A stretch of DNA of 64,000 nucleotides from Cupriavidus necator N-1. GTDB lineage: Bacteria; Pseudomonadota; Gammaproteobacteria; Burkholderiales; Burkholderiaceae. The position numbers and the translations under genes are program-made. Positions 1 through 64,000 of this stretch are shown piece by piece. The stretch covers positions 310,001 through 374,000 of the forward strand of contig NC_015726.1 in the NCBI RefSeq assembly GCF_000219215.1. The letters are read 5' to 3'. Every line of letters starts with the position of its first letter. Positions within the stretch are counted from its first letter, which is position 1. The notes below the pieces were generated by a model, which had not been told where the DNA came from, did not search any database, and saw only the letters and a program-made list of their open reading frames with translations.

Positions 1-189
1 GGGCAGGCGCACGTCGGTCACCACCACGCCGGCAAAGGCGCCGTGCAGGTGCGGGATCGCGGCCTCGGCGGAGGGCAGCGCCAGCACCGCGAAGCCGGCC
101 AGCTCCAGGCTCTGCGCGGTGGCCTGACGCACCAGCGGCTCGTCTTCGACAAACAGGACACGCAGACCGTCTTGCATGGCAATACTCAT
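1..189 (-). CDS. dctD: DctD-type response regulator, N-terminal part (cut by window edge)
   Basis: Only the first 63 codons are inside the window. They form the start of a receiver domain: an acidic pocket (VEDE) near residue 17 and the phospho-acceptor Asp59 in the motif VVVTDVRLP. The start ATG overlaps the stop codon of the upstream sensor kinase by four bases (ATGA), so the two are translationally coupled. Because the partner is a DctB-like kinase and the operon begins with dctA behind a sigma-54 promoter, this is most likely the NtrC-family activator DctD. The AAA+ and DNA-binding domains that would prove it lie outside the window, so the DctD assignment is inferred from context. Confidence 0.8.
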   Translation of the reverse strand, partial: MSIAMQDGLRVLFVEDEPLVRQATAQSLELAGFAVLALPSAEAAIPHLHGAFAGVVVTDVRLP

Positions 190-2192
190 TGAGAGGCGGA
201 AACCGATGGTGCCGGATCGATGGCGGGGGCGCGCGCTAGCACCAGCGTGAACTGCGCGCCGCCGCCCGGCACGTTGGCCACGCTCAGCTGGCCGCCGAAC
301 TCGCGCACGATCGACGACGAGATCGCCAGCCCCAGCCCCAGGCCCTGCCCGGTTTCCTTGGTGGTGAAGAATGGTTCGAACAGGCGCGGCAGCGCTTCCG
401 GCGCGATGCCGGTGCCGTTGTCTCGCACGACGACGGTGACGGCGTGGTCTTCTGCCTGCACGTCGAGATCGATCTGTCCCCGCGCCGGCGCGGCTGCCGC
501 AATCGCATCCAGCGCGTTGCCGAGCAGGTTCAGCAGCACTTGCTCCAGCTTCAGCTCATCGGCGCGCACGGCGAGGCCGGGCAGGGCGTCCAGGCCGGTG
601 ACGCTGACCGTAACCGCGCCCAGCCGCGGCGCCAGCAGCGCCAGCACGTGGTCGACCGCCGCGCGCAGCGCCACCGGCCGGCGCACCGGGCGGGCCTTGC
701 CGGCAAACAGCTTGAGCTGGCTGGTGATCTTGCCCATGCGCTCGGTCAGGTCAGCAATGGCGGTGAGGTTGCCTTCGGCCGCGGCCAGCTGGCCGCGCTC
801 CAGCAGCACGCGGGTGTTGTCCGAGAACGTGCGCAGCGCCGCCAGCGGCTGGTTCAGCTCATGCGTGATGCCGGCCGCCATCTGCCCCAGCGCGGCCAGC
901 TTGCTGGCCTGCACCAGTTCGTCCTGGGCCGCGCGCAGCTCGCTTTCCGCACGGGTGCGCTCGGCCACTTCATCTTCCAGCTTTTCATTGATCGCCATCA
1001 GGTCGACGGTGCGAGCCTCGACGCGGCGCTCCAGCTGGTCGTAGGCGGCCTCCAGCAGGCGGCGGCTGTACTGCATGTCGCGCGCGCGCTGGCGGCGCTG
1101 GCGCCAGTTGACCAGCAGCAGGCAGATGCAGGCATAGGCCAGCGCCGCCGCCACGGTGGCGTTGCGCGCATTGGCCAGCACCGGCTCCAGCGGCGCCATC
1201 ACCTGCATGGTCCAGCCAGCGGGGCCGACCGTGCGGCCCAGTTCCAGGTAGCGGTCGGCGCGCTCGGCGCCGTCCGGGGCAAAGGTGGTCCTGGTGGCGG
1301 GCGATTCGTCGCGCACGCGCACCAGCCGCGCGCCGTCGGTCAGTGTGGTGTCCGCCAGCCAGCGCGTGACCGGCGAGGTCAGCGGCTCCAGCGGCAGCGG
1401 CGTCACTGCGCGGCCGTGGTACTGGCGGGTGTTTTCCATCTCGGCCTGCAGCGCCGGCGGCAGCGGGCGCAGGGTGCGGTACTGCCAGGCCGACACCGAC
1501 GACAGGAAGATCACGCCATGGTCGTCGCTGACCATCAGCGGCTCGGCGCCGCTGCCGGCGCGCTGGAACCACTCCAGGTTGAGCTTGACCACGGTCACGC
1601 CGATGACCTTGCCGCCCGACTCGACCGGCTGCGCGAGGTAGTAGCCGGGCTCCTCGCTGGTGATGCCGATGGCATAGAAACGCCCCATCTTGCCGCCCGC
1701 GGCGGCCTGGAAGTAGGGGCGGAAGCGGTAGTCGGTGCCGACAAAGCTGCCGGGCTGGCCGTGGTTGCTGGCCGCCAGCGCAATGCCGTTGGCGGCGATC
1801 ACATAGGTGGCCGAGGCATGCGCGCGGCGATTGACCTCCGCCAGGTACTGGTTGGCGGCGGCCACGCGTTGCGGGTCGTTGGGGGAGTCCAGCAGCCCGC
1901 GCACGAAGGGGTGCAGCGCGACCAGCGCGGGCAGGAATTCGTAGCGGTCGAGGGTGCTTTCCAGCGTGGCGGCGTAGCGGTCGGCGCGCGTGGCTGTGCT
2001 TTGCTGGAGGGTGGCCAGGCCGCGCTGGACCGAGACCAGCCAGGTCAGCGCGCACAGCAGCAGCAGGCCTGCGGCCAGGGCGACCGCAAAGCCCCACCAG
2101 CGGCCGTTGCCGCTGTCCGGCGCATGGGCCGGATGCGCGGCAGACGGGGCGGCGGGGTCATGCACGGCGAGAAAGTCGTCTGAGTGTGGCAT
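186..2192 (-). CDS. dctB: C4-dicarboxylate sensor histidine kinase DctB
   Basis: A 668-residue membrane sensor kinase. A first membrane helix lies near residues 32-55, followed by a periplasmic region of about 270 residues of the double-PAS/Cache type that senses succinate, fumarate and malate in this family. A second helix and a coiled coil lead to the HisKA box, with phospho-acceptor His444 in GITHELNQPLAALR. The ATP-binding domain shows the N box (NLLGNALDAI), VRDNGTGIA and the G-rich GQGLGLGLAIS. I start at 2192 because the longer upstream reading has no membrane or domain content. It sits 70 bp after dctA and overlaps dctD by four bases, forming a dctA-dctB-dctD order. Confidence 0.9.
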   Translation of the reverse strand: MPHSDDFLAVHDPAAPSAAHPAHAPDSGNGRWWGFAVALAAGLLLLCALTWLVSVQRGLATLQQSTATRADRYAATLESTLDRYEFLPALVALHPFVRGLLDSPNDPQRVAAANQYLAEVNRRAHASATYVIAANGIALAASNHGQPGSFVGTDYRFRPYFQAAAGGKMGRFYAIGITSEEPGYYLAQPVESGGKVIGVTVVKLNLEWFQRAGSGAEPLMVSDDHGVIFLSSVSAWQYRTLRPLPPALQAEMENTRQYHGRAVTPLPLEPLTSPVTRWLADTTLTDGARLVRVRDESPATRTTFAPDGAERADRYLELGRTVGPAGWTMQVMAPLEPVLANARNATVAAALAYACICLLLVNWRQRRQRARDMQYSRRLLEAAYDQLERRVEARTVDLMAINEKLEDEVAERTRAESELRAAQDELVQASKLAALGQMAAGITHELNQPLAALRTFSDNTRVLLERGQLAAAEGNLTAIADLTERMGKITSQLKLFAGKARPVRRPVALRAAVDHVLALLAPRLGAVTVSVTGLDALPGLAVRADELKLEQVLLNLLGNALDAIAAAAPARGQIDLDVQAEDHAVTVVVRDNGTGIAPEALPRLFEPFFTTKETGQGLGLGLAISSSIVREFGGQLSVANVPGGGAQFTLVLARAPAIDPAPSVSASQ

Positions 2193-2262
2193 CGGCGCGC
2201 GCGAAGGCTGTCGCGCCGATGATACTCGCTGGCGGGTGGCCGGGGCAGCCACCCGCATGGCG

Positions 2263-3558
2263 TCAGACGTTCTGGCCGGCGTCGGCCAGTACTTCAGCAT
2301 CGCGGCCGCCGTGTTGCAGCACACTGTTGAGCTTCTTGCGGTCAAGCTCGCGCTCCCATGCCGAGACCACCACCGTGGCCACGCCGTTGCCGATGATGTT
2401 GGTCAGCGCGCGGCACTCGCTCATGAAGCGGTCGATGCCAAGGATCAGCACCATGCCCGCCACCGGGATGGTCGGCACCACCGCCAGCGTCGCGGCCAGC
2501 GTGATGAAGCCCGAACCGGTCACGCCGCTGGCGCCCTTGGAGGTGATCATCGCCACCGTCAGGATGGTCAGCTGCTGCATCAGCGTCAGCTCGATGCCGG
2601 TTGCCTGTGCAATGAAGATCACCGCCATCGTCATGTAGATGTTGGTGCCGTCCAGGTTGAACGAATAGCCGGTGGGCACCACCAGGCCCACCACCGAGCG
2701 CGAGCAGCCGAGCTTTTCCAGCTTCTCCATCATGTGCGGCAGCGCCGCTTCCGACGAGCTGGTGCCCAGCACGATCAGCAGCTCTTCCTTGATGTACGAG
2801 ATGAAGCGCAGGATGCTGAAGCCGGTCAGGCGCGCCACCGTGCCCAGCACGAACACCACGAAGACGATGGCCGTGAAGTAGAAGGTGCCGATCAGCTTGA
2901 GCAGCGGCACCAGCGAGCCCAGGCCGTACTTGCCGATGGTGAACGCCATCGCGCCGAAGGCGCCGATCGGGGCCACCTTGGTGATCACGTGGACGATGTG
3001 GAAGAACACCTTGGAGACCTGCTCGATCAGCTGCACCACGATGCGCGCGCGCTCGCCGAGCACGGCCAGCGCGGCGCCGAAGAACAGCGACACCAGCAGG
3101 ATCTGCAGGATGTCGCCGTTGGCGAAGGCGCTGAAGACCGTGTCCGGGATGATGTGCATCAGGAACTCGACCGTGCTCTGGCCGTGCGCCTTGGACACGT
3201 ACTGGGCAATGGCCTTGGTGTCCAGCGTGGCCGGGTCGATGTTGAAGCCCACGCCCGGCTTGAGCAGGTGCGCGGCGCCCAGCCCGATCAGCAATGCGAA
3301 GGTCGACACCACTTCAAAGTACAGCAGCGCCTTGCCGCCCACGCGGCCGACCTTCTTCATGTCGCTCATGCCGGCGATGCCGGTCACCACGGTACAGAAG
3401 ATGATCGGGCCGATGATCATCTTGATCAGCTTGATAAAGCCATCGCCCAGCGGCTTCATGGCCACGCCGGTGTCTGGCCAGTAGTGGCCGAGCAGGATGC
3501 CGACGAAGATGGCGAACAGGACCTGCACGTACAGGATCTTGTAGAAGGGTTTTCTCAT
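2263..3558 (-). CDS. dctA: C4-dicarboxylate:proton/sodium symporter DctA
   Basis: A 431-residue inner-membrane transporter of the DAACS family that takes up succinate, fumarate and malate. Family signatures are visible: the re-entrant loop serine-rich stretch [13 protein letters not shown], the [14 protein letters not shown] segment and the C-terminal helix with [16 protein letters not shown], which contains the cation-binding Asn/Asp residues. Length matches typical DctA (about 430-445). It is the first gene of the dctA-dctB-dctD set; its upstream region carries a sigma-54 promoter and two palindromes, so expression is probably activated by DctD in response to dicarboxylates. Confidence 0.96.
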
Positions 3559-3644
3559 GATGTCGTCCTCGGTGTTGACCGTACCCGGCGGGGCCGCGCG
3601 GGCTGCGCGCCGTCACGGTTGCGGCGCGTTCAGGGAGGGAATTC

Positions 3645-3659
3645 GCAACCGCCGTGCCA
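3645..3659 (-). promoter_or_regulatory. sigma-54 promoter of dctA
   Basis: On the minus strand the sequence TGGCACGGCGGTTGC matches the sigma-54 consensus TGGCACRNNNNTTGCW at every fixed position, with the GG and GC dinucleotides exactly ten bases apart. It lies about 87 bp upstream of the dctA start, which fits known dctA genes that need RpoN and DctD. Confidence 0.85.
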
Positions 3660-3724
3660 GTCAAACCGGCATTGCTAACTGGTTGATTCACAAGGAAACG
3701 ACGGCCTGGCAGGGGCGCGCGGCC

Positions 3725-3778
3725 TCCGGGATTCCGGAAATCCGGACGGTGTGGCTCCGGGGTTTCGGAATGCCGGAG
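3725..3778 (-). promoter_or_regulatory. two tandem palindromes upstream of the dctA promoter (candidate DctD enhancer sites)
   Basis: Two imperfect palindromes built on TCCGG...CCGGA occupy 3725-3746 and 3755-3778, with centres about three helical turns apart. They start 66 bp upstream of the -24 element, a normal place for enhancer sites of NtrC-family activators. Each arm pair matches in at least 16 positions. Assignment to DctD is inferred from position only. Confidence 0.55.
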
Positions 3779-3854
3779 GCATCACAGGTGCGCGAAGCGC
3801 CACCCGCCGGGAGCCGGCGGCAACTTCGACGGCCGTGCCAGGGCGCCGCCATCG

Positions 3855-3882
3855 CGGACATGCCGCCGCGACACCGTATAAT
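3855..3882 (+). promoter_or_regulatory. sigma-70 promoter of the ferredoxin gene
   Basis: A perfect -10 box TATAAT at 3877-3882 is preceded, with a 16-bp spacer, by CGGACA (4 of 6 matches to TTGACA). It lies about 68 bp upstream of the ferredoxin start and is divergent from dctA. Confidence 0.5.
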
Positions 3883-3949
3883 TCCGAGCTTCCGTTCAAT
3901 GCCGTCCGGGCTGTGCCGCCGTCCGGGGCCGCCTTCTCACACCGTACGC

Positions 3950-4270
3950 ATGAGCAGCTACTACCAGCACCACGTCTTCTTCTGCCTGAACCAGCGCGAG
4001 GCCGGCGAGAACTGCTGCGCCAACCACAACGCCCAGGCGATGCAGGAATACGCCAAGAAGCGTTGCAAGGAACTGGGCATCGCCGGCGGCGAAGGCCGGG
4101 TGCGCATCAACAAGGCAGGCTGCCTGAACCGTTGTGAACTCGGCCCGGTGCTGGTGGTCTACCCCGAGGCCATCTGGTACACCTTTGTCGATGAGCACGA
4201 CATCGACGAAATCATCGACAGCCACCTGATGAAGGGCAAGCCTGTCGAACGGCTGATGGTGGACCGCTGA
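3950..4270 (+). CDS. thioredoxin-like [2Fe-2S] ferredoxin
   Basis: A 106-residue protein of the thioredoxin-like 2Fe-2S ferredoxin family, related to the cluster-binding domain of the NADH dehydrogenase 24-kDa subunit. The opening YYQHHVFFCLNQR and the later NKAGCLNRCELGPVLVVYPE are family signatures, with candidate cluster ligands Cys12, Cys22/Cys23, Cys58 and Cys62. Such proteins act as cytoplasmic electron carriers; the partner is not evident here. It is transcribed alone, divergent from dctA. The ATG at 3950 is chosen because family similarity begins right at this residue. Confidence 0.85.
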   Translation: MSSYYQHHVFFCLNQREAGENCCANHNAQAMQEYAKKRCKELGIAGGEGRVRINKAGCLNRCELGPVLVVYPEAIWYTFVDEHDIDEIIDSHLMKGKPVERLMVDR

Positions 4271-4418
4271 ACGAACCGAGGCCGGCGCATGCCGGCTTGT
4301 TGTTTCCCTGTTTCGCCGCTTTGCCGTATTGCCCGCCGCCCGCCAGCCGGACGGTTTTTTTCATTTTTGCCCGGGCTTGCCGCCGGGCGCTTGCTTCACC
4401 GCCATCCTGACCGCCATC

Positions 4419-5060
4419 ATGAACGCGCATACCCAGGTACTTTCCATTGCCGGTCCCGCCGGTGCGATCGATCTCTCGGTAGACCTGCCGCAAGGTGAGC
4501 CGCGCGGCCTGGCGCTGGTGGCGCATCCGCATCCGCTGTTCGGCGGCACCAAGGACAACAAGGTTGCGCAGACGCTGGCGCGCAGCTTCGTGCAGCTGGG
4601 CTATGCTACGGTGCGCCCCAACTTCCGCGGCGTGGGCGGCAGCGCCGGCGAGCATGACAACGGCATCGCCGAGCAGGACGACCTGCTGGCCGTGGTGGCC
4701 TGGATGCGCCAGCAGACCGCGTGGTCGGCACAGGCCGCAACGCTGCCGCTGGCCATGGGCGGGTTCTCGTTCGGCAGCTTCGTCACCACCCACGTGGCAC
4801 GCCGCCTGGCCGAGGCCGGCACGCCCGCGCAGCGACTGGTGCTGGTGGGCACCGCCGCCAGCCGCTGGCAGGTGGCCGAGGTTCCGGCCGATACCATCGT
4901 GATCCATGGCGAACAGGACGACACCGTGCCGCTGGCCAGCGTGTTCGACTGGGCCCGCCCGCAGGAGCTGCCGGTGATCGTGATCCCCGGCGCCGACCAT
5001 TTCTTTCACCGCAAGCTGCATCTGATCAAGCAGCTCGTCGTCAATGCGTGGGACCGGTGA
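4419..5060 (+). CDS. alpha/beta hydrolase
   Basis: A 213-residue cytoplasmic alpha/beta-hydrolase fold protein. Visible landmarks are the oxyanion region VAHPHPLFGGTKDNK, the nucleophile elbow GGFSFGSF (Ser in G-x-S-x-G), a late acidic residue in HGEQDDTVPL, and the catalytic His in PGADHFFHRKL. The size and HPHPL start fit a family often annotated as an alpha/beta superfamily hydrolase; substrate is unknown. A longer in-frame reading starting upstream adds 30 residues without similarity, so ATG 4419 is preferred. It lies between the ferredoxin and dacA genes and no functional link is visible. Confidence 0.85.
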   Translation: MNAHTQVLSIAGPAGAIDLSVDLPQGEPRGLALVAHPHPLFGGTKDNKVAQTLARSFVQLGYATVRPNFRGVGGSAGEHDNGIAEQDDLLAVVAWMRQQTAWSAQAATLPLAMGGFSFGSFVTTHVARRLAEAGTPAQRLVLVGTAASRWQVAEVPADTIVIHGEQDDTVPLASVFDWARPQELPVIVIPGADHFFHRKLHLIKQLVVNAWDR

Positions 5061-5122
5061 GGCCGGCACGCCGCCACCCGGACCATCCCCGCGCCACCTT
5101 CTTACTGTCGGAAAACAGAAAC

Positions 5123-6322
5123 ATGCTGAATAGAGCCACGACACGCCTTTCGTCCGCTTTTGCTCCCGCCGCCATCGCCGCCGCCGTCGTGCTGGCCGCC
5201 GCGCCTGCCGCCGTCCTGGCGCAGGGCGTGCCGATGCCGCAGGTCGCAGCCAAGTCGTGGATGCTGTATGACGTGACCAGCGGCCAGGCCCTGGCGTCGC
5301 AGAATGCCGACGCGCGCATCGAGCCGGCCTCGCTGACCAAGCTGATGACCGCCTACCTCGCGTTCGAGGCACTCAAGGAAAAGCGCCTGACGCTGGACCA
5401 GTCGGTGGTGCCGACCAGCCTGGTGCTCAAGGTCAAAAGCGACGAGTCGCGCATGTTCATCGAGCCCAACAAGCCGGTCACCGTGCAGGACCTGCTGCTG
5501 GGCCTGATCGTGCAGTCGGGCAACGACGCCGCGCTGGCGCTGGCCGAAGCCGTGGGCGGCTCGGAGGAGGGCTTCGTCGCGATGATGAACCGCGAGGCCC
5601 AGCGCATGGGCATGAAGAACACCCACTTCACCAACACCGACGGCATTCCCGACCCGAACCACTACACCACCGCGGTGGACCTGGCGACGCTGACCACGCG
5701 CCTGATCAAGGACTTCCCCGAGTACTACGCCATGTACTCGCAGAAGGAGTTCACCTATAACAAGATCAGGCAGCCCAACCGCAACCGCCTGCTGTATATC
5801 GACCCGACCGTGGACGGGGTCAAGACCGGCCACACCAAGTCCGCCGGCTACTGCCTGATCTCGTCGGCCAAGCGGCCGCTGGCCAACGTGCCGGACGGCT
5901 CGCGCCGCCTGATCTCGATCGTGATCGGCACCACCACCGAACAGGTGCGCACCCAGGAAAGCCTGAAGATCCTCAACTACGGCTTCCAGTTCTTCGACAC
6001 GCTGCGCCTGTACGACAAGGGCCAGGTGCTGGCCACGCCGGACATCTACAAGGGCAAGAGCGGCACGGTCAAGATCGGCGTGCAGAACGAGACCTTCGTC
6101 ACCGTGCCCAAGGGCACCGGCGGGCGCCTCAAGCCGGTGCTGGAGCGCCAGGAACTGCTGATCGCGCCGATCTCGGCGGGCCAGCAGGTGGGCATGGTCA
6201 AGCTGATGGACGGCACCAACAAGGTGGCGGAGTTCCCGGTGGTGGCGCTGGAAGAAGTGCCCGAGGCCGGCTTCTTCGGCCGCCTGTGGGACACCATCCG
6301 CCTGTGGTTCAAGCGCAAGTGA
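5123..6322 (+). CDS. dacA: D-alanyl-D-alanine carboxypeptidase (PBP5/6 type)
   Basis: A 399-residue periplasmic penicillin-binding protein that trims the terminal D-Ala from peptidoglycan pentapeptides. A signal peptide ends around residue 33 (AAVLA-Q). The three active-site motifs of the S11 family are present: Ser70-x-x-Lys73 (SLTK), Ser132-Gly-Asn134 and Lys234-Thr-Gly236. The C-terminal beta domain ends in a basic amphipathic helix (FFGRLWDTIRLWFKRK) that serves as membrane anchor. Length fits E. coli DacA/DacC. It is followed 61 bp later by ybeD, an arrangement common in proteobacteria, where lipB and lipA usually come next. Confidence 0.95.
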   Translation: MLNRATTRLSSAFAPAAIAAAVVLAAAPAAVLAQGVPMPQVAAKSWMLYDVTSGQALASQNADARIEPASLTKLMTAYLAFEALKEKRLTLDQSVVPTSLVLKVKSDESRMFIEPNKPVTVQDLLLGLIVQSGNDAALALAEAVGGSEEGFVAMMNREAQRMGMKNTHFTNTDGIPDPNHYTTAVDLATLTTRLIKDFPEYYAMYSQKEFTYNKIRQPNRNRLLYIDPTVDGVKTGHTKSAGYCLISSAKRPLANVPDGSRRLISIVIGTTTEQVRTQESLKILNYGFQFFDTLRLYDKGQVLATPDIYKGKSGTVKIGVQNETFVTVPKGTGGRLKPVLERQELLIAPISAGQQVGMVKLMDGTNKVAEFPVVALEEVPEAGFFGRLWDTIRLWFKRK

Positions 6323-6383
6323 CCTGAATGCGCGCAAGCTGGCGCGCCATGCGGCGCGCCGGTTTCGTGCCGGAGAATCCGAC

Positions 6384-6692
6384 ATGACAACCGACAACCA
6401 AGGCAGCGGCAACAAGCCTGGCGATATCCCGCCGGAGCAGTCGCTGATCGAGTATCCCAGCCACTTCCCCATCAAGGTGATGGGCGCGATGCAGGACGGC
6501 TTTGCCGAGGCCATCGTCGAGCTGGTGCAGGGATTCGATCCCGACTTCCACGCAGGCAAGATGGAAATGCGCCCCTCGAGCGGCGGCAACTACCTGGGCC
6601 TGACCGTGACAGTGTGGGTCACCAGCCGCGAGCAGCTCGACGACTTGTATCGGGCGCTGACGTCGCATCCGATGGTGAAGGTCGTCCTCTAA
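6384..6692 (+). CDS. ybeD: DUF493 family protein YbeD
   Basis: A 102-residue cytoplasmic protein of the DUF493/YbeD family, which has an ACT-like fold. Similarity covers IEYPSHFPIKVMG and the C-terminal REQLDDLYRALTSHPMVKVVL; the first 20 residues are a low-complexity, family-typical variable tail. Its function is not established; in many genomes it sits between dacA and lipB and has been suspected to influence lipoate metabolism. Here the dacA neighbour is conserved but lipB/lipA are not next door; an inverted-repeat element and rlmI follow instead. Confidence 0.9.
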   Translation: MTTDNQGSGNKPGDIPPEQSLIEYPSHFPIKVMGAMQDGFAEAIVELVQGFDPDFHAGKMEMRPSSGGNYLGLTVTVWVTSREQLDDLYRALTSHPMVKVVL

Positions 6693-6716
6693 GGCGTCTT
6701 TCCCGCATTGTTTTCT

Positions 6717-6837
6717 CCCCTCTCCCGCGCGCGGGAGAGGGGCAGGGGGTGAGGGCAGGCGCTGGCATACCGACACGCATCACTTCGTCGACGCTCCCGC
6801 CCTCACCCCCACCCCTCTCCCGCAAGCGGGAGAGGGG
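6717..6837. repeat. paired palindromic (REPIN-like) repeat element
   Basis: Two 26-bp hairpins, 6717-6742 and 6812-6837, each have the form CCCCTCTCCCGC...GCGGGAGAGGGG. The flanking stretch CAGGGGGTGAGGGC after the first is mirrored by GCCCTCACCCCC before the second, so the whole unit is an inverted pair around a 42-bp spacer. This is the architecture of REPIN/BIME repeats in proteobacteria. It lies in the ybeD-rlmI gap and may also act as a transcription terminator. Confidence 0.75.
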
Positions 6838-6900
6838 TGCCGCCTTGATGCGTTCGCGCCAGTTTCAATTGCTGGTGGCCTGCAGTTTCCCCATACCAAC

Positions 6901-8097
6901 ATGAACACCATCACCCTGAAACCCGGCAAGGAAAAATCCCTGCTGCGCCGCCACCCGTGGATCTACGCCACCGGCATTGCCACGACCGAAGGGCGCTGCG
7001 AGCCGGGCGCAACCGTGATCGTGCGCGCCGCCGACGGCCGCTTCCTGGCCAAGGCCGCCTACAGCCCCGAGTCGCAGATCCGCGCGCGCGCGTGGACCTT
7101 CGATGAAAACGAGCCGGTCGACCACGCCCTGTTCAAGCGCCGCGTGGCCGCGGCCATTGCCTACCGGCGCCAATGGGTGAAGGACAGCGACGCGGTGCGG
7201 CTGATCTTCGGCGAATCCGACCGGCTGCCCGGCCTGATCGTCGACTACTACGGCAATGGTGAAAAGGGCCAGCTGGTGTGCCAGTTCAATTCGGCCGGCG
7301 TGGAACACTGGAAGACCGCGATCGTGCAGGCACTGGTCAAGGAGACCGGCTGCCCCAACGTCTATGAGCGTTCCGATGCCGCCGTGCGCCAGCGCGAAGG
7401 CCTGGAGCTGGTGACCGGCGTGTTGGCCGGCGCCGAGCCGGATCCGGCGCTGTCGGTCACCGAGCACGGCGTGCGCTACTACGTCGACGTGCGCAACGGC
7501 CACAAGACCGGCTTCTATGTCGACCAGCGCGACAACCGCAAGCTTGTGGGCGACCTGGCCGTCGGGCGCGAGGTGCTGAACTGCTTCTGCTATACCGGCG
7601 GCTTCTCGCTGGCGGCGCTGCGCGGCGGCGCCACCTCGGTGACCTCGATCGATTCATCGGGCGAGGCGCTGAAGATCGCCGCGGGCAATGTCACGCTCAA
7701 CGGCTTCGAACCCGAGCGCGCCACCTGGCTCGATGCCGACGTGTTCAAGACCCTGCGTGAATTCCGCGCCGAGGGTCGCCAGTTCGACCTGATCGTGCTG
7801 GACCCGCCCAAGTTCGCCCCGTCGGCGCAGCATATCGACCGCGCCGCGCGCGCCTACAAGGAAATCAACCTGGTCGGCATGCAGCTGCTGCGCCCGGGCG
7901 GGCTGCTGTTCACCTACTCGTGCTCGGGCGCGATCAGCATGGAGCTGTTCCAGAAGATCGTGGCGGGCGCGGTCACCGATGCGCGCGCCGATGCGCGCAT
8001 CCTGCGGCGGCTGTCGGCGGGCACGGATCACCCGATGCTGGCCGCGTTCCCGGAAGGGGAGTACCTGAAGGGATTGCTGCTGGAAAAGGTGGCGTAG
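6901..8097 (+). CDS. rlmI: 23S rRNA (cytosine-C5)-methyltransferase RlmI
   Basis: A 398-residue class I SAM-dependent methyltransferase. An N-terminal PUA-like domain (LKPGKEKSLLRRHPWIY) is followed by an EEHEE linker domain and the Rossmann methyltransferase domain: NCFCYTGGFSLAAL (SAM motif I), DPPKFAPS (motif IV) and SYSCSGA, where the Cys is the family's catalytic residue. It modifies C1962 of 23S rRNA in E. coli. Length is the same as E. coli RlmI (396). The ATG lies straight after a CCATACCAAC spacer without a strong Shine-Dalgarno sequence. The gene appears intact although the DNA just downstream is a scar of gene remnants. Confidence 0.93.
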   Translation: MNTITLKPGKEKSLLRRHPWIYATGIATTEGRCEPGATVIVRAADGRFLAKAAYSPESQIRARAWTFDENEPVDHALFKRRVAAAIAYRRQWVKDSDAVRLIFGESDRLPGLIVDYYGNGEKGQLVCQFNSAGVEHWKTAIVQALVKETGCPNVYERSDAAVRQREGLELVTGVLAGAEPDPALSVTEHGVRYYVDVRNGHKTGFYVDQRDNRKLVGDLAVGREVLNCFCYTGGFSLAALRGGATSVTSIDSSGEALKIAAGNVTLNGFEPERATWLDADVFKTLREFRAEGRQFDLIVLDPPKFAPSAQHIDRAARAYKEINLVGMQLLRPGGLLFTYSCSGAISMELFQKIVAGAVTDARADARILRRLSAGTDHPMLAAFPEGEYLKGLLLEKVA

Positions 8098-8156
8098 GCC
8101 AGCCAGGCCACGCATTCACGGACGGGCAGGCGCGAGTCACGAACAAACTCTCTGAA

Positions 8157-8402
8157 ATGCATGCCTTCGTGGCCGTGGTCGATGCCGGCAGCATTACCGA
8201 GGCGGCACGGCGGCTGGACACGACCAAGTCGGTGATCAGCCAGCGTGTGCAGATGCTGGAGCAACGGCTCGGCGCCGTGATGCTGCAACGCGGGCGCGGT
8301 GCCGCGGCGACCGAAGCGGGGCAAGTCTTCCACGAATACTGCGTGCGCATCGTGGGCGAGGCCGAGGACGCCGTACTGGCCGCCAATACGAGCCTGCGCG
8401 GC
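8157..8402 (+). pseudogene. LysR-family regulator, N-terminal remnant
   Basis: About 82 codons encode the winged helix-turn-helix of a LysR regulator: MHAFVAVVDAGSITEAARRL, then TTKSVISQRVQMLEQRLG and the wing LLQRGRG-like segment. The reading stops resembling LysR at about 8402, where the sequence changes abruptly, in another frame, into aldehyde dehydrogenase. The effector-binding domain (about 200 residues) is absent. This is a deletion remnant rather than a gene. Confidence 0.85.
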
Positions 8403-8835
8403 CTTCGAGGTCGGCATGGTGCCGGCCAAGCTGCGCTACTACGCCGGGCTCGCGCTCACCGAATACGGCCGCGCCGCCGAGCCGCGGCCGGGGCGGCTGT
8501 CGCTGGTGCTGCGCGAGCCGATGGGCGTGGCCGGCATCATCGCGCCGTGGAATTCGCCGGTGGTGCTGATGGTGCGCTCGCTGGCGCCGGCACTGGCGGC
8601 GGGCTGCACGGCGGTGATCAAGATGCCGGGGCAGACGGCGCTGACAAATGCGCTGGTGGCGCGCATCATGGCGCGCGCGCTCGAGGCGGGCACCGTGTGG
8701 ATCAACAACTGGGCGTCGGTCTACGACGAATTCGAGGAGGGCGGCTACAAGCAGTCGGGGCAGGGCCGGCTCAACGGCGTGGCCGCGATCGATGACTTCG
8801 TCGAATACAAGCACATCGCGCTGGCGCCGGGGTAG
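8401..8835 (+). pseudogene. aldehyde dehydrogenase, truncated and internally deleted
   Basis: The frame opens in the middle of an NAD-dependent aldehyde dehydrogenase (AFEVGMVPAKLRYYAGL, LREPMGVAGIIAPWNSPV, the cofactor-domain hallmark) and runs to about VIKMPGQTALTNALVARIM. It then jumps at about 8670 directly to the C-terminal end (ALEAGTVWINNW, GGYKQSGQGR). The roughly 240 residues between, with the catalytic Cys and Glu, are missing, as is the first quarter of the protein. Two deletions are therefore visible: one joins it to the lysR remnant, one is internal and in frame. Confidence 0.88.
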
Positions 8836-8844
8836 CGCACAGGC

Positions 8845-10944
8845 TCAGCGCCACATATTCCGCATCCGGCTGGCCAGGTCCACCGGCGCCAGCGCCGGCC
8901 TTGCCGGCGCCTCGCCCGGCATCGGCGGCGGCGGCCAGGCACGGCTGTGGAAGTTGGGCATCACGCGATTCGGCAGGAAGCGCGTGCGCGACGCATACAC
9001 ATGCCGGTCGCCGAAGCCTACCTGCTGATGCACATAGAAGCGCTGCGGCACCACGATGTCCAGGTGGTCCTTGGCCCGCGTCATCGCCACATAGAGCAGC
9101 CGCCGTTCTTCCTCGATCTCTTCGGTGGTGCCGGTCGCCAGGTCGCTCGGCATGCAGCCGTCGACCGCATTGAGCACGTATACCGCCTTCCACTCCTGGC
9201 CCTTGGCGGAGTGGATGGTCGACAGGATCAGGTAGTCCTCGTCGCGCGAGGGCACGCCGGATTCGTCGCTGGAGGCGCTGGGCGGGTCCAGCGTCAGCTC
9301 GGTCAGGAAGCGCTCGCGCGCGCCGTAGGTGGCGGCGATGCGCTCCAGCTGCTGCAGGTCGGCCTGGCGCGCGGCGGCATCGTCGTGCAGGCGCTCCAGG
9401 TGCGGCGCGTACCAGGCCAGCACTTGCTCGAACTCCGACGGCCACGGCGAGGTGGGCGCCATCAGCGCGCGCGCCAGCGCCAGCAGGTCGGCCCAGGCGG
9501 GCGCGGCGGCCGGCGGCGGCTCGAATTCCTCCAGCGAGAACAAGGGCTCGGTGGCCAGCGCCATCGCATCCAGCACGCGCGCCGCGGTCTTGGGGCCGAT
9601 GCCGGGCAGCAGCTGCAGCGTGCGGAAGCCCGCCATGCGGTCGCGCGGGTTTTCCAGCCAGCGCACCACCGCCAGCACGTCCTTGACGTGGGTCGACTCC
9701 AGGAATTTCAGTCCGCCGAACTTCACGAACGGGATATTGCGCCGGGCCAGCTCGATCTCCACCTGCGCACTGTGGTCGGCGGCGCGGAACAGCACCGCCT
9801 GCGCCATCAGCGTCAGGCCGGCCTCGCGCCGCGCCAGCACCTGCTCGACCACGTAGCGGGCCTGGTCGGCCTCATCGTTGACCACGATCACGCCGGGCTT
9901 TTCGGCCGAGGCGCGCTCGGACCACAGGTCCTTGGTATAGCGCTCGGCCGCCAGCCCGATCACGGCGTTGGCGGCCTGCAGGATCGGCTGCGTCGAGCGG
10001 TAGTTCTGCGACAGCGTGACCTGCTGCGCGGCCGGCGTGAACTGCGCCGGGAAGTCCAGGATATTGCGCACGGTAGCGCCGCGGAAGGCGTAGATCGACT
10101 GCGCGTCGTCGCCCACCACGGTCAGGCCGCGGCCGTCCGGTCGCATGGCCAGCAGGATCGACGCCTGCAGCGCATTGGTGTCCTGGTATTCGTCGACCAG
10201 CACATGGTCGAAGCGCGCGCCCATGTCCTGCGCGATGGTGGGCTCGGCCATGGCCTGCGCCCAGTACAGCAGCAGGTCGTCATAGTCCAGCACATGCTGC
10301 TTCTGCTTGGCCTCGACATAGCCGGCGAACAGGGTGCGCAGCGCATCGGCCCACATCGCGTAGCGCGGGAACTGCTGCCTGAGCACGTCTTCCAGCAGCG
10401 CCTGGGTGTTGACCACGCGCGAGTAGATCGACAGGCAGGTTTCCTTCTTCGGGAAGCGGCTCGCGGTCTCTGACAGCCCCAGGTCGTGGCGCACCACGTG
10501 CATCAGGTCGGCGGCATCGCCGCGGTCGCTGATGGTGAAGGCGGGCGACAGGCCCAGGGTCTCGGCGTATTCGCGCAGCAGGCGCGCGCCGATGGCGTGG
10601 AAGGTGCCGGACCATTGCAGCGCCGCGCGCCCCGCGCCGGTCTGGGTGCCGAGTGCCTGGTCGACGATGCGCTCGACGCGCCGTCCCATCTCGGCCGCGG
10701 CGCGGCGCGAGAACGTCAGCAGCAGGATGCGGCGCGGATCGGCACCGGCCAGCACCAGGTGCGCGACCCGGTGCGCCAGCGTATTGGTCTTGCCCGAGCC
10801 GGCGCCGGCGATGATCAGCAGCGGCGCGTCGCTGCCGTGTTCCACCGCGGCGCGCTGCTCCGGGTTGAGCCGGGACAGGTAGGCGGGGACGTCATCGGCG
10901 TCAGGGGCCGCGAGGTCGGCGGCGGGGGCTAGGTCCAAAGTCAC
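8845..10944 (-). CDS. UvrD/Rep-type ATP-dependent DNA helicase
   Basis: A superfamily 1A 3'-5' DNA helicase. It has the Q motif (LNPEQRAAVEH), Walker A (GAGSGKTNTL), motif Ia (LLLTFSRRAAAEM), motif II (DEYQDTN), motif III (VVGDDAQSIYAFRGA), motif IV (NYRSTQ), motif V (STIHSAKGQEWKAV) and motif VI (ERRLLYVAMTRAK). I use the GTG start at 10944 (699 residues) because similarity begins just after it; an ATG at 11013 would add 23 unlike residues. With about 700 residues it is a compact UvrD paralogue, likely acting in repair or at stalled forks. Substrate role cannot be told from sequence. It follows the tlpA gene, separated by a terminator. Confidence 0.92.
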   Translation of the reverse strand: MTLDLAPAADLAAPDADDVPAYLSRLNPEQRAAVEHGSDAPLLIIAGAGSGKTNTLAHRVAHLVLAGADPRRILLLTFSRRAAAEMGRRVERIVDQALGTQTGAGRAALQWSGTFHAIGARLLREYAETLGLSPAFTISDRGDAADLMHVVRHDLGLSETASRFPKKETCLSIYSRVVNTQALLEDVLRQQFPRYAMWADALRTLFAGYVEAKQKQHVLDYDDLLLYWAQAMAEPTIAQDMGARFDHVLVDEYQDTNALQASILLAMRPDGRGLTVVGDDAQSIYAFRGATVRNILDFPAQFTPAAQQVTLSQNYRSTQPILQAANAVIGLAAERYTKDLWSERASAEKPGVIVVNDEADQARYVVEQVLARREAGLTLMAQAVLFRAADHSAQVEIELARRNIPFVKFGGLKFLESTHVKDVLAVVRWLENPRDRMAGFRTLQLLPGIGPKTAARVLDAMALATEPLFSLEEFEPPPAAAPAWADLLALARALMAPTSPWPSEFEQVLAWYAPHLERLHDDAAARQADLQQLERIAATYGARERFLTELTLDPPSASSDESGVPSRDEDYLILSTIHSAKGQEWKAVYVLNAVDGCMPSDLATGTTEEIEEERRLLYVAMTRAKDHLDIVVPQRFYVHQQVGFGDRHVYASRTRFLPNRVMPNFHSRAWPPPPMPGEAPARPALAPVDLASRMRNMWR

Positions 10945-11040
10945 AGGCGGGGCTCGGGGAAGGCTCAGAAAAGGCTGGCGCCAACTGTATATCCATACAG
11001 GGATGTCGCGCAACCTGCTGCCCTGGCGATCGTGCCTAAA

Positions 11041-11072
11041 AACAAAAAAAGGTGCTCAATGAGCACCTTTTC
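11041..11072 (-). terminator. intrinsic terminator after tlpA
   Basis: A hairpin GGTGCTC-AAT-GAGCACC (11051-11067) is followed on the minus strand by a run of seven T, just after the tlpA-like stop codon. The T-rich other side may let it work in both directions. Confidence 0.8.
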
Positions 11073-11094
11073 GCTGCGGTTGCCGCCGGGAGCG

Positions 11095-11631
11095 TTACGC
11101 GGACTTTGCCAGCGCGCCATCCAGCAGCTTGTGCAGTGCATCCCACTCGGGCTCGCCCACATAGCGCTTCAGGATGCGACCGTCCTTGTCTACCACGAAG
11201 GTGGTCGGCGTCAGCTGCACATTGCCGAAGGCCTTGGCCGCGGCGCCGTCGGAATCCATGGCCACCTTGAACGGCAGGCCGCGCGTCTTGGCGTAGTTCA
11301 TCACATACATGGGCGGGTCGTAGTTCATCGCCACGGCGACGAATTCCAGCCCCTTGCCCTTGAACTGCTCATAGGTGCGGACCATGTCCGGCATTTCCTT
11401 GACGCAGGTGGCGCAGCTGGTGGCCCAGAAGTTGATCATGTAGACCTTGCCCTTGAGGTCGGCGGTGCTGACCTTCTCGCCCGACAGCAGCGTGAAGGTG
11501 GCCGCCGGGGCCGTATTGGCCGGCGACAGCGCGCGGTAGCCGAACCAGCCCAGCAGCGCGAGCACGACCACGGCCACGACGATGGGCCAGGGCTTGCGGG
11601 AGGTTTTGATGGCAGGAGCAGCAGTGGTCAT
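11095..11631 (-). CDS. TlpA/ResA-like thiol-disulfide oxidoreductase
   Basis: A 178-residue membrane-anchored periplasmic thioredoxin-fold protein. A signal-anchor helix spans residues 15-33 (PWPIVVAVVVLALLGWFGY). The redox site is Cys73-Ala-Thr-Cys76 in NFWATSCATC, and the cis-Pro loop is LTPTTFVVDKDG. TlpA/ResA proteins reduce disulfides during cytochrome c or oxidase copper-site maturation. No cytochrome gene is adjacent; a second thioredoxin-like gene (11744-12250) lies upstream on the same strand, 112 bp away, so the two may form a redox pair. Confidence 0.88.
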   Translation of the reverse strand: MTTAAPAIKTSRKPWPIVVAVVVLALLGWFGYRALSPANTAPAATFTLLSGEKVSTADLKGKVYMINFWATSCATCVKEMPDMVRTYEQFKGKGLEFVAVAMNYDPPMYVMNYAKTRGLPFKVAMDSDGAAAKAFGNVQLTPTTFVVDKDGRILKRYVGEPEWDALHKLLDGALAKSA

Positions 11632-11743
11632 GGAATCCGGGTCAGGCAGGTTCGGGTCAGCATTGGGACATTCTAATGCCGCGGGCGTTCGCGCGCTGCG
11701 CGGGGCCGGGCTGCGGCAATCTGCCGCAAGCGCGCCAATCCGT

Positions 11744-12250
11744 TCAGCGCCGGGTGGCGATGGCGGCGCGTGCCTGGTCCAGCGCCTGTTCCAGGTAGGC
11801 GCCGTAGAAATCCGGCTGCATGCCGCGCAGCGGGCCGGCGGCGGCGCGGCCCTGGCGGTCCAGGAACAGCACCGTGGGCGCCACCTGCACCTGGTGCGCC
11901 CGCGCCCACGCGCGCGCGGTAGTCAGGCTGCCGTCGGCATCGCGCAGCGGGGTGTCGGAGGTCATGTCGAGTTCGCGCACGGCAATCTCGCCGGCGGCGG
12001 CCTGCGGGCCGAGGTAGTTGCGGCGCACGGCATCGCAATAGCTGCAGCCCGGCATCGACACCAGCACCACCAGCGGCTCGCCGCGGCGCGCGGCCTCGGT
12101 GCCGTGGGCGGCCAGGTCGGTGGCCGGCGGCAGATGAGCGGGGCTGGCGGCGGCGGGCATGCTGGTTGCGGCTGCCAGCAACGCGCTCGCGGCCACCCAG
12201 CGCAGGCTGGTGGTGGCAAAGACGTGGCGGGCGATGCGGGCGGCAGGCAT
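11744..12250 (-). CDS. exported thioredoxin-fold protein (CSYC)
   Basis: A 168-residue secreted protein. The first 36 residues form a signal peptide (AASALLAAATSMPAAAS). The mature part has a thioredoxin-like core with Cys69-Ser-Tyr-Cys72 in VLVSMPGCSYC and the cis-Pro segment VAPTVLFLDRQG. It resembles SoxW/DsbE-like periplasmic reductases, but the exact role is unknown. It lies upstream of the tlpA-like gene in the same direction. The start chosen is the ATG that gives a complete signal peptide. Confidence 0.8.
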   Translation of the reverse strand: MPAARIARHVFATTSLRWVAASALLAAATSMPAAASPAHLPPATDLAAHGTEAARRGEPLVVLVSMPGCSYCDAVRRNYLGPQAAAGEIAVRELDMTSDTPLRDADGSLTTARAWARAHQVQVAPTVLFLDRQGRAAAGPLRGMQPDFYGAYLEQALDQARAAIATRR

Positions 12251-12398
12251 GGCAGGAACGTGGGGGCAGGGGGTAGTGGGAGCGGCGCGGCAAGCACTGG
12301 CGCGCCGCTTTCGGGATAATACCGGTTTCCGCCCGCAGGCGATGGCGCCCGCCAGCGCCGCCCGCAGCCTGTGCGCGCCGTCCCCCCATGGATTCCCG

Positions 12399-12998
12399 AT
12401 GCGTCTTGTGCCGCCCCCGCCGAGCTTTCCTGCCGCTGTCCGCCGGCCGCTGCTGTGCTGTGCCGCCGTGCTGGCATTCGCCCTGTGCGCCTGTTCGCCG
12501 CGCTATGACTGGCGCACCATCCAGTCTGGCGAGGGCGCCTATGCCGCGCTGTATCCGGGCAAGCCCACCAGCGCCGCGCGCGACGTGACCATTGCCGGGC
12601 GCAAGCTGCCGATGACGATGGAAGCCGCGCGCGTCGACGACACGCTCTTCGCCGTGGGCGTGGTGACGCTGCCCGCCGATGACGAAGCCCTGCGGCGCGA
12701 GGCGCTGGCGGCGATGCAGGCCGGCCTGCTGGCCAACCTTGGCACGCCGTCGGGCGAGCCGCGCGCGCGGCCGGTCACCATGATGAGTGCCGACCGTCCG
12801 GGCCGCCCGCTTGCCGGCGTGGAAGTGCAGGCCAGCGGGGTGTCGCCGCAGGACCAGTCGCCGCGCCGGCTGACGGCGCGCCTGGTGGCCGTGGGTACGC
12901 GCGCGTACCAGGCGGTGGTGCTGGAATCGGGCGATGCCGCGCGCGCGCGCCAGGCCGAGCAGGTGGAGCAGTTCCTGGGCGGCTTCCACCCGTTCTGA
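12399..12998 (+). CDS. putative lipoprotein of unknown function
   Basis: A 199-residue protein with a signal peptide and lipobox (VLAFALCAC, Cys at about 34), so it is probably anchored to a membrane facing the periplasm. The mature part opens with YDWRTIQSGEGAYAALYPGKP and includes a repeated alternation of beta-like segments ending in VEQFLGGFHPF. I do not recognise a characterised domain; similar short lipoproteins occur in Cupriavidus and Ralstonia. The promoter region is shared with the divergent thioredoxin gene starting at 12250. Confidence 0.7.
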   Translation: MRLVPPPPSFPAAVRRPLLCCAAVLAFALCACSPRYDWRTIQSGEGAYAALYPGKPTSAARDVTIAGRKLPMTMEAARVDDTLFAVGVVTLPADDEALRREALAAMQAGLLANLGTPSGEPRARPVTMMSADRPGRPLAGVEVQASGVSPQDQSPRRLTARLVAVGTRAYQAVVLESGDAARARQAEQVEQFLGGFHPF

Positions 12999-13081
12999 CG
13001 CGCCGCGCCGCAGGAAAAATTGTTTGTGCCGTGGCTGCGGGATCGTGGCCCCGGCATCGTTGTCGTCAAAGGAGAGTAGGG

Positions 13082-13729
13082 ATGCGTTGGGAAGTGTGGT
13101 TGGCTTATTTCGCTGCGTGCTGGGTGATCGCCGTGTCGCCGGGGTCGGGCGCGGTGCTGTCGATGAGCCATGGGCTCTCATATGGGCTGCGCAGGACCAC
13201 CACCACCATCTTCGGTCTGCAGGCCGGGCTGGTGATCGTGCTGCTGGTGGCGGGCGGCGGGCTGGGCGCGCTGCTGCTGGCCTCGGAGCAGGCTTTCATG
13301 GTGGTCAAGACGATTGGCGCGCTGTACCTGATCTACCTCGGCGTGCAGCAATGGCGCGCGAAGATGGAGAGCGGGGCGGACCAGGGTGGCGGCGCCGCCC
13401 CCGTGCGCGTGGCGGTGATGAGCCGGCGCCGGCGCTTTGCCACCGGCCTGCTGACCAATGTGACCAACCCCAAGGGCATCATCTTCATGGTCGCGGTGCT
13501 GCCGCAGTTCATCGATCCCAACCGGCCGCTGGCGCTGCAGCTGGCGATCCTGGCCGCCACCATGTGCTGCGTGGACCTGGTGGTGATGCATGGCTATGCG
13601 CTACTGGCTTCGCGCATGCAGGGGCTGTTCCGCAATGCGCGCGCGGTGCGCTGGCAGAACCGCTTCTTTGGCAGCGTGCTGATGGCGGTGGGCGCGGCGC
13701 TGTTCTTCGTGCGCCGGCAACACGCCTGA
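13082..13729 (+). CDS. LysE/RhtB-family amino acid exporter
   Basis: A 215-residue inner-membrane protein with six predicted helices. Signatures of the LysE/RhtB superfamily are WVIAVSPGSGAVLSMSHGLSYG near the start, IGALYLIYLGVQQWR in the middle and ATGLLTNVTNPKGIIF. It is expected to export an amino acid such as homoserine, threonine or a similar metabolite; the substrate cannot be predicted. ATG 13082 has an excellent Shine-Dalgarno (AAAGGAGAG). A 10-bp inverted repeat (13760-13769 with 13785-13794) follows the stop codon and could end transcription. Confidence 0.88.
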   Translation: MRWEVWLAYFAACWVIAVSPGSGAVLSMSHGLSYGLRRTTTTIFGLQAGLVIVLLVAGGGLGALLLASEQAFMVVKTIGALYLIYLGVQQWRAKMESGADQGGGAAPVRVAVMSRRRRFATGLLTNVTNPKGIIFMVAVLPQFIDPNRPLALQLAILAATMCCVDLVVMHGYALLASRMQGLFRNARAVRWQNRFFGSVLMAVGAALFFVRRQHA

Positions 13730-13807
13730 GCAGGGCTTGCATCATTACTGGCGCGCACCGGCCGGGTTTGCTTCAATGAGGAGGAAACCCGGCCACGGAG
13801 ACCCCGC

Positions 13808-13996
13808 ATGCCCGCCTTGCCGAACCCCCGCGCCGTTGCGCGCCTGCAGCCGCGCCATACCGTGCCCCCGGTCGAAGAGCCCGGGCCGCCGGGCATCCCC
13901 CCGGACTTGCCGTTGCCGCCAGAGGAAGACCCGACCCCGCCCCCGGTCGAGCCGCCGGTGGCCGGGCATGCGGGGCGCTACGGCGTCAGTTCGTAG
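13808..13996 (+). CDS. small proline-rich protein (uncertain)
   Basis: A 62-codon reading frame with a plausible Shine-Dalgarno (GGAG, seven bases before ATG). More than a third of the residues are proline, in repeated PPxxPP and EEP/PPE patterns; no membrane segment or signal peptide is evident. Short proline-rich hypothetical proteins of this kind are often annotated in Burkholderiales, but low complexity in high-GC DNA also produces them by chance. Its 3' end overlaps the end of the convergent GntR pseudogene. Confidence 0.35.
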   Translation: MPALPNPRAVARLQPRHTVPPVEEPGPPGIPPDLPLPPEEDPTPPPVEPPVAGHAGRYGVSS

Positions 13997-14693
13997 AAGT
14001 CGTTCAGGTAGTACGCGTCGGTCAGTTCGACCGGCTGGTCGTCATGGGTGTAGCCGGTGCGCCGGATGTGCAGCAGCGGCTCGCCCGGCTCGATGCCCAG
14101 TCGTGCGGCCAGCTCCTCGGTTGCCACGATCGCGCGCAGCTTCTCGGTGACGCGCAGCACCGGCTTGCCGATCCGCTCCAGGTAGGCGTACAGCGATTCG
14201 CCGATGGCGCTGGCGTCGGGCAGCACGGCCAGCGCCAGCGTGGTCACATCGATCCAGAAAATCTGCCCGTCGGCCTTGCGCAGGCGGGTCAGCCTGACGA
14301 TCTCATCGGCGTCCGGCAGTGCCAGCGCCGCGGCCTCCTGCGTCGTGGCGCGGCGGCGTTCGAACGCCACCCGCTCGCTGGCCGGCGTCATGCCGCGCCG
14401 GCGCGCCAGCTCGCTGAAGTTGTCCAGCCGCGCCGCCACTTCGGCTCAGGGCGCGGCGCGATAAAGGTGCCCGCGCCGCGGCTGCGCGTGATCGCGCCTT
14501 CCTCCGCCAGCACCTGCTGGGCGCGGCGGGCCGTGACGCGTGAAATCCCCAGGGGATCGGCGATGACACCGCCCACATCGCCTTCGGCCATGCGGCTGAC
14601 GGACACGGGGCCGCTTTCGAGCGCGCCCTGCAAGCCATGCCCACCTGCCCCCCGCCGCCGCAGCCGTGCGCGGCTGCGGTCGACCTTCCCCAT
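13978..14693 (-). pseudogene. GntR/HutC-family regulator (NagR-like), frameshifted
   Basis: From the ATG at 14693 the frame gives a GntR winged helix (LGISRVTARRAQQVLAEEGAI, GAGTFIA) ending in RPEP. The UTRA effector-binding domain then continues in another frame (AARLDNFSELARRRGMTP ... YYLNDFYELTP). Losing one base near 14445 explains the break: restoring it gives a normal 238-residue protein. The usual LPSE motif before the recognition helix is also not recognisable. The neighbouring nagA and deaminase genes suggest it controlled N-acetylglucosamine use. Confidence 0.82.
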
Positions 14694-14754
14694 CGGCCAC
14701 AACAACGACGGCCGCGCCGGTGGATACCGTCTGCCTATCCAGGAGTCATTGATC

Positions 14755-15815
14755 ATGAAACGCATTGCTCTGACGGCGCTGCTCGCAGCGTCGGCCGGGG
14801 GCGCCTGCGCCCAGTCCGCCGGCACCGGCATCACCTTGTACGGCCGCGCCGTGGCCGGCCTCGACTAGGTCAACGGCATCGCCCGCCCGGGCGGCGACGT
14901 GGGCACCTTCCGCTTCGGCAGCAACCAGTACGGCGTCAGCTTCTGGGGCATGCGCGGTGCCGAGGACCTTGGCGGCGGACTGCGTCGGGTCTTCAACCTG
15001 GAGGGCATGATCACCTCCGGCACCGGGCGCTACGATCCGCTATTCAACCGGCGCGCGCAAGTGGGCCTGGCCAGCAACGACTGGGGCACGCAGCTGCTGG
15101 GCCGGGCCATGAGCCTGACCGATGACGAGAGCGGCGCGATCGACCCGATGGGCCTGCAGGCCAGTTCGGTCGCCACCCTGGTCTATGGCCGCAACTGGGG
15201 CTCGCGCCTCAATGCCGCGACCTACAACTCGCCGGTGTGGGGCGGGCTGAGTGTGCGCGCGCAGGCCGGCAGCGACGGCATGGCGGGCAGCTTCAACAGC
15301 GGCAAGCAGCTGAGCGCGGCCATCAAGTACGCGCAGGGCAACCTGAACCTGACCGGCATCTACGAGGAACTGCGCGACGCGCAGAGCCGCATGGACAACC
15401 TGTACGCCAGTTCGCGCCAGTACACGCTAGGCGGCAGCTATGCGCTGAACAACCTGCGCCTGTTTGCCGGCTACAACCTGACCGTGTCCTCGGGCGATAC
15501 CGTGGCCACGCCGGAGAACTCCTACGCCGCCACGCGCAGCCAGATGGCATGGGTCGGCGCCAACTACCGCTTGCTGCCGGCGCTGACGCGGCTGTCCGGC
15601 GTCTACTACGCCACCCTGAACAAAAGCGGCGGGCATGGCACGCTTGTCACACTGGGCGCAAAGTATGACTTGTCGAAGCGCACCTCGCCGTATGGCACGG
15701 TGGCGTCGGTGTTCAACTCGCGCATGCCACCGTCTCGGTGGAGGCGTCGCCGGACACCATGCCGCGCGCCGGGGCGAACCAGCAGGGCAATGCCGGCATC
15801 ATCCACCGGTTCTGA
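14755..15815 (+). pseudogene. Gram-negative porin (OmpC-like, betaproteobacterial), disrupted
   Basis: The frame starts with a good signal peptide (MKRIALTALLAASAGGACAQ) and the porin opening GITLYGRAVAGLD, then hits an in-frame TAG at 14866-14868 where family members have a Tyr codon (one base change). The frame is open again and encodes the barrel (GMRGAEDLGGGL, ASSRQYTLGGSYAL, GANYRLLPALTRLSGVYY). Near 15720 one base is missing, and the true C-terminus with the terminal Phe (NAGIIHRF) is in another frame, ending at 15815. With two lesions no full-length porin can be made. It sits where a sugar porin or PTS gene would be expected in a nag cluster. Confidence 0.88.
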
Positions 15816-15857
15816 CGGTGGCTGGCCGGTGATTGAAATGTATTGGAGAGCATTGCC

Positions 15858-16961
15858 ATGAAAGGAAACATCCTGACACCGGCCGGCTGGATCTTCGGAG
15901 AGATCCATGCCGGCCCGGACGGACGCATCGCGCGCATTGAGGGCGTGCCCGCCTCGCCTGAGCACAACGATGCCCCGTACGTGCTGCCGGGGTTTGTCGA
16001 CCTGCTCAACCACGGCGGCGGCGGCAAGGACTTCATGGATGGCGAGGCCGCGGTGCCAGTGATCCTGCGCGCGCATGTGCGCTTTGGCACCTCCAGCCTG
16101 CTGGGCAGTACCATGACCTCGCCGCACGACGTGCTGCTGCCCGCACTGCAGGCGCTGGGCCGGGCCTGCGCGCAGCGCCCGCCCGGCGCGGCGCGCATGC
16201 TGGGCGTGCACCTGGAAGGGCCATATATCAACCCCGGCAAGCTGGGCGCGCAGCCGGATACCTCGGCCACTGCCACGCCCGAAGAACTGGAGCAGTACCT
16301 GGGCGCCGCGCCGCTGAAGGTGGTGACGCTGGCGCCCGAGCTGCCGGGGCATCTGGACATCATCCGCCTGCTGGCCGCACGCGGCGTGCGCGTGCAGCTG
16401 GGCCACACGCTGGGCACCTATGAGGACGCCGTGGCCGCGCTGGACGCCGGCGCCAGCGGCTTCACCCACCTGTTCAACGCAATGACCCCACTGCAGCACC
16501 GCGCGCCCGGCGTGGTCGCGGCAGCGCTGGCGCATGCCGAGTTTGCCGAGCTGATCCCCGACCTGCTGCACGTCCACCCCGGCGCCATCCGCGCCGCGCT
16601 GCGCGCGATTCCGCGGCTGTATGCGGTGACTGACGCCACCGCCGCCGCGGGCATGCCGGACGGCGTGTACCACCTGGGCAGCCAGACCGTCTACAAGGCC
16701 CACGGCAGCGTGCGCCTGGCTGACGGCACGCTGGCTGGCAGCGTGCTGACCATGGACCAGGCGCTGCGCAACTTTGTGTCGATCGGGCTGGACCTGGCCG
16801 ATGCGTCGCGGCGCGTGTCGCTCTATCCGGCCCAGTACCTGGGCATGTCCGACCGCGGCATGCTGGCACAGCGCTGCTGGGCCGACGTGGTCGTGCTGGA
16901 CCGCGCGCTCTCGGTGCGCACCGTTTATGTCGAAGGAGAATGCTGTGTCGAGAATGCTTGA
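15858..16961 (+). CDS. nagA: N-acetylglucosamine-6-phosphate deacetylase
   Basis: A 367-residue amidohydrolase-fold enzyme that removes acetate from N-acetylglucosamine-6-phosphate to give glucosamine-6-phosphate in the cytoplasm. Family landmarks are VLPGFVDLLNHGGGGKDFMD, the metal-binding HLEGPYINPGKLGA, QLGHTLGTYED, GFTHLFNAMTPLQHR and the catalytic Asp in AVTDATAAAGMPDG. Length is slightly short of the usual 380. The next gene overlaps its 3' end by 17 bp, so the two are co-translated and likely consecutive steps. Confidence 0.94.
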   Translation: MKGNILTPAGWIFGEIHAGPDGRIARIEGVPASPEHNDAPYVLPGFVDLLNHGGGGKDFMDGEAAVPVILRAHVRFGTSSLLGSTMTSPHDVLLPALQALGRACAQRPPGAARMLGVHLEGPYINPGKLGAQPDTSATATPEELEQYLGAAPLKVVTLAPELPGHLDIIRLLAARGVRVQLGHTLGTYEDAVAALDAGASGFTHLFNAMTPLQHRAPGVVAAALAHAEFAELIPDLLHVHPGAIRAALRAIPRLYAVTDATAAAGMPDGVYHLGSQTVYKAHGSVRLADGTLAGSVLTMDQALRNFVSIGLDLADASRRVSLYPAQYLGMSDRGMLAQRCWADVVVLDRALSVRTVYVEGECCVENA

Positions 16962-17985
16962 AGAGGCGCTGAGCGCGCCGGCCGTGGTGGCCGCGCAGTT
17001 GGCGCAGGCGCCGCGCGTGGCCGCGCTGGCTGCGCAACTCGCCGCGCAGGCCTGGCCCGCGGCGCTGACCGTGGCGCGCGGCAGTTCGGACCATGCCGCC
17101 AGCTACTTCGCCACGCTGGTCACGCGCCGGCTGGGCGTGCCGGTGGCCTCGCTGCCGATGTCGACGGTGACGCTGCACGACAGCGCGCTGCGCGTGGCTG
17201 GGCAGCTGGCGGTGGCGTTCTCGCAGTCGGGCCGCAGCCCGGACCTAGTCGAGACCATGCAGGCGCTGCGCGACGGCGGCGCCGCCACCGTGGCGCTGGT
17301 CAACGCCCCGGATTCGCCGCTGGCGCAGGCGTGCGCGTATGAATTGCCCTTGCTTGCCGGGCCTGAGCAGAGCGTGGCCGCGACCAAGAGCTATATCGCC
17401 ATGCTGTCGATGTCGGCGCTGCTGGTGGGGCATCTCGAGGCCGCGCGCAGCGGCGAGCGCGAGCTGGTCGATGCCTGCGCAGGCTTGCCGGCCGCGCTGG
17501 AGCAAGCGGCAGCGCAGGACTGGTCGGCGCTGGTGCCCGCGCTGCGCGACGTGGAGCGCATGATCGTACTGGGCCGCGGCGCGGGCCTGGCGATCGCGCA
17601 GGAAGCGGCGCTCAAGCTCAAGGAGACCTCCGGCATTCAAGCCGAGGCCTTCTCCGGCGCCGAAGTGCGGCATGGCCCGATGGAAATCATCGGCGACGGC
17701 TACCCGCTGCTGGTGTTCGCGCCGCGCGGACCGGAACAGGCCGGGCTGCTGGCGCTGGCCGCCGAGATGCGCAAGCGTGGTGCGCGCGTGCTGCTGGCGG
17801 CGCCTCCTGGCACGGTTGATGCGGAGCTGCCCCCGGAGTTGCCACTGGTGCCGGCCGGCCATCCGCTGCTCGATCCGATCTGCGCCATCCAGAGCTTCTA
17901 TGTCGCCGCGCAGGCGCTGGCGCTGGCACGCGGCCGCAATCCCGACCAGCCGCAGTACCTGCGCAAGGTGACCGAGACGCGCTGA
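16945..17985 (+). CDS. SIS-domain glucosamine-6-phosphate deaminase (NagB-II/AgaS-like)
   Basis: A 346-residue protein made of two SIS sugar-isomerase domains, equivalent to the isomerase half of GlmS without its glutaminase domain. Motifs: VARGSSDHAASYFATL and AFSQSGRSPDLVETM in the first domain, LGRGAGLAIAQEAALKLKETSGIQAEAFSGAEVRHGP in two adjoining pieces in the second, and the C-terminal NPDQPQYLRKVTETR. In this context it most likely converts glucosamine-6-phosphate to fructose-6-phosphate and ammonia (NagB-II activity). The GTG start at 16945 has an AAGGAG box six bases upstream and overlaps nagA; an ATG at 16954 is the alternative. Confidence 0.85.
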   Translation: MSRMLEEALSAPAVVAAQLAQAPRVAALAAQLAAQAWPAALTVARGSSDHAASYFATLVTRRLGVPVASLPMSTVTLHDSALRVAGQLAVAFSQSGRSPDLVETMQALRDGGAATVALVNAPDSPLAQACAYELPLLAGPEQSVAATKSYIAMLSMSALLVGHLEAARSGERELVDACAGLPAALEQAAAQDWSALVPALRDVERMIVLGRGAGLAIAQEAALKLKETSGIQAEAFSGAEVRHGPMEIIGDGYPLLVFAPRGPEQAGLLALAAEMRKRGARVLLAAPPGTVDAELPPELPLVPAGHPLLDPICAIQSFYVAAQALALARGRNPDQPQYLRKVTETR

Positions 17986-18043
17986 GCCGGCCCATACTGC
18001 CCCAATACCGCCCCACGCCGCCCCGGCAAGCAAGGAGTCCGTC

Positions 18044-19531
18044 ATGCAAACCACCCGAACCGCCTCTTCCTCCGGTACAGCCGACGCGCGGCCGCTGGAC
18101 CTCGTCATCTTCGGCGGCGCCGGCGACCTGTCGGCGCGCAAGCTGCTGCCATCGCTCTACATGTGCCACCGTGACGGCAACCTGCCCGACGGCACCCGCA
18201 TCATCGGCGTGGGCCGGCACCGCTGGGACCGCGAGGCCTTTGTCAATTTTGCCGATGAAAGCGCGCAACCCTTTGTCGAAGCGCGCTATCTCGAGCCGGC
18301 CAAATGGCAGACCTTCCTGCAGCGGCTGGATTTCGTGCACGTTGACGCCTCGCAGTCCGGGGACTATCCGGCGCTGGCCGCGCAGCTGCGCCAGGACGCG
18401 CTGCGCATCTACTACATGGCGATGCCGCCCGGCTTGTTCGCGGCCACCTGCGACAACCTTGCCAGCCATGGCCTGATCGCCAACGACACGCGGCTGGTGC
18501 TGGAAAAACCGCTGGGCGTGGACCTGGCCTCGGCCATCGGCATCGGCGAGGTGGTCAGCCGCTACTTCAGCGAGGACCGCACCTACCGGATCGACCACTA
18601 CCTGGGCAAGGAAACGGTGCAGAACCTGATGGCGCTGCGCTTCGGCAATTCGATCTTCGAGCCGCTGTGGCGCACGCCGTTCGTGCGCAGCGTGCAGATC
18701 ACCGTGGCCGAGACCGTGGGCGTGGGCACGCGCGGCGGCTTCTACGACGAGGCCGGCGCCATGCGCGACATGGTGCAGAACCACCTGCTGCAGCTGGTCA
18801 GCATCCTGGCGATGGAGCCGCCGGCATCGCTCACCTCCGATGCGGTGCGCGATGAAAAGCTCAAGGTACTGCGCTCGCTGCGGCCGATGTCGCCCGAGGA
18901 CGTGCGCCGCAACACCGTGCGCGGCCAGTACACCGCGGGCGCCATCGCCGGCGAGCTCGTGCGCGGCTACCTGCAGGAAGAAGGCATTCCGCCCGACAGC
19001 CGCACCGAGACCTTCGTCGCGATGCGCGCCGAACTGGGCACGTGGCGCTGGAACAAGGTGCCGTTCTACCTGCGCACCGGCAAGCGCATGCAGGAGCGCG
19101 TGACCGAGGTGGTGATCAACTTTGCCGAGGTGCCGCATTCGATCTTCGATGCCGGCAGCACGCTCCAACCCAACCGCATGGTGATCCGGCTGCAGCCGGA
19201 AGAGTCGGTGCGGCTGACGCTGATGGTCAAGCAGCCGGGCGAGGGCATGAAGCTGAAACCGCTGAGCCTGGCGCTGAACCTGGACTCGGCCTTCACCACC
19301 CGGCGCGCCGAAGCCTACGAGCGCCTGCTGCTCGACGTGATCCGCGGCCGGCTGGCGCTGTTCGTGCGGCGCGACGAACTGCAGGCCGCCTGGACCTGGG
19401 TCGACCCGATCCTGGAAGCGTGGCGCCAGCAGGACGAAGGCCCGCGCCCCTATACCGCCGGCACCTGGGGCCCGGCGGCATCGTCGGCGTTCATGGCGCG
19501 CGAAGGCGTGCAGTGGTCGGAGGAGGCGTGA
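18044..19531 (+). CDS. zwf: glucose-6-phosphate 1-dehydrogenase
   Basis: A 495-residue enzyme that oxidises glucose-6-phosphate to 6-phosphogluconolactone, the entry to the Entner-Doudoroff and pentose-phosphate routes. Present are the NADP-binding FGGAGDLSARKLLPSLY, the VLEKPLG segment and the active-site signature YRIDHYLGKETVQNL. No lesions are seen and length is normal. It sits 58 bp after the deaminase gene, with a good Shine-Dalgarno (AAGGAG), and its stop codon overlaps the start of pgi. Despite its decayed neighbours this gene looks functional. Confidence 0.96.
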   Translation: MQTTRTASSSGTADARPLDLVIFGGAGDLSARKLLPSLYMCHRDGNLPDGTRIIGVGRHRWDREAFVNFADESAQPFVEARYLEPAKWQTFLQRLDFVHVDASQSGDYPALAAQLRQDALRIYYMAMPPGLFAATCDNLASHGLIANDTRLVLEKPLGVDLASAIGIGEVVSRYFSEDRTYRIDHYLGKETVQNLMALRFGNSIFEPLWRTPFVRSVQITVAETVGVGTRGGFYDEAGAMRDMVQNHLLQLVSILAMEPPASLTSDAVRDEKLKVLRSLRPMSPEDVRRNTVRGQYTAGAIAGELVRGYLQEEGIPPDSRTETFVAMRAELGTWRWNKVPFYLRTGKRMQERVTEVVINFAEVPHSIFDAGSTLQPNRMVIRLQPEESVRLTLMVKQPGEGMKLKPLSLALNLDSAFTTRRAEAYERLLLDVIRGRLALFVRRDELQAAWTWVDPILEAWRQQDEGPRPYTAGTWGPAASSAFMAREGVQWSEEA

Positions 19532-21163
19532 TGCGGCTGACCGAACGCCCTGCATGGCGGGCTCTCGCCGCGCTGGCGGTGCAGCCGCTGCCGCATCTGC
19601 GTGAACTGGTGCTCGAGCCGGGCCGCGGCGACTATGCGCGCTTGTCGGCTGCCGGCATCGAACTGGACTTCACGCGGCAACGCATCAACGGCACTGTCCA
19701 TGAAGCGTTGCTGGCCCCGGCGCAAGACGCGGGCATCGAGGCGCAGCGCGACGCCATGCTCGCCGGGGAGCCCGTCAACGCCACCGAAGGCCGCGCCGTG
19801 CTGCACGTCGCGCTGCGCGGCGGCGCCGACGCGCATCCACCCTAGGGCCGCCAGCTGGCGGCGGAAATCGATGCGGAACTGACGCACGCCTGCGACTTCG
19901 CCGATGCCGTGCGCGATGGCCACGTGCGCGGCTTCGGCGGCGCGCCGGTCCGGCATGTGGTCAGCCTCGGCATCGGCGGTTCCGATTTGGGACCGCGCAT
20001 GGCCTGCGAGGCGCTGGCCGCGCACGCCAGCGACGCCGTGCAGCTGCATTTCGTCTCCAACCCGGACCCGGCGCAGCTATGCGCCGTATTGCGCCAGGCC
20101 GATGCCGCCACCACGTTGTTCCTGGTCTCGTCCAAGACCTTCACCACGCACGACACGCTGATCAATGCCGCCTCGGCGCGGCAATGGCTGCTGGACCACG
20201 GCTGTCCAGCGCAACAAGTGCCGGCGCAGTTCGCCGCAATCACTGCCAACGCCGCGTGTGCCGTGGCCGAGGGCTACCTGCCGCAGCAGGTATTCCGTTT
20301 CTGGGGCTGGGTCCGCGGACGCTATTCGCTGTGGTCGGCCATCGGCCTGCCGGTGATGATCGCCGCCGGCCCGCGCCAGTTCCGCGCGCTGCTGGACGGC
20401 GCGCACGCCATGGACACGCACTTCCGCAGCGCCCCGCTCGCACAAAACCTGCCGGTGGCGATGGCACTGTGCGGCATCTGGAACCGCAATTTCCTGGGCG
20501 CGCCGACGCAGCTGGTCGCGCCCTACGCGGCACCGCTGGCCAGGCAGCCCGCCTACCTGCAGCAGCAGGACATGGAGTCGTGCGGCAAGCGCGTGGACGC
20601 GGCGGGCAGGGTAGTGGAACACGATACCGGCTTCATCGTCTGGGGCGGCCTGAGGCTGGACGGCAGCACACCTACTTCCAGCTGCTGCACCAGGGCACGC
20701 ACCTGGTGTGCAGGCCGACCTGATCGGCACGCGCCGCTGCGAGGTGCCGCTGCTGCGGGCGCAGAAGCATCACCAGCTGGTGCTGGCCAATCTGCTGGCG
20801 CAGGCCAGCGCGCTGTCTTGCGGACGCAACCACGATGAGACGCTGGCCGCGCTGTCGGCATCCGGCCTGCCGCCGCAGGAGGCCGCACGGCTGGCACCCC
20901 ATCGCACCTTCACCGGCAACGTGCCGGTCAGCCTGCTCTGGCTGGACATGCTCGACGCCGCGTCCCTGGGCGCGCTGATCGCGCTGTACGAGCACAAGGT
21001 CTTCGTGCAGGCCGCGATCTGGGGCATCCACGCCTATGACCAGTGGGGCGTGGAACTGGGCAAGGCGATCGCGTCGGCCATGCAGGCGTGCCTGGCGCGG
21101 CGCGAGGTGCCCAAGGAGATGGATCCGGCGGGGGCGGCGACGCTGGCTTCGCTTGTCGGTTAG
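19531..21163 (+). pseudogene. pgi: glucose-6-phosphate isomerase, disrupted
   Basis: The span would encode about 544 residues, the normal length of Pgi, but is broken three times. There is an in-frame TAG at 19843-19845, a frameshift near 20668 (the motif HTYFQLLHQGTHL is in a different frame) and a second frameshift near 20712 (QADLIGTRRCEVPLL returns in a third frame). Conserved segments are otherwise clear: HVVSLGIGGSDLGPRM, LFLVSSKTFTTHDT, FRFWGWVRGRYSLWSAIGLP and FVQAAIWGIHAYDQWGVELG. Start ATG overlaps the zwf stop codon. Loss would block interconversion of fructose- and glucose-6-phosphate unless another pgi exists. Confidence 0.92.
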
Positions 21164-21173
21164 GCCGAGGCAT

Positions 21174-22379
21174 TCAACCGCCCGCCATCCGCAACGCCCG
21201 CCGGTACTGGATCGCCTCGCCCACGTGCGCGGCGGTCAGCACCTCGGCACCTTCCAGGTCGGCGATGGTGCGGGCTACCTTCAGCACGCGGTAGTACGAC
21301 CGCGCCGACCACGCCAGCCGCGTCATCGCGCCGCGCAGCAATGCCTGCGCCTGCGGTTCCATCGTGCAGTGCAGTTCAATCTCCCGTCCGCCCAGTTCAT
21401 TGTTTGGCTTGCCCTGCCGGGCCAGCTGGCACTCGCGCGCGGCCAGCACGCGGGTGCGCACCACGGCGCTGGGTTCGCCGGGCGGGCCGTCGAGCATCTC
21501 GCCCTGGTCCTGCGCGGGGACTTCCACCTGCAGATCGATGCGGTCGAGCATCGGGCCGGAGATGCGGGACTGGTAGCGCCGCACCTGGTCGGGCGTGCAG
21601 CGGCAGGGGCGGTCGGGATGGCCGAGGTAGCCGCACGGGCAGGGGTTCATCGCGGCGACGAACTGGAAGCAGGCGGGGAAGTCGGCGTGGCCGGCGGCGC
21701 GGGTGACGGTAATGCGGCCGGATTCCAGCGGCTCGCGCAGGACTTCCGGCACCCTGCGGTCGAATTCGGGCAGCTCGTCCAGGAACAGCACGCCGTGGTG
21801 CGCCAGCGAGATCTCGCCCGGGCGCGGGTTGCCGCCGCCGCCGCCCATGGCCGGCCCGGATGCCGTGTGGTGCGGCGACCGGCACGGGCGCTGGCCCCAT
21901 AGCGCGGTGCGGAAGCCGCCCGGCGTCAGGCTCATGACCGCGGCGGATTCCAGTGCTTCCTGCAACGTCATCGGCGGCAGCAGCCCGGGCAGGCGCTGCG
22001 CCAGCATTGACTTGCCGGTGCCCGGCGGGCCCACCAGCAGGGCGGAGTGCTGGCCGGCGCCCGCCACTTCAATGGCCCGGCGTGCCTGCGCCTGGCCGCG
22101 CACGTCGCGCATGTCGGGACCGCGGGATGCCAGGTCGAAGCGGCCGGATTCCTTGGGCAGGTCGGCCGGGGCCAGGTTGACGGTGATGCGGTGGTTGGGA
22201 AACTCGTAGCCGCTGTTGAGGATGGCGGCGCGCACGCGCTCGCGGCTTTCGCTCACGCCGGTGTCGGCCAGGCCGACGATGGTGAAGGCCGGCAGGCCGT
22301 TGGCTAGGTGGGTCTCGACCCGCACCGGCGGCGCGGCGATGCCGGTCAGTGCCCGGCTGCGTAGGACGGCAAGGCTCAT
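21174..22379 (-). CDS. ComM/YifB family Mg-chelatase-like AAA+ ATPase, internally deleted
   Basis: A 401-residue version of a protein that normally has about 505 residues. The N-terminal ChlI/Lon-like domain starts correctly (VETHLANGLPAFTIVGLADTG, NLAPADLPKESGRFDL) but then jumps at about 22113-22130 to PDMRDVRGQAQARRAIEVA, skipping roughly 100 residues. The AAA+ core is complete: Walker A GPPGTGKSMLAQRLPG, Walker B GVLFLDELPEFDRR, sensor AAMNPCPCGYLGHPDRPC. ComM is a branch-migration helicase in natural transformation. The deletion is in frame, so a shortened protein could be made, but activity is doubtful. Confidence 0.85.
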   Translation of the reverse strand: MSLAVLRSRALTGIAAPPVRVETHLANGLPAFTIVGLADTGVSESRERVRAAILNSGYEFPNHRITVNLAPADLPKESGRFDLASRGPDMRDVRGQAQARRAIEVAGAGQHSALLVGPPGTGKSMLAQRLPGLLPPMTLQEALESAAVMSLTPGGFRTALWGQRPCRSPHHTASGPAMGGGGGNPRPGEISLAHHGVLFLDELPEFDRRVPEVLREPLESGRITVTRAAGHADFPACFQFVAAMNPCPCGYLGHPDRPCRCTPDQVRRYQSRISGPMLDRIDLQVEVPAQDQGEMLDGPPGEPSAVVRTRVLAARECQLARQGKPNNELGGREIELHCTMEPQAQALLRGAMTRLAWSARSYYRVLKVARTIADLEGAEVLTAAHVGEAIQYRRALRMAGG

Positions 22380-22395
22380 GAAATCGAACCGTTAA

Positions 22396-22424
22396 CGAAA
22401 AAGGCCGCCAGGAGTGGCGGCCTT
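22396..22424 (-). terminator. intrinsic terminator after ubiK
   Basis: A hairpin with arms AAGGCCGCCA and TGGCGGCCTT (22401-22424) and a GGAG loop is followed on the minus strand by a T-rich tail. It lies between the ubiK stop codon and the start of the ComM-like gene. Confidence 0.75.
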
Positions 22425-22460
22425 CAGGCAGGCTGGCGGGATCGGGCAGGTCCGGCGTGC

Positions 22461-22739
22461 TCACGCGCCCCCGGTCGAGTCCACCGCGCCGGCGCCGGGC
22501 GGGATGCCGGCGCGGCGCTCAAGCTCCGCCACGCGGCCCTCCAGTTCCTCCAGGCGGGCGCGGGTGCGGGCCAGCACCTGCGACTGGACGTCGAATTCCT
22601 CGCGCGTGACCAGGTCCAGCCTGGCAAAGCCCTGGGTCATCATGCTGCGCACGTTTTTTTCGATGTCCCTTGCCGGCGAGTTGCGCAGCGCCTCGCTGAC
22701 CTTGTTCTGCAGGTCGTTGAAGAGATCGGTCGGTTTCAT
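22461..22739 (-). CDS. ubiK: UbiK family accessory factor (BMFP)
   Basis: A 92-residue protein of the UbiK/YqiC (BMFP) family. It opens MKPTDLFNDLQNKVSEALRN and continues as a long alpha-helical coiled coil (REEFDVQSQVLARTRARL, LEGRVAELERRAG). UbiK trimers associate with lipid and with UbiJ to support late steps of ubiquinone synthesis. ATG 22739 has the strong Shine-Dalgarno AAAGGAGA; an upstream ATG six codons earlier is less likely. Single gene with its own terminator. Confidence 0.88.
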   Translation of the reverse strand: MKPTDLFNDLQNKVSEALRNSPARDIEKNVRSMMTQGFARLDLVTREEFDVQSQVLARTRARLEELEGRVAELERRAGIPPGAGAVDSTGGA

Positions 22740-23000
22740 GGTTTCTCCTTTGCGCACCTAACTGGTGCCAATCCGGGTGGGCATCTGGCGTATAGCGCGC
22801 TTTCGCACAGGATTTGGGCGCCCCGATTGCGGGCGCGCGGCCTTGTGTGTCGCGGCACGCAGCCACCGTCAGGACTCAATTATCGCCCGTGAGGCACGTG
22901 GACGAAAGCTCCGGCGTATCCGCGTTCACACCTTTTAACCCGATCTGGCTTCGCTGCAGGGCAGATTCAAGTCTGGCTTTGGTCACGGCACGAGATTACG

Positions 23001-23033
23001 GCCGACATGCATCGCCGACTTGCATCGCCGACT
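23001..23033 (+). repeat. 13-bp direct repeats next to the sigma-54 promoter
   Basis: The unit GCCGACWTGCATC occurs twice and its first six bases a third time (GCCGAC at 23001, 23014 and 23027). The array ends 11 bp before the -24 box of the promoter at 23044. Function unknown; it is too close to the promoter for a typical enhancer and might be a repressor or architectural site. Confidence 0.6.
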
Positions 23034-23043
23034 TCAGCGGAGC

Positions 23044-23059
23044 TGGCATGGCAGTTGCA
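23044..23059 (+). promoter_or_regulatory. sigma-54 promoter of the porin-glnK-amtB operon
   Basis: TGGCATGGCAGTTGCA matches the sigma-54 consensus with GG and GC ten bases apart and TTGCA at -12. It lies about 82 bp before the TorF-type porin start. Nitrogen-regulated glnK-amtB operons usually depend on RpoN and NtrC, so the location is functionally sensible. No clear NtrC site was seen by eye. Confidence 0.78.
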
Positions 23060-23140
23060 GTAGTGGGTACGCCTGCCTCATTGAATCACCGAAATCCAAT
23101 AAACGAAATCCGAGCCATCAGGAAAAGGGAGAAGAAATCC

Positions 23141-24326
<1,186 letters not shown>

Positions 24327-24359
24327 CCCCGAGACAGCACAACACAAGAGGTTAAGCAC

Positions 24360-25926
24360 ATGAAAACCTGGTTCAAGCGATTCCTGACGGCCGGCGCGAT
24401 GGCGCTGGCCATCGGCACGGCGGGCGTGGGCATCTCCACGCCGGCCGCCGCACAGGACAAGCCGGCCGCCGAGGCATCCGCCCCGGCCGCCTCCGCCGCC
24501 CCCCGCTGCAGCCGCTGCCGAAGCGTCAGCGCCGGCTGCTCCCGACGCCGCTGCGCCTGCCGCGGCCGCAACGGCCGCCGCTCCCGCGGAAGCCGCCGCC
24601 GCGCCGGCCGCTCCGGCGCCCAACAAGGGCGACACCGCCTGGCTGCTGGTCTCGACCGCCTTCGTGATCCTGATGACGCTGCCCGGCCTGGCGCTGTTCT
24701 ACGGCGGCCTGGTGCGCTCCAAGAACATGCTGTCGGTACTGATGCAGTGCCTGGTGATCTTCTCGCTGGTGGCGCTGCTGTGGGCGATCTACGGCTACAG
24801 CTTTGCCTTCACCGAGGGTAACGCCTTCTTCGGCGGCACCGACCGGCTCTTCATGAAGGGGCTGACGGTCGAGGCCGTGGCGGCGACCTTCAGCAAGGGC
24901 GTGGTGGTGCCGGAACTGGGCTACTTCGCGTTCCAGTGCGCCTTCGCCTGCATCACCTGCGGCCTGATCATCGGCGCCTTCGCCGAACGCGCCAAGTTCT
25001 CGGCCGTGCTGGTGTTCGTGGTGCTGTGGTTCACCTTCTCCTACATCCCGATGGCCCACATGGTCTGGTTCTGGCCGGGTCCGGACGCCTACACCGACGC
25101 CGCTGCCGGCGCCGCCGCGACCGCCAAGTCGGGCTGGCTGTTCCAGAAGGGCGCGCTCGACTTCGCCGGCGGCACCGTGGTGCATATCAACGCCGCCGTG
25201 GCTGGCCTGGTGGGTGCCTATATGTTCGGCAAGCGCATCGGCTTCGGCCGCGAGGCGATACGTCCGCACAGCCTGACGTTCACCATGGTCGGCGCTTCGC
25301 TGCTGTGGTTCGGCTGGTTCGGCTTCAACGCCGGCTCGGCGCTGGAAGCCAACGGCTCGGCCGCACTGGCCTTCGTCAACACGCTGCTGGCCACCTGCGC
25401 CGCGGTGCTGGCGTGGACCTTCGGCGAGTGGATCGGCAAGGGCAAGCCGTCGATGCTGGGCGGTGCCTCGGGTGCGGTGGCCGGCCTGGTGGCGATCACC
25501 CCGGCTGCCGGCTTCGTCGGCCCGATGGGCTCGATCGTGATCGGCCTGCTGGCTGGCCTGCTGTGCCTGTGGGGCGTGACCGGCCTGAAGCGCATGCTGG
25601 GCATGGACGACTCGCTGGACGTGTTCGGCGTGCACGGCGTGGGCGGCATCCTGGGGGCGCTGCTGACCGGCGTGTTCGCCTCGCCCAGCCTGGGCGGCAC
25701 GGGCATCTACGACTACGTGACCAACAAGGTGGCGGATGACTATTCGATCGCCGGCCAGCTGTGGATCCAGTTCGAAGGCGTGCTGACCACCGTGGTGTGG
25801 TCCGGCGTGGTCGCCTTCGTGGCCTACAAGCTGGTGGACATGCTGATCGGCCTGCGGGTGCCGGAAGACGAAGAGCGCGAGGGCCTGGATATCACCTCGC
25901 ACGGCGAGACCGCGTATGAAGTCTGA
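24360..25926 (+). pseudogene. amtB: ammonium transporter AmtB, frameshifted in the N-terminal linker
   Basis: The ATG at 24360 begins a signal peptide (MKTWFKRFLTAGAMALAIGT) and an Ala-rich linker, but the transporter body is in the +1 frame. The break lies at a run of six C (24499-24504): one C fewer would join ASAAP to AAAAEASAPAAPDA and then GDTAWLLVSTAFVILM. Downstream, all AmtB landmarks are present: GLALFYGGLVRSKN, MAHMVWFW, GGTVVHINA, WFGWFGFNAGSAL, DVFGVHGVGGILGALLTG (both pore His residues). I cannot tell a true indel from a base-call error, or from slippage at CCC-C. Otherwise a full-length protein of about 522 residues is expected. Confidence 0.85.
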
Positions 25927-25979
25927 CCGCAAAAGTGTTGTGCTGGAGAGCTGATTGGGAATCTTCTCTCAGGAGCTTT

Positions 25980-26005
25980 AGCCCGGCCGTGTGCCGGGCT
26001 TTTTT
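25980..26005 (+). terminator. intrinsic terminator of the glnK-amtB operon
   Basis: Arms AGCCCGGC and GCCGGGCT around CGTGT are followed by TTTTT, 54 bp after the amtB stop codon. Confidence 0.88.
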
Positions 26006-26170
26006 CCCTCCGGCATTGCCTGCGATTGCAGACATTTGCCGGGCAGCCGTGGCCGAGCCACTTGTGTTGCGCATGCTCGGGGAGGACTCCCGTAGCTCCT
26101 CGCAAAACCCGCCAGCCGAGTGCCGGCAAGGGCTGCCCGGCGATCCCCCCGCGCGCCACGCGGGCTTTTC
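26006..26170 (+). ncRNA. candidate structured RNA with its own terminator (uncertain)
   Basis: The arms GCCGGGCAGCC (26038-26048) and GGCTGCCCGGC (26131-26141) can form an 11-bp closing helix around about 80 nt that hold further hairpins (GTGGC-CGA-GCCAC and CGGGGAG/CTCCTCG). A hairpin CCCGCG-CGCCA-CGCGGG followed by CTTTT (26148-26169) could end the transcript. The layout of closing stem, asymmetric loop and apical hairpin, and the string GCATGCTCGG, recall 6S RNA, but the length is short and no good promoter is visible. No reading frame of interest is present. Low confidence. Confidence 0.3.
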
Positions 26171-26205
26171 GCAAAGTGCTTAACTCCGATCTTAAAAAGC
26201 TTCAA

Positions 26206-26234
26206 TTGTCTTTAATGTGCTGGGCACATACATT
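26206..26234 (+). promoter_or_regulatory. sigma-70 promoter of the candidate small RNA
   Basis: TTGTCT (26206-26211), a 17-bp spacer and TACATT (26229-26234) form a reasonable vegetative promoter in an A/T-rich patch. No protein-coding start follows; an intrinsic terminator lies about 60 bp downstream. Confidence 0.5.
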
Positions 26235-26240
26235 GCCAGT

Positions 26241-26320
26241 GAGGCAGTTTCCTCCACCTGCAGAACGCTCCCCGTATCTGTCAGGCCATTCAAGAGCGCG
26301 GCATCGCCGCGCTTTTTTTT
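26241..26320 (+). ncRNA. candidate small regulatory RNA (about 80 nt)
   Basis: The interval begins where the promoter at 26206-26234 would start transcription and ends in a strong intrinsic terminator, AGCGCGGC-ATC-GCCGCGCT followed by eight T in total (26295-26320). The 5' part has the pyrimidine-rich stretch TTTCCTCCACC, which could pair with Shine-Dalgarno sequences, as in many Hfq-dependent RNAs. No open reading frame is present. Not recognised as a known family. Confidence 0.45.
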
Positions 26321-26469
26321 GCCTGTGCGGCCGGCTCTTTATTTCGCGCCGCCCATCCCCATATCGTTATCCCTCAGGCCCGGCCGTGCATATCCTTATA
26401 AGGGGGGGTGCCAGCGCCTGGTTGGCCGTTCCTCTACAATCGGGGCGAACGATAAAGACGATCTATAGG

Positions 26470-27771
26470 ATGGATATGGTCCCGCATCTCATCACCGCGC
26501 TGAACGGTCCGCTGCTCGAACTGGAAAAGAAGATCCTGGACGCCACGCCGTCTATCGAGCGCTGGTTCAGACTGGAATGGCAGGAGCATACCCCTCCGTT
26601 CTACTGCTCGGTGGACCTGCGCAATGCCGGCTTCAAGCTGGCGCCGGTCGATACCAACCTGTTCCCGGGCGGCTTCAACAACCTGGCCCCGGAAATGCTG
26701 CCGCTGGCGGTGCAGGCGGCGATGGCGGCGATCGAGAAGATCTGCCCGGACGCCAAGAACCTGCTGTTGATCCCCGAGCGGCATACCCGCAACATGTTCT
26801 ACCTGCAGAACGTGGCGCGGCTGTCGCTGATCATGCGCCAGGCGGGCCTGAACGTGCGCCTGGGCTCGCTCTCCGAGGAAATCACCGAACCGACCCCGAT
26901 CGAGCTGCCCGATGGCCAGACCCTGGTGGTCGAGCCGCTGGCGCGCCTGGGCACCAAGGGCCGCCGGCTGGGGCTGAAGGACTTCGACCCCTGTTCGATC
27001 CTGCTGAACAACGACCTGTCGGCCGGCATCCCGCCGATCCTGGAAAACATCAACGAGCAGTACCTGCTGCCGCCGCTGCACGCCGGCTGGTCCACGCGCC
27101 GCAAGAGCAGCCACTTTGCCGCCTATGACGAGGTGGCCAAGAAGTTCGCCAAGCTGATCGACATCGACCAGTGGATGGTCAACCCGTACTTCGCCCGCTG
27201 CTCCGGCGTGGACTTCCACGAGCGCGTGGGCGAGGAAGAACTGGCCGACGCGGTCGAGGGCGTGCTCAAGAAGATCGCCAAGAAGTATCGCGAGTACGGC
27301 ATCAAGGAGACGCCGTACGTGGTAGTCAAGGCCGATGCCGGCACCTACGGCATGGGCATCATGACCGTGCGCGACCCGTCCGAGGTCAAGGGCCTGAACC
27401 GGAAGGAGCGCAACAAGATGAGCGTCGTCAAGGAAGGCCTGGAGGTCAGCGACGTCATCATCCAGGAAGGCGTGCACACCTTCGAGAAGGTCAATGAAGC
27501 GGTGGCCGAGCCGGTGGTGTACATGATCGACCGCTACGTGGTCGGCGGCTTCTACCGCGTGCACACGGGCCGTGGCAACGACGAAAACCTGAACGCGCCG
27601 GGCATGCATTTCGTGCCGCTGGCGTTTGCCCCGAACGGCATCCCTGACAGCCACGCCAAGCCCGGCGCGGCCGTCCCCAACCGGTTCTACATGTACGGCG
27701 TGGTGGCGCGGCTGGCGCTACTGGCGGCGTCGCTGGAACTCGAGAAAACCGACCCGAACCCGATCCTGTGA
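26470..27771 (+). CDS. gshA: glutamate--cysteine ligase
   Basis: A 433-residue enzyme of the betaproteobacterial GshA type, which joins glutamate and cysteine to gamma-glutamylcysteine, the first and limiting step of glutathione synthesis. Typical segments: FYCSVDLRNAGFKLAPVDTN, FPGGFNNLAPEM, LLIPERHTRN, and YVVVKADAGTYGMGIMTV, a nucleotide-binding glycine-rich loop. It is followed nine bases later by gshB. ATG 26470 is used; another ATG lies two codons on. A TACAAT box at 26435-26440 is a likely -10 element. Confidence 0.93.
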   Translation: MDMVPHLITALNGPLLELEKKILDATPSIERWFRLEWQEHTPPFYCSVDLRNAGFKLAPVDTNLFPGGFNNLAPEMLPLAVQAAMAAIEKICPDAKNLLLIPERHTRNMFYLQNVARLSLIMRQAGLNVRLGSLSEEITEPTPIELPDGQTLVVEPLARLGTKGRRLGLKDFDPCSILLNNDLSAGIPPILENINEQYLLPPLHAGWSTRRKSSHFAAYDEVAKKFAKLIDIDQWMVNPYFARCSGVDFHERVGEEELADAVEGVLKKIAKKYREYGIKETPYVVVKADAGTYGMGIMTVRDPSEVKGLNRKERNKMSVVKEGLEVSDVIIQEGVHTFEKVNEAVAEPVVYMIDRYVVGGFYRVHTGRGNDENLNAPGMHFVPLAFAPNGIPDSHAKPGAAVPNRFYMYGVVARLALLAASLELEKTDPNPIL

Positions 27772-27779
27772 CGAGCCCA

Positions 27780-28748
27780 ATGCGCATCCTCTTCATCACT
27801 GACCCGCTGGAGACCTTCAAGACCTACAAGGACTCCACCTACGCCATGATGACCGAGGCCGCCGCGCGCGGCCACGAGCTGTACTGGTGCCTGCAGCCGC
27901 AGCTGGCGCTGTCCGGCCGCACGGTCGAGGCCGTGGCCACGCGCCTGCACCTGACCGGCGAGACCAGCGACGCCGACCACAGCGCCTGGTACCGCGAGGG
28001 CAACAGCGCGCTGGAGCCGCTGTCGGCCTTCGACGCGGTGCTGATGCGCAAGGACCCGCCCTTCGACATGGAGTACGTCACCAGCACCTGGCTGCTGGAG
28101 CTGGCCGAGTCGCAGGGCGCGCGCGTGTTCAACAAGCCGCGCGCGATCCGCGACCATTCCGAGAAGCTGGCCATTGCCCAGTACCCGGAATACATCACGC
28201 CGACGCTGGTCACGCGCGACCTGGCGCGCATCCGCGACTTCCACGCCGAGCATCGCGACATCATCGTCAAGCCGCTGGACGGCATGGGCGGCATGGGGGT
28301 GTTCCGCGTCGGCGCTGACGGCATGAACCTGGCCGCGATCGTCGAGACGCTGGGCCACGACGGCGCCCGCACGCTGATGGTGCAGCGCTATATCCCGGCG
28401 ATCAAGGACGGCGACAAGCGCATCCTGCTGATCGGCGGCGTGCCGGTGCCGTATTCGCTGGCGCGCGTGCCGATGGCCGGCGAAGTGCGCGGCAACCTGG
28501 CTGCCGGCGGCACCGGCCGCGCGCAGGAACTGAGCACCCGCGACCGCGAGATCGCCGAAGCACTGGCGCCGGGGCTGTGGGAGCAGGGCCTGCTGCTGGT
28601 GGGCCTGGACGTCATCGGCGACTACCTGACCGAGGTCAATGTGACGAGTCCGACCTGTTTTCAGGAGATCACCCAGCAAACCGGTTTCCATGTGGCGGCG
28701 ATGTTCATCGACGCGCTGGAGCACGCCGTCGACGCTGCCGGCCGCTGA
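27780..28748 (+). CDS. gshB: glutathione synthetase
   Basis: A 322-residue ATP-grasp enzyme that adds glycine to gamma-glutamylcysteine. It opens with MRILFITDPLETFKTYKDST and shows RKDPPFDMEY, the ATP-grasp lysine in DIIVKPLDGMGGMGVFR, QRYIPAIKDGDKRILLIGG, and the metal-binding ending LTEVNVTSPTCFQEI. It directly follows gshA (GTG at 27768 overlapping the gshA stop is an alternative start). Length is normal (about 315-320). Confidence 0.95.
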   Translation: MRILFITDPLETFKTYKDSTYAMMTEAAARGHELYWCLQPQLALSGRTVEAVATRLHLTGETSDADHSAWYREGNSALEPLSAFDAVLMRKDPPFDMEYVTSTWLLELAESQGARVFNKPRAIRDHSEKLAIAQYPEYITPTLVTRDLARIRDFHAEHRDIIVKPLDGMGGMGVFRVGADGMNLAAIVETLGHDGARTLMVQRYIPAIKDGDKRILLIGGVPVPYSLARVPMAGEVRGNLAAGGTGRAQELSTRDREIAEALAPGLWEQGLLLVGLDVIGDYLTEVNVTSPTCFQEITQQTGFHVAAMFIDALEHAVDAAGR

Positions 28749-28815
28749 GCCGGGCCGGCAGCGGGAGCGCGGGGGCCGCCTGCTACAATCGGGGCAATCC
28801 AACGGATTCACCATC

Positions 28816-29271
28816 ATGGCAGGCATTCTGATCATCGCGCACACGCCGCTGGCTTCGGCCCTGCGCGATTGCGCCGCCCACGTCTACTGCGGCCAGCCGC
28901 AGCGGCTGGAAGCCATCGACGTCCTTCCCGATGCCGATCCCGCCGTCGTGCTGGCCGAGGCCAGGCGCCGGCTGGCTGCCATCTGCGAAGACAACGGCGC
29001 GCTGGTCCTCACCGATATCTTCGGCGCCACCCCCGCCAATATCGCCGCACGCCTGGCCGAGCCGGGCCGCGTGCGCGTGCTGGCCGGCGTCAACCTTCCC
29101 ATGCTCGTGCGCGCGATCTGCTACCGGGGCGAAAAGCTCGACCAGCTGGCCACCAAGGCCCTGGCCGGCGGCTCGCAGGGTGTGCTGCAGGTCGGCACCA
29201 CGACTGTCCAGAACCAAACCGCAAACCATCCCGACAAATATGCTGCAGAGGGACACCACCATCATCAATAA
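28816..29271 (+). CDS. PTS EIIA component, mannose family (regulatory PTS)
   Basis: A 151-residue cytoplasmic EIIA of the mannose/fructose/sorbose class. The phosphorylation site is His9 in GILIIAHTPLA; further landmarks are LVLTDIFGATPANIA and VLAGVNLPMLVRAICYR. No matching EIIB or EIIC membrane components lie nearby, so this is probably part of a regulatory phosphorelay with the next two genes rather than sugar import. The last residues are His-rich (GHHHHQ), a betaproteobacterial habit. Its 3' end overlaps the HPr gene by 32 bp. A TACAAT box at 28784-28789 is a plausible -10 element. Confidence 0.9.
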   Translation: MAGILIIAHTPLASALRDCAAHVYCGQPQRLEAIDVLPDADPAVVLAEARRRLAAICEDNGALVLTDIFGATPANIAARLAEPGRVRVLAGVNLPMLVRAICYRGEKLDQLATKALAGGSQGVLQVGTTTVQNQTANHPDKYAAEGHHHHQ

Positions 29272-29509
29272 GCTTGGACTGCATGCACGCGCGTCCGCCA
29301 AGCTGACCCAGCTCGCCGGCAACTTTGTCAGCCAGGTCAAGATGTCCCGCAATGGTCGCCAGGTCGACGCCAAGAGCATCATGGGCGTCATGATGCTGGC
29401 CGCCGGGATCGGCTCGACGGTGACCCTCGAGACCGACGGACCCGACGAGCAGGAGGCGATGGACGCGCTGCTGGCGCTGATCGCCAACCGCTTTGGCGAG
29501 GGAGAGTGA
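29240..29509 (+). CDS. ptsH: HPr phosphocarrier protein
   Basis: An 89-residue HPr. The active-site His15 is in LGLHARASAKL and the regulatory Ser region is KSIMGVMMLAAG. Length is typical. It accepts phosphate from EI and passes it to EIIA. Translation starts inside the end of the EIIA gene (32-bp overlap), and the gene is followed 49 bp later by ptsI. The overlap suggests coordinated translation. Confidence 0.94.
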   Translation: MLQRDTTIINKLGLHARASAKLTQLAGNFVSQVKMSRNGRQVDAKSIMGVMMLAAGIGSTVTLETDGPDEQEAMDALLALIANRFGEGE

Positions 29510-29558
29510 GGCCGGCGGCCTCGACCCGAATTCTTAAACGTTCCTGACGGAGCGGTAC

Positions 29559-31331
29559 ATGCCTTTCGCCCTGCACGGCATCCCGGTCTCGCGCGGCGTC
29601 GCCATCGGGCGCGCGCACCTGCTTGCGCCCGCGGCGCTGGATGTGTCGCACTACCTGGTCGATGAAGACCAGCTCGACGCCGAGGTCGAACGGCTGCGCG
29701 CCGCGCGCGCCGCGGTGCGCGCGGAACTGGTCGCGCTCAAGCGCGACCTGCCGCGTGACGCGCCCGAGGAGCTGGGCGCGTTCCTGGACGTGCACGCGAT
29801 GATCCTCGACGACGAGGCGCTGGCGCGCGAGCCCGAGGCCCTGATCCGGGGCCGGCGCTACAACGCGGAGTGGGCACTTACCACGCGCCTCGAAGAGCTG
29901 ATGCGCCAGTTCGACGAGATCGAGGATGAATACCTGCGCGAGCGCAAGACCGATATCCGGCAGGTGGTCGAGCGCATCCTGAAGGCGCTGGCCGGGGCCC
30001 CGGTGCTGGTGCCAGCGCCGGTACCGGCGCTGGCCGCCGACGGCGAGGCCGCGACCGGGGTGATCGTGGTGGCCCACGATATCTCCCCGGCCGACATGCT
30101 GCAGTTCCGCCATACGATCTTCCACGGCTTCGTCACCGACATGGGCGGGCGCACCTCGCATACCGCCATCGTCGCGCGCAGCCTGGACATCCCGGCCGCG
30201 GTCGGCGTGCAGAGCGCGAGCGAGCTGATCCGCCAGGACGACTGGATCATCATCGATGGCGATGCCGGGCTGGTGATCGTCGACCCGACCGCCATCATCC
30301 TGGAAGAGTACCGCCACCGGCAGAGCGAGCGCGCGCTGGAAAAGAAGCGCCTGCAGCGGCTGCGGCATACCCCGGCGGTGACGCTGGACGGGCTGGAGAT
30401 CGACCTGCTGGCCAATATCGAGATGGCCGAGGATGCCGGCGCGGCGCTGTCGGCCGGCGCGGTCGGCGTGGGCCTGTTCCGCTCTGAATTCCTGTTCATG
30501 AACCGGCGCGACGAGCTGCCGGGCGAAGACGAGCAGTTCCAGGCCTATCGCGGCGCGGTCGATGCCATGCACGGGCTGCCGGTGACCATCCGCACCATCG
30601 ACATCGGCGCCGACAAGCCGCTCGATGCCCGGGGCGACGGCCGCAGCGATGACTTCGAGACCGCGCTGAACCCGGCGCTGGGTCTGCGCGCGATCCGCTG
30701 GTCGCTGTCCGAGCCGGGCATGTTCCTGACCCAGCTGCGCGCGCTGCTGCGGGCTTCGGCCTTCGGCCCGGTGCGGCTGCTGGTGCCGATGCTTGCGCAC
30801 GCCAGCGAGATCGACCAGACCCTGGCGCTGATCGCCAAGGCCAAGCGCCAGCTCGACGAGCGCGGCGAGGCCTACGATCCGGGCATGAAGGTCGGCGCCA
30901 TGATCGAGATCCCGGCGGCGGTGCTGCTGCTGCCGCTGTTCCTGCGCAAGATGGACTTCCTGTCCATCGGCACCAACGACCTGATCCAGTACACGCTGGC
31001 CATCGACCGCGCCGACAACGCGGTGGCGCACCTGTTCGACCCGCTGCACCCGGCGGTGCTGCAGCTGGTGGCGCGCACCATCCGCGAGGCCAACCGCGCC
31101 GGCGTGCCGGTGGCCGTGTGCGGCGAAATGGCGGGCGACCCGTCCATGACCCGGCTGCTGCTGGGCATGGGGCTGCGCGAGTTCTCGATGCACCCGGCGC
31201 AGCTGCTGCGGGTCAAGCAGGAGATCCTGCATGCCCACTGCGAACGGCTCGAGCCGTTGGTCGACCAGGTCCTGCAGGCCTACGATCCGGACGAGCAGGC
31301 GACCGCTCTGCGGCAGCTGGCACGACCATAA
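29559..31331 (+). CDS. ptsI: phosphoenolpyruvate--protein phosphotransferase (EI)
   Basis: A 590-residue EI that starts the phosphorelay by transferring phosphate from PEP to HPr. N-terminal HPr-binding domain (LHGIPVSRGVAIGRAHL), phosphohistidine in GGRTSHTAIVARSL, linker, then the PEP-binding TIM barrel: EFLFMNRRDELPGEDEQ, TIRTIDIGADKP, IGTNDLIQYTLAIDRADN and the Cys in AVCGEMAGDP. Slightly longer than E. coli EI (575) because of an Ala/Pro-rich insert near residue 150. Last gene of the EIIA-HPr-EI unit. Confidence 0.96.
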   Translation: MPFALHGIPVSRGVAIGRAHLLAPAALDVSHYLVDEDQLDAEVERLRAARAAVRAELVALKRDLPRDAPEELGAFLDVHAMILDDEALAREPEALIRGRRYNAEWALTTRLEELMRQFDEIEDEYLRERKTDIRQVVERILKALAGAPVLVPAPVPALAADGEAATGVIVVAHDISPADMLQFRHTIFHGFVTDMGGRTSHTAIVARSLDIPAAVGVQSASELIRQDDWIIIDGDAGLVIVDPTAIILEEYRHRQSERALEKKRLQRLRHTPAVTLDGLEIDLLANIEMAEDAGAALSAGAVGVGLFRSEFLFMNRRDELPGEDEQFQAYRGAVDAMHGLPVTIRTIDIGADKPLDARGDGRSDDFETALNPALGLRAIRWSLSEPGMFLTQLRALLRASAFGPVRLLVPMLAHASEIDQTLALIAKAKRQLDERGEAYDPGMKVGAMIEIPAAVLLLPLFLRKMDFLSIGTNDLIQYTLAIDRADNAVAHLFDPLHPAVLQLVARTIREANRAGVPVAVCGEMAGDPSMTRLLLGMGLREFSMHPAQLLRVKQEILHAHCERLEPLVDQVLQAYDPDEQATALRQLARP

Positions 31332-31358
31332 AGCCATCAGGGTTTTCTGGTGCAGCAG

Positions 31359-31416
31359 GGCGGCTGATGCAGCACTTTAATAAGCTGGAAAGTGCCGCCT
31401 CAGCCGCCTTCTTTTT
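31359..31416 (+). terminator. nested-stem intrinsic terminator after ptsI
   Basis: Outer arms GGCGGCTGA and TCAGCCGCC enclose inner arms GCACTTT and AAAGTGC; a TTCTTTTT tail follows. It lies 28 bp after the ptsI stop codon. Confidence 0.8.
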
Positions 31417-31459
31417 GCATCCTGTGGCGTCTACCCGACCTCTTCCTATGTGGCTTAAT

Positions 31460-31478
31460 GGGAATTGTTATCATTATT
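31460..31478 (+). promoter_or_regulatory. Fur-box-like operator upstream of bfd
   Basis: The 19-mer GGGAATTGTTATCATTATT agrees with the palindromic Fur consensus at 13 of 19 positions and stands out as AT-rich in GC-rich DNA. It lies 68 bp before the bfd start codon. Iron-responsive control of the bfd-bfr pair would be expected. Confidence 0.6.
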
Positions 31479-31545
31479 GATCTCTGATATTCTGACGTTC
31501 ATTCGCAGTGGCATGCCGGTGCCACGCGCCCCACAGGAGGGAGTT

Positions 31546-31851
31546 GTGTACGTCTGTATCTGCAACCAGATCACCGATCGTGAGATTCACGGTGCTGCAC
31601 ACCTGGGCATCGAAACCCTCGACGAACTGGCCGAAACGCTTGGTGTCGGCACGTGCTGCGGCCGCTGCCGCGACTGCGCGCAGCAGGTGTTGCAGGAAGG
31701 CGTGGCAGCAGTGCGCAACGTCACCGTGGCGACCCTCGCCAACATCCAGGTTGTGGAGATTTCTTCCTGTTCCGCATCGGGCCCATGTACCATAATGGAC
31801 ACTCGGGACCCGGCAGTCGCGAACGACCAGCGCAAGGCGCTGGTGGCCTGA
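31546..31851 (+). CDS. bfd: bacterioferritin-associated ferredoxin (Bfd-like)
   Basis: A 101-residue (2Fe-2S) protein. The cluster site is C-x-C (VCICNQITD) plus a C-x-x-C pair in GTCCGRCRDCAQQV, the BFD-domain pattern. Bfd releases iron from bacterioferritin by reducing its core. The protein is about 35 residues longer than E. coli Bfd; the extra tail has two more Cys residues (SSCSASGPC). GTG 31546 with a strong AGGAGGGA Shine-Dalgarno is the likely start. The bacterioferritin gene follows 126 bp downstream. Confidence 0.9.
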   Translation: MYVCICNQITDREIHGAAHLGIETLDELAETLGVGTCCGRCRDCAQQVLQEGVAAVRNVTVATLANIQVVEISSCSASGPCTIMDTRDPAVANDQRKALVA

Positions 31852-31977
31852 ACGCGCCCATGAACTGAAGATCCGGTTCACGGCGCGCTTTTGCGCTTTT
31901 TCCTTTTTCACTGACTGCACGGCGCCATTGGCGCCGTTTCGTGTTTTTGCGCGGGCCCGGTGCAACAGGAGCCGCCA
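31852..31977. other. bfd-bfr intergenic gap
   Basis: 126 bp between bfd and bfr. Two GC-rich inverted pieces (GGCGCCATT-GGCGCC) are visible, but no clear promoter or terminator. Likely untranslated part of one mRNA. Confidence 0.4.
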
Positions 31978-32457
31978 ATGAAAGGTGACAAGAAGGTCAT
32001 CCAGCATCTGAACGCCCAGCTCAAGAACGAGCTGACCGCGATCAACCAGTATTTCCTGCACGCCCGCATGTATCGCCACTGGGGCCTGAAGAAGCTCGGC
32101 GAGGTGGAGTACAAGGAATCGATCGGCGAAATGAAGCACGCCGACCGCCTGATCGAGCGCATCCTGATGCTGGACGGCCTGCCCAACCTGCAGGACCTGC
32201 ACAAGCTGCTGCTCGGCGAAGACACGCCCGAAATGCTCAAGTGCGACCTGAAGCTCGAGCAGACCGCGCACGCCACCGTCAAGGAAGGCATCGCCTACTG
32301 CGAATCCGTGGGCGATTACGTCAGCCGCGAAATCCTGGTCGATATCCTCACCGATACGGAGGAACATATCGAATACCTGGAAACGCAGCTGGACCTGATC
32401 GACAAGGTCGGGCTGCAGAACTACCTGCAGTCGCAGTTGGAGCCGGGCGAGCAATAA
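31978..32457 (+). CDS. bfr: bacterioferritin
   Basis: A 159-residue ferritin-like protein that forms a 24-mer iron store. Ferroxidase ligands are visible: Glu18 ([10 protein letters not shown]), Glu51 and His54 ([13 protein letters not shown]), Glu94, and Glu127/His130 ([10 protein letters not shown]). Met52 in EMKHAD is the heme ligand, so this is the heme-binding type. Start ATG 31978 follows AGGAGCC; an alternative start is six codons upstream. It is partnered with the upstream bfd. Confidence 0.95.
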
Positions 32458-32648
32458 GCCGGTCTCCGGCGTGGCCGCTCTCGATGAGCGGCCCGCCCCA
32501 GCGCGCGGCGCCATTCGGCATCGCCGTTTTGCTCGCCTGTTGGCAGTAACCCTTCTCATTCCAATTCCTGTCTTCATCCAGGCGTCGCTGGCGGGCAAAG
32601 GCTCCTGTCCCGCCACGGCGCCGCGCGGAACTCACCCTATGACCAGTG

Positions 32649-33752
32649 ATGCGCCCTGACACCGCGGACTTCCGCACCCTGTTCCTCAGCGGCGTGGCCA
32701 TGCTTGACGTGCGCGCGCCGCTGGAATTCGCGCGCGGGGCCTTCCCCGGCGCGGTCAACCTGCCGCTGATGGACGATGCCGAGCGCCATGAGGTGGGTCT
32801 GTGCTATGCGCAGAAGGGCCAGCAGGCGGCAATCGAACTTGGCCACCAGCTGGTGTCGGGCCTGCGCAAGGCGGCGCGGATCGCAGCCTGGGCGGAGTTT
32901 GCGCGCGCGCATCCGGACGGCTACCTGTATTGCTTCCGCGGCGGGCTGCGCTCGCAGCTGGTGCAGCAATGGCTGCACGCGGCCGGTGTCGATTACCCCC
33001 GCGTGACTGGCGGCTACAAGGCGATGCGCGGCTTTCTGATCGAGACCACCGATGCTGCGGCGGCGGAGCAGCAGTGGTTCGTGCTGGGCGGCCTGACCGG
33101 CAGCGGCAAGACCGATGTGCTGGCCGACGTGCCCGCCGCGATCGACCTCGAAGGCCATGCGCGGCACCGCGGCTCGGCCTTCGGGCGGCGCGCGCTGGCG
33201 CAGCCGCCGCAGATCGATTTCGAGAACGCACTGGCCATCGACGTACTGCGGCATATTGACGCAGGCTGGCGCGCGCTGGTGGTGGAGGACGAGGGCCGCT
33301 ATATCGGCAGCCGCGACGTGCCGCAGGCGCTGACACAGCGCATGCAGGCCAGCCCGCTGGTGTGGCTGGACGCGTCGTTCGATGAACGCGTGGAGCGCGT
33401 GCTGCGCGACTATGTGCAAGGGCTGTCGGCGGAGTTCATCGCCGAGAAGGGCAGCACGGAAGGCTTCGAAGCCTACGCCACGCGCCTGCGCGAGGCCATG
33501 GCCGGGATCTCGCCGCGGCTGGGCGGCGCCCGCTACGGCAAGCTGTCAGCGTTGCTGGACCAGGCGCTGGCGCAGCAGGCGGAGCGGGGCGAGGTGGATT
33601 TGCACCGCGACTGGATTGCCGTGCTGCTGCGCGAGTACTACGATCCGATGTACGCCTTCCAGCGCGAACAGCGCGAGGCGCGCATCGTCTTTCGCGGCGA
33701 CCGCGCCGCCGTCACCGACTGGCTGCGGGCGCACACGGCGCAGCGGGACTAG
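32649..33752 (+). CDS. selU: tRNA 2-selenouridine synthase
   Basis: A 367-residue enzyme (SelU/MnmH) that replaces the sulfur of 2-thiouridine in the wobble position of some tRNAs by selenium, through a geranylated intermediate. The N-terminal rhodanese domain holds active-site Cys95 in [12 protein letters not shown], and a P-loop ([11 protein letters not shown]) starts the second domain. SelU is normally combined with selenophosphate synthase elsewhere in the genome; no selD is visible here. A GTG at 32646, one codon upstream, could also be used. Confidence 0.93.
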
Positions 33753-33761
33753 CCTTCGGCT

Positions 33762-34535
33762 TCAGTGCCCGGCGCAGACCGGGCAATCCGGCGTACGTGC
33801 CAGCCGCATCGTGGTCCATTCCATCGACAGCGCATTGACCATCAGCAGCCGGCCCGCCAGGCTCTCGCCGACACCGGCGAGCAGCTTGAGCGCCTCGGCC
33901 GCCTGCACCGTGCCGACCATGCCGACCAGCGGCGCGAACACGCCCATGGTGGCGCAGGCCACTTCCGGCGCGGGTTCGGCCGGCGGGAACAGGCAGGCAT
34001 AACAGGGCGCGTCGGGCTGGCGCCGGTCGAACACGCTGATCTGGCCATCGAAACGCAGCGCCGCGCCTGACACCAGCGGCACCTTGTGGCCCACGCAGGC
34101 GCGGTTGACCGCCTGGCGCGTAGCGAAGTTGTCGCAGCAGTCGAGCACCACGTCGGCCGTGGCGACGAGCTGGTCAAGCTCTGCATCGCCCACGCGCGCG
34201 GGCACCGTCACGATCTCCAGCCCGGGGTTGATGCGCAGCATGCCTTCGCGCGCCGAATCCACCTTGGGACGGCCCACGTTGGCGGTGGTGTGGATGATCT
34301 GGCGCTGCAGGTTGGTCAGGTCGACTTGGTCGTTGTCGACCACCGTGATGCGGCCCACCCCGGCCGAGGCCAGGAACGGCAGCGCGGCCGCGCCCAGGCC
34401 GCCGGCGCCGATCACCAGCGCATGGCCGGCAAGCAGGCGCCGCTGGCCCTCGATGCCGAGCTCGTCCAGCAGGATGTGGCGCGAGTAGCGCAGCAGTTGT
34501 TCGTCGTTGAGGCCGTCGTTCTGGTCGTCGTTCAT
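33762..34535 (-). CDS. HesA/MoeB/ThiF family adenylyltransferase
   Basis: A 257-residue E1-like enzyme that adenylates the C-terminal glycine of a small ubiquitin-like sulfur carrier (MoaD or ThiS). Motifs: RYSRHILLDELGIEGQRRL, nucleotide-binding GAGGLGAAALPFLASAGVG, VDNDQVDLTNLQRQ, DCCDNFATR, and two zinc-binding pairs, CYAC and CPVC. MoeB and ThiF are hard to tell apart by sequence; the neighbouring genes give no decision. It is convergent with selU and downstream of ctpA on the same strand, separated by a terminator. Confidence 0.9.
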   Translation of the reverse strand: MNDDQNDGLNDEQLLRYSRHILLDELGIEGQRRLLAGHALVIGAGGLGAAALPFLASAGVGRITVVDNDQVDLTNLQRQIIHTTANVGRPKVDSAREGMLRINPGLEIVTVPARVGDAELDQLVATADVVLDCCDNFATRQAVNRACVGHKVPLVSGAALRFDGQISVFDRRQPDAPCYACLFPPAEPAPEVACATMGVFAPLVGMVGTVQAAEALKLLAGVGESLAGRLLMVNALSMEWTTMRLARTPDCPVCAGH

Positions 34536-34652
34536 GATGGCTGGCGCGGGGCTGGTGCGGCGCTTCGTGTTGCGGTGAGGGCGGCAGGGCCGGGCAGGTC
34601 ACGCCTGGCATTGTGCTCCAAGTTGCTTTCCCATGCCGGGCGGGCGGGAATG

Positions 34653-34678
34653 AAAAAAGCGGCCCCGCAGGGCCGCTT
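34653..34678 (-). terminator. intrinsic terminator after ctpA
   Basis: Arms AAGCGGCCC and GGGCCGCTT (34657-34678) around CGCA, followed on the minus strand by six T. It lies 24 bp after the ctpA stop codon. Confidence 0.85.
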
Positions 34679-34701
34679 CTGGTGTGGCGCAAGCCCCGGC
34701 T

Positions 34702-36309
34702 TCAGGGAGCCTTGCCCGTCGGCGTGCCCAGCGGCTCGCCGATCGGGGCGCTGGCTGGCGGCTGCTTGGCGGGGGCCGGTGCCGCCGGCTTGGCTGCCGG
34801 TGCGCTGGCGCCCTTGGCGCCGCTCTTGCCCGAGGGCTTTGCCGCCTTGCCGTTGTCGGCCGGCGGATTGGTTTCCAGCTTCGACTTGGAGCGCTTGACC
34901 GGCTGGCCGTTGAGCTGGGCGATGGCCTGCTGCAGCATGAAGTCTTCGGCCGAGCCAAATTCCACCGGCTTCTTGCGGCGGTCCTTCTCGCGCTCTTCCG
35001 GTGACTTCTTCGCGTTCTCTTCTTCCAGGCGGCGCAGCTCGTCCACGCGGCGCTGCTCGCGCTCGGTCATTTCCGGCTCCTCCGATTCCTGCTTGTTGTG
35101 CAGGTGGCGCTCGGTGTCGATCTCGCGCGTGATCAGCGCGTCGTCTGGATCGCCTTCGGGGTTCTGGTCGACCGGGATGTCCGGACGGATGCCCTTGGCC
35201 TGGATCGACTTGCCGCTCGGCGTGTAGTAGTACGCGATGGTCAGCTTGATGCCGGTGTCGTTGGTCAGCGGGCGCACGGTCTGCACCGAGCCCTTGCCGA
35301 AGGTGGTCTTGCCCATGATCTGCGCGCGGTGATGATCCTGCAGCGCGCCGGCCACGATCTCGGAGGCCGAGGCCGAGTAGGCGTTGGTCAGCACCACCAT
35401 CGGGATCTTCTTGTACAGCGCGGGCAGGCCCTTGAGCGGATCGTCTTCCAGCGACGACAGGCGGTAGTTGTTGTACGACGCCTTGTACACGCGCTTGGCA
35501 TCGGGCACCTGGCCGTTGGTGGATACCACCGTGGCGTCTTCCGGCAGGAACGCCGCGGCCACGCCGACCGCGCCCTGCAGCACGCCGCCGCCGTTGTTGC
35601 GCAGGTCCAGCACCAGGCCCTTCATGTTGGGGTTCTTCTGCGCCAGCTCGGCCAGCTTGCGGGACAAGTCGGAGATGGTGCGTTCCTGGAAGCTGGTCAG
35701 GCGGATCCAGCCGATATTGTTGTCCAGCATCTTGGCCTTGACCGACTGCACGCGGATTTCGGCGCGCGTGATCGAGACCGGGAAGGTGCGTTCCTCGCTC
35801 TTGCGGTAGATGGTCAGCGTGACCTTGGTGCCGGGCTCGCCGCGCATGCGCTTGACCGCCTGCTCCAGCGGCAGGCCGCGCACGGGCTTGTCGTCGATGC
35901 GGGTGATCAGGTCGCCCGGCTGGATGCCGGCGCGGAAGGCCGGGGTGTCCTCGATCGGGTTGATCACCTTGACCAGGCCTTCTTCCTGCGAGATCTCGAT
36001 GCCCAGGCCGGCAAAGCGCCCGCGCGTGCCTTCCTGCAGTTCCTTGAAGTCTTTCTCGTCGAGGTAGGACGAATGCGGGTCGAGGCTGGCGACCATGCCC
36101 TTGATGGCTTCGGTCAGCAGTTTCTTGTCATCGACCGGCTCCACGTACTCGCGCTTGATCTGCCCGAAGATATCGGCCATCAGCCGCAACTGGTCAAGCG
36201 GCAAGGGCCCCGATGAGTTCTGGGCGGTCGCCGAAATCTGCAGCGTGGCGAGCACGCCGGCGACGAGGCCGACAGAAACTAGGCTGATGTTCTTGAGCGT
36301 CTTGCGCAT
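34702..36309 (-). CDS. ctpA: carboxy-terminal processing protease CtpA (S41 family)
   Basis: A 535-residue periplasmic serine protease. An uncleaved or cleaved signal helix is at residues 8-28. A PDZ domain includes GRFAGLGIEISQEEGLVKV and IEDTPAFRAGIQPGDLI. The S41 catalytic core has the substrate loop LDLRNNGGGVLQGA, the nucleophile Ser in NAYSASASEIVAGAL and the base Lys in GKTTFGKGSVQT. A charged helical segment and a long Ala/Pro/Lys tail make the C-terminus longer than E. coli-type Ctp enzymes. It trims or degrades periplasmic proteins and lipoprotein-linked cell-wall hydrolases. Upstream lies gpmA in the same direction. Confidence 0.94.
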   Translation of the reverse strand: MRKTLKNISLVSVGLVAGVLATLQISATAQNSSGPLPLDQLRLMADIFGQIKREYVEPVDDKKLLTEAIKGMVASLDPHSSYLDEKDFKELQEGTRGRFAGLGIEISQEEGLVKVINPIEDTPAFRAGIQPGDLITRIDDKPVRGLPLEQAVKRMRGEPGTKVTLTIYRKSEERTFPVSITRAEIRVQSVKAKMLDNNIGWIRLTSFQERTISDLSRKLAELAQKNPNMKGLVLDLRNNGGGVLQGAVGVAAAFLPEDATVVSTNGQVPDAKRVYKASYNNYRLSSLEDDPLKGLPALYKKIPMVVLTNAYSASASEIVAGALQDHHRAQIMGKTTFGKGSVQTVRPLTNDTGIKLTIAYYYTPSGKSIQAKGIRPDIPVDQNPEGDPDDALITREIDTERHLHNKQESEEPEMTEREQRRVDELRRLEEENAKKSPEEREKDRRKKPVEFGSAEDFMLQQAIAQLNGQPVKRSKSKLETNPPADNGKAAKPSGKSGAKGASAPAAKPAAPAPAKQPPASAPIGEPLGTPTGKAP

Positions 36310-36488
36310 GAGGGCTGCCTGAACGTGTACTCGAAGTACTGGTGTACGGTAGGGAGATTATGCCGGCTGCGGCCGCCCGGCGCCGGGCGGTTTGTCCGAC
36401 AGTATAAGTGCGTGTGGTGAAACGGGCCTGTCCCGTCCCGGCTCAGGGTGGGCGGCCGCACATCCGCGCGCGGCCGCCCGGGCCGGCT

Positions 36489-37235
36489 TCAGCGTGCCTT
36501 GCCCTGGCTGGCCACGGCCGCCAGCGAGGCGGCGATGGCGTCCTGGTCACCCAGGTAGTAGTGGCGCAGGGGGCGCAGGTCGGCGTCCAGCTCATAGACG
36601 AGCGGGGTGCCGTTGGGGATATTGAGTCCGACGATATCGTCATCCGAGATCTGGTCCAGGTATTTCACCAGCGCGCGGATGCTGTTGCCATGGGCGGCAA
36701 TGACCACGCGCTTGCCGGATTGGATGTCGGGGGCGATGGATTCGTTCCACAGCGGCATCACGCGGGCCACGGTGTCCTTCAGGCACTCGGTCAGTGGGAT
36801 CTCGTTGCGCGGCACATTGGCGTAGCGCGGATCGTCGTACGAGGCACGCGGATCGGTGGGCTCCAGTGCGGGCGGCGGCGTGTCATAGCTGCGGCGCCAC
36901 ACCAGCACCTGCTCGTCGCCGAACTTGGCGGCGGTTTCTGCCTTGTTCAGGCCGGCCAGCGCGCCGTAGTGGCGCTCGTTCAGGCGCCATTCGTTGCGCA
37001 CCGGGATCCACATCAGGTCCATTTCATCCTGCACATGCCACAGCGTGCGGATGGCGCGCTTGAGCACCGAGGTATAGGCCACGTCAAAGCCCAGGCCGGC
37101 ATCCTTGAGCAGCTTGCCGGCCTGGCGCGCCTGGTCGGCGCCGGTTTCGGTCAGGTCGACGTCGACCCAGCCGGTAAAGCGGTTTTCAAGGTTCCACGTG
37201 GATTCGCCGTGGCGGATGAGGACGAGCTTGTACAT
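36489..37235 (-). CDS. gpmA: 2,3-bisphosphoglycerate-dependent phosphoglycerate mutase
   Basis: A 248-residue glycolytic enzyme that interconverts 3- and 2-phosphoglycerate. The phosphohistidine is in [20 protein letters not shown]; other landmarks are [21 protein letters not shown] in two blocks and the second catalytic His in [20 protein letters not shown] 37235 gives a protein starting [10 protein letters not shown], which fits the family exactly; longer starts add an unlike tail. Expressed in the same direction as ctpA, 179 bp apart. Confidence 0.96.
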
Positions 37236-37423
37236 GCTGCTGCTTCCAGAGAGTAGGTAACCTGCATGCGTCCGCGCCGTCACCTGGAGGGGGCTGATGG
37301 GTTCCTTGTGGACATCCCATGTCTCAGACAGGCGACAATGGCGGATGGCCATGCGACGGCAGGGCCTGGACGCCAAACCGCGTATTTTATAATGCCGCCG
37401 ACCCAACCTACCGGAATGCCAAC

Positions 37424-37837
37424 GTGAATTTCTTCGCCGACTACAACAACCTCGCTCTGATCGCCCTCGCCGTGGTCTCGGGCGGCCTGCTGGCCTGGCC
37501 CGCGATTTCGCGCAGCACCCGCGGCAAGACCGTCAATACGGCCGCCGCGACCCAGCTGATCAACAAGCGCGGCGCGGTCGTGGTCGACATCCGCGAGCCC
37601 GCCGAGTATGCCAAGGGTCACCTGCCCCAAGCCAAGAGCGCGCCGCTGGCCGACCTGCCCTCGCGCGCGGCCGGCCTTGCAAAGGACAAGGCTGCCCCCA
37701 TCATCGTCGTGTGCCAGACCGGCCAGCGCTCGGGCAAGGCCCAGGCAGCGTTGAAGGAAGCCGGTTACAGTGAGATCTACGCGCTCGAGGGCGGCATCGC
37801 CGCCTGGCAGCAGGCAGGCCTGCCGCTGGTGAAGTAA
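37424..37837 (+). CDS. membrane-anchored rhodanese-like protein
   Basis: A 137-residue protein with one N-terminal helix ([18 protein letters not shown]) and a rhodanese domain: [18 protein letters not shown] and the active-site loop [12 protein letters not shown] with the catalytic Cys. It may carry persulfide sulfur at the membrane. The GTG start at 37424 places the helix at the N-terminus; it is about 30 bp downstream of a perfect TATAAT box (37388-37393). It forms a likely unit with grxC and secB, a gene order common in Burkholderiales. Confidence 0.88.
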
Positions 37838-37920
37838 TCCCGGGCAGCACCGCCGTATCCGTCACAGCGCGCCCCCGGCCAGGCCGGGCTGCGCGCGCAT
37901 TGCATTCAAGGAGAACCCGC

Positions 37921-38178
37921 ATGGCCCGTGTCGTCATGTACAGCACCGTTGTGTGCCCGTATTGCCTGATGGCTGAACGCCTGCTCAAGTCCAAGGGCGT
38001 GGAAATGATCGAGAAGATCCTGATCGACCGCGAACCCGGCAAGCGTGAAGAGATGATGGCCCGTACTGGTCGCCGCACCGTGCCGCAGATCTACATCGAC
38101 GAGACCCACGTGGGCGGCTTCGACGACCTCTCGGCGCTGGACCGCCAGGGCGGCCTGGTGCCGCTGCTGGCTGCCTGA
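37921..38178 (+). CDS. grxC: glutaredoxin 3
   Basis: An 85-residue dithiol glutaredoxin. The active site is Cys12-Pro-Tyr-Cys15 (VVCPYCLMAERLL), and the glutathione-binding residues are in RTVPQIYIDETHVGGFDDL. It reduces protein disulfides and glutathione-mixed disulfides. ATG 37921 follows AAGGAGAACCC, a strong ribosome site. Located between the rhodanese and secB. Confidence 0.95.
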   Translation: MARVVMYSTVVCPYCLMAERLLKSKGVEMIEKILIDREPGKREEMMARTGRRTVPQIYIDETHVGGFDDLSALDRQGGLVPLLAA

Positions 38179-38379
38179 GCCGGTTGCTCCGGCGCTGGCT
38201 CGGAATCGTCTGATTCCGGGCCGGGCCGGTTCCGGCACACTCCCGGCGCGGGTGAATTCGCCACCCGCGTCATGTACCATATGCGTTTTCCAACCGGGCA
38301 CCGGCCACCCTTGCACGACGCAAGGGCTGCGGCCACCGCGCCCGATGCACATCCAGCCCATCCTCCCCGGAAGCCTTTC

Positions 38380-38898
38380 ATGAGCGACCAGCAAAACACC
38401 CAGCAGGACGATCAACCCTTCTTCAACATCCAGCGCGTCTACCTGAAAGACATGTCGCTGGAGCAGCCCAATTCGCCCGGCATCTTCCTGGAATCGGAAG
38501 CCCCGTCGGTGGAAGTGCAGGTCAACGTCGGCGCTTCGCAGCTGCAGGAAGGGATCTTCGAGGTGGTGGTGACGGGCACCGTGACGACCAAGGTGCAGGA
38601 CAAGGTTGCCTTCCTGGTGGAAGCGCACCAGGCCGGCATCTTCGATATCCGCAACGTGCCGGTGGAGCAGCTGGACCCGCTGCTGGGCATCGCCTGCCCG
38701 ACCATCCTGTACCCGTACCTGCGCGGCAATATCGCTGACGTGATCACCCGCGCCGGCTTCCAGGCCATCCACCTGTCGGAAATCAACTTCCAGGCGCTGT
38801 ATGAGCAACGTCTGCAGGCCGCCATGGAAGAAGCCCAGGGTGCCGAAGGTGGCAACAGCGGCATCGTGATGCCCGACGGCAGCCAGGCCCGCCACTGA
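38380..38898 (+). CDS. secB: protein-export chaperone SecB
   Basis: A 172-residue cytoplasmic chaperone that keeps preproteins unfolded and delivers them to SecA. Family blocks: [38 protein letters not shown], and [20 protein letters not shown]. The C-terminal region after about residue 150 is low in conservation. It follows grxC and precedes gpsA, the same order as in E. coli (grxC-secB-gpsA). Confidence 0.97.
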
Positions 38899-38922
38899 TT
38901 CCGGCGGCCTGAGCCATCATCG

Positions 38923-38945
38923 AAACGGGGCTGCGGCCCCGTTTT
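38923..38945 (+). terminator. intrinsic terminator after secB
   Basis: Arms AAACGGGGC and GCCCCGTTT around TGCG, ending in TTTT, 24 bp after the secB stop codon. Confidence 0.75.
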
Positions 38946-39002
38946 GACTTTGGACTACCATCGGTGGCGTGAACCTCCGAGCCATCTTCTGTTCGAGCTG
39001 CC

Positions 39003-40019
39003 ATGAAACTGACCTTCCTCGGTGCCGGTGCCTGGGGCACCGCCCTCGCCAGCCATGCCGCGGCCACCAACGACGTGGTGCTGTGGGGACGCGATCCCGC
39101 GCAGCTCGCGGCGATTGCGGCCACGCGTGAGAACGCCGCCTACCTGCCCGGCGTGACGCTGTCCGGGCGGCTGGCGGTGCAGGCGGATTTCGAGCAGGCC
39201 GTGGCGCATGCCGCCGACGATGCCGACGGCATTGTGGTGGTGGCAACGCCGGTGGCGGGCTTGCGCGAGATGACGCGCCGGCTGGCCGCGCGCAGCGCCA
39301 GGCCGGTGTCGATGCTGTGGTTGTGCAAGGGCTTCGAGTCTGGCACCCACCTGCTGCCGCACCAGATGGTGCGGGCCGAGCTCGATGCCGCCGGGCGCAC
39401 CGAGGGCTTTGCCTACGGCGTGCTGACCGGCCCCAGCTTCGCGCGCGAGGTGGCGCTGGGGCTGCCGTGCGCGCTGACCGTGGCGGGCAACGAGCCGTCG
39501 CTGGCCGAACGCGCGCAGGCGGCTTTCCACCATCACGCGATGCGCATCTACGGCAGCGACGACCTGACCGGCGTGGAAGTCGGCGGTGCGGTCAAGAACG
39601 TGCTGGCCATTGCCACCGGCGCCAGCGACGGGCTGGGCCTGGGCCTGAACGCGCGCGCCGCGCTGGTGACGCGCGGGCTGGCCGAGATGACGCGCCTGGG
39701 GCTGGCGCTGGGCGGCCGGGTCGAGACCTTCATGGGCCTGGCCGGCGTGGGCGACCTGATCCTGACCGCCACCGGCGACCTGTCGCGCAACCGCAAGGTC
39801 GGCCAGCAGCTGGCGGCGGGGCAGAGCCTGGAGCAGATCCTGGCCGGGCTGGGCCACGTCGCCGAAAGGCGTGCGCTGCGCCCAGGCGGTGGCCGAGCTG
39901 GCCGCCACGCACGGCGTCGAGATGCCGATCGCCCGCGCGGTCTGCGCGGTGCTGTTCACGGGCTGAGCGCCGCCGATGCGGTGGCGCAGCTGCTGCAGCG
40001 CGACGCGCGCGACGAATGA
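39003..40019 (+). CDS. gpsA: glycerol-3-phosphate dehydrogenase, with a scrambled C-terminal segment
   Basis: A 338-residue NAD(P)-dependent enzyme that reduces dihydroxyacetone phosphate to glycerol-3-phosphate for phospholipid synthesis. The N-terminal fold is intact: [38 protein letters not shown], the catalytic Lys in [21 protein letters not shown] and [18 protein letters not shown]. After GLGHVAE the protein reads about 30 unrelated, Arg-rich residues, then regains family sequence at [12 protein letters not shown]. One extra A near 39867 and one missing base near 39957 explain it: in between, another frame encodes [20 protein letters not shown]. The product, if real, would lack part of the substrate site. 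Confidence 0.88.
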
Positions 40020-40055
40020 CTACCCGCGTATCCACCTTCTGATCCTCTGCACCGC

Positions 40056-41033
40056 ATGCCCACACGACGACAAGCGCTGATCGCGCTGGCGGCTGCCTGC
40101 GCCGCCGGGACTTCCGGCAGCGTCTTCGCCCAACCCTGGCCCGCGCGGCCGATCCGCATGGTGGTGCCGTTCCCGCCGGGCTCGTCGCCCGACTTGATCG
40201 CGCGCATCGTGACCGAAAAGCTGGCCGCCGCGCTGGGCCAGCCGGTGGTGGTGGAAAACCGTCCCGGCGCCGGCGGCAATATCGGCACCGGCATGGTGGC
40301 GCGCGCCGCCCCCGATGGCTATACGCTGCTGTTCACCATCAACGGCCCGCTGGTGACCGCGCCGACGCTGTCGCGCAACCTGAACTACGACCCGTTCCGC
40401 CAGCTGGCGCCGGTCACGCTGGTGGCGACCTCGCCCAACGTGCTGGTGGTGGATGCGCGCCTGCCGGTGCACAACCTGCGCGAGTTCGTCGCGCTGGCAC
40501 GGTCGAAGCCGGCTGAGCTGAACTATGGCTCGCCCGGCAACGGCAGCGCCTCGCACCTGGCGATGGAGCAACTGAAGGCGATGGCGGGCATCGACCTCCA
40601 GCACGTGCCGTACCCCGGCTTCCCGCAGATCACCACGGCGATGGTGGGCGGGCAGGTGCAGGCGGGCTTCATGGTGCCGGCGATCGCGATGCCGCAGGTC
40701 AACGCGGGCAAGCTGCGCGTGCTGGCCGTGACCACCACGGGGCGCACGGCGGTGTTGCCGTCGGTGCCGACGGTGGCGGAATCCGGCTACCCGGGCTTCG
40801 AGGCGATTTCCTGGCAGGCGGTGCTGGCGCCGGCGGGCACGCCGCAGGCTGTGATCGACCGGCTCTACCGCGAGCTGGTGGCGATCATCGGCAGCGCCGA
40901 CGTGCGCGACAAGATGCGCGCGCAGTATTTCGTGCCGGCCGGTACCGCGCCAGCCTCGCTGCGCCAGACCATGGTGAGCGAGAAGGCACGCTGGGACAAG
41001 GTGATCCGCGCCGCCGGCGTGCAGCCGGAGTAG
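40056..41033 (+). CDS. tripartite tricarboxylate transporter substrate-binding protein (Bug family)
   Basis: A 325-residue periplasmic solute receptor. A signal peptide with a twin-Arg-like start (MPTRRQALIALAAACAAG) is cleaved near residue 26. Family signatures: PARPIRMVVPFPPGSSPDLIAR, VENRPGAGGNIGTGMVARA, GSPGNGSASHLAMEQLKA, HVPYPGFPQITTAMVGGQV. Bug receptors are hugely expanded in Burkholderiales; ligands are carboxylates or similar small molecules and cannot be predicted here. No TctA/TctB membrane genes are adjacent, so it is an orphan receptor. Confidence 0.92.
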   Translation: MPTRRQALIALAAACAAGTSGSVFAQPWPARPIRMVVPFPPGSSPDLIARIVTEKLAAALGQPVVVENRPGAGGNIGTGMVARAAPDGYTLLFTINGPLVTAPTLSRNLNYDPFRQLAPVTLVATSPNVLVVDARLPVHNLREFVALARSKPAELNYGSPGNGSASHLAMEQLKAMAGIDLQHVPYPGFPQITTAMVGGQVQAGFMVPAIAMPQVNAGKLRVLAVTTTGRTAVLPSVPTVAESGYPGFEAISWQAVLAPAGTPQAVIDRLYRELVAIIGSADVRDKMRAQYFVPAGTAPASLRQTMVSEKARWDKVIRAAGVQPE

Positions 41034-41049
41034 GCGCTGGCCGGGCGGC

Positions 41050-41520
41050 TCAGCTGCCGCCTTCGAACCCGTTCTGGCGCCACGCCTCGAACACCACCAC
41101 GGCGACCGTGTTCGACAGGTTCAGGCTGCGGTTGTCGGGCCGCATCGGCAGCCGGATGCGCTGCGCGGGCGGGAACCAGTCGCGCCGCTCCGGTGATAGC
41201 CCGCGCGTCTCGGGACCGAACACGAACCAGTCCCCGGGCCGGAACGCCACCTGGCCGAACGGCGTCGAGCCGCGCGTGGTCAGCGCGAACATGCGCGCCG
41301 GGTCGGGCTGCTCGCTGGCCATCAGCGCGTCCCAGCTTTCATGCACGCGCATGGTGGCGTACTCGTGGTAATCCAGTCCCGCGCGGCGCATGCGCGCGTC
41401 TTCCAGCGGAAAGCCCAGGGGTTTGACCAAGTGCAGCTGCGCGCCGGTGTTGGCGCACAGGCGGATCACATTGCCGGTATTGGGCGGGATTTCCGGTTCG
41501 ACCAGGACGACATTGAACAT
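41050..41520 (-). CDS. trmL: tRNA (cytidine(34)-2'-O)-methyltransferase
   Basis: A 156-residue SPOUT-class methyltransferase that modifies the wobble nucleotide of tRNA-Leu. It contains PEIPPNTGNVIRLCANTGA, the SAM-knot segments DWFVFGPETRGLSPE and RIRLPMRPDNRSLNLSNTV. Length is standard. It is convergent with the Bug receptor gene and lies next to the comF remnant. Confidence 0.95.
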   Translation of the reverse strand: MFNVVLVEPEIPPNTGNVIRLCANTGAQLHLVKPLGFPLEDARMRRAGLDYHEYATMRVHESWDALMASEQPDPARMFALTTRGSTPFGQVAFRPGDWFVFGPETRGLSPERRDWFPPAQRIRLPMRPDNRSLNLSNTVAVVVFEAWRQNGFEGGS

Positions 41521-41603
41521 GGTGCAGGGGATGGCGGGCGCGCTGCGCCCTTCGTCAGAACGGTGCGCAGCTTACCGCGCGCACCGGCCAGTGTCATCCA
41601 AAG

Positions 41604-42180
41604 CTACGGCGTGCGCAGCGCGACGATCACGCTGACGCTGACGCGGGCCGCGCCATGCGCCTTGAGCACGCTGGCGGCTTCGTGCATGGTGGCGCCGGAA
41701 GTCATCACATCGTCCACCAGCGCCACGTGCAGGCCGTCCAGCCGCACGGCGCGCGCCAGCCGGAAGGCGCCGCGCAGGTTCACCTGCCGGGCGGCCAGGT
41801 CCAGCGCGCGCTGGCTGCCGGTGTCGCGCTGGCGCTGCAGCAGCACCGGGTCGGGCGCAGGCCCAGGTGGCGCGCCAGCGGCCGCGCGATTTCCCAGGCC
41901 TGGTTGAAGCCGCGCGCGGCCAGCCGCTGCGGTGACAGGGGGATGGGTGCGATCAGGTCGGGCGGCGCCGGCCGGGCGCCGGCCCAAGCCCCCGGCAGCC
42001 CCGCGGCCAGCCGGGCCGCGAGCCAGCCCGCCAGTGGCAGCGCGTGGCCGAACTTGAGCGCCAGCACCAGCTGGTCCTGGGGCGACGCGTAGTCGCCCCA
42101 GCGTGTGGGCGTGATCGCCGGGCAGTGGAAGTGGCGCCCCAGCGCCAGCGCGCAGGCCGGCCAGCACCTTGCCGGCGGCG
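41604..42180 (-). pseudogene. ComF family amidophosphoribosyltransferase-like protein, broken
   Basis: The middle part (GDYASPQDQLVLALKFGH, LIAPIPLSPQRLAARGFNQAWE) and the C-terminal phosphoribosyltransferase loop (VALVDDVMTSGATMHEAASVL) are clear ComF, but they lie in two frames. One base is missing near 41858 between ARHLGLRP and PVLLQRQRDTG. The N-terminal zinc-finger part, normally about 60 residues, is reduced to a few Cys residues and runs without an obvious start into the region upstream of the divergent methyltransferase gene. ComF acts in DNA uptake in naturally competent bacteria. Confidence 0.78.
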
Positions 42181-42323
42181 CCGGCAGCCAGCGCGGCGCG
42201 CGCGTATACTTGCCGTCCGGCCGCAGCCCATCGGGCGCCGCGGCCGCGTTCATCCGGCGCCCGGGCCTGATCCTGTATCTGTCCCCGCGCCGGTTCCTGA
42301 TTTTCTTGCTGCCCTGTCTGCCC

Positions 42324-43277
42324 GTGTCCCTGCATGCCGCTGATTCCCCCGATGCCTTCCTGCCCCCCGCGCGCCTGACCCGGCTCGCCTTCGACCGGCG
42401 CAGCCGCGGCTTCGGCCAGCTGGACTTCCTGCTGGGCGAAATCGGCCGCCGCATGCAGGAGCGCATGGAAGTGATCCGCCTGGCGCCGCAGCGCGCGCTG
42501 GATATCGGCTGCGGCCACGGCCAGGGCCTGGCCGGGCTGCGCGACCGCTTCCCGGATGCGCAGATTGCCGGGCTGGACATCTCCGGCGCGATGCTGGCCG
42601 AGGCCGGCCAGCGCGACCCGCAGCGCCGGCCCGGCTGGATCGGCCGCATGCTGGGCAAGCGGCCGCTCTTTGACCTGGTCCAGGGCGATCTTGCCACACT
42701 GCCTTTTGCGCCCGCGAGCTTCGACCTGCTGTGGTCCAACCTGGCGCTGCACTGGCATCCGGAGCCGCACCGCGTGTTCCCGGAGTGGCACCGCGTGGCG
42801 CGCGACGAAGGGCTGGTGCTGTTCTCGCTGTTCGGCCCGGACACCCTGAAGGAGCTGCGCGCGGCCTTTGCCGAAGTCGACGAAGCTCCCCATACGTTGC
42901 GCTTTGTCGACATGCACGATATCGGCGACATGCTGGTGCACAGCGGCTGGTCCACCCCGGTGATGGACATGGAGACGCTGACCGTGACCTACGAGTCCCC
43001 CGCCACGCTGCTGCGCGAGGTGCAGGCCTTCGGCGGCCTGCGCGGGCCGGCCGCTGCGCTGCCGCAGGGCCTGCGCGGCCGCGGCTGGTACCAGGCGCTG
43101 GCGCAGGCGCTGGAGCGGCGGCGCAACGCCGACGGCGTGATCCCGCTCACCTTCGAGATCGTCTACGGCCACGCCTGGAAGCTGGCCCCGCGTGGCGGCC
43201 AGGCGGTCGACGACCAGGGCCGCGCGGTGGTGCCGCTGGACCAGATCGGCCGTGCAAGGCCGCGCCGGACAAGTTAA
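42324..43277 (+). CDS. BioC-like SAM-dependent methyltransferase
   Basis: A 317-residue methyltransferase with the class I fold: ALDIGCGHGQGLAGLRDRFPDAQIAGLDIS in two blocks for SAM binding, DLLWSNLALHWHPEP (motif IV) and LVLFSLFGPDTLKELR. This pattern, including the SNLALHW motif, is that of BioC, the malonyl-ACP O-methyltransferase starting biotin synthesis; an unrelated small-molecule role is possible because no biotin genes are near. The GTG at 42324 is the likely start (SLHAADSPDAFLPPARL follows). Its upstream DNA abuts the broken comF. Confidence 0.85.
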   Translation: MSLHAADSPDAFLPPARLTRLAFDRRSRGFGQLDFLLGEIGRRMQERMEVIRLAPQRALDIGCGHGQGLAGLRDRFPDAQIAGLDISGAMLAEAGQRDPQRRPGWIGRMLGKRPLFDLVQGDLATLPFAPASFDLLWSNLALHWHPEPHRVFPEWHRVARDEGLVLFSLFGPDTLKELRAAFAEVDEAPHTLRFVDMHDIGDMLVHSGWSTPVMDMETLTVTYESPATLLREVQAFGGLRGPAAALPQGLRGRGWYQALAQALERRRNADGVIPLTFEIVYGHAWKLAPRGGQAVDDQGRAVVPLDQIGRARPRRTS

Positions 43278-43407
43278 AACAGAGTTAACTTGCGCCGGTG
43301 CGGGATTGCCGCAAACATAGCACCGGCGCGGCGGGCAGGGCGATGGCGGGGCTCTTCCCTATGCACAGAATCAAGCGGCGCGCAAGCCGTCCGGTCAAGG
43401 CGCGCCC

Positions 43408-43436
43408 TTGTCCGTGTATAGGAAGCGCCCTATAAT
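43408..43436 (+). promoter_or_regulatory. sigma-70 promoter of the cox operon
   Basis: TTGTCC (43408-43413) and TATAAT (43431-43436) with a 17-bp spacer. It lies about 115 bp upstream of the DUF2244 gene and is the best vegetative promoter in the window. Confidence 0.7.
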
Positions 43437-43549
43437 GCGCCAGTTTGTCGCAGTGGTCCCCTGGCACAAGAACGTCCTGGTTTTGCACTTGCACTGTGCG
43501 GCCCGGGCGCCATCGTCCCGGGTGTGCATCCGATGCAGAGTGGTTGGCG

Positions 43550-44059
43550 ATGCAAGACTTGGGTATCGCACTCCAGACGGCAGGTGGTGACTCCGGCGGA
43601 AATCTCGACGGACCTCTCCCCGCGCCCCACGACTGGCTGATGAAGCGGAATTGCTCGCTGTCTCCACGCCAGGTCGGCTGGTTTTACCTCTCGATCCTCA
43701 CGGTTTCGCTTGCCATCGCGTTGTTTTTCGCGTGGCAAGGGTCCTGGCTCGTGCTGCCATTTGCCAGCATCGAGCTGATCGGGCTGGGGATCGCGCTGCT
43801 GGTGTATGCGCGCCATGCGACAGATTATGAGCGCGTCAGCATTACCGACGGCATGCTGGTCGTGGAGACAGCCAGCGGCACAAAGGTGACGCGCCGGGAA
43901 TTCAACCCGCGCTGGGTGCGGGTCGAACTGGGTGAATCGTTCCGCGCGCTGGTGACGCTGCGCTCGGGCGGGCGTGAGGTACAGGTGGGGTGTTACGTGG
44001 ACCCGTACCGGCGACGCAAGTTCGCGCAGGAGCTCGCAGCGGCCTTGCGCCGCCTCTGA
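43550..44059 (+). CDS. DUF2244 domain membrane protein
   Basis: A 169-residue protein. Two adjacent membrane helices (WFYLSILTVSLAIALFFAW and VLPFASIELIGLGIALLVY) are followed by a beta-rich soluble part (RREFNPRWVRVELGES, CYVDPYRRRKFAQEL). DUF2244 proteins occur next to cytochrome oxidase genes in beta- and alphaproteobacteria; the molecular role is unknown. It is 58 bp upstream of coxB and likely the first gene of the operon. Start ATG 43550 is supported by family length. Confidence 0.88.
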   Translation: MQDLGIALQTAGGDSGGNLDGPLPAPHDWLMKRNCSLSPRQVGWFYLSILTVSLAIALFFAWQGSWLVLPFASIELIGLGIALLVYARHATDYERVSITDGMLVVETASGTKVTRREFNPRWVRVELGESFRALVTLRSGGREVQVGCYVDPYRRRKFAQELAAALRRL

Positions 44060-44117
44060 GAGGCGGCGGTGGCGGCGGCGGGGACAGATTTGAATCTGTA
44101 AATTGGGTAGATAACAA

Positions 44118-45380
44118 ATGAAAATGTGGAAGAAGGCATCCGCAGTTTGTCTGGCCGGCGCGTCCCTGCTTGCCAGCCAGACGGCGTCCGCGGTCAGCGA
44201 CATGCCGGGCGGCCCCGCCGTGCGCCAGCTCAACCTGACCGAGCCGGTTACCAAGATCGCCGAACAGATTCACTGGCTGAACTGGATGATGCTGATCATG
44301 TGCACGGTGATCTTCATCGCGGTATTCAGCGTGATGTTCTATTCCGTCTTCAAGCACCGCAAGTCCAAGGGTGCGAAGCCTGCTGCCTTCCACGAGAGCA
44401 TCACGGTCGAAGTGATCTGGACCATCGTCCCGTTCATCATCGTGATTGCGATGGCCCTGCCGGCGACCAAGACCGTGGTGGCGATGAAGGACACCACCAA
44501 CTCCGACGTCACCATCAAGGCCACCGGCTACCAGTGGAAGTGGGGCTATGACTACCTGAAGGGCGAAGGCGAAGGCATCTCCTTCGTGTCGACCCTGACC
44601 ACCCCGCGCGAGCAGATCAACAACGAGCAGCCCAAGTCGAACACCTACCTGATGGAGGTGGACAACGAGCTGGTCGTGCCGGTCAACAAGAAGATCCGCA
44701 TCGTTACCACTGCCAACGACGTGATCCACGCCTGGATGATCCCGGCCTTCGGCGTCAAGCAGGATGCGATCCCCGGCTTTGTGCGCGACACCTGGTTCAA
44801 GGCCGAGAAGATCGGCGTGTACCGCGGCCAGTGCGCCGAGCTGTGCGGCAAGGAACACGCCTTCATGCCGATCGTGGTGCGCGTGGTTTCGGACGCCGAC
44901 TACACCAAGTGGGTCGACGGCAAGAAGAAGGAGCTGGCGGCCAAGGCCGACGATCCCAACAAGACCTGGACGCTGGACGAGGCCAAGGTGCGCGGCGAGA
45001 AGATCTACGCAGCCAACTGCGCGGTCTGCCACCAGCCCAACGGCAAGGGCGGCGGCGCCTTCCCGGCGCTGGACGGCTCCAAGGTGGTGAACGGCCCCAA
45101 GGCCGGCCAGATGCACATCCTGCTCGAAGGCAAGGGCGGCATGCCGTCGTGGAAGCAGCTCTCGGATACCGAGCTGGCCATGGTCATGACCTATACGCGC
45201 AACGCCTGGAGCAACAAGACGGGTGAAGTGATCCAGCCGAGCGACTTCGTGGGTGCCCGCGCGGGCAAGTTCCCCGAGGGCGGCGGCGCGGCCGGCGGCG
45301 AAGCGCCGAAGGCCGAAGCCAAGCCGGCCGACAAGGCTGACAAGCAGGCCAGCCTCGCGGGCAACCGCGTCGCGGGCTGA
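44118..45380 (+). CDS. coxB: cytochrome c oxidase subunit II with fused cytochrome c domain
   Basis: A 420-residue subunit II. After a signal peptide (about 25 residues) come two helices, then the CuA domain with RGQCAELCGKEHAFMPIVV, holding the binuclear copper ligands. A class I cytochrome c domain is fused to the C-terminus: heme site CAVCHQPNGKG, distal Met in GKGGMPSWKQLSDTE. The heme-containing extension identifies a caa3-type oxidase, taking electrons from cytochrome c in the periplasm. A Lys/Ala-rich tail ends the protein. Confidence 0.96.
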   Translation: MKMWKKASAVCLAGASLLASQTASAVSDMPGGPAVRQLNLTEPVTKIAEQIHWLNWMMLIMCTVIFIAVFSVMFYSVFKHRKSKGAKPAAFHESITVEVIWTIVPFIIVIAMALPATKTVVAMKDTTNSDVTIKATGYQWKWGYDYLKGEGEGISFVSTLTTPREQINNEQPKSNTYLMEVDNELVVPVNKKIRIVTTANDVIHAWMIPAFGVKQDAIPGFVRDTWFKAEKIGVYRGQCAELCGKEHAFMPIVVRVVSDADYTKWVDGKKKELAAKADDPNKTWTLDEAKVRGEKIYAANCAVCHQPNGKGGGAFPALDGSKVVNGPKAGQMHILLEGKGGMPSWKQLSDTELAMVMTYTRNAWSNKTGEVIQPSDFVGARAGKFPEGGGAAGGEAPKAEAKPADKADKQASLAGNRVAG

Positions 45381-45418
45381 CCCGCTGAAGACAGAACAGG
45401 ATTAGAGGAGCATTTGCG

Positions 45419-47026
45419 ATGAGTACTGCTACCCCGGACGCGCTCGCCCATCCGCACGATCACGCGCATGACGACCACGCGCACGACCACCCGCATGGCT
45501 GGCGCCGCTGGCTGTTCGCGACCAACCACAAGGACATCGGTACGCTGTACCTGCTGTTCTCGTTCATCATGCTGCTATCGGGCGGCTTGCTGGCACTGCT
45601 GATCCGCCTGGAGCTGTTCGAGCCGGGCCTGCAGTTCTTCCGCCCCGAGCTGTTCAACCAGTTCACCACCATGCACGGCCTGGTGATGGTGTTCGGCGCG
45701 ATCATGCCGGCCTTCGTCGGCTTCGCCAACTGGATGATCCCGCTGCAGATCGGCGCGTCCGACATGGCGTTCGCGCGCATGAACAACTTCAGCTTCTGGC
45801 TGATGCCGCCGGCCGCGCTGCTGCTGGCCGGCTCGTTCCTGGTCCCGGGCGGCGCCACCGCCGCCGGCTGGACCCTGTACGCGCCGCTGTCGGTGCAGAT
45901 GGGCCCGGGCATGGACATGGCCATCTTCGCGATGCACATCATGGGTGCATCGTCGATCATGGGCTCGATCAACATCATCGTGACCATCCTCAACATGCGC
46001 GCCCCGGGCATGACGCTGATGAAGATGCCGATGTTCTGCTGGACCTGGCTGATCACCGCCTACCTGCTGATCGCCGTGATGCCCGTGCTGGCTGGCGCCA
46101 TCACCATGGTGCTGACCGACCGCCATTTCGGCACGAGCTTCTTCTCGGCCGCCGGCGGCGGCGACCCGGTGATGTACCAGCACATCTTCTGGTTCTTCGG
46201 CCACCCCGAGGTGTACATCATGATCCTGCCGGCCTTCGGGATCGTCTCGCAGGTGGTGCCGGCGTTTGCCCGCAAGCGCCTGTTCGGCTACAGCTCGATG
46301 GTGTACGCCACCGCCTCGATCGCCATCCTGTCGTTCATCGTGTGGGCCCACCACATGTTCACGACCGGCATGCCGGTGACCGGCCAGCTGTTCTTCATGT
46401 ACGCGACCATGCTGATCGCGGTGCCCACCGCCGTGAAGATCTTCAACTGGATCGCCACCATGTGGCGCGGCTCGATGACCTTCGAGACCCCGATGCTGTT
46501 CTCGATCGGCTTCATCTTCGTGTTCACCATCGGCGGCTTCACCGGCCTGATGCCGGCCGTGGCCCCGATCGACATCCAGCTGCAGGACACCTACTTCATC
46601 GTGGCGCACTTCCACTATGTGCTGGTGGCCGGCTCGCTGTTCGCGCTGTTCGCGGGCTTCTACTACTGGGGTCCGAAGTGGAGCGGTTTCATGTACAACG
46701 AAACCCGCGGCCAGATCCACTTCTGGGGCTCGATCATCTTCTTCAATGTCACCTTCTTCCCGATGCACTTCCTGGGTCTGGCCGGCATGCCGCGTCGCTA
46801 TGCCGACTATCCGACCCAGTTCGCGGATTTCAACGCGATCGCGTCGATCGGTGCGCTGGGCTTCGGCCTGATGCAGGTGTACTTCTTCTTCTTCGTGGTG
46901 CTGCCGTCGTACCGCGGTGGCGAGAAGGCCGCCGACAAGCCCTGGGATGGCGCCGAGGGCCTGGAGTGGACCGTGCCGTCGCCGGCGCCGTTCCACACCT
47001 TTGAAGTTCCCCCGCAGGTCCGCTAA
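45419..47026 (+). CDS. ctaD: cytochrome c oxidase subunit I
   Basis: A 535-residue, twelve-helix heme-copper oxidase core. Heme a ligand His in MHGLVMVFGAIMPAF, the Cu(B)/Tyr cross-link site WFFGHPEVYIMILPAFG, the histidine pair in VWAHHMF, and heme a3/a ligands in VAHFHYVLVAG are all seen. The K-channel and D-channel residues follow family A oxidases. His-rich N-terminus (HPHDHAHDDHAHDHPH) may bind copper or be incidental. 38 bp after coxB. Confidence 0.98.
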   Translation: MSTATPDALAHPHDHAHDDHAHDHPHGWRRWLFATNHKDIGTLYLLFSFIMLLSGGLLALLIRLELFEPGLQFFRPELFNQFTTMHGLVMVFGAIMPAFVGFANWMIPLQIGASDMAFARMNNFSFWLMPPAALLLAGSFLVPGGATAAGWTLYAPLSVQMGPGMDMAIFAMHIMGASSIMGSINIIVTILNMRAPGMTLMKMPMFCWTWLITAYLLIAVMPVLAGAITMVLTDRHFGTSFFSAAGGGDPVMYQHIFWFFGHPEVYIMILPAFGIVSQVVPAFARKRLFGYSSMVYATASIAILSFIVWAHHMFTTGMPVTGQLFFMYATMLIAVPTAVKIFNWIATMWRGSMTFETPMLFSIGFIFVFTIGGFTGLMPAVAPIDIQLQDTYFIVAHFHYVLVAGSLFALFAGFYYWGPKWSGFMYNETRGQIHFWGSIIFFNVTFFPMHFLGLAGMPRRYADYPTQFADFNAIASIGALGFGLMQVYFFFFVVLPSYRGGEKAADKPWDGAEGLEWTVPSPAPFHTFEVPPQVR

Positions 47027-47100
47027 GGCGCGGCCAGCGTAATCAGGCAGCGGGAGGCGGCAGCGTCCGCCTCCCGCGCCGGCAGGCAACAGAAGCAACT

Positions 47101-47232
47101 ATGCAGTCTCCAGACAAAAGCCCATCACGCCCGGACCAGAAGGCCGCCAACCGCCGCCTTGGCCTGATCCTGCTGTCGATCGTGGTGGTTTTCTTTCTGG
47201 GGTTCTTCGCCAAGATGATGTTTCTTGGCTGA
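47101..47232 (+). CDS. small cytochrome oxidase assembly protein (43 aa)
   Basis: A 43-residue single-helix membrane protein between ctaD and ctaG. The first 20 residues are polar and basic (QSPDKSPSRPDQKAANRR), followed by a helix (LGLILLSIVVVFFLGFFAK). Small proteins of this design occupy the same position in many betaproteobacterial cox operons and are annotated as oxidase small assembly proteins. It is too short for many gene callers. Ribosome binding is weak; the distance of 17 bp to ctaG supports co-transcription. Confidence 0.8.
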   Translation: MQSPDKSPSRPDQKAANRRLGLILLSIVVVFFLGFFAKMMFLG

Positions 47233-47249
47233 GGCGGCAGGGTAGCGAG

Positions 47250-47861
47250 ATGAGCAACGACCAGCAGGCTGGCAGGGAAGCGGACAAGCGGTTCAACCGC
47301 GGCATGATGCTGCGCCTGGTCGTGATCGTGGCCGTGATGTTCGGCTTCGGCTATGCGCTGGTGCCGCTGTACAAGAAGATCTGCGAGATCACCGGCATCA
47401 ACGTGATCACCACGCGCGAGCTGCACGGCGCGGTGAAGAACACGCAGGTCGACAAGAGCCGCACCATCACGGTGGAGTTCGACTCCAACGCGCGCGGGCC
47501 CTTCGCCTTCCGGCCGGTGAAGAACAGCATGGAAGTGCACCCGGGCGAGATGGCGACGATCGTCTATGAGGTGGCCAACGGGCAGCCGCGCGATATCTCG
47601 GCGCAGGCCATCCCGAGCTACGCGCCCAAGCAGGCGACCCAGTATTTCATGAAGCTGGAGTGCTTCTGCTTCAAGCAGCAGACGCTCAAGGCGAAAGAGG
47701 CGCGCGAGATGCCGGTGGTGTTCGTGATCGATCCCGCGCTGCCCAAAGATGTGAAGAATATTACGCTGTCGTACACCTTCTTCGAGGTGGGTGCGCCGGT
47801 GGCGCAGGCGCCCGAGGGCCAGGTGGCGCCGCAGCCGGCACCGGCCGGCAAGGGCATCTGA
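47250..47861 (+). CDS. ctaG: cytochrome c oxidase assembly protein CtaG/Cox11
   Basis: A 203-residue inner-membrane copper chaperone that inserts Cu(B) into subunit I. One N-terminal helix (MLRLVVIVAVMFGFGYALVPLY), then the periplasmic immunoglobulin-like domain with the copper-binding motif ECFCFKQQ. The conserved YKKICEITG follows the helix. Its place in the operon matches other betaproteobacteria. Confidence 0.96.
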   Translation: MSNDQQAGREADKRFNRGMMLRLVVIVAVMFGFGYALVPLYKKICEITGINVITTRELHGAVKNTQVDKSRTITVEFDSNARGPFAFRPVKNSMEVHPGEMATIVYEVANGQPRDISAQAIPSYAPKQATQYFMKLECFCFKQQTLKAKEAREMPVVFVIDPALPKDVKNITLSYTFFEVGAPVAQAPEGQVAPQPAPAGKGI

Positions 47862-47900
47862 GACGGCTGCGGTGCATGCCGGGGCTGAGGAGGACGGGCG

Positions 47901-48125
47901 ATGGATGAGATGAAGGACGCGGTCAAGCGCAAGATGTCGTTCGCGCAAACCATGCGCGCGGTGCTGTGGTCGTTCATCGGCCTGCGCAAAGGCGCCGAGC
48001 ACGAGCGCGACATGGCCCGGTTAAACCCGGTGCATGTGGTGATCGCGGGCGTGATCGCGGCGGCCATCTTCATCGCGGTGCTGGTGGTCATCGTGCGCAT
48101 CGTGGTGGGACAGGCAGCGGGATAG
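47901..48125 (+). CDS. DUF2970 domain protein
   Basis: A 74-residue protein with one C-terminal helix (VHVVIAGVIAAAIFIAVLVVIVRIVV) and an N-terminal segment typical of DUF2970 (TMRAVLWSFIGLRKG). Found in cox operons of betaproteobacteria; role unknown. The start ATG follows an upstream GAGGAGG by eight bases. Confidence 0.88.
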   Translation: MDEMKDAVKRKMSFAQTMRAVLWSFIGLRKGAEHERDMARLNPVHVVIAGVIAAAIFIAVLVVIVRIVVGQAAG

Positions 48126-48269
48126 CAGGGCAGGAAGGGTAGACAACAAAAGCAGTCGCAGAACAAAGCAACCGCGGCGGCGGGGCCGGCCCAGAGGAGG
48201 GGGCGGCCCGCAGTGCCAAAGCGCGGATCACGAATACTGAATCAAAGACTCTGAGCTGGAGATAAAAGA

Positions 48270-49130
48270 ATGAGTGCGAATCGCGCAAACGCTCCGTACT
48301 ACTTCGTACCGGGCCCGTCGCGCCACCCGATCACGGCAAGCTTCGGCCTGCTGATGACGGGCGCGGGAGCCGCCGGTTGGGTAAACGGGCAGCCCTGGGC
48401 GCCGTACCTGTGCGGCTTCGGCCTGCTGTGGTTCCTGTTCGTGCTCAAGAGCTGGTTTGGCGACGCCATCAGCGAGTCCGAAGGCGGCATGTACGGCAAG
48501 AACATCGACCTGTCGTTCCGCTGGTCGATGGGCTGGTTCATCTTCTCGGAGGTGATGTTCTTCGCGGCTTTCTTCGGCGCGCTGTTCTATGCCCGCACCA
48601 TCGCCATGCCGTGGCTGGGCGACCTGAACAACAAGATCCTGTGGCCCGACTTTGCCGCGGTGTGGCCCAACACCGGCCCGGCCGGCGTGGTGGAAAGCTT
48701 CCAGACCATGGGTCCGTGGCCGATCCCGACCATCAACACCGCGCTGCTGCTGATGTCCGGCCTGACGCTGACCTGGGCGCACCACGCGCTGCTGGCCGGC
48801 AAGCGCAGCCAGCTGATCCAGGGCCTGTCGCTGACCATCCTGCTGGGCGCGGTCTTCATGTGTTTCCAGGTGTACGAGTACATGCACGCCTACTCGGAAC
48901 TGAACCTGAAGCTGTCCTCGGGCATCTACGGCTCGACCTTCTTCCTGCTGACCGGCTTCCACGGCTTCCACGTGACCATGGGCGCTATCATGCTGACCGT
49001 GGTGCTGATCCGCGTGCTGAAGGGCCACTTCACGCCTGATCACCACTTTGCATTCGAAGGCGCTGCCTGGTACTGGCACTTTGTTGACGTGGTGTGGCTG
49101 TTCCTCTACGTCGTGGTGTACTGGCTGTAA
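48270..49130 (+). CDS. ctaE: cytochrome c oxidase subunit III
   Basis: A 286-residue, seven-helix subunit III. Family segments: NAPYYFVPGPSRHPI, RWSMGWFIFSEVMFFAAFF, TWAHHALLAGKR, FQVYEYMHAY and GFHGFHVTMGAIML, with WYWHFVDVVWLFLYVVVYW at the end. It stabilises subunit I and supports proton uptake. It is 144 bp after DUF2970, with a good AGGAG-like site (GCTGGAGATAAAAGA) upstream. Confidence 0.96.
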   Translation: MSANRANAPYYFVPGPSRHPITASFGLLMTGAGAAGWVNGQPWAPYLCGFGLLWFLFVLKSWFGDAISESEGGMYGKNIDLSFRWSMGWFIFSEVMFFAAFFGALFYARTIAMPWLGDLNNKILWPDFAAVWPNTGPAGVVESFQTMGPWPIPTINTALLLMSGLTLTWAHHALLAGKRSQLIQGLSLTILLGAVFMCFQVYEYMHAYSELNLKLSSGIYGSTFFLLTGFHGFHVTMGAIMLTVVLIRVLKGHFTPDHHFAFEGAAWYWHFVDVVWLFLYVVVYWL

Positions 49131-49190
49131 ATCCGGCTGCCGTACCCGCCGGCGCGCCCCTCGGGGGCGGCCGGCGCCAACGCAAAAGAG

Positions 49191-49225
49191 AAACGCCGCA
49201 GGAGGTTGGCCAGCCTGCGGCGTTT
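49191..49225. terminator. bidirectional terminator between ctaE and the DUF2909 gene
   Basis: Arms AAACGCCGCAGG and CCTGCGGCGTTT enclose 11 bases, with A-rich and T-rich flanks on either side. It sits between two convergent genes. Confidence 0.85.
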
Positions 49226-49259
49226 GTCTTTTGCGGGCCTGCTGCCCGCGTCCTGGCGT

Positions 49260-49469
49260 TCAGGGTGCCATGCGGATGCCCGTGCTGTGGATCCAGCCCA
49301 TCCAGTTCGAGAACAGGATGAACAGGAACAGCGCCACCGAGAACCCGACACGCAGCATCAGCGAGCGCATCATGTTGGGCGTCGTGCCGCGGTCGCGCAT
49401 CATGAAGAACAGGGCGGAGGCCAGGCTGGCGATGATCAGGATGAAGGCAACGATGATGACAATGCGCAT
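49260..49469 (-). CDS. twin transmembrane protein (DUF2909)
   Basis: A 69-residue protein of two membrane helices (IVIIVAFILIIASLASALFFMM and MLRVGFSVALFLFILFSNWMGW) joined by RDRGTTPNMMRSL. It belongs to the DUF2909/twin-TM family, regularly found between ctaE and SURF1 on the opposite strand. Function is unknown but the linkage suggests a role with the oxidase. Confidence 0.88.
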   Translation of the reverse strand: MRIVIIVAFILIIASLASALFFMMRDRGTTPNMMRSLMLRVGFSVALFLFILFSNWMGWIHSTGIRMAP

Positions 49470-49544
49470 GGCGGGGCAGGTCGGGGCAAAGAGCGACGGA
49501 AAAACCCATTATCGCACCGGCCCGCGTTGTGGTCCCGCCTGGCG

Positions 49545-50309
49545 ATGACAGTGCGCCGCTGGTTCAGCCCGCTGCCGCTGGCCGCCGCGCTGGTGGTGAT
49601 CGCCGTGACCTGCGCGCTGGGCAACTGGCAGCTCAACCGCGCGCACGACAAAGAGGCGCGCGCGGCGCGGCTGCAGGCGCTGTCGGCGCAGCCGCCGGTG
49701 TTGCTGGGCACGGCGCCGCTGCCGCAAGTTGTGACCGACCGCACGGTCCGCGTGACCGGGCGCTTTGACACGGCCCGCACCGTATTGCTGGATAATCGCC
49801 CCCACGGCAATGGCAGCAGCCCCGGGGATAGCCGCGCCGGCTTCCTGGTGCTGACGCCGCTGCGGATTTCAGCCGCCTCGCCAGCGCCAGCAGGTGCCGG
49901 CGCCATGCAGGCGGTGCTGGTGCTGCGCGGCTGGCTGCCGCGCGATGCCCAGGACCGCACCAGGATTGCGCCGTTCCCCACGCCCGAGGGCGAGGTAACG
50001 ATCGAAGGCACGGCACTGGCGGCCGTGCCGCGGGTCTATAGCCTGGGCCAGGACGCCGCTGGCAGCAAGATCCGCCAGAACCTGGACATCGCTGCCTATG
50101 CGGCCGAAACCGGCCTGGCGCTGCACCCGCTGGTGCTGGAGCAGCGCAGCGACACCGGCGATGGCCTGGCGCGCGACTGGGCCCCGGCCGACTTGGGCGC
50201 GGACCGACACTACGGCTATGCCTTCCAGTGGTTCGGGCTGGCCGCGCTGACGGTGGTGCTGGTGGCCGTGCTGGGCTGGCGCCGCGCGCGCCGGGTGGCC
50301 GCACCGTAA
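49545..50309 (+). CDS. SURF1 family oxidase biogenesis protein
   Basis: A 254-residue membrane protein with a helix at each end (LPLAAALVVIAVTCALGNWQL and YAFQWFGLAALTVVLVAVLGW). The soluble middle starts with family residues (NRAHDKEARAARL, VTGRFDTARTVLLDNR) and ends DRHYGYAFQWF, a SURF1 signature. SURF1 helps heme A insertion in oxidase subunit I. Divergent from the DUF2909 gene and followed by the Sco-like protein. Confidence 0.92.
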   Translation: MTVRRWFSPLPLAAALVVIAVTCALGNWQLNRAHDKEARAARLQALSAQPPVLLGTAPLPQVVTDRTVRVTGRFDTARTVLLDNRPHGNGSSPGDSRAGFLVLTPLRISAASPAPAGAGAMQAVLVLRGWLPRDAQDRTRIAPFPTPEGEVTIEGTALAAVPRVYSLGQDAAGSKIRQNLDIAAYAAETGLALHPLVLEQRSDTGDGLARDWAPADLGADRHYGYAFQWFGLAALTVVLVAVLGWRRARRVAAP

Positions 50310-50362
50310 CTCGAATGAACCGGGCGCATGCGCTCGCCGAAGACAAAGGACAGACGTACTCC

Positions 50363-51013
50363 ATGGCACAGCAAGACTCCGCCCCGGCCGCAGCGGCCTC
50401 GCCGCCGGATACCCGCATCGATGCGCGCACGCGCCGCGGCCGCCTGCAGATGCTGATGCTGTTGCTGGTGTGCGCGTCGCCGGTGATTGCCTCTTACTTC
50501 ACCTACTACGTGATCAAGCCGCGCGGTGGCGCCACCAACTACGGCGCGCTGGTCGACCCGCAGCGGCCGATGCCGCCGGTGCGCGTCACCGACGAGCAGG
50601 GTCGTGCCGTGCCGCTGGAGCAGTTCCGCGGCAAATGGCTGCTGGTGACCGCCGATCCGTCCGCCTGCGACGAGGCCTGCGCGAAGAAGCTCTTCACCAT
50701 CCGCCAGATCCGCGCCGGGCAGGGCCAGGACCGCGAACGGATCGTGCCGGTGTGGCTGGTGACCGATGATGGCAAGCTCGACGAGCGTCTCACCGCCGCC
50801 TACAACGAGCCCTACGCCGGTGTGCGTTTCCTGCGCATCGACCGCCAGGCCGCCCAGCAGTGGCTGCCGGCCGAACCCGGCAAGCGCGCCGAGGACACCC
50901 TGTTCCTGGTCGACCCGCTGGGCAACCTGATGATGCGTTTCCCGCAGGACCCGGACCCCAAGAAGATGAGCGGCGACCTGAAGAAGCTGCTCAAGGTCTC
51001 GCGCATCGGCTAA
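50363..51013 (+). CDS. Sco-like membrane thioredoxin-fold protein of the cox operon
   Basis: A 216-residue protein with one N-terminal helix (MLMLLLVCASPVIASYFTYY) and a thioredoxin-like domain containing a Cys-x3-Cys pair (DPSACDEACAKKL) in the position of the Sco copper-binding motif. The following LFLVDPLGNLMMRFPQ is also Sco-like, but the usual distal His was not identified. It probably takes part in CuA assembly or in thiol reduction of subunit II. Located between SURF1 and ctaA. ATG 50363 follows an AAAGGA box. Confidence 0.82.
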   Translation: MAQQDSAPAAAASPPDTRIDARTRRGRLQMLMLLLVCASPVIASYFTYYVIKPRGGATNYGALVDPQRPMPPVRVTDEQGRAVPLEQFRGKWLLVTADPSACDEACAKKLFTIRQIRAGQGQDRERIVPVWLVTDDGKLDERLTAAYNEPYAGVRFLRIDRQAAQQWLPAEPGKRAEDTLFLVDPLGNLMMRFPQDPDPKKMSGDLKKLLKVSRIG

Positions 51014-51023
51014 AGGGGACGGC

Positions 51024-52136
51024 ATGCTGCTGCAACTGGCCATCATCGGCATCCTGATCGCGCTGTTTCCGCTGTCCTACGTGCTGGTGAAAGGGGACCG
51101 CAACAAGTACCGCAAGCTCGCCTGGATCACGGCGTTCCTGACGCTGGACCTGATCATGTTCGGCAGCTTCACGCGCCTGACCGACTCCGGCCTGGGCTGC
51201 CCGGACTGGCCCGGCTGCTACGGGCACTCCAACCCGCACGCCGCGATGGAGCCGATCCGCGCGGCCGAGACCGCGCTGCCCAGCGGCCCGGTGACGCTGG
51301 CCAAGGCGTGGATCGAGATGATCCACCGCTACTTCGCCATGGCGGTCGGGGTGCTGATCATCACGCTGATGGTGCTGGCGTGGGTCAAGCGGCGCGAGCT
51401 GAAGCAGTCGCCGTGGTTCGCCACCGGGGTGCTGCTGCTGGTGTGCGTGCAGGGCGCGTTCGGCGCCTTCACTGTGACCCTGAAGCTGCAGCCCGTCATC
51501 GTGGTCACGCACCTGATGCTGGGCATGGCCCTGCTGGCCGTGCTGATCCAGCTGGGCTCGCGCAACGATCCGCCGCACCCGGTCGCGGCGCAGGCCGCGC
51601 GCCTGCGCTGGCCGGTGCGCATCGGCCTGCTGCTGCTGGTGATCCAGATCTTCCTGGGCGGCTGGGTCAGCACCAACTACGCGGTGCTGGCCTGTACCGA
51701 CTTCCCGCTGTGCAACGGCCAGCTGGTGCCCGAGATGGATTTCCGCCACGGCTTCACGCTGTGGCGCCAGCTGGGCATGACCGCCGACGGCGACTACATC
51801 CCGCACGCGGCGCTGGTGGCGATCCACTGGGTCCACCGCGGCTTTGCCTTTGTCGTGCTGGGCTACCTGGCGTGGCTTGGCCTGCGCGCGCGCCGGCTTG
51901 AAGGGCTCGCGCGCGCGGCCGGCTGGCTGCTGGGCACGCTGGTGCTGCAGCTGGCCACCGGGATGTCCAATATCGTGTTCGACTGGCCGCTGGTGGCCGC
52001 GGTTGCGCACAACGGCGGCGCGGCGCTGCTCCTGCTGCTGCTGGTCCGCCTCCACTACAATACAGGGCTCGCAGGGCTCACCATGCGGGCCGCCGGCGCC
52101 CCCGCTGCCGTGCCGAACGCCGCCCGCGCCACATGA
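51024..52136 (+). CDS. ctaA: heme A synthase (CtaA/Cox15)
   Basis: A 370-residue, eight-helix membrane enzyme that oxidises the C8 methyl group of heme O to form heme A. Conserved histidines are found in [41 protein letters not shown] and [13 protein letters not shown]. The first extracellular loop has [18 protein letters not shown], with the Cys pair seen in the family. Its stop codon overlaps the ctaB start (ATGA). Confidence 0.95.
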
Positions 52137-53077
52137 AAGACAAGACCCCTTCCGTGGTTACCGCTACCCACCCCCATTCGCTGGGCAAGTTGAGCCGGAT
52201 ACGGCACCTTGCCCGACAATACGCCGCCCTGACCAAGCCGCGCGTGACGCAGCTGGCCGTGTTCTGCGCCATCATCGGCATGTTCCTGGCCACGCCCGGC
52301 ATGGTGCCGTGGCGCGTGCTGATCGGCGGCGCCGCCGGCATCTGGCTGCTGGCCGGTGCGGCCTTTGCCATCAATTGCCTGGTCGAGCAGAAGATCGACG
52401 CGCTCATGCGCCGCACCGCGTGGCGCCCGTCGGCCACCGGCGAGATCACCACGCCGCAGACCCTGGTGTTCTCCGCCATCCTGGGCGGCGCCGGCATGTG
52501 GCTGCTGCACGTCTACGCCAACGACCTGACGATGTGGCTGACCTTTGCCACCTTCCTCGGCTATGCGGTGGTCTACACCATCCTGCTCAAGCCGGCCACG
52601 CCGCAGAACATCGTCATCGGCGGACTGTCCGGGGCGATGCCGCCGGCGCTGGGCTGGGCCGCGGTGGCGGGCGAGGTGCCGGCCGAGGCCTGGTTCCTGG
52701 TGCTGATCATCTTCACCTGGACCCCGCCGCACTTCTGGGCACTGGCGCTGTACCGCCGCGCCGACTACGCCAAGTCCGGCCTGCCGATGCTGCCGGTCAC
52801 GCACGGCGAGCGCTATACGCTGTTGCATATCCTGCTGTACACGCTGATCATGATCGCCGCGACGCTGCTGCCCTTTGTCTACGGCATGAGCGGCTATATC
52901 TACCTGGCGGCCGCGCTGGCGCTGGGCGCGGGTTTCCTGGCCTATGCCTGGAAGATGTACCGCAACTATTCAGACGAACTGGCGCAGCGCACCTTCCGCT
53001 TCTCGATCCTGTACCTGTCGCTCCTGTTTGCCGCGCTGCTGGTCGACCACTACTTCAAGTTCGTGCCCCAGGTCTGA
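52133..53077 (+). CDS. ctaB: protoheme IX farnesyltransferase (heme O synthase)
   Basis: A 314-residue UbiA-family prenyltransferase that attaches farnesyl to heme B. Both Asp-rich-type motifs are visible in modified form: [19 protein letters not shown] (first) and [20 protein letters not shown] (second), plus [11 protein letters not shown]. Nine helices are predicted. It supplies substrate for CtaA, whose gene it overlaps by four bases. Confidence 0.96.
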
Positions 53078-53205
53078 CCTGGGGCCCACCGGCTGCGGCA
53101 TCTTGTCGCGGCCGGCGCAGCGTGGCGGCACGATCGGCGATACTGCGTGATGTCGCCGCCCTCCGGTGCCGCCGTTTCCTCCCACCCCTGACCGGTTTCC
53201 GCCGC

Positions 53206-53826
53206 ATGCCCCGCCTAAGCCCCGCCTCCGGCCTGTTCGCCGCCTTCCGCCGCTTTTCCCTGCTGGCCGCGCTTGCGCTGGCCGTGGCTGCCTGCGGGCA
53301 GCAGAAGGCCTCGTTCCGCAATGTCGACATCACCGGCGCGGCGGACTTTGGCAAGGACTTCTCGCTGACCGACCATCACGGCAAGGTGCGCACCATCGCC
53401 GACTTCAAGGGCAAGGCGGTGGTGATGTTCTTCGGCTACACCCACTGCCCGGACGTGTGCCCGACCACGATGGCCGAACTGAAGGCGGTGATGGAGAAAC
53501 TGGGCCCGGACGCCGACCGCGTGCAGGTGCTGTTCGTCACGGTCGATCCGGAACGCGACACGCAGGCGCTGCTGGCCCAGTACGTGCCGGCCTTCGATGC
53601 GCGCTTCCTGGGGTTGCGCCCGGCCGACGAAGCCGCACTGCAGAAGGTGACCAAGGACTTCAAGGTGTTCTATGCCAAGGTGCCGGGCAGCTCCCCGAGC
53701 AACTACACGGTGGACCACTCCGCGGGTAGCTATGTGTTCGATCCGGAGGGCAAGCTGCGGCTGTTCATCCGCCACGGCCAGGGTCCGGATCCGATCGCGC
53801 ACGACCTGAAACAGCTGCTGTCGTGA
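53206..53826 (+). CDS. SCO family copper chaperone lipoprotein
   Basis: A 206-residue protein with a lipobox (LALAVAACGQ), so probably membrane-anchored on the periplasmic side. The thioredoxin fold carries the copper-binding Cys pair in FFGYTHCPDVCPTTMAEL and the distal His in YTVDHSAGSYVFDPEG. SCO proteins deliver copper to the CuA site of subunit II. Last gene of the cox operon, ended by a strong hairpin. Confidence 0.93.
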   Translation: MPRLSPASGLFAAFRRFSLLAALALAVAACGQQKASFRNVDITGAADFGKDFSLTDHHGKVRTIADFKGKAVVMFFGYTHCPDVCPTTMAELKAVMEKLGPDADRVQVLFVTVDPERDTQALLAQYVPAFDARFLGLRPADEAALQKVTKDFKVFYAKVPGSSPSNYTVDHSAGSYVFDPEGKLRLFIRHGQGPDPIAHDLKQLLS

Positions 53827-53884
53827 TGTGAAAGGGAGGGAAGGGGTGCGGCATAACGTCGCACTTGTCCCCTCGCGGGCAACA

Positions 53885-53913
53885 AAAAGGCCGGTCCAGT
53901 GGACCGGCCTTTT
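53885..53913. terminator. bidirectional terminator between sco and rpoH
   Basis: A 13-bp perfect stem, arms AAAAGGCCGGTCC and GGACCGGCCTTTT with an AGT loop, lies between the convergent sco and rpoH genes. Confidence 0.92.
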
Positions 53914-53932
53914 GCATGGCTGGGGGAGCGGG

Positions 53933-54859
53933 TCAGGCGAACGCCTGCAGCGCCCCCTTCATCTTCTTCATGGCCGCGGCCTCGATCTGGCGGATGCGCT
54001 CGGCCGAGACGCCGAACTCGTCAGCCAGCTCATGCAGCGTGGAGCCGCCCGAGCCATCGTCCTCGACGTGCAGCCAGCGCGCCTCGATGATGCGGCGGCT
54101 GCGTTCGTCCAGCTTGGCCAGCGCCTCTTCCAGACCCTCGACCTGCATGCGGTCGTGGCGCTTGGCTTCCAGCACGCGGGTGGGCTCGTTGTGGTTGTCC
54201 GCCAGGTAGGCGATGGGGGCGAATTCCTCTTCGCCGTCGTCGATCTGGCCTTCCAGCGCCAGGTCGCCGCCCGACAGGCGGGTTTCCATCTCCATCACTT
54301 CTTCGGGCTTGACGTTCAGCTCGCGCGCCACGGCCTCGACCTGTTCCGGCGTGAACGTGTGCGCGCCCTGCTTGTGGCTGCGCAGGTTGAAGAACAGCTT
54401 GCGCTGGGCCTTGGTGGTGGCCACCTTGACCATGCGCCAGTTCTTCAGCACGTATTCGTGGATCTCGGCCTTGATCCAGTGCATCGCGTACGACACCAGG
54501 CGCACGCCCTGGTCGGGGTCGAAGCGCTTGACCGCCTTCATCAGGCCGATATTGCCTTCCTGGATCAGGTCGGCGTGGGGCAGGCCGTAGCCCAGGTACT
54601 GGCGGGCAATCGACACCACCAGGCGCAGGTGGGACATCACCATCTGGCGGGCAGCATCAACGGAGTCGTGGTCGCGGAGCTCGCGCGCCAGGCGCTGCTC
54701 TTCCTCCGCGGTCAACAGCGGAATCCGGTGGACAGCCTGGATATAGCTGTCGAGGTTGCCAACGGTGGCCGGGAAGGCCAGCGCAAAGCTGCCCGTGCTC
54801 CGGGGTGCCGTCGGCAGACGGTTATTCAGGGTTTGGTCGGCAGACAAGACTGCGTTCAC
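53933..54859 (-). CDS. rpoH: RNA polymerase heat-shock sigma factor RpoH (sigma-32)
   Basis: A 308-residue group 3 sigma factor. Region 1.2 (YIQAVHRIPLLTAEEEQRL), region 2 (VMSHLRLVVSIARQYLGYG, LIQEGNIGLMKAVKRFDP, VSYAMHWIKAEIHEYVLKNW), the RpoH box (TTKAQRKLFFNLR) and region 4 (LHELADEFGVSAERIRQIEAAAM) are all present. It directs transcription of heat-shock genes. Upstream DNA carries a perfect CIRCE operator, so its own expression is probably under HrcA control. Confidence 0.97.
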   Translation of the reverse strand: MNAVLSADQTLNNRLPTAPRSTGSFALAFPATVGNLDSYIQAVHRIPLLTAEEEQRLARELRDHDSVDAARQMVMSHLRLVVSIARQYLGYGLPHADLIQEGNIGLMKAVKRFDPDQGVRLVSYAMHWIKAEIHEYVLKNWRMVKVATTKAQRKLFFNLRSHKQGAHTFTPEQVEAVARELNVKPEEVMEMETRLSGGDLALEGQIDDGEEEFAPIAYLADNHNEPTRVLEAKRHDRMQVEGLEEALAKLDERSRRIIEARWLHVEDDGSGGSTLHELADEFGVSAERIRQIEAAAMKKMKGALQAFA

Positions 54860-54936
54860 TCAATGGCTCCTTTCGCATCCGGCGGTTCGGTTGCCGGTGT
54901 GCCGCGCCTCTTGGGTCGGCGGCACTGCAACACATA

Positions 54937-54963
54937 TTAGCACTCAGGCCGGGTGAGTGCTAA
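54937..54963 (-). promoter_or_regulatory. CIRCE operator (HrcA binding site) of rpoH
   Basis: Perfect inverted repeat TTAGCACTC-N9-GAGTGCTAA, identical to the CIRCE consensus in all 18 arm positions. It lies 78 bp upstream of the rpoH start codon. HrcA binds it at normal temperature and releases it upon heat shock. Confidence 0.95.
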
Positions 54964-54991
54964 TTGGAGTCCCGATGGCCGTGATAGTTCC
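54964..54991 (-). promoter_or_regulatory. possible RpoE-type promoter of rpoH
   Basis: On the minus strand GGAACTA, a 16-base spacer and TCCAA resemble the sigma-E consensus (GGAACTT, then TCAAA/TCTGA). The -10-like part abuts the CIRCE element, so HrcA would occlude transcription start. The -10 match is weak; this is a suggestion. Confidence 0.35.
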
Positions 54992-55199
54992 ACTCGATTG
55001 CTCTTGCGGATAGCATAGCTACTTACCGCTTCGAGCGGCGGAAACGATACCCACGGTTCGGCGCACAGGATATTAGAGCGGCGCGGGGCACGGGGGTTCT
55101 GCCCGCTGCTGCAATGATTTGTTGCAGCAGCGGCTACACTCGACCCACCTGCGGCGCGCTGGCATCCTTGCGAGCCTCTCTCATTCCACCGGAGGAGTT
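54992..55199. other. rpoH-pirin divergent intergenic region
   Basis: Apart from the CIRCE and sigma-E-like sites closer to rpoH, this stretch contains a GCAG-rich palindromic bit (TTGTTGCAGCAGCGGC) and the pirin ribosome site. No gene or structured RNA recognised. Confidence 0.4.
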
Positions 55200-56075
55200 A
55201 TGTCTGCTATCGAACACTTGCTCAAGCCGCATGTGCGCGACCTGGGCGATTTTACCGTGCGCCGGCTGTTGCCCGCCGCCGCTACCCAGACCGTCGGGCC
55301 GTTTATCTTCTTTGACCATATGGGGCCGGTGCAGCTGCCGCCGGGCGCCGGCGCTGATGTGCGTCCGCATCCCCATATCGGGCTGGCCACGGTCACCTAC
55401 CTGTTCGAGGGCGAGATCATCCATCGCGACAGCCTGGGCAGCGACCAGGCGATCCGCCCGGGCGACGTCAACTGGATGACCGCCGGGCGTGGCATCGTGC
55501 ACTCGGAACGCTCGCCCGAGCATGTGCGCCCCGCCGGTGCCCGCCTGCACGGCATCCAGACCTGGGTGGCACTGCCGCAGGAGCATGAGGGTGCCGAGCC
55601 GTCGTTCTTCCACCATCCCGCCGCCACGCTGCCGCGGATCGAGCGGCCGGGCGTGCGCATGGTGGTGATTGCGGGCGATGCCTTTGGCCAGATCTCTCCG
55701 GTCAAAGTCTTCAGCCGCACCCTGTATGTGGCGATCGAGCTGGATGCGGGCGCGAGCGTGGAGATCCCGGCCGATCATGCCGAGCGGGGCATCTATCCGG
55801 TGGATGGCGCGGTGGCGCTCGACGGCGAACCGCTGCCGGCCGAGCATATGGTGGTGCTCACGCCGGGCCAGCCCGCGACGCTGACGGCCACGGCGCCGTC
55901 GCGCGTGATGCTGCTGGGCGGCGACCCGACCGACGGGCACCGCTTTATCTACTGGAATTTCGTTGCCAGCAGCAAGGTGGCGATCGAGGCTGCCGCCCAG
56001 CGCTGGGAGGACGATCAGTTCCCGCACGTGCCGGGCGAGACCGAGCGCATCCCGCTGCCTCCGCGCAAGGCCTGA
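55200..56075 (+). CDS. pirin family protein
   Basis: A 291-residue bicupin. Pirin signatures: VGPFIFFDHMGPVQLPPGAG, DVRPHPHIGLATVTYLFEGE in adjoining blocks (metal-binding His residues), GDVNWMTAGRGIVHSERSPE, and LHGIQTWVALP. Some pirins are quercetinases, others have regulatory roles; the function here is unknown. ATG 55200 has a perfect GGAGGAG site upstream. Divergent from rpoH. Confidence 0.92.
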   Translation: MSAIEHLLKPHVRDLGDFTVRRLLPAAATQTVGPFIFFDHMGPVQLPPGAGADVRPHPHIGLATVTYLFEGEIIHRDSLGSDQAIRPGDVNWMTAGRGIVHSERSPEHVRPAGARLHGIQTWVALPQEHEGAEPSFFHHPAATLPRIERPGVRMVVIAGDAFGQISPVKVFSRTLYVAIELDAGASVEIPADHAERGIYPVDGAVALDGEPLPAEHMVVLTPGQPATLTATAPSRVMLLGGDPTDGHRFIYWNFVASSKVAIEAAAQRWEDDQFPHVPGETERIPLPPRKA

Positions 56076-56094
56076 CAGCGGTCCCGGGGCTGGC

Positions 56095-57087
56095 TCAGAC
56101 CGGGCTGGCCCAGGTCACGTGGGTGCCTTGCCGCAGGCATTCGCGGATGGCATCGACCTGGATCGCGATCGGTGCCGGCACCGGCGCCGCGCCGTCCAGC
56201 ACGCGCCGGATCCAGGCCACGGTCTGGCCGGCGTCGCTGCCGGGCGGCAGTTCAGGCACTTCGGCCAGTGAACCCACGGCCGGATCGACCAGCGTCTGCT
56301 GGTGCCCCTCATGCAGCCAGTCGATGCGGCTGGTGCGGCGCGCATCGGCCACCACTTCGCCCTCGGTGCCGCGTGCCAGCAGCACGTTGGCGGGCTCATG
56401 CGAGAAGTAGTCGGTCAGCGTCTCGCGGTATTCGGGGTGGGTGTAGCTGTACAGGCGCAACCCTTCCGCGGGCGAATGCTCGCCCACCGGCTGCAGCATC
56501 TTGGCCACCGTATGCGCCGAATTGCGCAGGCCGATCACGGTGCGCCGCTCCAGCAGCTGCGACAGCCCGGGCGACAGCACATCCACCGGCAGCACCGCCA
56601 GCGGCCCGAGGTCGCTGCCCTCGCGCAGCCGTGCCGAGGCCTCGTCGGTCGTCGCGCACAAGGGCACGCCCAGGGCCTCGAACAGCGTCATGCTAGTCAC
56701 GCGGCCATTGAACAGGCGCGTGCCGTGCACCAGCACGGGGACATCTTCGCGCGCCAGCAGCAGCGCCAGCAGCGGCACCAGGTTGGGTTGCTTGCGCGCG
56801 CCGTTGTAGCTGGGGATCACCACCACCTGCCGGTCAGGCGGCGCCGGCAGCGGCTGGCAGTGCGCATGGGCGGCTTCCAGCATGCCCGCCAGCTCGTGCG
56901 GGGCCTCGCCCTTGATGCGGTAGGCCATCAGGATGGCGCCAAGCTCCAGGTCGGAGACGCGCCCGGCCAGCATGGCGTCGAACAGGGCCTGCGCGTCATC
57001 GCGGGGCAGCGCGCGCGCGCCGTTGACGCCGCGGCCGATCTCCTTGATATAGCGGGCAGCAGGGAAGGACGTGGCTGGCGTGGTCAT
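56095..57087 (-). CDS. ybiB: YbiB/TrpD2-type DNA-binding protein
   Basis: A 330-residue protein of the nucleoside phosphorylase/phosphoribosyltransferase fold (glycosyltransferase family 3), similar to anthranilate phosphoribosyltransferase but of the YbiB/TrpD2 branch: LPRDDAQALFDAMLAGRVSDLELGA in two blocks, RIKGEAPHELAGMLEAAH, VLVHGTRLFNGRVTSM. The phosphoribosyl site is not conserved as in TrpD; YbiB binds nucleic acid. Located downstream of the nitrate transporter genes on the same strand. I start at ATG 57087, where family similarity begins. Confidence 0.88.
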   Translation of the reverse strand: MTTPATSFPAARYIKEIGRGVNGARALPRDDAQALFDAMLAGRVSDLELGAILMAYRIKGEAPHELAGMLEAAHAHCQPLPAPPDRQVVVIPSYNGARKQPNLVPLLALLLAREDVPVLVHGTRLFNGRVTSMTLFEALGVPLCATTDEASARLREGSDLGPLAVLPVDVLSPGLSQLLERRTVIGLRNSAHTVAKMLQPVGEHSPAEGLRLYSYTHPEYRETLTDYFSHEPANVLLARGTEGEVVADARRTSRIDWLHEGHQQTLVDPAVGSLAEVPELPPGSDAGQTVAWIRRVLDGAAPVPAPIAIQVDAIRECLRQGTHVTWASPV

Positions 57088-57182
57088 GGCGGCGTGGGGG
57101 TAGTCTGTTCTGGGTTCATGATAGCGGAGCCAGGCCGCCGCGCCCACCGCCGGCGGTCACCGCGCATCGCCTCCTGAGGACA

Positions 57183-57986
57183 CTACGCGGCTTCCTGCAG
57201 CGCCGGGTTGCGCTGCTTGCGGTAGAGGAAGTCCAGCACCGCGGTGCGGCAGGCGTGGTAGGCCTTGTCATCGGCCAGCGCGACGCGGTCGCGCGGGCGC
57301 GGCAGGCCCACCTTCAGGATCTCGCCGATGGTCGCGGCCGGGCCGTTGGTCATCATGACGATGCGGTCGGCCAGCAGCACGGCCTCGTCGACATCGTGGG
57401 TCACCATCACCACCGTGCTGCGGGTGCGCGCCACGATCTTGATCAGCTCGTCCTGCAGGTGTGCGCGCGTGAGCGCATCGAGCGCGCCGAAGGGTTCGTC
57501 CATCAGCAGCACCTTGGGCGCCATCGCCAGCGCGCGGGCAATGCCCACGCGCTGCTTCATGCCGCCGGAGATTTCATGCGGGTACTTGTTCTCGGCGTGC
57601 GTCAGGCCCACCAGCGCCAGCGTGTCATGCGTGCGCGCCTTGAGCTGCGGCTTGCTCTCGTTGGCGGCGAAGACGCGCTCCACGCCCAGGTAGACGTTCT
57701 CGAAGCACGTCAGCCACGGCAGCAGCGAATGGTTCTGGAACACCACCGCGCGCTCTGGCCCCGGCCCGGCGATCTCGCGCCCGGCGCAGATCAGCGCGCC
57801 GGTGGTGGGCGTGGCCAGTCCCGCGACCAGGTTCAGCAGTGTGGACTTGCCGCAGCCGGAATGGCCGATCAGCGTGATGAACTCGCCCTCGGCGATCTGC
57901 AGGTTGATATCGCGCAGGGCGACGAACGGGCCCTTGCGGGTCTTGAAGGTCTGGCCGACGTTTTCGATGCTGACGAACTTGTCCAT
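57183..57986 (-). CDS. nrtD: nitrate ABC transporter ATP-binding protein
   Basis: A 267-residue ABC ATPase of the nitrate/sulfonate/taurine group. Walker A GHSGCGKSTLLN, Q loop, signature SGGMKQRVGIARAL, Walker B VLLMDEPFGALDAL and the switch His in VMVTHDVDEA. It drives nitrate import with the permease encoded 18 bp upstream. The C-terminal CysA-like extension of cyanobacterial NrtC is absent. Other substrates (nitrite, cyanate) are possible, but nasT points to nitrate. Confidence 0.92.
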   Translation of the reverse strand: MDKFVSIENVGQTFKTRKGPFVALRDINLQIAEGEFITLIGHSGCGKSTLLNLVAGLATPTTGALICAGREIAGPGPERAVVFQNHSLLPWLTCFENVYLGVERVFAANESKPQLKARTHDTLALVGLTHAENKYPHEISGGMKQRVGIARALAMAPKVLLMDEPFGALDALTRAHLQDELIKIVARTRSTVVMVTHDVDEAVLLADRIVMMTNGPAATIGEILKVGLPRPRDRVALADDKAYHACRTAVLDFLYRKQRNPALQEAA

Positions 57987-58004
57987 GGCGATTCTCCCCG
58001 CGTA

Positions 58005-58910
58005 TCAGTTGGCGCCGTAGCTGAAGCGCCGGGCCAGCGCCAGCAGCGCGTGCTCGAGCAGCAGCCCGATGATGCCGATCACGAAGATCGCGATCACGAT
58101 GTGCTCGACCTTCAGGTTGTTCCATTCGTCCCACAGCCAGAAGCCGATGCCGGTGCCGCCGGTCAGCATCTCGGCCGCGACAATCACCAGCCACGCGGTG
58201 CCGATCGACAGCCGCACGCCGGTCAGCATGTAGGGCAGCACTGCGGGGAACAGCACCCGCGTGAATACCTTCCATTCCGACAGGTCCAGCACGCGCGCCA
58301 CGTTCAGGTAGTCCTGCGGCACGCGCGTGACGCCCACCGCGGTGTTGATCACCATCGGCCAGATTGAGCAGATAAAGATCGCCCAGATCGCGGCCGGGTT
58401 GGCGGCCTTGAACAGCAGCAGGCCGATCGGCAGCCACGCCAGCGGCGAGACCGGGCGCAGCAGGCTGATCACCGGCGCGGTCATCGCGTTCAGGAAGGCA
58501 AAGCGCCCGATCAGGAAGCCGGCCGGGATGCCGACCAGCGCGGCCAGGCCGAAGCCCGCCGCGACGCGCGCCAGCGATGCCAGCACGTTCCAGCCGATGC
58601 CCTGGTCATTGGGCCCGTTGCGGTAGAACGGGTCGGCAAACAGCGGCACCGCGGCGTTCCATGTGGCCTGCGGCGTGGGGATGGCCGGGATCATCGTGGC
58701 GATGCCGTGCCAGGCCAGCACGAACAGGGCAAAACCCAGTACCGGCGGCACGGCCTTGAGCACCGGCGCGGCGACCGCTTCGCGGCGTTGCGCACGCCGG
58801 GCCTGCGCGGCGATTTCCTGCTCGCGCCGGCGCGCCCGCTCCTTGGTGTCGGGGTCGGCGCTGGCGGCTACGGTTGCACCATCGGGCGTAGTGTGGGCTA
58901 TGGCATTCAC
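58005..58910 (-). CDS. nrtB: nitrate ABC transporter permease
   Basis: A 301-residue permease of the NtrB/CmpB type. N-terminal cytoplasmic segment rich in charged residues, a first helix (VPPVLGFALFVLAWHGI), then five helices. The ABC coupling loop is NVARVLDLSEWKVFTRVLFPAVLP. Family motifs RPVSPLAWLPIGLLLF and VGVTRVPQDYLN are present. It lies between the binding-protein and ATPase genes. Confidence 0.93.
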   Translation of the reverse strand: MNAIAHTTPDGATVAASADPDTKERARRREQEIAAQARRAQRREAVAAPVLKAVPPVLGFALFVLAWHGIATMIPAIPTPQATWNAAVPLFADPFYRNGPNDQGIGWNVLASLARVAAGFGLAALVGIPAGFLIGRFAFLNAMTAPVISLLRPVSPLAWLPIGLLLFKAANPAAIWAIFICSIWPMVINTAVGVTRVPQDYLNVARVLDLSEWKVFTRVLFPAVLPYMLTGVRLSIGTAWLVIVAAEMLTGGTGIGFWLWDEWNNLKVEHIVIAIFVIGIIGLLLEHALLALARRFSYGAN

Positions 58911-58961
58911 GTCTGGCTCCTTTCGTCAGGGGCACTGCGGATCAGTGGGGAAAGGCTTGCG

Positions 58962-60272
58962 TCAGGCCTTGATCTTGAAACCGTCGGCGTAGGCCTTGGG
59001 GTCCTTGCCGTCCCAGACCACGCCGTCGATCAGCTTGGCGCTGCGCATGTCGCTCTTGGGCAGCGGCACCTGGGCGGCGGCGGCGGCCTGCTTGTAGACG
59101 TCGATGCGGTTGACCTGCCTGGCCACGGCGAGATAGTCCGGATGTTCCTTCAGCAGGCCCCAGCGCTTGTGCTGGGTCAGGAACCACATGCCGTCGGACA
59201 GGTACGGGTAGTTGGCGCTGCCGTCCTGGTAGAACTTCATCGCGTCGGGGTCGTCCCAGGTCTTGCCCAGGCCGTTGGTGTAGCGGCCCAGCATGCGGTC
59301 CAGGATGATGTCCATGTCGGTGTTGACGTAGGACTTGGCGGCGATGGTCTCGGCGGTCTTGCGGCGGTTGGAGGCCGACGCATCGATGAACTTCGATGCC
59401 TCCAGCACCGCGGCCACCATCGCGCGCGCGGTGTTGGGGTATTTCTGCACGAATTCGGCGGTGGTGCCCAGGGTCTTCTCGGGGTGGCTCTTCCAGATGG
59501 CCTGCGTGGTCTCGGCGGTGAAGCCGATCTTGTCGGCGATGGCGCGCGCGCCCCAGGGCTCGCCCACGCAGAAGCCGTCCATATTGCCCACGCGCATATT
59601 GGCCACCATCTGCGGCGGCGGCACCGTGATCGCCTTGGCGTCCTGCATCGGGTTGATGCCGTTGGCTGCCAGCCAGTAGTACAGCCACATCGCATGCGTG
59701 CCGGTGGGGAAGGTCTGGGCGAAGGTGTAGTCGCGCTTCTCCTTCATCATCAGCGCCTTCAGGCTGGCGCCGTCCTTCACGCCTTTCTCGGCGAGCTTGG
59801 ACGACAGCGTGATGGCCTGGCCGTTGTGGTTCAGGTTCATCAGCACGGCCATGTCTTTTTTCGGACCGCCGATGCCCAGCTGCACGCCGTAGATCAGGCC
59901 ATACAGCACGTGCGCCGCGTCCAGCTCGCCGTTGACCAGCTTGTCGCGCACGCCGGCCCACGAGGCTTCCTTGGTCGGCGTGATCTTGATGCCGTATTTC
60001 TTGTCCAGCCCGAGCGTGGCGGCCATCACCACCGAGGCGCAGTCGGTCAGCGGGATAAAGCCGATGCGCACATCGGTCTTCTCGGGCGCATCCGAGCCCG
60101 CAGCCCACGCACCGGCGCGCACCAGCGGATCGACCAGCGTCATCACGCTGGCGCCGGCGATGGTGGCCAGCACGCGGCGGCGGCCGCTGCTGGCCGGGAC
60201 GGCGTCGGCAGCCGCGTCGGAAACGTGGACGGCTGCGTGCAGCGGCTTGGCAATCCTGAGGCGAGAGGGCAT
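58962..60272 (-). CDS. nrtA: nitrate ABC transporter substrate-binding protein (NrtA/CmpA family)
   Basis: A 436-residue periplasmic receptor. The N-terminus has a twin-arginine-like signal (SSGRRRVLATIAGASVM) before ASDAPEKTDVRIGFIPLTDCAS, where NrtA similarity begins. Further family blocks: NLNHNGQAITLSSKLAEKGV, FPTGTHAMWLYYWLAANGI, VGNMDGFCVGEPWGARAI. The gene starts 15 bp after an intrinsic terminator in an ANTAR-type leader, so expression likely depends on NasT antitermination. Confidence 0.93.
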   Translation of the reverse strand: MPSRLRIAKPLHAAVHVSDAAADAVPASSGRRRVLATIAGASVMTLVDPLVRAGAWAAGSDAPEKTDVRIGFIPLTDCASVVMAATLGLDKKYGIKITPTKEASWAGVRDKLVNGELDAAHVLYGLIYGVQLGIGGPKKDMAVLMNLNHNGQAITLSSKLAEKGVKDGASLKALMMKEKRDYTFAQTFPTGTHAMWLYYWLAANGINPMQDAKAITVPPPQMVANMRVGNMDGFCVGEPWGARAIADKIGFTAETTQAIWKSHPEKTLGTTAEFVQKYPNTARAMVAAVLEASKFIDASASNRRKTAETIAAKSYVNTDMDIILDRMLGRYTNGLGKTWDDPDAMKFYQDGSANYPYLSDGMWFLTQHKRWGLLKEHPDYLAVARQVNRIDVYKQAAAAAQVPLPKSDMRSAKLIDGVVWDGKDPKAYADGFKIKA

Positions 60273-60286
60273 TGCATGGCTCCAAG

Positions 60287-60346
60287 AAAAAAGGCGTCCC
60301 TGCCGCGACCGGCTTCGCCAGAAGACCGGTGCGGCGCAGGGACGCC
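60287..60346 (-). terminator. leader terminator (attenuator) in front of nrtA
   Basis: The outer 11-bp arms GGCGTCCCTGC and GCAGGGACGCC, with a second inner stem, are followed on the minus strand by six T and then by the nrtA start codon 15 bp later. A terminator just ahead of a gene is the mark of an attenuator. Confidence 0.85.
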
Positions 60347-60364
60347 GTTGTCCGTGGCGTGACG

Positions 60365-60416
60365 CAGCCCGCGTTGGCCGTGTCCGCCGAAATGGTTGGT
60401 CGGCCGCCGTTGGCCG
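60365..60416 (-). promoter_or_regulatory. two-hexaloop ANTAR RNA motif in the nrtA leader
   Basis: On the minus strand the first hairpin is CGGCC-AACGGC-GGCCG (60401-60416) and the second CGGCC-AACGCG-GGCTG (60365-60380, one G-U pair). Both hexaloops have A at position 1 and G at position 4, the invariant residues of ANTAR targets. A 20-nt linker separates them and the terminator follows 18 nt later. The ANTAR protein NasT is encoded directly upstream. Confidence 0.85.
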
Positions 60417-60637
60417 ATACCTGCATAACGCAAGGCGTATGCCAGCCTGTGCAGTGCAGCATTCGAGGGCGGATTTGTGACGGATCGGGAGGGAATGGTC
60501 GGATGCGGTGCGCGCGCGGTCGCCGCCGCCACATTCGGGGGAGCCGGGGAGGGAGGTGACGCCGCGCGGCAGCGCCAGGAGCGTGCATTGCACCAGTCGC
60601 GTGCGGCAGCGCACCACGACTGGCAGGCGGGAGCGGC

Positions 60638-61285
60638 TCAGCCCATCACGTCGATCACGCGCTGGGCCGCGTCCACCAGCTTCAGGCCGCGCTCCATCGC
60701 CATGCTGCGCAGGCGCTTGTAGGCCTCGTCCTCGCTGAGGCCGCGCGCCTGCATCAGCAGCCCCTTGGCGCGCTCGACCACCTTGCGCTCGGCCAGCTTG
60801 AGCCGGGTGGCATCGAGCTCGGCGCGCAGCTGCTGGTCCAGTTCAAAGCGAGCGTAGGCCACGTCGAGCACGGTCTTGACGCGCTCGGCGCGCAGGCCGT
60901 CGACGATATAGGCGGTGATCCCCGCCGTCAGCGCTGCCTTGATGCGCTGGCTGTCGTCGTTGTCGGTGAACAGCACGATCGGGCGCGGCGCATGCTGGGT
61001 CGAGACGCAGACATGCTCGATGGTGTCGCGCGCGGCGGATTCGGACGCGATGATCAGCATGTCGGGCTGGGTGGCCGTGATCACATCCGGCAGGCGCAGG
61101 TCGGCATCGACGATCTGGATCTCGGTAAAGCCCGCGCTGACCAGCCCGCCGCGGATGATCTCGACGTTTAGCGGGTCGGCGTCATGTGGGTCCCGCACGA
61201 GCAGGATCCGCAACACCCGGCCGCCGGCAGTCGGCGGGGCAGGTGCTGCGGGGGGGGGCGATGGGGGCGGGTTGCGTCGTGTCAT
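60638..61285 (-). CDS. nasT: NasT-like ANTAR response regulator (antiterminator)
   Basis: A 215-residue protein with a Pro/Ala-rich N-terminal tail, a pseudo-receiver domain (RILLVRDPHDADPLNVEII, MLIIASESAARDT), and a C-terminal ANTAR RNA-binding domain (LAERKVVERAKGLLMQARGLSEDEAYKRLR in two blocks). NasT binds two-hexaloop leader RNA and prevents termination when nitrate is present; it is normally held by the sensor NasS, not seen here. ATG 61285 is chosen because a longer start (61315) would overlap the probable -12 promoter element. The tail is encoded by a run of nine C. Confidence 0.92.
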   Translation of the reverse strand: MTRRNPPPSPPPAAPAPPTAGGRVLRILLVRDPHDADPLNVEIIRGGLVSAGFTEIQIVDADLRLPDVITATQPDMLIIASESAARDTIEHVCVSTQHAPRPIVLFTDNDDSQRIKAALTAGITAYIVDGLRAERVKTVLDVAYARFELDQQLRAELDATRLKLAERKVVERAKGLLMQARGLSEDEAYKRLRSMAMERGLKLVDAAQRVIDVMG

Positions 61286-61311
61286 GGCTAGGCTCTGTTG
61301 CAGTGCGCCAT

Positions 61312-61326
61312 GCAAGATTCGCGCCG
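61312..61326 (-). promoter_or_regulatory. probable sigma-54 promoter of nasT
   Basis: On the minus strand CGGCGCGAATCTTGC, followed by A, matches the sigma-54 consensus except at two positions in the -24 part; GG and GC are ten bases apart. It is 27 bp upstream of the nasT start. Nitrogen-limitation control by NtrC would fit. Confidence 0.5.
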
Positions 61327-61540
61327 GGTAAGTATCCGGTCACCTGCGCCAGTCCGGTGCGGTGGCGCTGCGAGGATGCCTGGATTCATTGTATGCGGTC
61401 GTACGCAGAGCCAACTCTCGCGGTGTATCCTGTTGCCCTGCTGCGCCGGGCGCGTCTGCTGGCGACGCCGCGAGTGGCTGCATCCCGCAACCCCGCATCC
61501 CTGCGCCGCAGCACTGATCAGAACAAATCTGGAGAGATGC

Positions 61541-62242
61541 ATGACCGAATTCGTGTTCGCCCCGCCCGCGCCCGTTGGCGTGCCGGTGCGCGGCAGCAAC
61601 GCTAGCTTCCCGGTACGGCGCGTGTACTGCGTCGGCCGCAACTATGCTGCCCACGCCCGTGAAATGGGCTCGGACCCCGACCGCGAGCCGCCGTTCTTCT
61701 TCTGCAAGCCGTCCGATGCGGTCAGCTATGTCGCCGACGGCACCGAAGGCGCCTTCCCGTACCCGCCGGGCACCAGCAACTGCCACTATGAAGTGGAGCT
61801 GGTGGTGGCGATCGGCAAGGGCGGCCGCGACATCCCGGTCGACCAGGCGGCCGGCCACGTGTTCGGCTACGCCGTGGGCCTGGACATGACCCGCCGCGAC
61901 CTGCAGAACGAATCGAAGAAAACCGGCCGCCCCTGGGAGACCGGCAAGGCCTTCGACCAGTCCGCGCCGATCGGCCCGATCGTGCCGGTGTCGGCCATCG
62001 GCCATCCGGAGAAGGGGGCAGTGACGCTGGCGGTCAACGGCGTGGAAAAGCAGCGCGGCGACCTGTCCGACCTGATCTGGTCGGTGCCGGAGATGGTGTC
62101 GTACCTGTCGAAGCTGTTCGAACTGCAGCCGGGCGACCTGATCTTCAGCGGCACGCCCGAAGGCGTGGGCCCCGTGGTCAAGGGCGATGTCATGCAATGC
62201 CACGTCGGCGGCGTGGGCGATCTCACCATCAAGGTAGTCTGA
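61541..62242 (+). CDS. fumarylacetoacetate hydrolase family protein
   Basis: A 233-residue FAH-fold hydrolase. Family landmarks: [41 protein letters not shown] (metal-binding Glu residues), [13 protein letters not shown] and [15 protein letters not shown]. With a maleylacetoacetate/maleylpyruvate isomerase encoded four bases downstream, the likely reaction is hydrolysis of fumarylpyruvate or fumarylacetoacetate in gentisate or homogentisate breakdown. The ring-cleaving dioxygenase is not in the window. Confidence 0.9.
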
Positions 62243-62246
62243 TCCG

Positions 62247-62894
62247 ATGCTCAAGCTTTACAGCTATTTCCGCAGCTCGGCCTCGTTCCGCGTGCGCATT
62301 GCGCTGGAGCTCAAGGGGCTGTCCTATGACTATGTGCCGGTGCACCTGCTCAAGGAAGGCGGCCAGCAGCTCAAGCCGGAATTCCGCGCCGTGAACCCTG
62401 ACGGCCTGGTGCCGGCGTTCGTCGACGGCGAGCACGTGCTGCAGCAATCGCTGGCCATCGTCGAGTACCTGGACGAGATCCACCCCGAGCCGAAGTTGCT
62501 GCCCGGCACGGCGCTGGACCGCGCCTATGTGCGCGGACTGGCCCAGGAGATCGCATGCGAGATCCACCCGCTGAACAACCTGCGCGTGCTGAAGTACCTG
62601 AAGCACACCGTGGGCGTGACCGACGAGGTCAAGGACGCGTGGTACCACCACTGGATCGAGCTGGGCTTTGCGTCGCTGCAGACCAACCTGGAGCGCGGCG
62701 GCAAGGCCGGGCGCTTCTGTTTTGGCGATACGCCCACGCTGGCCGATATCTGCCTGGTGCCGCAGGTGTTCAACGCGCAGCGCTTCAATATCGACCTGGC
62801 CCGCTACCCGGCGATCGCCAGGATCTATGAAACCTGCATGGAGCTGCCTGCCTTCCAGAAGGCGCAGCCGAAGTCGCAGCCCGACGCGGAATAA
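62247..62894 (+). CDS. maiA: maleylacetoacetate (or maleylpyruvate) isomerase
   Basis: A 215-residue zeta-class glutathione transferase. The glutathione site is YSYFRSSASFRVRIAL (the SSxA/S motif of zeta enzymes), with VNPDGLVPAFVDGEHVLQQSLAI as second block, and TLADICLVPQVFNAQRF in the C-terminal domain. It isomerises cis to trans double bonds in ring-cleavage products using glutathione. Together with the preceding FAH gene it forms a two-gene aromatic degradation unit. Confidence 0.93.
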   Translation: MLKLYSYFRSSASFRVRIALELKGLSYDYVPVHLLKEGGQQLKPEFRAVNPDGLVPAFVDGEHVLQQSLAIVEYLDEIHPEPKLLPGTALDRAYVRGLAQEIACEIHPLNNLRVLKYLKHTVGVTDEVKDAWYHHWIELGFASLQTNLERGGKAGRFCFGDTPTLADICLVPQVFNAQRFNIDLARYPAIARIYETCMELPAFQKAQPKSQPDAE

Positions 62895-62914
62895 GCGTTC
62901 GCAGGCCTGCAAGG

Positions 62915-62945
62915 CAAAACGCCCCGGCACTGCCGGGGCGTTTTG
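62915..62945. terminator. bidirectional terminator between maiA and ftsY
   Basis: Arms CAAAACGCCCCGGC and GCCGGGGCGTTTTG enclose an ACT loop. It serves both convergent genes. Confidence 0.9.
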
Positions 62946-62966
62946 CTTGGCGCAGGTTGCCGGGCC

Positions 62967-64000
62967 TTATCCCAGCAGCGCGTCGGCGAACTCGTCCGCC
63001 TTGAACGGTTGCAGGTCTTCCACTTTCTCGCCCACGCCGATGAAGTAGACCGGCACCGGGCGCTGGCGCGCGATCGCCGCCAGGATGCCGCCCTTGGCGG
63101 TGCCGTCGAGTTTGGTCACGATCAGCCCGGTCAGGCCCAGCGCGTCGTCGAAGGCCCGGGTTTGCTGCAGGGCGTTCTGGCCGGTATTGGCGTCGATCAC
63201 CAGCAGCACCTCGTGCGGCGCGCTCGGCATGGCCTTGCTGATCACGCGCTTGACCTTCTTGAGCTCTTCCATCAGGTGCAGCTGCGTCGGCAGGCGGCCG
63301 GCGGTGTCGGCCATGACGATGTCGATGCCGCGCGCCTTGGCCGCATTGACGGCGTCGAAGATCACCGCCGCCGGGTCGCCGCTTTCCTGCGCCACCACGG
63401 TGACGTTGTTGCGCTCGCCCCAGATCGTCAGCTGCTCGCGCGCGGCGGCGCGGAAGGTGTCGCCGGCGGCCAGCAGCACCTTCTGGTCATAGCGCTGGAA
63501 GTGCTTGCACAGCTTGCCGATGCTGGTGGTCTTGCCGGCGCCGTTGACGCCCGCGATCATCATCACCATTGGCTGCTCGCGGCCCAGCGCCATGGTCTTT
63601 TCCAGCGGGCGCAGCAGCTGGGTCAGCAGCTCGCGCAGTGCCGCCTTGACGCCTTCAGCGGTCTCGATGCGCTCGGCCTTGACGCGCTTGCGCAGCTCGC
63701 CCAGCAGGTATTCGGTGGCTTCGACGCCGGCATCGGCCATCAGCAGCGCGGTTTCCAGTTCTTCGAACAGGGCCTCGTCGACCTTGACGCCGACGAACAG
63801 CGTGCCGATGTTGCGGCTGGTCTTGGACAGGCCGGTACGCAGCCGATGCATCCAGCCCAGCTTCGCTTCAGCGGTCTGGGCGGGCGGCGGGACCAGCTCG
63901 AGCGCTTCGGCCGGTGCGGGCGCCGGCACGGGTACCGGGGCTGCCACGGGCGCTGGGGCAGGGGGTGGCACTTGCGCTGGGACCGGTGCCGGTGCGGGCG
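62967..64000 (-). CDS. ftsY: signal recognition particle receptor FtsY (C-terminal part, cut by window edge)
   Basis: The NG domain of the SRP receptor GTPase is complete: helical N domain (TGLSKTSRNIGTLFVGVKVD), G1 GVNGAGKTTSIGK, the DTFRAAAREQL insertion box, DTAGRLPTQ (G3), TKLDGTAKGG (G4) and the C-terminal GEKVEDLQPFKADEFADALL. The frame stays open to the window edge with an Ala/Pro-rich stretch typical of the acidic/low-complexity A region of FtsY in Burkholderiales; the start codon is outside. It docks SRP-ribosome complexes at the membrane. Confidence 0.95.
   Translation of the reverse strand, partial: PAPAPVPAQVPPPAPAPVAAPVPVPAPAPAEALELVPPPAQTAEAKLGWMHRLRTGLSKTSRNIGTLFVGVKVDEALFEELETALLMADAGVEATEYLLGELRKRVKAERIETAEGVKAALRELLTQLLRPLEKTMALGREQPMVMMIAGVNGAGKTTSIGKLCKHFQRYDQKVLLAAGDTFRAAAREQLTIWGERNNVTVVAQESGDPAAVIFDAVNAAKARGIDIVMADTAGRLPTQLHLMEELKKVKRVISKAMPSAPHEVLLVIDANTGQNALQQTRAFDDALGLTGLIVTKLDGTAKGGILAAIARQRPVPVYFIGVGEKVEDLQPFKADEFADALLG

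Follow-up and report, generated by a model that had tools for sequence, protein, structure and literature searches.

Cupriavidus is a genus used in biotechnology, and the stretch of DNA analysed here (64,000 nt of Cupriavidus necator N-1, referred to as the window) holds on its minus strand, in this order, nasT, a 365-bp gap that contains an RNA leader, nrtA, nrtB and nrtD:

60638..61285, minus strand: nasT, 215 aa, with a receiver-like N-terminal domain and an ANTAR domain (Pfam ANTAR, 70.4 bits)
58962..60272, minus strand: nrtA, nitrate-binding protein, the first gene after the leader (Pfam NMT1_2, 351-353 bits)
58005..58910, minus strand: nrtB, ABC permease (Pfam BPD_transp_1)
57183..57986, minus strand: nrtD, ABC ATPase (Pfam ABC_tran)

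This order, with the gene for an ANTAR protein next to the leader, had already been given in the initial annotation and is confirmed here. The nasT product is the sole ANTAR protein found in the window's own genome (G000). Among the loci compared, the closest NrtA is that of Cupriavidus necator UYPR2.512 (L043; 99.5% identity). The leader and the sequence ahead of it comprise the following features:

60589..60605, minus strand: NtrC-like site CGCACGCGACTGGTGCA; the promoter starts 161 nt downstream
60430..60444, minus strand: sigma54-type promoter motif TGGCATACGCCTTGC, predicted +1 near 60418
60400..60417, minus strand: P1, hexaloop hairpin TCGGCC-AACGGC-GGCCGA, loop 60411-60406, 5'-terminal
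60365..60380, minus strand: P2, hexaloop hairpin CGGCC-AACGCG-GGCTG, loop 60375-60370, outward extension with mismatches
60340..60353, minus strand: P3, hexaloop hairpin GGAC-AACGGC-GTCC, 4-bp stem, A1/G4 loop
60293..60346, minus strand: terminator hairpin, arms 60346-60336 and 60303-60293, plus an inner stem
60287..60292, minus strand: six-T run of the terminator, read from the sequence

The NtrC-like site has two mismatches to TGCACCN5GGTGCA, which we take to be the NtrC consensus; an equally good site occurs in 1% of 200 shuffles, and sites with at most two mismatches are present in 21 of the 42 leaders scanned.

The initial annotation described an ANTAR leader with two hexaloops, AACGGC (P1) and AACGCG (P2), and both hairpins are present. 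Its terminator also stands: the arms are complementary over 11 bp and are followed by six T, and the predicted fold pairs 9 bp directly and adds the inner stem. The distance from the T-run to the nrtA start, given as 15 bp, counts to 14 nt (ATG at 60272). That description captured an ANTAR-type attenuator upstream of nrtABD, but missed both the sigma54-type promoter and a third hexaloop, P3, whose place inside the terminator's left arm hid it from view: the second half of the P3 loop and its right arm form the start of that arm. In predicted folds, the RNA cut at the end of P3 holds all three hexaloops, and in the full leader P3 is replaced by the terminator (-75.6 kcal/mol, versus -63.8 kcal/mol with P3 forced); the terminator folded with its T-run reaches -43.1 kcal/mol. 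The fold of 60280-60440 beats 200 of 200 shuffles (z -4.8). Single A1/G4 hexaloop hairpins number 122 on both strands of the 64-kb window, and a triple of them (4-bp stems, at most 70 nt) occurs once, at the leader. P3 is likely an antiterminator that is mutually exclusive with the terminator, and an arm overlap of this type is described for eut, amiE and nasF (PMC3369931).

Dual-hexaloop ANTAR targets are recognised by two hairpins, each with a stem of 3 bp or more and an A1/G4 loop, by an overlap of the second hairpin with an intrinsic terminator's 5' arm, and by a short linker. P1, P2 and P3 are all hairpins of this kind, the overlap is provided by P3, and P2 and P3 are separated by 11 nt (a hand count between the 5-bp P2 and 4-bp P3 stems), compared with linkers of 5-12 nt for eut in PMC3369931 and 2-25 nt in PMC8164766. 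P1 and P2 lie 20 nt apart between 5-bp stems in the window, and 11-53 nt apart over the relatives. The leader departs from the rule of exactly two hexaloops, with three in 31 of 31 Cupriavidus-group leaders. An ANTAR covariance-model match had also been expected. At the gathering threshold of Rfam there is none in the window or in seven further loci; the best sub-threshold match is the narK RNA (RF03032), with 20.7 bits versus a cut-off of 43.2 on 60443-60371, and RF03032 has no match above 43.2 bits in the whole G000 genome. Taken together, these sequence features most likely describe an ANTAR-type antitermination attenuator.

How would three hexaloops cooperate in one leader? We consider it very probable that NasT loads an upstream hexaloop, holds P3 and blocks the terminator, so that nrtABD is transcribed. 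Transcription would start at the sigma54-type promoter, with +1 near 60418 and NtrC as its probable activator when nitrogen is limiting; P1 would form from the first ~20 nt, followed by P2 and then by P3. By default, the more stable terminator would override P3, and transcription would stop at the T-run to give a leader RNA of about 130 nt. Free NasT would load on P2 and/or P1 as the recruitment step, move to P3 and hold it, in which state the terminator could not form and nrtABD would be transcribed. P2 is the likely recruitment hairpin. The scheme for EutV also has a recruitment hairpin followed by an antiterminator hairpin (PMC3369931, PMC8934654), and a successive hand-over from one to the other is the model proposed for a dimeric ANTAR protein in PMC8934654.

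The initial annotation had instead cast P1 and P2 as the antiterminating pair, with the terminator merely downstream. Both are real hexaloops, yet neither overlaps the terminator, and base-pair competition therefore offers no way for binding at P1 or P2 to exclude it; the overlap is supplied by P3. The nrtA leaders of Ralstonia moreover lack P1, and the pair kept from Cupriavidus to Ralstonia is P2 and P3, of which P3 competes with the terminator. We therefore regard an antiterminating P1-P2 pair as very improbable.

We compared the window with 46 loci found with NasT. A leader was recognised in 42 of these, or 43 including the window, by a P3 pattern in which A1, G4 and a portion of the arm are set. 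Four loci fall outside the pattern: L037, where the contig ends too soon for a leader; L046, with a 68-bp gap and no leader found; L029 of Cupriavidus cauae, where the 36 bp between nasT and nrtA (6591-6628) hold no leader, only a terminator-like remnant; and L044, where a leader is present with another P3 loop and was hence missed. Two further genomes, G009 (C64) and G011 (C17), have seemingly lost the nrtA leader and kept the one before narK described below, as judged by match coordinates: the NrtA match begins about 206 nt beyond nasT. The nrtA leader, gone in C. cauae and seemingly in these two, is thus dispensable in places. The sigma54 motif is found in 42 of the 46 intergenic stretches scanned and is absent from L029, L044, L045 and L046.

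All four inner pairs of P3 form in 19 of 19 distinct rows, the loop letters being set by the search pattern. P2 has A1 in 43 of 43 leaders, and its G4 fails once (L042, A at loop position 4). P1, P2 and P3 with A1/G4 loops are present together in all 31 Cupriavidus-group leaders, a set that includes two records labelled otherwise (L020 and L025); for P1 in the relatives, the best of the candidates within a short stretch was chosen, provided that 4 or more of 6 pairs formed. A stricter automatic rule, applied to 46 nrtA leaders, flagged both P1 and P2 in 33, one of them in 12 and none in 1. For the terminator, the 6-nt core of the left arm has a fully pairing partner 36-85 nt downstream in 42 of 43 leaders, where L028 and L033 were counted on the best-scoring stretch without T following. 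A P1/P2 strand swap was considered, both hairpins having GGCC/GGCC in the necator group, and rejected as a general feature because the P2 stem differs in, e.g., L015, L017-L023, L027 and L028.

Covariation supports P2. Alignment A1 holds 33 of the 43 leaders, with mostly near-duplicates omitted, and A2, on which the covariance model R1 is built, holds 26 of these 33; L017, L018, L020, L021, L023, L042 and L045 were dropped for a shifted register or departure from the pattern. In A2, which spans P2 and P3, 93.6% of cells pair, 40 cells carry double changes versus 11.9 in shuffles and at most 8 with partners slid, and 7 of 8 P2 pairs have changed on both sides. P3 hardly varies and for that reason shows almost no covariation; it is backed by its conservation, which could partly reflect the terminator, and by the terminator overlap. 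Searching G000 with R1 retrieves only the model's own training leader above 25 bits (62.2 bits); the next matches, at 22.4 and 20.4 bits, were rejected as stretches that look coding by eye. Over 150 genomes of the family, R1 has matches in 30. Of six weak matches read outside Cupriavidus and Ralstonia, two (L239, L240) seem to be fortuitous hits to coding sequence.

By these sequence comparisons, P2-P3 is the core common to Cupriavidus and Ralstonia, and P1 is an extra hexaloop of the Cupriavidus group only. What, then, is the role of P1? In a classical dual-hexaloop leader, only P2 and P3 would work, and P1 would cap the 5' end for RNA stability or as start-site context. The P2-P3 loop-to-loop distance is tight from Ralstonia to Cupriavidus (22-27 nt; 19 nt in L045), while P1-P3 varies over 60-100 nt in nrtA leaders, and for EutV a linker lengthened by 20 nt abolished antitermination (PMC8934654). 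P1 is also dispensed with in Ralstonia-type nrtA leaders: it is absent from 11 of 11, where P2 starts 0-4 nt past the predicted +1. In the Cupriavidus group the base of the P1 stem lies exactly at the predicted +1 in 19 of 31 leaders (range -3 to +3, one mismatch allowed). Against a mere cap, A1, A2, C3 and G4 of P1 are kept in 13 of 13 distinct rows; in addition, the leaders before narK show a 5' hexaloop and P3 alone, so that a 5' hexaloop can evidently be the working partner. A capping role for P1 has a substantial chance, although somewhat below even, and we favour the three-hexaloop attenuator in which P1 may also load NasT.

The initial annotation, in which NasT regulates the genes directly downstream of its own, would hold for the nrtABD leader and tells half of the story. 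A second leader of the same type, which would bring narK-nirB under the same protein, lies at about 785.56-785.76 kb of contig C1 of G000 (minus strand; L058 1400-1600), a contig other than that of nasT; the weak pointers to C1:785.6 kb were 25.1 bits with the Rfam narK model and 18.9 bits with R1. Its order is sigma54 motif, 5' hexaloop, a middle hairpin without hexaloop, the P3 14-mer, terminator, a gene for a narK-like transporter, and nirB. The exact P3 14-mer is present in 59 of 60 Cupriavidus genomes, with 122 matches in total (table sum) versus 32 for the reversed control. We read 110 of these matches (the other 12 include the window's own): 46 lie before nrtA, 54 before narK and 10 before neither. 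The sigma54 motif accompanies 100 of the 110, exactly the nrtA and narK leaders, and none of the other 10. From the 5' hexaloop to P3 the narK leaders measure 58-61 nt in 53 of 54 cases and 64 nt in one, with no other hexaloop seen in them. The middle hairpin has 8 of 9 pairs changed on both sides and 93.4% of cells paired in alignment A5, whose 52 distinct rows represent the 54 leaders (2 are identical in that stretch) and are the same rows from which the structure was drawn. A P3 pair spaced in this way would fail the short-linker rule if the linker were open.

The bridged layout extends further. In 13 Ralstonia-group genomes (g24, taken as Ralstonia on two contigs that agree by coordinates with named Ralstonia loci), 25 matches resolve into 12 nrtA leaders that have P2-P3 alone, and 13 narK leaders in which the 5' hexaloop lies 54-55 nt ahead of P3 and a middle hairpin is seen by eye. 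Nor is it confined to Burkholderiaceae: in L044 (6580-6703), from an Acidiferrobacterales assembly, a leader behind nasT has two hexaloops 64 nt apart, a predicted hairpin in the interval and a terminator that shares the P3 arm; the sigma54 motif was not found there by the pattern used, and masked sequence precedes nrtA. Set beside the tight nrtA and the spaced narK layouts, the window leader combines a tight and a spaced hexaloop pair.

A plain nasT terminator with decorative hairpins would explain the position downstream of nasT. It would leave unexplained that a conserved sigma54 motif of its own lies ahead of the leader, that only 14 nt separate it from nrtA, that one arm is common to the terminator and a hexaloop hairpin, and that a second such leader stands before narK on a contig without nasT. 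Such a reading is the least credible of those considered here, and an attenuator is by far preferred.

Which features of NasT bear on its activity? The protein combines a receiver-like domain with ANTAR, as in NasS-NasT systems, is 42-44% identical to NasT of Caballeronia, Burkholderia and Paracoccus, and its AlphaFold2 model (pLDDT 82, pTM 0.64) has EutV (6ww6, 6wsh), then Rv1626 and AmiR, as best PDB matches. Its alignment with EutV spans residues 35-211 and scores 60.6 bits. With the EutV contact residues of PMC8934654 placed on this alignment at a two-residue numbering offset, NasT retains the Tyr that contacts the hexaloop, the essential Met, R142 and K143, and differs at four contact positions (K147 to Arg, N173 to Glu, R175 to Gly, R177 to Lys). 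Unlike Caballeronia NasT, it has no Response_reg Pfam match; it has no NIT match in Pfam either, and no other ANTAR match is found in G000. The phospho-acceptor Asp of EutV is replaced by Ala in the aligned Cupriavidus and Ralstonia rows; the position is Asp in Caballeronia, Burkholderia, Paracoccus, L044 and L046, and His in L045.

These features, together with the search for NasS, mean that the nitrate-induced antitermination of the initial annotation is not supported as stated: nitrate control would be by analogy, the phospho-acceptor Asp is missing from NasT, and the search for a strong relative of NasS gave NrtA alone. In Paracoccus denitrificans, NasT is held in a complex by NasS, a nitrate-binding protein without an export signal (PMC3795266). 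We searched for such a protein with a NasS-like protein of Caballeronia as query (nasT-nasS order, no annotation in the record). A signal-less cytoplasmic NasS was not found in G000, where E <= 1e-30 yields NrtA only. In NMT1_2 scores, the next G000 protein after NrtA has 94.7 bits, and two NasS proteins have 296 and 180 bits. NrtA itself carries a Tat-like signal by eye, and an RRR motif is present in the ten Cupriavidus N-termini examined. At 1e-30, 56 of 60 Cupriavidus genomes have matches: 54 with one strong match (365-407 bits), four of these with an extra weak relative (144-164 bits), and 2 (G042, G046) in two pieces. A NasS-like protein besides NrtA was found neither in 56 of the 60 sampled Cupriavidus genomes nor in 12 Ralstonia-group genomes; the latter, as well as G094, have one match each. 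The best matches lie within 400 nt of an nrtA-leader motif in 50 of 56 genomes; five more are directly behind nasT (G009, G011, G026, G029, G051), and the sixth is the split one of G046, whose second piece adjoins such a motif.

No match was obtained in G001, G016, G045 and G047, of which G045 and G047 are 78% and 54% complete. Thus 2 of 54 near-complete Cupriavidus genomes, G001 and G016 (99% complete), are without NrtA. They also miss NasT in a NasT sequence search that covered 11 of the 60 Cupriavidus genomes, and their only match to it comes from the ANTAR portion of a NIT-ANTAR protein. In both (L250, L251), the gene for this NasR-like protein adjoins a formate/nitrite-type transporter gene (identity scanned in L250, by eye in L251) that has its own P3-like hexaloop. 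Both also keep the narK leader, a regulator exchange on conserved RNA targets.

Has NasT in Cupriavidus perhaps lost nitrate control altogether? A constitutively active NasT, with expression set by NtrC and sigma54 alone, would fit the Ala at the phospho-acceptor position, the lack of a NIT match and the finding of NrtA alone as a strong relative of NasS. However, the conserved attenuators, 100 of which were read, would then have no purpose; the NasT of P. denitrificans is controlled by its complex with NasS (PMC3795266); and where NrtA and NasT are both missing, in G001 and G016, the only ANTAR match comes with a nitrate-sensing NIT domain. We judge constitutive activity to be unlikely. A tentative idea, which we hold to be possible though rather doubtful, is that NrtA doubles as the nitrate sensor of NasT, acting in the cytoplasm either ahead of Tat export or in its absence, and that the three-hexaloop leader is a relay with a 5' loading site. 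If so, the switch would read nitrate via the product of the first gene in its own operon. The single NasS relative fits this idea, and so do G001/G016 and G094; loss of a linked nasT-nrtABD cluster would look alike. G094 (L241, another member of the Burkholderiaceae) has nasT, the leader, an NrtA-like protein, nirB and a nitrate-reductase-like gene (by eye); its NrtA-like protein shows no obvious signal peptide, and nrtBD gave no match within the 10 kb read. The tree built from 14 NrtA/NasS proteins leaves 8 of 11 inner branches open, and the least number of forced signal losses is 1.

Among the closest described arrangements is nasR-nasF of Klebsiella, with the same order of ANTAR gene, leader, nitrate-binding protein, permease and ATPase, which we see in Erwinia rhapontici; the NasF-type protein of Erwinia has 63% identity with the window's NrtA. 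The nasF leader likewise has an antiterminator mini-hairpin in a terminator arm (PMC3369931), and nas of Klebsiella oxytoca is likewise under Ntr control (PMC5424462), NtrC being predicted here. In contrast to nasR-nasF, the regulator in the window is receiver-like and has no NIT-ANTAR architecture, and the leader has three hexaloops and not two. The NasS-NasT systems of Paracoccus, Azotobacter and Pseudomonas share a NasT-type regulator, nitrate assimilation genes and a leader upstream of the target (PMC3795266, PMC5424462), whereas here no signal-less NasS was found, only NrtA with its Tat-like signal, and Ala replaces the phospho-acceptor Asp. The EutV targets eutP, eutG, eutS and eutA of Enterococcus faecalis have recruitment and terminator-overlapping antiterminator hairpins with A1/G4 hexaloops (PMC3369931, PMC8934654); they have two hexaloops and a 5-12-nt linker, compared with three here, and about 60 nt with a hairpin between in the narK pair.

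The consensus of the Rfam narK RNA, RF03032, resembles the leaders in its sigma54-like GGCaCA...UUGC, its CCAACGGCGG hexaloop hairpin and its CGAC-AAAGAC-GUCG, which is a second A1/G4 hexaloop that is unmarked in the structure line. It differs in having no middle hairpin, and the window leader stays under its cut-off. By its sequence, the RF03032 family is probably an ANTAR target. Neither a three-hexaloop leader nor a bridging hairpin was met in a limited literature search that covered few subscription journals; a partial precedent is the EutX small RNA, described in PMC8934654 with an additional single hexaloop besides its dual motif.

Nature thus seems to offer variants that are probably targets of one regulator: tight (Ralstonia nrtA), bridged over about 55-60 nt (narK) and both (Cupriavidus nrtA). 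Comparing the tight, bridged and combined leaders would test the hexaloop spacing rule directly, and the missing NasS turns the source of the nitrate signal into a testable question.

Two minor observations concern related leaders. In narK leaders (e.g., L136, L159), an unpaired linker CACCCCACA joins the 5' hexaloop to the bridging hairpin; 29 of the 54 leaders have it letter for letter, and most others have a similar one. In L235 and L236 (G097 and G184, other Burkholderiaceae), a similar leader of P3 and terminator stands before a possible chemotaxis-like protein, as judged by eye.
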